Positions 1 through 20,523 of a stretch of DNA of 20,523 nucleotides are shown piece by piece. Made by a program: the position numbers and the translations under genes. The stretch's first letter is position 1, and every line of letters starts with the position of its first letter. Origin of the DNA: a virus; the IMG/VR virus record IMGVR_UViG_3300020436_000123, positions 1 to 20,523 of that record; one strand, written 5' to 3'. The notes under the pieces were generated by a model. It was not told the origin of the DNA and searched no databases. It was given only the letters and a program-made list of their open reading frames with translations.

Positions 1-346
1 CATTACTAACACCATTGTTGGCCGCTGCAATCTGATAATTATTAATATTACCACTTACGCCAGCAACGGATGTTCCGTCACCACTACCACCAAGTGTTTT
101 ATTTGTCATATCAAAAGCAAATGTATAAAAAACTAATTGAGTGCCACTAGAACGTCTTCCATCAAAAGATATCCAAGTAGCTGCTGTTCCAGAGTGAGTA
201 CTATTACTTACACTAGTATCAATATTTGTACCATGACCAAAACTCATTCTCCAATCTGTCGGAGTAGCATCAGAATTACCTGTTCTGGTCATTACATGAA
301 CTGTGGCTTTTCTTGAACTTCCACTTATCGCACTAAAACCAAACAT
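1..346 (-). CDS. Structural-type hypothetical protein, 3' end cut by window edge
   Basis: The reading frame is open from an ATG at 346-344 to the window edge, giving the first 115 residues; the C-terminus is missing. It begins MFGFSAISGSSRKATV and is rich in Gly, Ser, Thr and Asn with alternating polar/hydrophobic stretches, which suits a beta-structured virion protein. I see no signal peptide or membrane segment and do not recognise the family. A good ribosome site (AAGGTGA, plus-strand 353-359) lies 6 bases before the ATG and overlaps the stop codon of the upstream fibre-like gene, so translation is probably coupled. As the last gene of the late unit in this window it is likely another fibre or peripheral baseplate/tail component; that role rests on context only. 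Confidence 0.75.
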   Translation of the reverse strand, partial: MFGFSAISGSSRKATVHVMTRTGNSDATPTDWRMSFGHGTNIDTSVSNSTHSGTAATWISFDGRRSSGTQLVFYTFAFDMTNKTLGGSGDGTSVAGVSGNINNYQIAAANNGVSN

Positions 347-357
347 TATATATCACC

Positions 358-1845
358 TTAAGCATCATTAGTAGCATTTGTAGTATAGAATAATTTGAGT
401 CCTATAAGTCTTGCATCTTCTGCCATATCATCATTTACATTATCATGATCTCTAGAAATTTTAAAAAAACAAACATCACCAACAGCAGGAGTACCAGCAA
501 TAGTCAAAGCACTACTTTCAGCCGAAACACATAAATCATTTGTGGCTCCTAAAGCATCATCTTGTACCACAACTGCCGTACCGTATGTAGCATTGATTGT
601 ATCATTATCAGAAACAGCTACACCTTCTAAAGACCATGCAACACCATCAGTATCAGATGCACTAGTAGTCCAGTATGCTTGATATGTTATCGTGCCTTCA
701 TTCCAACTTTTAGGAAAAGAAATTTGAAATTGTGCTGCTTCATCTGGTTCTGTAAATGTCAATGAAACATTATTACTTAAACTTTGTGCTGAACTTAATA
801 CTAAATTATTTTGATCCGTAACCGTAGCAACAGTAACAGTACCAGATATGCCTGAACCTGTAACAATCATACCAACTACAATAGTTCCACTGTTACCATC
901 GACTACTAATGCTGTAGTACTAGAGGTTGCACCATTAACATCTGCTGTTGCAACTGAACCAGCATCAAAATCTAAAACTTGTATATCTGGATTACCAGAA
1001 GTAGTTTCAATTTCTGTATGATTAGAACATCCATTTGAAACAGTTGGTTTCATGGCTGCAACTGGCACCCATAAAGTTTCTTTACCGGCAGTTTTAATTG
1101 TATTACTTGTAATTGTCGCCCCAGCTGAAAAGTTAACTATACCAGTAGCTGCAATTTCAATAGCATCTGTATCAGAAGCAACACCTATAGTTCCAGCGTC
1201 CTTTATAACAATATCATCCTTAAAAGTAACAACACCTGTACTAGCAAGAGTTATAACATCTGCGTGTGTAGCATTACCTATTGTACCAGCATCTTTAATT
1301 TTTATACTGTCATTAAATGTTGCTAACCCACCTTCACTGCCGTCAATTGTTAAGAAGGTTGTATCACTACCACCATCAGTTCCTTTAAATATAATATCAG
1401 TATCATTACCTTGAGCGTCAATAGTAATATTACCACTTGTCGTTGCTACATTTACAGCTGCATCACCAGCACTAATATCATCATAAGCTGCACCACCTAT
1501 ACCGATATCACTTCTACTAATTTTTTTAAGAACACCACCATCACTAACCAGTATATGATCAACATCACTTGCTGATGTAGTAGTTGCTCCAGCATCAGCA
1601 TTACCAGTTGATACTATTGTTCCTGTTACATCTGGTGCAGTAAGAGTTTGGTTTCCTGTTAAATCTACTGCGTCAAAAGTTACTTTGAAACCATCATTTG
1701 CGAAATCAGCACTGTTAACCGTAAAATTGGCAACACTAATAGTTCCGCTGTCTAGACCATTAACATCAGTTCTAAGTTTATTAAATTCTTGTCTAAATGT
1801 TTCTAAAGTGTCAGATGTTTGAACTTGACTTGCTGAAATTGCCAT
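358..1845 (-). CDS. Tail-fibre-like virion structural protein (495 aa)
   Basis: A probable peripheral tail or fibre protein. Residues 1-30 (TLETFRQEFNKLRTDVNGLD) look like the short helical N-terminus of marine-phage fibre-like proteins. Residues 40-180 are Thr/Asp/Gly-rich beta sequence. Residues 181-241 hold two tandem 31-residue repeats, each carrying IKDAGTIG, typical of repetitive fibre shafts. From about 256 (ETLWVPVAAMKP) to the end is a domain I associate from memory with T4-like marine phage structural proteins, containing FPKSWNEGTITYQAYW at 384-399. A 65-residue module (about 300-365) sits inside that domain and has a near copy in the 250-residue protein at 10256-11008. The start is the only ATG near a weak AGG site and is 6 bases from the stop of the preceding 75-residue gene. 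Exact role, including any receptor binding, is inferred. Confidence 0.75.
   Translation of the reverse strand: MAISASQVQTSDTLETFRQEFNKLRTDVNGLDSGTISVANFTVNSADFANDGFKVTFDAVDLTGNQTLTAPDVTGTIVSTGNADAGATTTSASDVDHILVSDGGVLKKISRSDIGIGGAAYDDISAGDAAVNVATTSGNITIDAQGNDTDIIFKGTDGGSDTTFLTIDGSEGGLATFNDSIKIKDAGTIGNATHADVITLASTGVVTFKDDIVIKDAGTIGVASDTDAIEIAATGIVNFSAGATITSNTIKTAGKETLWVPVAAMKPTVSNGCSNHTEIETTSGNPDIQVLDFDAGSVATADVNGATSSTTALVVDGNSGTIVVGMIVTGSGISGTVTVATVTDQNNLVLSSAQSLSNNVSLTFTEPDEAAQFQISFPKSWNEGTITYQAYWTTSASDTDGVAWSLEGVAVSDNDTINATYGTAVVVQDDALGATNDLCVSAESSALTIAGTPAVGDVCFFKISRDHDNVNDDMAEDARLIGLKLFYTTNATNDA
751..950 (-). repeat. Module copy A (about 65 codons) shared with the 250-aa protein
   Basis: This stretch encodes residues 300-365 of the 495-residue protein, with core motifs LVVDGNSGTI, GMIVTGSG and VTDQNNLVLS. 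Aligned by eye to 10292-10481 it shows about 149 matches over 190 bases with no gap, far above the similarity of surrounding sequence. Hydrophobic alternation suggests an all-beta fold. The similarity starts and stops inside both genes, so it is a module, not gene duplication. Confidence 0.85.
1123..1305 (-). repeat. Two tandem 31-residue fibre-shaft repeats
   Basis: Residues 181-210 and 212-241 of the 495-residue protein align with a 31-residue period. Each has IKDAGTIG followed by an Asp/Ala-rich turn, then an I.L/IAxTGxVxF strand ending in Phe. Plus-strand DNA shows the matching pair of TATAGTTCCAGCGTC-like and TATTGTACCAGCATC-like blocks. Repeats of this kind are typical of trimeric beta shafts in phage fibres. 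Confidence 0.8.
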
Positions 1846-1851
1846 ATCATT

Positions 1852-2079
1852 CTACCTATTAATTAATTCTTTGAGCATATTTTTTATTTCATGCATTTCA
1901 CATTTTAAAGTATTTATCTCTCTTGTTGCATTACGTATTTCATCTCTTTGTTTTTGAGCATCAGAAGCTCTTTTTATAGCAATTTCATATGCACTACGAT
2001 TACGATTAATAATTGCATTTGAATGAGTGTCACGAACTAAATCTTGATTATCTTCTACTTGCAAATACTTTCTTTCCAT
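1852..2079 (-). CDS. Small hypothetical protein with C-terminal coiled coil (75 aa)
   Basis: The N-terminal 30 residues carry the pattern KYLQVEDNQDLVRD followed by AIINRN, which I recall from short unnamed proteins of T4-like marine phages. The rest is charged and helical, ending in a heptad-like stretch (INTLKCEMHEIKNMLKELI, about 55-73) that should form a coiled coil. It starts one base after the stop of the 2210-residue gene, with no clear ribosome site, so it is probably translated by coupling. It lies 6 bases before the fibre-like gene. A role as an oligomerising or chaperone-like partner of its large neighbours is possible but unproven. There is one Cys, no membrane segment and no catalytic motif. 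Confidence 0.7.
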   Translation of the reverse strand: MERKYLQVEDNQDLVRDTHSNAIINRNRSAYEIAIKRASDAQKQRDEIRNATREINTLKCEMHEIKNMLKELINR

Positions 2080-2080
2080 T

Positions 2081-5000
2081 TTATGTCGCCAATGCTATTG
2101 CTCTTAAATCTTTTATTCTTGGTACTTGAGCACTATTAGTTCCTTGTAAAATAATCTTAATAGCAAATCCAATAAAGGGTTCCAAAGGAGTACCTAAGCC
2201 ATCATCTGTTACACCAGCACTATACATATATTGTTGAAAATCTGTTTCTGATAATGACTTTTTAGGTGTTGTGTCTGGAACACCAGTTGTATTAAAATAT
2301 TGCCAACCAATATCATCAAAATCAGTAGAATCATCAGTTCTTAAAATTTTAAACATTGCAACAACATCAGATTCGCTTGTTGCATTTCCAGCAAAAAACA
2401 TTTTAATTGCTGTAGCAGGATTTTCTAATGCTACTTGTTTTGTACAATATATAGCCGAATTATTATCTCCTTCTGGGTCTGTAGATGGAGAGTAATCGAC
2501 TGATATTGTATTTGGTGATGTACCTGTAACTTTATTAATTCTATTACCTATTGCGAATATAGACATTCTTTGTGTATCAATTACAGGTGATAAGTTATCT
2601 GTAGTACTAGTTAAAGATAATATTACATCAAGAGATTTTGCAGCATTCATTTCATTAGTTTCGTTAATTGGTGAAGCAATTAACTTAGGAACATCAAAGT
2701 AATAATTATCATTTAATGGAATTATCCTAGCTGCAGTATCTTTTGTAAATGATTCTTGTGTTCCAGAAGGACTAGTACCACTAGTTGCCTTTACAGAAGC
2801 ATCAATTTTAGTGTTTGGTAATTCCATAGAAGCAATCATTGTTTGTATACCATCAAGCATTTTGTTTTGAGTAGCAGTTACATTCTTACCACCAACACTA
2901 ACACTTGAATTAGCTGACATACCAGAAACGCTCGTTGTAGTTTCAAAGGTATAAAAATCTAATTGATTTCCATTTGCAACACCACCAACATCACCAATGA
3001 GTTCGTGTGTTTTATTTACTTCTGTTAGTGGAACTTGAAACAATTGATATAATTCTACAATTGCCCCATTTGCATGAGAAGTTGCAGAACCACCACCAGT
3101 AACGCCTCTAGTTGCACTGGTTATATTAACTCCACTTATATTTTGGTGTTGATATGAAATAACTTCATCATCAATTTTTATAAAATGTAAAGAAGTAGTA
3201 TTTGCACCACTTCCATCATGTTTAAATTTACCAGTTGTTTCAGCAAAATTTGTACCACTTGTTAAAGTAATTGTGGTAGATGTATCAGAAATAGAACCAT
3301 TCAATGTAGTAGTAATACCTGTAGATACTCCAGCAATCGTTACATTATTTGGTTTAACTCTTGAAGCACCAGCATACATACTGTGATTTCTATGTGTTAC
3401 TCTTACTGTATTAACATTGTCTGTAAAACGTAAAGGATTATTGTCTAGTTTTTTATTAGGAAGATCGGTGTTATTTAAAGTAACTGTTCCAGCTTTGCTA
3501 ATATCAAACTTAGCTTTATTAACAGTAAATTTCAAATCTTCCATACCAGACATCGCCCAAGCAGAGTTATTATGAGATTTAAAAAGCACACCCATATGTG
3601 GTTGCATAGAAACTGTTCTAGTTCCACCAATTTCTAATTCACCCATTTTAGCAATCCATACCGACCAAGTGTTTATCTGTGCGGCTGTAAGAAGTGCAAT
3701 TGTATATTCTGTACCTTCTTCTACATAAACAGGAGATGGAAAAGTAACTTTAGTTGCTACTGAAGCATCTGTGGATGTTGTAACATCAGCGGGATAAAGC
3801 ACTTTTCTACCAAAAGGAAGTATTTTAGGCCCAGGATATCCGTTAACAACATTTCTAATTTCTACCCACATTGGAAGTGTTTGATCTTTATTTGCAAAAA
3901 ATAAATCAATGCTGGTGATAAAAATTCCACCAATAGCATCAACTTTAAATGTTTGGGCTAAAGGATCACCACCATCACCACCATCACCATCGTCAGTGCC
4001 TTCATCTGGAACACTAAATGTTCTACTATTAGTACTGAACTGTGAAGTAGTTTCATTTACGTTAGTTCTAACTAACTCAGCATTTCTTGTAGCAATAACA
4101 GTTTCTTGGTGAGTTTCAAGTATACCTTTTGCAAAATAAATAGTATCTGCAGCCGTAACTGGTTCGGGCACAGTGGAATTATCCGAATTAGATGTTAATC
4201 TAAATTGAACCTCACCAGTTTCAAATCTTTGGTTGCCAGTAACTTTTGGGTCTGGTATTGTAAACCTACCTTCTAGATTTCCAACTGTAGTTGTTACTAA
4301 AGGTTGACCAGCTGCTACAGTGCCAGAGGTAAACTCTGCACTTAAAGGTGTAGTGTGGGCCGATACATTCTTTTTATCAAAATAAGGGTAAACTCTTGTA
4401 TTTGGTTTTAGACCCCAAGCAAGAAACTGTATTGTTTGTGAACGGCAAAACGGTATTAGAGTATCATAGAGATGTCTAAACCCTTGCGATTCTTCATCAA
4501 CTTTTGGAACAACTTCTGTTCTTATTCCTGTTCTATTAAAATCTTGTCTTGAAGTTTGTATAATTCTGCCTGTGTTATTATTAACCATTTCTGTCGATGT
4601 ACTTACAACACCACTCCATCCAGTTTGCCATGCGTTCCAAACTGTGCCAATTTTATCTCTATTTGCAGCTAGAAATGTGTCATAATTACCTTCAACATTA
4701 ATAACAAGCCTTGGAGCAATTTCTGTTTCAAACCACTCATCAGAACTAGGAGTAATTTCAAGTATACCTAACCAGTTAGAAGTTAAAAGTGGTGTAACTT
4801 TTTCTATACTAGTTGCGTAAGGTTGTGAAGTAAATACTTCTTCTGTATAAGGTAGTGTTAAAAGATCACCAGTTTTTTGATAATGGTCTGTTGTTCTAGC
4901 AGAATCATTAGCAACATCTTCCTGTAGTCTTATAGCTTCAGTATGATGAATTGGACGCATTTCACCCTTTTCAAAATCCATACTGATTTTATAATCTACG

Positions 5001-8000
5001 TGTTGAGCATCTCCAACTCTATGACCACTAAAGTTATCTACAACAAATCCAGACTTAAAACGATTAAGACCATTTGCATCTTGAATTTCAAAACTCTCTG
5101 CATCTCGTTCAAGCATATTAAGAGCAGTATAGTATTCAATATTTTCAATACGATCTTTAAGCTTACCAATATCCTTCATGGTAAATCTTTGATTTTTTTC
5201 TCGTACAATTTGTACGTCATCTGGCTTAAATGTAAAAGCAGGAATAAACATTTTAGCAAGAAGCATTGCTCCATCATTTGGTTTTGGAAGTTGTGGAACT
5301 TCAGCTGATGCACCTTCTTTAACTGTTATTGTACCATCTTTATCAATGAATACCAAAGCTCTTTTATTAAGATAATAATCAAAATCAGCCTGAACACTTG
5401 TATTTGGTTTTGGAAAATTCAAAGAAGAAGAACCTGTACCAGAAAAAACTCTTGAAGCAAAATCAAAAGAATTACCTGTAATCTCATCGCAGCCACCGCC
5501 ACCATCAGTATAAAAACTAGTTTGCGTTCCAGCAATATTTGCAACTGTAGGTCTGAAGTCAAAACAATCTGCTAAAGGAAATACACCAGTTGGTTCTTTT
5601 TCATCTGGATCAATTTTAGTAGCAGAGTATGTTGGAATGTCATTATAATCCATTTGATTAACAGCAACTTCTGGTACTCGACTAATACCAGTATCCCCAT
5701 TAACATAAGAGTTTACAGAATAAAAATCACCAGTTCCACTATGTTCTAGGTAATCATGAATTATTAAAAGTCTACCAGCAGGAGCAGCCGCAGAAGGTTT
5801 ACGAACAATTCTTGAAATATCGTAATAATTATCTCTTTGTCCAGTATCTAAAGTATAATTACTGGTAACTACTGTACTACCAGCTGTTACAGCTGATACA
5901 GAAGTTGTTGCGCCAGTATAAACTCCTGTAATTGTTTCACCAACACTGAAATCTGTATCTGTATTGAGAACATAATACATAGGATTTGTTGATGTAATAA
6001 TTCTAGCTTTTGCACCACTTGTACCACCAGTAATTACTTCACCCCTAGTAAACGCACCATTTATAACTCCAATAGTTAATTTTGGTGGAACAGCATCTGT
6101 TCCAGTGGCCTCAGAGTCATACACAGCTTGTAACTTAAACGTATCTGCTCTACCAAGAGATATAGTCTTATCAGTAGGTTTACTACCAAAAGCATCAGTT
6201 GTGCCTGGCACAACCTTAACAGCTTTAGACAATACTGGTGTTTTAAGTTTAGGATCAACATTAGAGTTTCTAGATATTGTAGCAAGAATTTTAATTTTAT
6301 CACTATCTTCCAAAGCATCATTATTACCATCTTTAAAATCTATAGTTTGAGTTGCACTCCCACCAGCATTTGCAAACTGAACCTTTCCAGTTTGTGAAGA
6401 AGTCATATCTCCACTTGCGATATTATCAAAAATAGCACCGATTTCTACAGTACTACCGCTATTTTCAGAAATCATTGATATAGTGTAATCAGATGTTGTA
6501 GCAGTGGGTGCATAAGTTTCATTTGTTAAACTACCAATAGTTGCAACACCACTTGAAACCGTTCTAATAAATTGTCTACGTACACTATAAGTAATGTCAC
6601 TAGATGTTTTAATTACATCTTTTGACATTTTAATTACACCAATATTTTTTTCTGCATCATTTAATGTTGCACGTTTACGAATAGCTGTAGATGTTACTAT
6701 AGCATCAGTTGTAGGTGCAGAAGTGAATGAAATCGCTGTAGATGTTACAGCATCCACTGTTCTACCTTCAGCAGTGCCACCAGAACCAGTAGGTATTTCA
6801 ATAAGATCACCAACTGAAACTTCATTAGTATTAAATCCAGAGACACCAATTAAATTGTCTGTACCACTTGTTTCTGAACGATAACTACCAGAGAGAACAA
6901 CTTGATTATCAAGAGATAAATCAGCTGTAAAGTCAATAGCAGTATCAAGAGTATTTTGGTATACCTGTCTAAAATCTGAAAAAGAATATGTTCTTACTGA
7001 AGCGATCTCAATATCAGCGTTACTAGAGTTTTCTATCAACCCACCATCTTCAGCAGAGTCAGAAGCTATTAATTTTTCTCCAACTACAAACGTACCAACA
7101 ACATTTGTAAGATAAACATTTGTCGCAGATGTTCCTTCATCAGCAACAAAACCAGTTGCACCAGATGTAGCACCTTTAAGTTGTACACCGCCAGCAGAAT
7201 GAGTTGCTAAAAGAGTAGGACTTGGTGTATCAGTCAAAGTCAAATATGTAAATGGTTTAATATCAAAAAGGTATAGTTTAAATTTTACTGGGTTATTTCC
7301 TACAGTATTAAGATATCCACCAGTAGCAGTACCACTATGATATTCCATGTGTCTAACTCGGCCCAAACCAATCGTAGTTCCAGCTTTTTGGCCTCTGACA
7401 GCAGTTTGTGTGTCTGTAAATTCTACACCGCCAAAAGGTGTAATTGTAGAACCACCATCAGCAGTAATATCTGGTTGGTGGTGAATATTTTGAATGAATG
7501 TATAGTTTCCAAGATTAAAAATAGAAACACCATTATTAACAGAGTTTGTATCTCTTGCTTTATTTACATCTTTAATAGTAGGTGCAAGTTTTTCTATTTC
7601 AAATCCCTTGACATATGCTTTACCTGGCGATACTTTAAAAGCAAGTAGATTTTCTGAAGCAGTATTTCCATCATCTGTAATACTTCCAGTAGTAAAAAAT
7701 CCTTCTTCATCATCAATAGTTACGCACTCATTTGTTGTAAACTGAAAAGGACGTACTGTATAATCACCAGACTCATCGAAAGTTCTACGAGCAAAAGTTT
7801 CTTCAAGAACAGAATATTCCGTAGTTCTAACTTTGCTTTGTAACATCCCATTATCAATTTTCATAAGTTCAACGAAATTGTCATCAGCGATAGAATTTAA
7901 TGATAATGTTGATAGAGTTAAATTAATTTGTAAACGATGACCACCTTTAGCTGCAAAGTTGTTTGAACCATTAGCATTATCTAAAAGAGTTGAGTCTGCT

Positions 8001-8713
8001 TCTGGTGTAACTATTTTCTCTTCAATAGTAAATCCAACTCTAGCACTGGCATCAACATTATACTTTGATAATACGACAGACTGTTCAGTATTTTCAATAA
8101 ACATTCCACGAATATAATAAATACCAGATTCTACATTTGCAACAGAACCTTTCGCAGCTGCAGGCCCTTTTGGATCAGTTTTTGATGTTGATGTTGCAGT
8201 AAAAGTTGTAGCTGAAGCAACATTTGTACTATAAGAAGTAGTATGAGTAATACCAATATCCGCAGAAATATTCTCACCGTCAGCAAATGTGGCGGTAGTA
8301 TTATCTGTACCAGTATCCATATATCGAATATAAAGAACAGGTTGTTCTGTAGTAGAACCAAGACTAAATCCAGTTACCCTAGCTTTTACACCTGTAGTTG
8401 CACCAGTAATTGTAACAGGAGTCGTTGCGTTATAATATTGTGATATACTGATATTTTCTGAATTAAATTGTGTTGCAAGTTTTAACGTATCAAAATCTCT
8501 ACTAAAACTAATTTGACCAGGCAACACCATTGCACCTTCTTCAAAAACATGATCTCCATGTTTTCGGATTTGATCTTGTAGTGCTGTCTGTAACTGTGTT
8601 AGTTCTCTTCCTTGAACAGCGAAGCCAGGACGAAAAAGTATTCTATTGAAGTTATTCGCACTATTAAAATCGTCATAATAAGGTGCAACATTTAAATTTG
8701 TTTTTTGTGCCAT
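2081..8713 (-). CDS. Giant virion structural protein, DUF4815-like N-terminus (2210 aa)
   Basis: The largest gene, about a third of the window. The N-terminus (APYYDDF, RILFRPGFAVQGRELTQLQ, residues 12-44) matches what I know of DUF4815, found at the N-terminus of large T4-like marine phage structural proteins. Three GE-x-I / TSGA-type beta modules occur at plus-strand about 8230-8425, 7045-7190 and 5880-6045. A charged helical segment around residue 1200 (VREKNQRFTMKDIGKLKDRI) is followed by further domains. An acidic Gly/Asp hinge at 1574-1583 leads into a C-terminal part beginning DPLAQTF, with TSIDLFFANK and VEIRNVVNGYPGP. It starts one base after gp8's stop and has only a weak ribosome site. 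The position is that of T4 genes 9-12, none of which I can recognise here. It is probably a peripheral baseplate or fibre-anchoring protein; the function is inferred. Confidence 0.85.
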   Translation of the reverse strand: MAQKTNLNVAPYYDDFNSANNFNRILFRPGFAVQGRELTQLQTALQDQIRKHGDHVFEEGAMVLPGQISFSRDFDTLKLATQFNSENISISQYYNATTPVTITGATTGVKARVTGFSLGSTTEQPVLYIRYMDTGTDNTTATFADGENISADIGITHTTSYSTNVASATTFTATSTSKTDPKGPAAAKGSVANVESGIYYIRGMFIENTEQSVVLSKYNVDASARVGFTIEEKIVTPEADSTLLDNANGSNNFAAKGGHRLQINLTLSTLSLNSIADDNFVELMKIDNGMLQSKVRTTEYSVLEETFARRTFDESGDYTVRPFQFTTNECVTIDDEEGFFTTGSITDDGNTASENLLAFKVSPGKAYVKGFEIEKLAPTIKDVNKARDTNSVNNGVSIFNLGNYTFIQNIHHQPDITADGGSTITPFGGVEFTDTQTAVRGQKAGTTIGLGRVRHMEYHSGTATGGYLNTVGNNPVKFKLYLFDIKPFTYLTLTDTPSPTLLATHSAGGVQLKGATSGATGFVADEGTSATNVYLTNVVGTFVVGEKLIASDSAEDGGLIENSSNADIEIASVRTYSFSDFRQVYQNTLDTAIDFTADLSLDNQVVLSGSYRSETSGTDNLIGVSGFNTNEVSVGDLIEIPTGSGGTAEGRTVDAVTSTAISFTSAPTTDAIVTSTAIRKRATLNDAEKNIGVIKMSKDVIKTSSDITYSVRRQFIRTVSSGVATIGSLTNETYAPTATTSDYTISMISENSGSTVEIGAIFDNIASGDMTSSQTGKVQFANAGGSATQTIDFKDGNNDALEDSDKIKILATISRNSNVDPKLKTPVLSKAVKVVPGTTDAFGSKPTDKTISLGRADTFKLQAVYDSEATGTDAVPPKLTIGVINGAFTRGEVITGGTSGAKARIITSTNPMYYVLNTDTDFSVGETITGVYTGATTSVSAVTAGSTVVTSNYTLDTGQRDNYYDISRIVRKPSAAAPAGRLLIIHDYLEHSGTGDFYSVNSYVNGDTGISRVPEVAVNQMDYNDIPTYSATKIDPDEKEPTGVFPLADCFDFRPTVANIAGTQTSFYTDGGGGCDEITGNSFDFASRVFSGTGSSSLNFPKPNTSVQADFDYYLNKRALVFIDKDGTITVKEGASAEVPQLPKPNDGAMLLAKMFIPAFTFKPDDVQIVREKNQRFTMKDIGKLKDRIENIEYYTALNMLERDAESFEIQDANGLNRFKSGFVVDNFSGHRVGDAQHVDYKISMDFEKGEMRPIHHTEAIRLQEDVANDSARTTDHYQKTGDLLTLPYTEEVFTSQPYATSIEKVTPLLTSNWLGILEITPSSDEWFETEIAPRLVINVEGNYDTFLAANRDKIGTVWNAWQTGWSGVVSTSTEMVNNNTGRIIQTSRQDFNRTGIRTEVVPKVDEESQGFRHLYDTLIPFCRSQTIQFLAWGLKPNTRVYPYFDKKNVSAHTTPLSAEFTSGTVAAGQPLVTTTVGNLEGRFTIPDPKVTGNQRFETGEVQFRLTSNSDNSTVPEPVTAADTIYFAKGILETHQETVIATRNAELVRTNVNETTSQFSTNSRTFSVPDEGTDDGDGGDGGDPLAQTFKVDAIGGIFITSIDLFFANKDQTLPMWVEIRNVVNGYPGPKILPFGRKVLYPADVTTSTDASVATKVTFPSPVYVEEGTEYTIALLTAAQINTWSVWIAKMGELEIGGTRTVSMQPHMGVLFKSHNNSAWAMSGMEDLKFTVNKAKFDISKAGTVTLNNTDLPNKKLDNNPLRFTDNVNTVRVTHRNHSMYAGASRVKPNNVTIAGVSTGITTTLNGSISDTSTTITLTSGTNFAETTGKFKHDGSGANTTSLHFIKIDDEVISYQHQNISGVNITSATRGVTGGGSATSHANGAIVELYQLFQVPLTEVNKTHELIGDVGGVANGNQLDFYTFETTTSVSGMSANSSVSVGGKNVTATQNKMLDGIQTMIASMELPNTKIDASVKATSGTSPSGTQESFTKDTAARIIPLNDNYYFDVPKLIASPINETNEMNAAKSLDVILSLTSTTDNLSPVIDTQRMSIFAIGNRINKVTGTSPNTISVDYSPSTDPEGDNNSAIYCTKQVALENPATAIKMFFAGNATSESDVVAMFKILRTDDSTDFDDIGWQYFNTTGVPDTTPKKSLSETDFQQYMYSAGVTDDGLGTPLEPFIGFAIKIILQGTNSAQVPRIKDLRAIALAT
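3965..3994 (-). repeat. ACCATC-type microsatellite encoding an Asp/Gly hinge
   Basis: Plus-strand sequence is a run of CACCAT/ACC units; on the coding strand it reads as alternating Asp and Gly (residues 1574-1583 of the 2210-residue protein). It separates the central region from the DPLAQTF domain and should be a flexible acidic linker. The repeat could vary in unit number by slippage without breaking the frame, since its units are multiples of three. Confidence 0.75.
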
Positions 8714-8714
8714 A

Positions 8715-10229
8715 TTAGAATTCCACTATAATCTTGATATCTTCTGTTTGGTCATTAACTCTTGTAATAGGTTTCCTGTTTTCAATATAAATTACATCAC
8801 CGCTATCTGGTTGTAGTTCTGGATTAGCATATCCATTTGTAAATGAAATACTTTGACCATTTATCGTAACTGGACTATCAGCTGATGCATCAGCAATTCC
8901 TTGACCAGCAGTAGTACCACCTTCTATTAGAGCTGTTGTAGAAAAAGCAATATATTTACCGTCATTATTTGTACCATGATTGGTAAATCTCTCTTGTAAA
9001 TAATACAATACATCATTCGAAGCATCATACTCTACTACTCTACCAATAGCGCCAGTAGTTTGTTGTGTCATTTGTTCATCTGCTTGCCAATTTTCATTCA
9101 AACTACCAGATTGAAACTTAATAACTTTAGTTTGTCTAGCAGTAGCTCCTGTAAAATATGTAGTACCACTAGTTGTTCCAAAAGCATAAGGATTTTTCAG
9201 AAGACCAACTCTCCTAAAATCATTTGCCTCTGTTACATCTCCAGCATCAGAGTTAGAAAATGTAGTATTAATCATAACATAATGGCCACCTAATTCATTT
9301 GGAGCATTAGAACCATGACCACCTTTAGGTTGATAAATTGCTTCTATAGCAGCAGAACCAATAGTGCCCATAGATACAACACCAGTGGATTTATTATCAG
9401 TTAAAGCATTTGCTTCTGAATTGTAGATATGTGCTAAGCTAATAGTTCCATATGTATATCCACTTCCTTTAGCTGAGACTGTAGTATCTGTTCCAGCAGT
9501 TAGTCCAAAATGTTGAATTACACCACCAGCGACAGTTATACGAACAACAGCTCCACTACCATCGCCTCTTACAGGAACATAGTAATTACTACCATTCGTT
9601 AAACCAGTACCAGTATTAGTAACACGTAAAGAAACTATTGCTCCATCTGTAGCTGCGCCAGCAACATTAGTATTTGTCGCTACTGGCATAAAATCATTTG
9701 TTAAAAATTTATCTGCATCACTAGCACTAATTGTGTACATATATTGAAGAATATATCCTTGATGTTCAAAGGGAACATTTGTTTCAGATGATGGCTCGTT
9801 ACCAGAAGTCATTGCTGCACCTTGAGCATTATCTAATACTTTGTAAACTCTAAACTGACTCGTTGTAAAATAAAATGTTGAATTATAAATATTTGTTGCA
9901 CCAGAGGTTGTTGTATTAGAAGTACTAATATCATGTTCATACATATCAAAAGTTGCACCATTAGTCCAATTTCTACGAGGGATAACAAAGGAAACATCTG
10001 AAGAACCTAGTTTTTTAGCAGCAAGCATATCATCATAATAATAAAATTCGGAAGTGACATCATCTATCGCTGTGGGTGGAGCACTATCTGAAGCGGCAGT
10101 TGCATCTAATGAACTCCAAGGATGCGACTTTCCTAAAAACATATAATATGAAGCGGCAGTATTTGCAAAATCATCTTTAAAGATTGTTGCATTACTCATT
10201 CTAAATTTTTCTGTAATAATTGCAGACAT
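8715..10229 (-). CDS. gp8: Baseplate wedge protein gp8 (504 aa)
   Basis: Recognised by conserved features of T4 gp8: the N-terminal FLGKSHPWSS (31-40), compared with the GRSEPWSS motif of T4; VIPRRNW (82-88); and the C-terminal end IYIENRKPITRVNDQTEDI (480-498), which matches T4's IYMENRPPI and DQTEEI. T4 gp8 has 334 residues and dimerises in the wedge with gp7, gp10 and gp6. The protein here is longer because of central insertions: a GTGL/GSGY pair of repeats (plus-strand about 9440-9620) and a TTGAIGRVVEY module (about 9010-9115) also seen in the neighbouring large proteins. The ribosome site AAGGGA lies 8 bases before the ATG. It is preceded by the 250-residue gene, not directly by the gp7-position gene as in T4. 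Confidence 0.93.
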   Translation of the reverse strand: MSAIITEKFRMSNATIFKDDFANTAASYYMFLGKSHPWSSLDATAASDSAPPTAIDDVTSEFYYYDDMLAAKKLGSSDVSFVIPRRNWTNGATFDMYEHDISTSNTTTSGATNIYNSTFYFTTSQFRVYKVLDNAQGAAMTSGNEPSSETNVPFEHQGYILQYMYTISASDADKFLTNDFMPVATNTNVAGAATDGAIVSLRVTNTGTGLTNGSNYYVPVRGDGSGAVVRITVAGGVIQHFGLTAGTDTTVSAKGSGYTYGTISLAHIYNSEANALTDNKSTGVVSMGTIGSAAIEAIYQPKGGHGSNAPNELGGHYVMINTTFSNSDAGDVTEANDFRRVGLLKNPYAFGTTSGTTYFTGATARQTKVIKFQSGSLNENWQADEQMTQQTTGAIGRVVEYDASNDVLYYLQERFTNHGTNNDGKYIAFSTTALIEGGTTAGQGIADASADSPVTINGQSISFTNGYANPELQPDSGDVIYIENRKPITRVNDQTEDIKIIVEF

Positions 10230-10247
10230 TTTATTTTTCCCTTAAAC

Positions 10248-10255
10248 TATTTATC
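10248..10255 (-). promoter_or_regulatory. Possible variant late promoter upstream of gp8 (GATAAATA)
   Basis: The coding strand reads GATAAATA, one base from the TATAAATA octamer seen three times elsewhere, 18 bases before the gp8 ATG, a spacing like that of the perfect boxes. It lacks the TT before the octamer that the other three share. In such AT-rich DNA one mismatch is easily met by chance; another GATAAATA lies at 1911-1918 inside the 75-residue gene. Confidence 0.3.
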
Positions 10256-11008
10256 TTAATCTCCAGCAGTTCTTAAAATTTTTAATGCAGCTGTGAATGT
10301 TAATGCAACATCATTAGTTAAACTTTGTGGATGACTTAGTACCAAATTATTTTGATCTGTAACTGTAACAACACTAACCGTACCACTAACACCTGATCCT
10401 GTAACAATCATTCCAGTTGCAATTGTTCCAGAATTACCATCAACAACCAATGTGGTTGTATTACTAGTTGTACCATTAACATTCGCAGTTGCTGTTGTTG
10501 GTGAAGAAGCAAAAATTACTAATGCTTGTTCATTAAACAATTTTGCAGCATTAACCGCATTATCAGCAATGGTTAATGCACCAGTATCAGCAAGAGTTGC
10601 ATCACCAGAAATTACGTTGTCTATAAATTTAGACGTTCCAGCATCGTATATTAATACACCACCTTCTGCTGGAGAAGTGATATTAGTATCTGTTAACCCT
10701 GCTAAGGTATACTCACGGCTATCTACATATGCTTTAATACTTTGTTGTGTTGCAAGATGAGATGCACTATCTGATGACATATTATCCTCATCTTTTATTG
10801 CAGAACCACTGACACCAGTATTAAAAACAGGAGAAGTAAGAGTTATAGTTGTAGCATCAGCAGAAATACCAGATGCTAAAACATTACCATTTCCAAGGGC
10901 AGTATAAATTTCTGTAAAATTTGCATTGATTTTAGTACCAGCACTTCTAAGAGAATCACCAGTACCATCATTTGCTGATGAACCTAGACTTATTGATTGA
11001 TATGCCAT
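10256..11008 (-). CDS. Fibre-like virion protein between the gp7 position and gp8 (250 aa)
   Basis: The N-terminus (SLGSSANDGTGDSLRSAG then INANFTEIYTALG, residues 7-38) is the pattern I know from many marine phage fibre-like structural proteins. The middle has LATQQSIKAYVDSRE (85-99), also common in tail-fibre sequences. Residues 174-239 are a module nearly identical in design to one in the 495-residue protein and similar at DNA level. The protein ends 11 residues after that module, so it has no separate C-terminal adhesin or chaperone domain. It has a good ribosome site (AAGGAG) and its own TATAAATA late promoter. T4 has no gene between 7 and 8, so this is an insertion relative to T4 and may be an acquired extra gene. 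The role, perhaps a small fibre or wedge decoration, is inferred. Confidence 0.75.
   Translation of the reverse strand: MAYQSISLGSSANDGTGDSLRSAGTKINANFTEIYTALGNGNVLASGISADATTITLTSPVFNTGVSGSAIKDEDNMSSDSASHLATQQSIKAYVDSREYTLAGLTDTNITSPAEGGVLIYDAGTSKFIDNVISGDATLADTGALTIADNAVNAAKLFNEQALVIFASSPTTATANVNGTTSNTTTLVVDGNSGTIATGMIVTGSGVSGTVSVVTVTDQNNLVLSHPQSLTNDVALTFTAALKILRTAGD
10292..10495 (-). repeat. Module copy B (about 65 codons) shared with the 495-aa protein
   Basis: This encodes residues 174-239 of the 250-residue protein, with LVVDGNSGTI, GMIVTGSG and VTDQNNLVLS matching copy A at 751-950. About 78% of bases match by eye over the first 190 positions without gaps. It occupies almost the entire C-terminal quarter of its protein, whereas copy A is internal. 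Confidence 0.85.
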
Positions 11009-11024
11009 TACAACTCCTTTACTT

Positions 11025-11032
11025 TATTTATA
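11025..11032 (-). promoter_or_regulatory. T4-type late promoter, TATAAATA
   Basis: The coding strand carries TATAAATA, the T4 late promoter octamer recognised by the gp55-directed host polymerase with the gp45 clamp. It lies 16 bases before the ATG of the 250-residue gene, in the 31-base gap after the gp7-position gene starts upstream, and shares the preceding bases CGTTATAAATA with the box before gp25. It should drive the 250-aa/gp8/2210-aa unit. Confidence 0.75.
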
Positions 11033-11039
11033 ACGAAAA

Positions 11040-14000
11040 TCATTTAATATTAATAACAGATGGAAGAGCAAACGCTTTTTCTTTTGGATGAGTCCATATA
11101 GATAAAGGAAAATCTCTACTGTTACTTTGTTCTTCATCTTCTAATAGAAGATCAAAATTATCTTCTAATAATATATTTTCTGCTTCATCTTGACCGTTAG
11201 CAGCATTTCCATCAATTCCCTCAAGACCAATTCCATCATATTGAATAAAATCAACAAAAGCAATACTACCAAATTGATCAAAATTAGGCCCAGCTGCAGT
11301 ATCAGTGGCATCTTCTAAAATTATATTATCGTTAACATTATCAATAGAATTTGCAACACTATTAAAATTAGATATATCACCATCTAATTTTAAAGTTCCA
11401 CGATTAACATCAGGCCCAAGAGAGAAATCTGGTGGTGATGCGTTATCAGAAAAATCGAAATGTAGTTTTATAGTAGAATCATCAGCAAGAGAGACAGCAG
11501 TATCCAGTGTTAATGTTAAATTCGGTGTTGTTCCAGTTACATTCGTAACTCTTACAACTGAACTAATTCCAGCATTATCAAAAACGTACATATCAACAGA
11601 AGGCACTGTATTATTAGTAATTGCATCTATAACTACAGTTGTGGAACTAGATGTAGCACCAGCAACGGTTGCGATAAGTTCTGTGTCATCAAAACTTTGC
11701 ACAAATCCTTGTTCATTTGTAAATTTTTCAAGATCAATTTTACCACTATTTTCCATAAATGGAAAAAAGTTTAATATTTTTAATGCGTTTGGATTTGATC
11801 TATTAATTGGTTGTGTAGATAAATCAACTTCCATATGTTTTTTTAAAGTAAGGTCACGTTTTGTAGCATTAAACTTAACATCATTATCAGTGGTTAAATC
11901 ATCTATGTCTAATTTTTTAGCAACACCAGCACCAGCATAAATTGAAGTACCATCTGTATCAGTTCCTAATCTACGAGTAATTAAAGATTGAGGAAATACA
12001 ATTTCAAACATAGAAGCAAGTTCTGGTGTAAATGTATCAGTATCACCAGTATATTCTGGTATATCCCTACCAGTAAGAATACTAATACCAGCAGACACTT
12101 GTGTTGCAATACTAACTTTACCAAATACATTAAATCCAGTAGGATGAACAGCTTTTCTTAATTCTTCAAGGTAATCTGATAAAGATGCTCCAACGGCAAC
12201 TTCGTATGAAAATTGTTGATAAAAATATGAGTCTTGTATACGAACTTTAGATTCACCAAGTACACTCAATTTATCAAAAGGATATGACCCAGATTTTGTA
12301 GAAACTAATCCGTTAAAAAGCAAACCCTTTGCAGAACTAACTTTTACTATAGTTGCGTTTGCAGTAGCAGTAGTTATTGTTCTGGTTTCACCATCATGAA
12401 AAACTTCTTCTCTTATTATTTTAGAGCCATCTTCGTAAATCAGATCATTTCCAGTTTCAAGAATTATTTTAGAATTTGCAGATTCAGATGGAGTTATGGA
12501 CAAGAGTTGTGTATTAGAATCAAAACTATGTACTGTTCCAGAGTGGGAAGTTAAAGTGTCACCTGTACTAAATGTTCCAGATATATCTTTTACAATTGTA
12601 TGAACTTTAAATATAGGTTCTGGTACTGTATCATATTCAAACCCAGAATCTACAATTTGAAAATCATCTACTCCACCAATGTTACTTGTGGTAGCAATTA
12701 GTTTGGTATTACTTCCGCCACTAGTCGTTACTGTTACTATAGGAAGAGCACTATAACCAGCACCGCCGTTTATTAATTCAATTTTTCTAATACCTTTATG
12801 ATCTGAATCATTAGTTCCAAGTGATCCTGTAGTATCTGGTTCTAAAACAAATTCACCACTACCAGCTTCGCTAACAATATTGAATACATCTAAAGATGTT
12901 TCTGCAATTAATATATCAGCTTCATATCCAATACCACTAGTGTTTTCTAAAAGAATATTATCTCCAGCATTTGACCCAGAAGTATCAGACCCATTCAAAA
13001 CTATATTTGTTATTTCTCTTACAGCTTGTTCACCACTTTCAATTAATAATTGACCACCATCTGTTCCAGAGTTACCAGCAGTTCCATCCTCTAATCTTAA
13101 CATTCCACTAATAACTGAAACTTTACCAACAGCACTAGAAGTGTTTGCTTGATTATCAGCAGTAAATACTAGAGCATCACCTTCTGCATAACCAGTTCCA
13201 GCATTATCAATAATTACATCATCAATGGAACCTACACTTACATTATCAACATTAAGATTAACTAAACCATTACCAAATGAATTATCCGTAGTTATTTCTT
13301 CGGATTTACTATAAAGCATACCATTAGAAGTTACAGAAGAAGATACTATAATATTTTTAATGGTAAAATTATAAACTAAATTATTAGTTTTTGATATCGC
13401 TGTTAAATTTTCACCAGCAATAAAATCAGATAGACCTTTTGTTATACTATTTGGGTCTAATTCATACTCAACAAATGTTACACCAGCTTGTAGAAATACC
13501 GTAGCACCAACAATTATAGCCGAAGCAACAGAAGTTTCACCAGTTATCTTTTGTCCTATGAAATCATCAACTGAAACATTTGCCGGTAAAGTAGTTCTTA
13601 TAATTTTTGGTATTGTCCATTTACCATCAGAAACCCTCATCATAAATTTTTCTGGATATGTTATTGTAGCATCATCATCTAATATTAACCTAAGAAAAAA
13701 TTTATGGCCCTCAGAAGTTCCCTTTGCAGTATAAAGTTCACGGATAGCTTTAATTAGATTTCTTTTTGAAACACCACTTGCAAGTGTTGCTGGAATAACA
13801 CTCATAAACATTCTACGGAAATTTTCAAGCATAAAATCTACCGTATTATCTGGTTTTGCATATTCCATCAATTGTTGAATATTTTGTACTGGATTAGCAC
13901 GATAAGAAATTATAGTAGCTTGAGCACTAGATGTTGAACCAATAATAGTTTCACCTTCGATAAACTTTTGGTTCGCAGAAATAAATATTCTACCATTACT

Positions 14001-14360
14001 CGTATCTTCAACATGAACAGTTGCAGTAGCTTTAGAAGTTTGACCAGTAATTATTTCGTTATTAACAAATTTTCCTGTAGAACCAGAACCCTCTTCTAAT
14101 ATAATTCTTCCACCCAACCTTAAAGGTCTATTTTTGCCAGGAAGTCCAGCAGTTTCTCCAATAATATACGTTGGATCAAATTCTTCACCTAATAAACTAT
14201 CAATGTTAACTTCAACTTTAAGTTCTGCTGATTCTAAAAATTTATAATAAGATTTTAAAAATTGAACATATACAGGATGATCTGCCTGAATGAAATCAGG
14301 CACTTGTCCTTCTATTAACGGAGATAATTTATTTTCGAGTGTTGGTGGTTGATCAAACAT
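11040..14360 (-). CDS. Large baseplate-type structural protein in the gp7 position (1106 aa)
   Basis: It follows gp6 by one base and is close in length to T4 gp7 (1032 residues), so it is the positional counterpart; I cannot see clear sequence similarity to T4 gp7. The N-terminus has HPVYVQFLKSYYKFLE (28-43); then come GE-x-I/TS-x-A modules (about 85-152), ELYTAKGTSEGHKFFLRLI (about 208-226) followed by a VSDGKW motif, several GxGY-type repeats (NAGTGYAEGD, NGGAGYSALP), and a YFYQQFSYEVAV / VHPTGFNVFGKV block near 710-750. These are familiar to me from large structural proteins of marine T4-like phages. A diverged copy of the 65-residue shared module lies at plus-strand 11461-11675. Recurrent ILLED/ILLEN strands occur, densest near the C-terminus. 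There is no good ribosome site, so translation is probably coupled to gp6. Confidence 0.8.
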   Translation of the reverse strand: MFDQPPTLENKLSPLIEGQVPDFIQADHPVYVQFLKSYYKFLESAELKVEVNIDSLLGEEFDPTYIIGETAGLPGKNRPLRLGGRIILEEGSGSTGKFVNNEIITGQTSKATATVHVEDTSNGRIFISANQKFIEGETIIGSTSSAQATIISYRANPVQNIQQLMEYAKPDNTVDFMLENFRRMFMSVIPATLASGVSKRNLIKAIRELYTAKGTSEGHKFFLRLILDDDATITYPEKFMMRVSDGKWTIPKIIRTTLPANVSVDDFIGQKITGETSVASAIIVGATVFLQAGVTFVEYELDPNSITKGLSDFIAGENLTAISKTNNLVYNFTIKNIIVSSSVTSNGMLYSKSEEITTDNSFGNGLVNLNVDNVSVGSIDDVIIDNAGTGYAEGDALVFTADNQANTSSAVGKVSVISGMLRLEDGTAGNSGTDGGQLLIESGEQAVREITNIVLNGSDTSGSNAGDNILLENTSGIGYEADILIAETSLDVFNIVSEAGSGEFVLEPDTTGSLGTNDSDHKGIRKIELINGGAGYSALPIVTVTTSGGSNTKLIATTSNIGGVDDFQIVDSGFEYDTVPEPIFKVHTIVKDISGTFSTGDTLTSHSGTVHSFDSNTQLLSITPSESANSKIILETGNDLIYEDGSKIIREEVFHDGETRTITTATANATIVKVSSAKGLLFNGLVSTKSGSYPFDKLSVLGESKVRIQDSYFYQQFSYEVAVGASLSDYLEELRKAVHPTGFNVFGKVSIATQVSAGISILTGRDIPEYTGDTDTFTPELASMFEIVFPQSLITRRLGTDTDGTSIYAGAGVAKKLDIDDLTTDNDVKFNATKRDLTLKKHMEVDLSTQPINRSNPNALKILNFFPFMENSGKIDLEKFTNEQGFVQSFDDTELIATVAGATSSSTTVVIDAITNNTVPSVDMYVFDNAGISSVVRVTNVTGTTPNLTLTLDTAVSLADDSTIKLHFDFSDNASPPDFSLGPDVNRGTLKLDGDISNFNSVANSIDNVNDNIILEDATDTAAGPNFDQFGSIAFVDFIQYDGIGLEGIDGNAANGQDEAENILLEDNFDLLLEDEEQSNSRDFPLSIWTHPKEKAFALPSVINIK
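11461..11675 (-). repeat. Diverged third copy of the shared 65-residue module
   Basis: The encoded stretch VAGATSSSTTVVIDAITNNT, then NAGISSVVRVTNVTG, LTLTLDTAVSLADD and an IKLHF end, follows the same order of motifs as the two close copies: V.GATSS.T.LVVD, G.GISG.V.V.TVT, NLVLS..QSL, LTF. It has small insertions and low DNA similarity, so this is a structural resemblance, not a recent copy. Confidence 0.5.
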
Positions 14361-14361
14361 T

Positions 14362-16272
14362 TTAATACGCCGAAACTGAAGCCGTGCTACCCGTTGTTGA
14401 TTGTACAGCTGTACTAGATGTACTTGCTCCAGAAATCATAGTATCTACAGAACCAAGTACAGTTGTATTTACAAAATCAATTTCTAAAATTTGATTTCTA
14501 ACAGGAATAATATCTTTTGAATTTGGTGTTGCTGTAATTCTTATTTTCGTAGAAATATCACCGTCAACATTTTCTACACTGATAATATTAATAGGATCAA
14601 TTTTTAACAGGCCTGTTTCATAATTTATAGTTCCCATTTTATTATTAGTATATGTTCTAACACCACCAAGATTACTATATAAACGAATATTTCCACTTCC
14701 ATCTTCATCAAAGAAATATATTGTTTCTCCGCCGCCACTAATTTTAAACCCTGTAGTAGCTATAATACCACCAGCATCAGAGTTATGACCACTATGTGGA
14801 TTATATAGTTTATTTCTAAAATATATGTTATAACTCATAGAAGAATTTAAAGATGGCGTTAAATATTTTGCCATTGTAATGTTAGTGATATTACTAGTTA
14901 TAGAAGAATCTGTATTATCTATTTTTGCTACAACATCGGAATGTCTAAAAGGTGAAGCAAATTCTAATAAAGTATTATTATTATAACTTTGTAAAGTTTC
15001 AGTAATTTCTGAAGCAATACCATCTATTGTTTTAGTTGTTTTAGAAGTATCAACTAGAAATGACGTACTTAATATCAAATATAATGTTTCTGGATCAACA
15101 ACTTCTGGTGTTATAGATGCAACTTTATATCTTGCAAGATCATTTACTAAAGTATTTTTTTCTGTAGCGGTTAAATTGTTGCCACTTGTTGATTTGATTG
15201 AAATATAAACTTTACCATAAACTGGATCATCCACAACACCAAGAGAAGGATCAAAAGAACCAGTTTCACCGCCCCAAACAGAAACACTTTTTGTATTAGA
15301 ATAAAGTTTTTTAACAAATACTTCGTAATCACTAGTTGTTACACAACGACCTTGAGCAGCATAATCAAGTGGAGCATTTTGTTGTATAGATGAAAGTGAT
15401 TCTGGCAAAGATGCACCTTGAGCAGCTTGAAGTAAAGTAATATCTACATCTGTCACCGTTGCAATTGCAGTTTCATTACGAAAATTACCAGCTCCATTTC
15501 CTAAACCTTCATTACATACTACGTATTGAAGAATAACAATGTTATTATCTGAAAGTTTGTTACCTACTACACCGTCACCAAAATAAACTTCAAATTTACC
15601 GCCAAATGTTTCTTGTAAAAAATATACATTACTGTCAGATTTAACTTGCGTTATGTCAGTAGCTTTTGTATATGTTGTTGTGGTAGAATCAGTAGAAGAA
15701 TTTTGTACTTTAACTGTAAGAGTAGTAGTATCAGCTGTATCATTTGGAATTGTAAATTTTTGTGATACGTCAGAACTATCAACGGTATATCTTGTTGTAA
15801 CATACGTGCCTTCGTAAATAGGTACGCTATCAAATTGAATAAAACCACCAGAACTAGCTGCGGTGATATCAGATATCGTTACATATTGATATCTAACATC
15901 ATCAGCCTGGCCAGTGAAAACAGTTCCAGCATTCATCGTAGCTGTAGATAATGAACTAGTATTTAATTTAACACTAATTAATGCTTTAGCAGCTCTGGTA
16001 GAACTTACTTCATATCCAAGTGTTTTTGCGTGAGAAACTATACTTGATCGGACAGAAGCACTATCAATAAACATTTCATTTGCAAGCATATTAGCGTTAA
16101 ATGCTAAATAATGAGTGTTGTATGCAAGTGTATCCAAAAGAATATTTAAACCAGAACCCTCAAAGTCAAAATCTGTAAATTGTGTTTGCGCTTGAAGAAA
16201 TGTTTTTAAGTTATCTTTTATAGTATCAAAATCAAGTTCTGTTACTCTAAGTCTGTTTGGGTTATTTGCCAT
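14362..16272 (-). CDS. gp6: Baseplate wedge protein gp6 (636 aa)
   Basis: T4 gp6-type wedge protein, the structural ring of the inner baseplate (Baseplate_J family). Recognisable features are the N-terminal FDFEGSGLNILLDTLAYNTH (35-54), the helical segment NEMFIDSASVRSSIVSHAKTLGY (65-87), FEVYFGDGVVGNKL (227-240) and the DYEVFVKKLY / VSVWGG block (315-335) characteristic of the J family. Length is close to T4 gp6 (660 residues). Its ATG overlaps the TAA of gp25 by one base (TAATG), and the gp7-position gene starts one base beyond its stop, so gp25, gp6 and the next gene form a tightly coupled unit from one late promoter. Cysteines are few, as usual for such proteins. The C-terminal 20 residues are a low-complexity Ser/Thr tail. 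Confidence 0.95.
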   Translation of the reverse strand: MANNPNRLRVTELDFDTIKDNLKTFLQAQTQFTDFDFEGSGLNILLDTLAYNTHYLAFNANMLANEMFIDSASVRSSIVSHAKTLGYEVSSTRAAKALISVKLNTSSLSTATMNAGTVFTGQADDVRYQYVTISDITAASSGGFIQFDSVPIYEGTYVTTRYTVDSSDVSQKFTIPNDTADTTTLTVKVQNSSTDSTTTTYTKATDITQVKSDSNVYFLQETFGGKFEVYFGDGVVGNKLSDNNIVILQYVVCNEGLGNGAGNFRNETAIATVTDVDITLLQAAQGASLPESLSSIQQNAPLDYAAQGRCVTTSDYEVFVKKLYSNTKSVSVWGGETGSFDPSLGVVDDPVYGKVYISIKSTSGNNLTATEKNTLVNDLARYKVASITPEVVDPETLYLILSTSFLVDTSKTTKTIDGIASEITETLQSYNNNTLLEFASPFRHSDVVAKIDNTDSSITSNITNITMAKYLTPSLNSSMSYNIYFRNKLYNPHSGHNSDAGGIIATTGFKISGGGETIYFFDEDGSGNIRLYSNLGGVRTYTNNKMGTINYETGLLKIDPINIISVENVDGDISTKIRITATPNSKDIIPVRNQILEIDFVNTTVLGSVDTMISGASTSSTAVQSTTGSTASVSAY

Positions 16273-16706
16273 TATCGTAATCTCTCTAATAATAGTGTTA
16301 GTTCTGCTAACTCTGTGGGAGCATTTAGGACATAAAATTCAACTGTTATTTCATATGCATTACGATCTAAGTCTGGATTGGCTCGAACTCCAACAAGACT
16401 AACTCTTGGCTCAAAATTCTCAATAACTTCTTCAACTTTTTTTGAAAGAATATATGCCGTTACAGGAGTCATTGGTTCAAATAAAATACCTCTAACACCA
16501 GAACCTATTTCTGGATGAAAAGGTTTTTCATAATGATTCATTAAAACTAAATTACGAACAGAACGCTTAACAGCAAGTATATCTGTTAAGGTATTTACAT
16601 CTTTAGTATTACCTGTTCTAGAAAATAAAAGATCAAGATCACGATATTGACGAACATTGCGTGTTATATCATTTTTATTCTGTGCGTCATAATAAGCATC
16701 TGACAT
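16272..16706 (-). CDS. gp25: Baseplate wedge / sheath initiator gp25 (144 aa)
   Basis: GPW/gp25 family protein that joins the wedge to the first sheath disc and nucleates sheath polymerisation. The body matches T4 gp25: KPFHPEIGSGVRGILFEPMT (61-80) corresponds to the PFDPEFG and LFENMTP motifs, and NFEPRV (97-102) contains the conserved EPR core motif shared with T6SS TssE. T4 gp25 has 132 residues. The start is an ATG preceded by TAGGAG with 6 bases between, and a perfect TATAAATA late promoter lies 20 bases upstream. Its position directly before gp6 differs from T4, where gene 25 lies elsewhere, but fits other phages with contractile tails, where the two are adjacent. Confidence 0.95.
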   Translation of the reverse strand: MSDAYYDAQNKNDITRNVRQYRDLDLLFSRTGNTKDVNTLTDILAVKRSVRNLVLMNHYEKPFHPEIGSGVRGILFEPMTPVTAYILSKKVEEVIENFEPRVSLVGVRANPDLDRNAYEITVEFYVLNAPTELAELTLLLERLR

Positions 16707-16726
16707 ATTTAACTCCTACATGGAAT

Positions 16727-16734
16727 TATTTATA
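16727..16734 (-). promoter_or_regulatory. T4-type late promoter, TATAAATA, before gp25
   Basis: The octamer TATAAATA sits in the 32-base gap between the 90-residue gene and gp25, preceded by CGT as in the box at 11025-11032. It leaves about 20 bases to the gp25 ATG, enough for a short leader containing the TAGGAG ribosome site. Confidence 0.78.
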
Positions 16735-16738
16735 ACGG

Positions 16739-17011
16739 CTATCCATCTTGTTTCATACGATAAGGCATTTGTTTTTTCCAACCCGCTTCTTGAGCAGTAA
16801 CTCTAATAAAAGGTTTATTTGTTTCACTTTTACTAGGATTTGGAATAGTAACCATTACACGTTTACCTTCATTAAATGCTTTTTGTTTATTAGATAAAGT
16901 AACTAAAGGTGGAGTCGATTTACGTACAGCATTCATAATAGATTTTGCCACATTTCGTCTTTCACCTTTTGAAATATTTCCTTTACTTTTTCCGCCTTTT
17001 TTTCTTGCCAT
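16739..17011 (-). CDS. Very basic small hypothetical protein (90 aa)
   Basis: A Lys/Arg-rich protein (KKGGKSKGNISKGERRN at the N-terminus, few acidic residues overall) with no membrane segment, Cys or recognisable enzyme motif. The high positive charge over residues 1-30 would suit nucleic-acid or polyanion binding; the second half contains RVMVTIPNPS, which could be a beta strand and turn. A clear AAAGGA ribosome site lies before the ATG, two bases from the stop of the Usg-like gene. It is the last gene of the gp5 unit, and its stop is just upstream of the late promoter for gp25. I do not recognise a characterised family; it may be a minor virion protein or a regulator, and neither is shown. 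Confidence 0.7.
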   Translation of the reverse strand: MARKKGGKSKGNISKGERRNVAKSIMNAVRKSTPPLVTLSNKQKAFNEGKRVMVTIPNPSKSETNKPFIRVTAQEAGWKKQMPYRMKQDG

Positions 17012-17013
17012 AA

Positions 17014-17220
17014 TTATTTCCTTTCACTATCGCATATTTGTATTTCACTAACTATTGCATCTATATTGTTATGCCAATAATCTAAAAATTTATGTATCCT
17101 TGGATACTTCGGTTTTATATCTACTGTTTGCCAAACAAATTGTTGTAGTATATTCTCATAATCAGGCATCCAGTAATAAACATTTAGAGTAACTAAAGTT
17201 TTATTGTTTATAATTATCAC
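17014..17220 (-). CDS. Usg-like small protein (68 aa)
   Basis: The sequence pattern LNVYYWMPDY (12-21), LQQFVWQTVD (25-34), YPRIHKFLDYW (39-49), IDAIVSEIQI (53-62) closely follows what I recall of the Usg-like family of alphaproteobacteria (Y.MPDHP.LLQ.F.WQ..D..P.FP.L..FL.FW). That family is small, and its function is not established to my knowledge. The start is GTG, the only start before Met18, and its GTGA overlaps the TGA of the 239-residue gene; GAGG is placed 6 bases before it. It is encoded within a tail/baseplate unit, so it could be an assembly factor or a host-derived regulatory gene. The family assignment rests on memory of the motif, not a search. Confidence 0.7.
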   Translation of the reverse strand: MIIINNKTLVTLNVYYWMPDYENILQQFVWQTVDIKPKYPRIHKFLDYWHNNIDAIVSEIQICDSERK

Positions 17221-17936
17221 AGTAAACCTCTTGAAAGATTATCTCCACCACCAATTTCTAACTCACCGCCATCTGAAAAATTACCAGCCGAAGTTGGTAG
17301 GTTATCATCTGAAGGATCAGAAAAAGAATCAAGTACTGATGCTGGACTTGTCCAAAATGCCATTGCACTCTCTGTTTCTGTTTCTAATTGTTTTTTCATG
17401 TCTGTAATTTTTTGTGCAATCTCTTCGTCATTTATTTTTGATAATTCTTCTTTTATTGCTGGTATTTGTGCTTGTAAACTATTTGTAGCCTTTTCTACAA
17501 CTTCTGTTCCTACTGCTTCAAAATTTGGTATCTTACTACATAAATCAACTCCACCAGATAAAGCTCCAACAGCATCGGAAACTATACTGTTCAAATCTTG
17601 TCCAGCAGCTGACAATGCGTCACCAAAAGTAGAAGTAATACTTGATAATTTTTCTAAGTAAAGACTCGATGTTGGTGGTATAACCAAAAGTTGTTTTATT
17701 TCTGATTGTAAACTAACAGTCGGTAAATCTGGTAATTTTGGAACAAGTGAACGTAAATCAGTTTCTAATAGCTGTAAAGAAGATTCTAATTGAGCTTTTA
17801 ATGCACTTGCATCTAAGTCAATACCAGCTAAAAGTTGGTCTTCAATTAAAGTTAATTGTGATAAGACTGAATCAAAACCAGCACTTGCACCACATAGACC
17901 AGTATCAGAAATTAAATTTGAAACATCAATTGCCAT
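17217..17936 (-). CDS. Hypothetical helical protein near the spike genes (239 aa)
   Basis: I do not recognise this gene. It is predicted mostly helical: repeated Leu/Ile heptad-like stretches (LSQLTLIEDQLLAGIDLD, 25-42; ALKAQLESSLQLLETDLRSL, 45-64; NSLQAQIPAIKEELSKI, about 152-168), a Pro-containing break at PKLPDLPTV (66-74), and a Gly/Ser/Asp-rich flexible tail from about 205. Two cysteines lie at 15 and 132. There is no signal peptide or long hydrophobic segment. A good ribosome site (GGAG, 6 bases before ATG) is present, and the ATG is one base past the PAAR gene's stop. Its position between the spike tip and gp25 suggests a hub or tape-associated structural part, or an assembly chaperone; neither can be decided here. 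Confidence 0.75.
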   Translation of the reverse strand: MAIDVSNLISDTGLCGASAGFDSVLSQLTLIEDQLLAGIDLDASALKAQLESSLQLLETDLRSLVPKLPDLPTVSLQSEIKQLLVIPPTSSLYLEKLSSITSTFGDALSAAGQDLNSIVSDAVGALSGGVDLCSKIPNFEAVGTEVVEKATNSLQAQIPAIKEELSKINDEEIAQKITDMKKQLETETESAMAFWTSPASVLDSFSDPSDDNLPTSAGNFSDGGELEIGGGDNLSRGLL

Positions 17937-17937
17937 T

Positions 17938-18252
17938 TTAGTCTCCGTTTGCGTAAACAGTATTTTGTTGTACTGCTTTTACTTCTGCTGTACAAGTATA
18001 GGTATCACCCAATCTCGCAACTCTTTTACCATTCGCATATACATCTGGTGAAAAACTATTAACAGCAGTTCCGTATACAGGTGGGCAATGTGTATGCGGC
18101 TCATTTAAATCATCCTCTCTATGACAACCATGGCCCACAATAAAAACATCACTACTACCAGTGTCCGTTAGAATATCGCCTGGACTTACGCATATAGGAT
18201 GAACAGTATTAACTATATCACCACTTCCAACTTTTCTTGCAATTAATGGCAT
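17938..18252 (-). CDS. PAAR-repeat spike-tip protein (104 aa)
   Basis: A conical PAAR protein that caps the gp5 beta-helix and pierces the host outer membrane; the T4 counterpart is gp5.4. Evidence: two PAAR-type turns (IARKVGSGD, 4-12; VARLGDTYTC, 78-87), a central GHGCHRED stretch (40-47) and the DVYANGKRVARLGD pattern (70-83). Candidate zinc ligands are among His18, His41, His44, His53, His55, Cys43, Cys56 and Cys87; PAAR proteins usually bind one zinc through three His and one Cys. It lies 15 bases after gp5, as expected for its partner, and has AAAGG before the ATG. The segment LNEPHTHCPPVYGT (49-62) is longer than in minimal PAAR proteins and His/Cys-rich. Confidence 0.9.
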   Translation of the reverse strand: MPLIARKVGSGDIVNTVHPICVSPGDILTDTGSSDVFIVGHGCHREDDLNEPHTHCPPVYGTAVNSFSPDVYANGKRVARLGDTYTCTAEVKAVQQNTVYANGD

Positions 18253-18267
18253 ATTACCTTTCTCCTA

Positions 18268-19695
18268 TCAAGGTGGGTTAAGATCAATTCTTGGGCCGCC
18301 AGTAATAGAAATATTACCACCAGAGGTATGTGTCCAAGTAGAAGTAGTGATTGATGTTAATGCAGCTTCTGTTTTAATTGTCATATCAGAAACAGATTTT
18401 AAATTCATCTTTGCGCCTGCGGATACACCAATATTACTTGATATTGCTCTTAGTGTCATTGCCTCTTTAGCAGTTATATCAACATTCTTAGTTATAGATT
18501 TATATGATATATCATTCACCGCTGAAAGTTTTCTATAATCATTAATAGTTAATACATCATGTTTTTCAATTGTAATTTGTCTATTACCACCAATTCTGCC
18601 AATTACATTATTATTTATGTTATAGGAATGATTGCCTAATATTTCCTCTTCACGATTTCCGCCAGAACCAGCACCTATTTTTACAAAGTGATTTTTGTGT
18701 ACCTTCTCTGTTAAATTGCCTTCAACTTCAAGAATATAATCACCTTTTATAAGTTCACGTTTGGTGCCTTCTATTGTAAGATTTACATTTCCAGTAATAA
18801 GAACATTTGATGCACCAGCAATAATCTCATAGTTATCTCCTACTACCTGTACAATCTTATCACCTTTTGGCTGTATCTCTTCATATGTACCTGTCTTGTG
18901 CTGTCTTAAAAGCCTTTCTCCAGCAGGAGTATCATCTATTTCCTGTATGTGTCCTGATTCACTTTCATAAACATGGTTGAGTGGATACTTTGCAGTGTAG
19001 TATGGACTAGCATCCTTTGCATGACTTTTTGGATGAGGTTGATTCCAAGTAGTTCTAGTTTCCGCTGTTGCTAAATCTTGACTTACGCTAGGAAGGTGAG
19101 GTGTGGTTGCAGTAGGTACTTTTGTTCTGCGAATACTTCTACGTCTAATAAGACCACCGTGAGTTTCAGCAACACTACCCCTTGCAAGTCTATTGGTATC
19201 GGATTCTCCGTAAGTGTGTCCGCTGTCTCTAGAATAAACTCCTTTGGTTTTATCGTTTGTATCTATTTGTTGTCCTAAAGGATACGGGCCATATTCATTT
19301 CTACCCTCAGGCGAGTAAGCATATGGCGTGCTACTTTCTGCATGTCTTGGATCGTTAAAACCATTTCTGAAATTAGCAGGTTCACTAGGAACTCCTGGCA
19401 AACTTCCCATGATAACAGGTTGTTGTAATGCTTCTGCATCACGAAAAAATCCTACAACCCATCCACCCTCTACAAGAAATGAAGGACTATTCCCCATTCC
19501 ATGCATGGAAGGATCAGTTATAGGATGCATAACGTGAGCCCAAGGAAGATCGTCAGTAGGAAGTTGAGTTCTATCTTCCGTGTGTAAACCTACACAACGA
19601 ACACGAACTCTTCCTAACTGATCTGGATCATTCCTATCTTCAACAACACCAACAAACCAAGTGAACCCATCAAGGCCCATAAAATAATTTTGCAC
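18268..19695 (-). CDS. gp5: Baseplate hub / tail spike gp5, without lysozyme domain (475 aa)
   Basis: T4 gp5 / VgrG-type spike protein that forms the central trimeric needle. Residues 12-100 form the OB-fold (FVGVVEDRNDPDQLGRVRVR, WVVGFFRDAEALQQPVIMGS). Residues 240-274 (NHVYESESGHIQEID, AGERLLRQHKTGTYEEI) are the entrance motif of the triple beta-helix, and 275-465 is the repetitive helix (NLTIEG, DYILEVEGNLTEKV, ITAKEAMTLRA), ending RIDLNPP where the PAAR tip docks. T4 gp5 has 575 residues with a lysozyme domain between OB and helix; here that place holds only about 130 linker-like residues with no lysozyme motif. The start is GTG at 19695: AAGGAG is 6 bases upstream, whereas the in-frame ATG (Met6) is 21 bases away. 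It is the first gene behind a late promoter. Confidence 0.94.
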   Translation of the reverse strand: MQNYFMGLDGFTWFVGVVEDRNDPDQLGRVRVRCVGLHTEDRTQLPTDDLPWAHVMHPITDPSMHGMGNSPSFLVEGGWVVGFFRDAEALQQPVIMGSLPGVPSEPANFRNGFNDPRHAESSTPYAYSPEGRNEYGPYPLGQQIDTNDKTKGVYSRDSGHTYGESDTNRLARGSVAETHGGLIRRRSIRRTKVPTATTPHLPSVSQDLATAETRTTWNQPHPKSHAKDASPYYTAKYPLNHVYESESGHIQEIDDTPAGERLLRQHKTGTYEEIQPKGDKIVQVVGDNYEIIAGASNVLITGNVNLTIEGTKRELIKGDYILEVEGNLTEKVHKNHFVKIGAGSGGNREEEILGNHSYNINNNVIGRIGGNRQITIEKHDVLTINDYRKLSAVNDISYKSITKNVDITAKEAMTLRAISSNIGVSAGAKMNLKSVSDMTIKTEAALTSITTSTWTHTSGGNISITGGPRIDLNPP

Positions 19696-19701
19696 TGGAT
19701 A

Positions 19702-19707
19702 CTCCTT
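19702..19707 (-). promoter_or_regulatory. Ribosome site deciding the GTG start of gp5
   Basis: The coding strand reads AAGGAG, then six bases, then GTG. The next in-frame ATG is 15 bases further on, too far for this site, so the GTG is preferred. Confidence 0.8.
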
Positions 19708-19714
19708 ACAAAAC

Positions 19715-19722
19715 TATTTATA
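19715..19722 (-). promoter_or_regulatory. T4-type late promoter, TATAAATA, before gp5
   Basis: The coding strand carries CATTATAAATA, 19 bases before the GTG of gp5 and within the 36-base gap after the glutaredoxin gene. It matches the octamer and the preceding TT of the other two boxes. It marks where late, virion transcription begins downstream of the recombination/redox genes. Confidence 0.78.
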
Positions 19723-19731
19723 ATGATTTTA

Positions 19732-19971
19732 CTAAGTCTTTCTGATAGGTTTTCCTTGGTGAAGATATTCTACAAGAGAATCATAACCACCGATATACAA
19801 TTTATCTTTGTATATTTGAGGAACGGTAGTGTGTTTAGTTCTATCCTTAAATTCTTTTAGTACGATTGGATTATCTAAAACAACTTCCGTATATTTTATG
19901 TTGTAGTTGTCTAATAAGTTTTTTGCCATTCGACAATAACCACATGATAGAGTAGTATAAATTTTATACAC
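19732..19971 (-). CDS. Glutaredoxin (79 aa)
   Basis: A small dithiol glutaredoxin that uses glutathione to reduce disulfides; in phages it commonly supplies electrons to ribonucleotide reductase. It has the redox pair Cys10-Gly-Tyr-Cys13 near the N-terminus (YTTLSCGYC), the cis-proline motif TVPQIY (49-54), and the GGYDSL motif (61-66) that helps bind glutathione. Length is normal for a bacterial-type Grx. The active site is CGYC where classical enzymes often have CPYC. The start is GTG, whose G is shared with the TAG of the upstream 95-residue gene (TAGTG), with AAGGAG nine bases before it. No ribonucleotide reductase is in the window, so its partner is unknown. Confidence 0.93.
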   Translation of the reverse strand: MYKIYTTLSCGYCRMAKNLLDNYNIKYTEVVLDNPIVLKEFKDRTKHTTVPQIYKDKLYIGGYDSLVEYLHQGKPIRKT

Positions 19972-20258
19972 TATGTAGCACTCCTTGGACTTCTACCAAC
20001 AATCATGTGTGTTTCAATAAACTCTGGATAAAGACCAGCTGGATTTGTAACAGTATAGTAAATAGAAGGAATATCTTTTTCCTTTACTTCTCTCCAACTT
20101 TTAGTTTTCTTAGACCAGTATTCTATTACATCTTTACCAATACGAATATCATCATATTTGTCAGACGCAATCTCAACAATCTTACCAAGTTTATTTGACA
20201 TGAGTGGTTCACAATCACCACTCACATATTCTACGGTTTCACCAATTTTATATACCAT
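19971..20258 (-). CDS. Hypothetical protein, possibly SH3/KOW-like N-terminus (95 aa)
   Basis: I do not recognise this gene. The N-terminal half reads as short beta strands (YKIGETVEYVSGD, 3-15; KLGKIVEIAS, 23-32; DDIRIGKDVIEYW, 36-48), a pattern like small SH3- or KOW-type barrels; a basic stretch follows (SKKTKSWREVKEKDI, 49-63). There is one Cys and no membrane segment. The ATG has a strong AAAGGAG 7 bases upstream and is preceded by a sigma70-like promoter. The stop overlaps the glutaredoxin start, so the two are probably made together. The fold suggestion is low-confidence inference from the pattern of residues. Confidence 0.7.
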   Translation of the reverse strand: MVYKIGETVEYVSGDCEPLMSNKLGKIVEIASDKYDDIRIGKDVIEYWSKKTKSWREVKEKDIPSIYYTVTNPAGLYPEFIETHMIVGRSPRSAT

Positions 20259-20284
20259 AATATAGCTCCTTTGATATTGCTATG

Positions 20285-20313
20285 ATATTACTATAGCATC
20301 AAGTCTTTGTCAA
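20285..20313 (-). promoter_or_regulatory. Sigma70-like promoter before the 95-aa gene and glutaredoxin
   Basis: The coding strand has a perfect -35 TTGACA (20313-20308), a 17-base spacer, and TAATAT (20290-20285) as -10, matching four of six consensus bases. A start near 20278 would give a leader of about 20 bases containing the AAAGGAG site. The -35 overlaps the stop codon of the uvsX-like gene. It suggests early transcription by host polymerase, separate from the late boxes downstream. Confidence 0.55.
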
Positions 20314-20523
20314 GCATTATTTCCGTATTTAAATACTTTGATTGCATGTTCTTCAATAGTCTTCATAACATCATCTGTGAAGTAAGTCTCTGGATCATTT
20401 AGGATTGTCTTACCAAATTGTTTAGAACCATCTGGTAATTCATATCGTGTAGAAACCTTTTTGAATACACCAGCTTCTTCTGCAAGTTCAAGTAGTCCAT
20501 AGTATCTATCCAATCCTTTATCA
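20310..20523 (-). CDS. uvsX: UvsX/RecA-like recombinase, C-terminal fragment
   Basis: The frame is open to the window edge, so only about the last 70 residues are present and the ATPase core is outside. The visible part begins [18 protein letters not shown], matching the conserved end of the RecA-fold core in UvsX (T4: GGIDPYSGLLDMALELG). It then continues [20 protein letters not shown] and an acidic/helical tail ([17 protein letters not shown]) ending FKYGNNA, like the C-termini I recall for marine T4-like phage UvsX. UvsX forms filaments on single-stranded DNA and drives recombination-dependent replication. The first codon that could serve as a start in the window (TTG at 20513) is not the true start. 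T4 UvsX is longer after this point, so this variant has a shorter tail. Confidence 0.78.

Follow-up and report, generated by a model that had tools for sequence, protein, structure and literature searches.

The viral record IMGVR_UViG_3300020436_000123 raises the question of why a segment of about 65 residues in a fibre-like protein has a near copy in another protein encoded 9.5 kb away. We analysed positions 1 to 20,523 of this record, and the whole stretch of 20,523 nucleotides is referred to as the window. An earlier note on this DNA had proposed that a mobile beta module was inserted in a loop of the fibre-like protein by recombination between virion genes. Our best explanation, to which we give a probability of roughly 0.75, is that the segment is a self-folding beta domain which travels between virion genes, inserts in surface turns and has been gained by this fibre.

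Three module copies in the window

The 495-residue fibre-like protein is encoded on the minus strand at 358..1845, and a 250-residue protein at 10256..11008, also on the minus strand. Residues 299-365 of the former and residues 173-239 of the latter are identical at 53 of 67 positions (79%; BLASTP, E 2e-18). At the DNA level, 750-951 matches 10291-10492 at 158 of 202 bases (78%; BLASTN, E 7e-46) without gaps, and the ends of the match are sharp. The 60-base flanks beyond the matching segment are unrelated, with 16-23 of 60 bases identical. These results confirm the near copy and the unrelated flanks described earlier, and the residue numbers given then for both copies are correct within one or two. 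With 751-950 as the query, the whole record showed DNA-level matches at these two places only. A strict profile of the module had no match among 9,233 reversed ORFs, so the similarity is not a low-complexity effect.

The second copy lies near the C-terminus of the 250-residue protein (residues 172-240; 10289..10495, minus strand). The N-terminus of this protein is T4 gp9/10-like, matching the baseplate wedge-tail fibre connector family phrog_677 (E 1.8e-13) and PF07880 (E 1.4e-4, below the cut-off). A third, divergent copy was detected by profile (45 bits) in a 1106-residue baseplate/structural protein, at approximately residues 896-970 (~11451..11675, minus strand). It lies near the C-terminus of that protein, outside the part aligned with Melnitz phages.

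The cassette interrupts a fibre domain that is continuous in relatives

Relative to its relatives, the 495-residue protein has 70 extra residues (298-367, VATADVNG...LTFTEP; 745..954, minus strand). The 39-sequence alignment places the host domain on both sides of this cassette. Residues 250-297, ending in VLDFDAGS, precede it (955..1098, minus strand) and contain the strand just before the site in the predicted model; residues 368-495, starting with DEAAQFQ, follow it (361..744, minus strand) and contain the strand just after the site.

We scored the parts before and after the site with separate profiles. Both were found in 109 ORFs among the matches listed, some of which are the same contig under two locus ids, so that independent sequences are fewer, with more than 50 distinct junction sequences. 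The spacing at the site is 0 residues in 83 of these ORFs, 1 in 20, 2 in 4 and 5 in 1, and it is 70 in the window alone. The junction reads LDFDASS-DEHAQFQ in relatives, and in the window LDFDAGS and DEAAQFQ are separated by the 70 residues. The statement in the earlier note that LDFDAGSV and the following piece are normally almost adjacent is correct, and the homologues without exactly this segment which it proposed to look for make up 108 of the 109 ORFs, rather than all homologues carrying it. We conclude that the cassette was gained by insertion in the 495-residue fibre-like protein.

The C-terminal domain of this protein is common, with at least 568 confirmed stretches in viral contigs and six in bacterial assemblies. 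Four bacterial assemblies with relatives of the fibre domain were found to have no module. The insertion into this particular protein was seen in a single metagenomic contig, and a scan of viral contigs for the downstream junction revealed no second true case, its six matches all being unrelated sequence. Direct repeats of at least 7 bases, which a transposon would leave, were not found on either side of the cassette, and hence we see no sign of transposition.

A single contig raises the concern of an assembly chimera, in which a repeated sequence was misassembled and joined the cassette to the fibre gene. The abundance of the module in marine viromes and the lack of a second contig with the junction would fit such an error. 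However, the longest word common to the window copies is 14 bases, which is short for joining by an assembler. Both junctions coincide with domain edges and keep the reading frame, and equivalent insertions occur in other proteins on several independent contigs. We regard misassembly as very improbable. Even less credible is the idea that the segment is old and integral to the fibre domain and was lost in parallel by the relatives. We found no point in its support; the short form prevails in the 108 ORFs, which are widely diverse, and the presence of the module in unrelated proteins is unexplained by descent within one family.

Predicted structures of the module and its host domain

The AlphaFold2 model of the module alone, based on 50 aligned module copies, is all-beta with six strands (pLDDT 97.4, pTM 0.84). 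This confident prediction points to a self-folding domain. The in-place model, based on 39 aligned sequences, locates the cassette site between host strands 39-44 and 121-126. The host fibre domain is mostly well predicted, and the blocks after the site mostly reach 85-95. This model was built without module rows, and the cassette is not resolved in it, as no aligned row had it. When fibre relatives and module copies were aligned together, the module was placed in wrong columns, and this alignment was dropped. Following the two predictions suggested earlier, alone and in place, the module is predicted to fold alone, and its site to be a turn between two strands of a continuous host core.

In the in-place model, the host domain around the insertion is a CBM-like beta-sandwich. 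The best fold neighbours of the fibre C-terminal domain (window 361-1098, minus strand) include the carbohydrate-binding modules CBM35, CBM36 and CBM61, at E ~0.001-0.01 and with modest TM-scores. The CBM-like identity is suggestive only, and the domain may be a receptor-binding tip.

Fold searches with the module led to small beta domains in phage tail proteins and F1-ATPases, and no neighbour had E <0.001. In the viral fold library, matches were numerous among proteins of uncultured phages and among virion or fibre proteins of cyanophages (TM ~0.7-0.85, 20-34% identity), of which none reached E 0.001. We read the F1-ATPase neighbours, together with weak Pfam and NCBIfam matches (JAG1, RimM, riboflavin synthase), as a similar small barrel and not as kinship.

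The module occurs in many virion proteins

Scans of viral contigs with the module found relatives with up to 88% identity, and the last scan gave at least 517 confirmed stretches. Over the sequences analysed, the strict profile detected 171 module copies in 130 distinct ORFs, nearly all on viral contigs. The metagenome search that had been recommended thus shows the module to be widespread, and in some records it is present two or three times, in several genes. Once the module was masked, the carrier ORFs could be sorted into 14 classes, between which BLASTP gave no link at E 1e-4 over 40 residues; a profile-level comparison could merge some of these classes further. Among these classes are podophage fibre Gp80, a tail fibre of phrog_9851 with CBM5/12 repeats, the SU10-type adaptor (head-tail adaptor), a lambda gpM-type minor tail protein, a tail collar fibre, a giant protein of phrog_358, a nozzle-like tail protein and others. 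We infer the label ‘nozzle-like’ from the position beside the adaptor gene.

The nozzle-like tail protein in HMO-2011-type phages (L183:5659-8079 and relatives) is listed by PHROGs as phrog_5107 ‘amidase’. This label looks doubtful for a gene that adjoins the adaptor gene and has an annotation as tail structure.

Four classes beyond the window fibre provide empty-site comparisons. In an SU10-type adaptor (L166), the module lies between FRIKRN and LGVETKKLK, where CRP-603, CRP-345 and CRP-207 have a short link. Two phrog_358 proteins (L243 and L141) carry the module at a position where alignment shows an empty site in Melnitz-3 and in the 2210-residue phrog_358 protein of the window (2081..8713, minus strand). 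Among nozzle-like proteins, those of CRP-603 and CRP-207 are without modules, and those of CRP-345, L137 and many contigs have one or more, some positioned differently. In the tail fibre of a marine virus (L107:1675-6198) with CBM5/12-type repeats, one repeat is interrupted by the module, and its sister repeats are without it.

As for the other window copies, the relatives of the 250-residue protein diverge at the module site, and no exact empty site could be identified there or for the third copy. The relatives of the L182 and L172 proteins are too divergent to be compared cleanly. In another class, an 858-residue ORF (L391:1079-3652) has the module between NARTGDGAG and SAVTQTGNSQFG.

Loop insertion of a mobile beta module, as first suspected, is supported by the empty site in the fibre relatives, the location in a turn, the independent folding and the approximately 14 dissimilar carrier classes. 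By our explanation of a travelling self-folding domain, a six-stranded beta domain of ~65-70 residues would move as a unit between virion protein genes of marine tailed phages. It would enter surface turns in frame, and the host fold would stay intact. The window virus would have gained it between two strands of the C-terminal CBM-like beta-sandwich, in the turn that joins them, and it carries two further copies in the gp9/10-like protein and the baseplate protein.

Origin of the fibre cassette

The pair of copies in the window could also be the whole story, if the cassette was duplicated within the genome between the 250-residue and 495-residue genes, in either direction. The two copies are identical at 158 of 204 bases, and 145 were predicted from protein identity and codon usage (P 0.005). 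Their third-position identity of 46 of 68 exceeds the codon-usage expectation of 34.6 (P 0.003), and in the module tree, which is poorly resolved, the row nearest to the 250-residue copy is the fibre copy. The last two points favour copying within the genome. On the other hand, the same codon is used at 30 of 53 identical residues, which is not above expectation (25.4, P 0.12). The silent sites are near-randomised, so the pair is not a recent copy.

Many viruses have the module, and copies of other viruses are equally close to the fibre copy in DNA (L092, 77%) or closer in protein (L086, 88%). The longest identical tract of the fibre copy is 40 bases with the tail fibre of another virus, in contrast to 14 bases with the 250-residue gene. 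Of 300 simulations with the codon usage of the window, one reached a tract of 40 bases. This difference in tract length favours exchange between viruses, and we consider duplication within the genome rather improbable. The mobility of the module proposed in the earlier note is supported by its approximately 14 carrier classes, whereas a direct exchange between the two window genes is not established, since equally near or nearer copies exist in other viruses. Judged from these sequence comparisons, the 250-residue gene 9.5 kb away is not the obvious source of the fibre cassette. The module has quite probably spread through recombination, either homologous or illegitimate, of co-infecting phages.

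Selection and possible function

Between the two window copies, dN is 0.17-0.18 and dS is 0.61-1.40. Amino acid identity between module copies in different proteins is 71-88%. The polar loop residues N5, G6, D17, G21, T22, Q46 and N47 (module numbering) are conserved in 12-14 of 14 copies, and nearly all of these copies come from different proteins. The restrained amino acid change and the polar loop residues common to unrelated proteins argue for a use beyond spacing.

The module might instead be a neutral spacer, which is tolerated and not used, and conserved only as folding requires. The virion sites at which it occurs are many and share no position, and many relatives of each tested host protein live without it, both of which agree with this idea. 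However, the strong amino acid conservation is set against near-random silent sites, and the conservation of polar loop residues extends across host proteins. A neutral spacer is unlikely, albeit less so than duplication within the genome.

Insertion in a turn suggests that the module may be displayed on the surface of the particle. Possibly, it makes weak contacts there with host-surface polysaccharide or with neighbouring virion parts. Glycan binding, which the earlier note had suggested beside decoration, is plausible by analogy. For phage Ig-like domains, a contribution to infection through weak contacts with carbohydrates has been proposed, with verification still pending (PMC8718954). 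The same role for the module is the most economical guess, which we offer tentatively, and stabilisation of the particle surface is the main alternative.

Relation to known domain families

We found no convincing match of the module to Pfam, PHROG or NCBIfam models, and no Ig-like, Big or FN3 model among its Pfam matches up to E 1. The consensus module had no BLAST match among 50,697 phage records, a search in which the low-complexity filter may have masked the query. The window copy had one weak match in the same records (CRP-345, E 0.009).

Ig-like accessory domains (Big_1, Big_2, FN3) are the closest parallel in behaviour (Fraser et al., 2006, as cited in PMC8718954). Like the module, they are small, independently folding beta domains on virion proteins of unrelated phages, and are dispensable in some. 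In contrast, the module is short and six-stranded, has barrel-type neighbours and no Ig sandwich, and is located inside turns as well as near ends.

In phage T5, the distal tail protein pb9 has an extension with an OB fold (PMC7291167). The window module does not match the pb9 B domain model (PF21430), whereas divergent sister copies in nozzle-like proteins (L124) reach 29.8 bits with a cut-off of 27. The alignment of these sister copies matches that of the module with an hhalign probability of 90% (E 1.7e-6). This suggests a remote kinship of the module with the T5 pb9 B domain, linked at the sequence level via intermediates only. The divergent sister copies (TVLVNGGSQTG...DNAAITF, residues ~250-400) are located in L137:2704-4881, L124:1548-4352 and L183:5656-8079, and pass or approach the PF21430 cut-off.

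Of 32 module members, 7 matched the phage endosialidase beta-barrel (PF12195) weakly, with E 0.028 at best, and the window copy, with 11.8 bits, is far under the cut-off of 35. The phi92 endosialidase is among the fold-search matches of the module, with a low TM-score (0.44).

Smug et al., 2023 (PMC10684548), have described fragments shared by phage proteins that are otherwise unrelated, receptor-binding and tail proteins in particular. That survey treats such domain mosaicism in general terms. In our best reading, the module is a new family of a known kind, the promiscuous virion accessory domains, Ig-like in behaviour and not in sequence, its novelty being relative to the collections searched.

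Discussion

For two decades, phages have been known to carry mobile Ig-like domains (PMC8718954). The module adds a mobile family of distinct sequence, for which there are empty sites and a fold predicted with high confidence. Divergent module copies occur in an HMO-2011-type phage, and phages of this type have been described as dominant and broadly distributed in the ocean (PMC9038755). Among cultured phages, Roseobacter phage CRP-345 has divergent copies in gp51. Taken more broadly, and with more doubt than the role by analogy above, the module may represent an unnamed family, hardly represented among records of cultured phages when these are searched at BLAST sensitivity, which would serve as a plug-in adhesion domain in marine phages of several tail types and pass between viruses by recombination at the DNA level.

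The module offers a clean comparative test, in which one domain occurs in many unrelated proteins and the same site is found with and without it. The natural insertion at the fibre turn identifies this turn as a permissive site of a common fibre domain.
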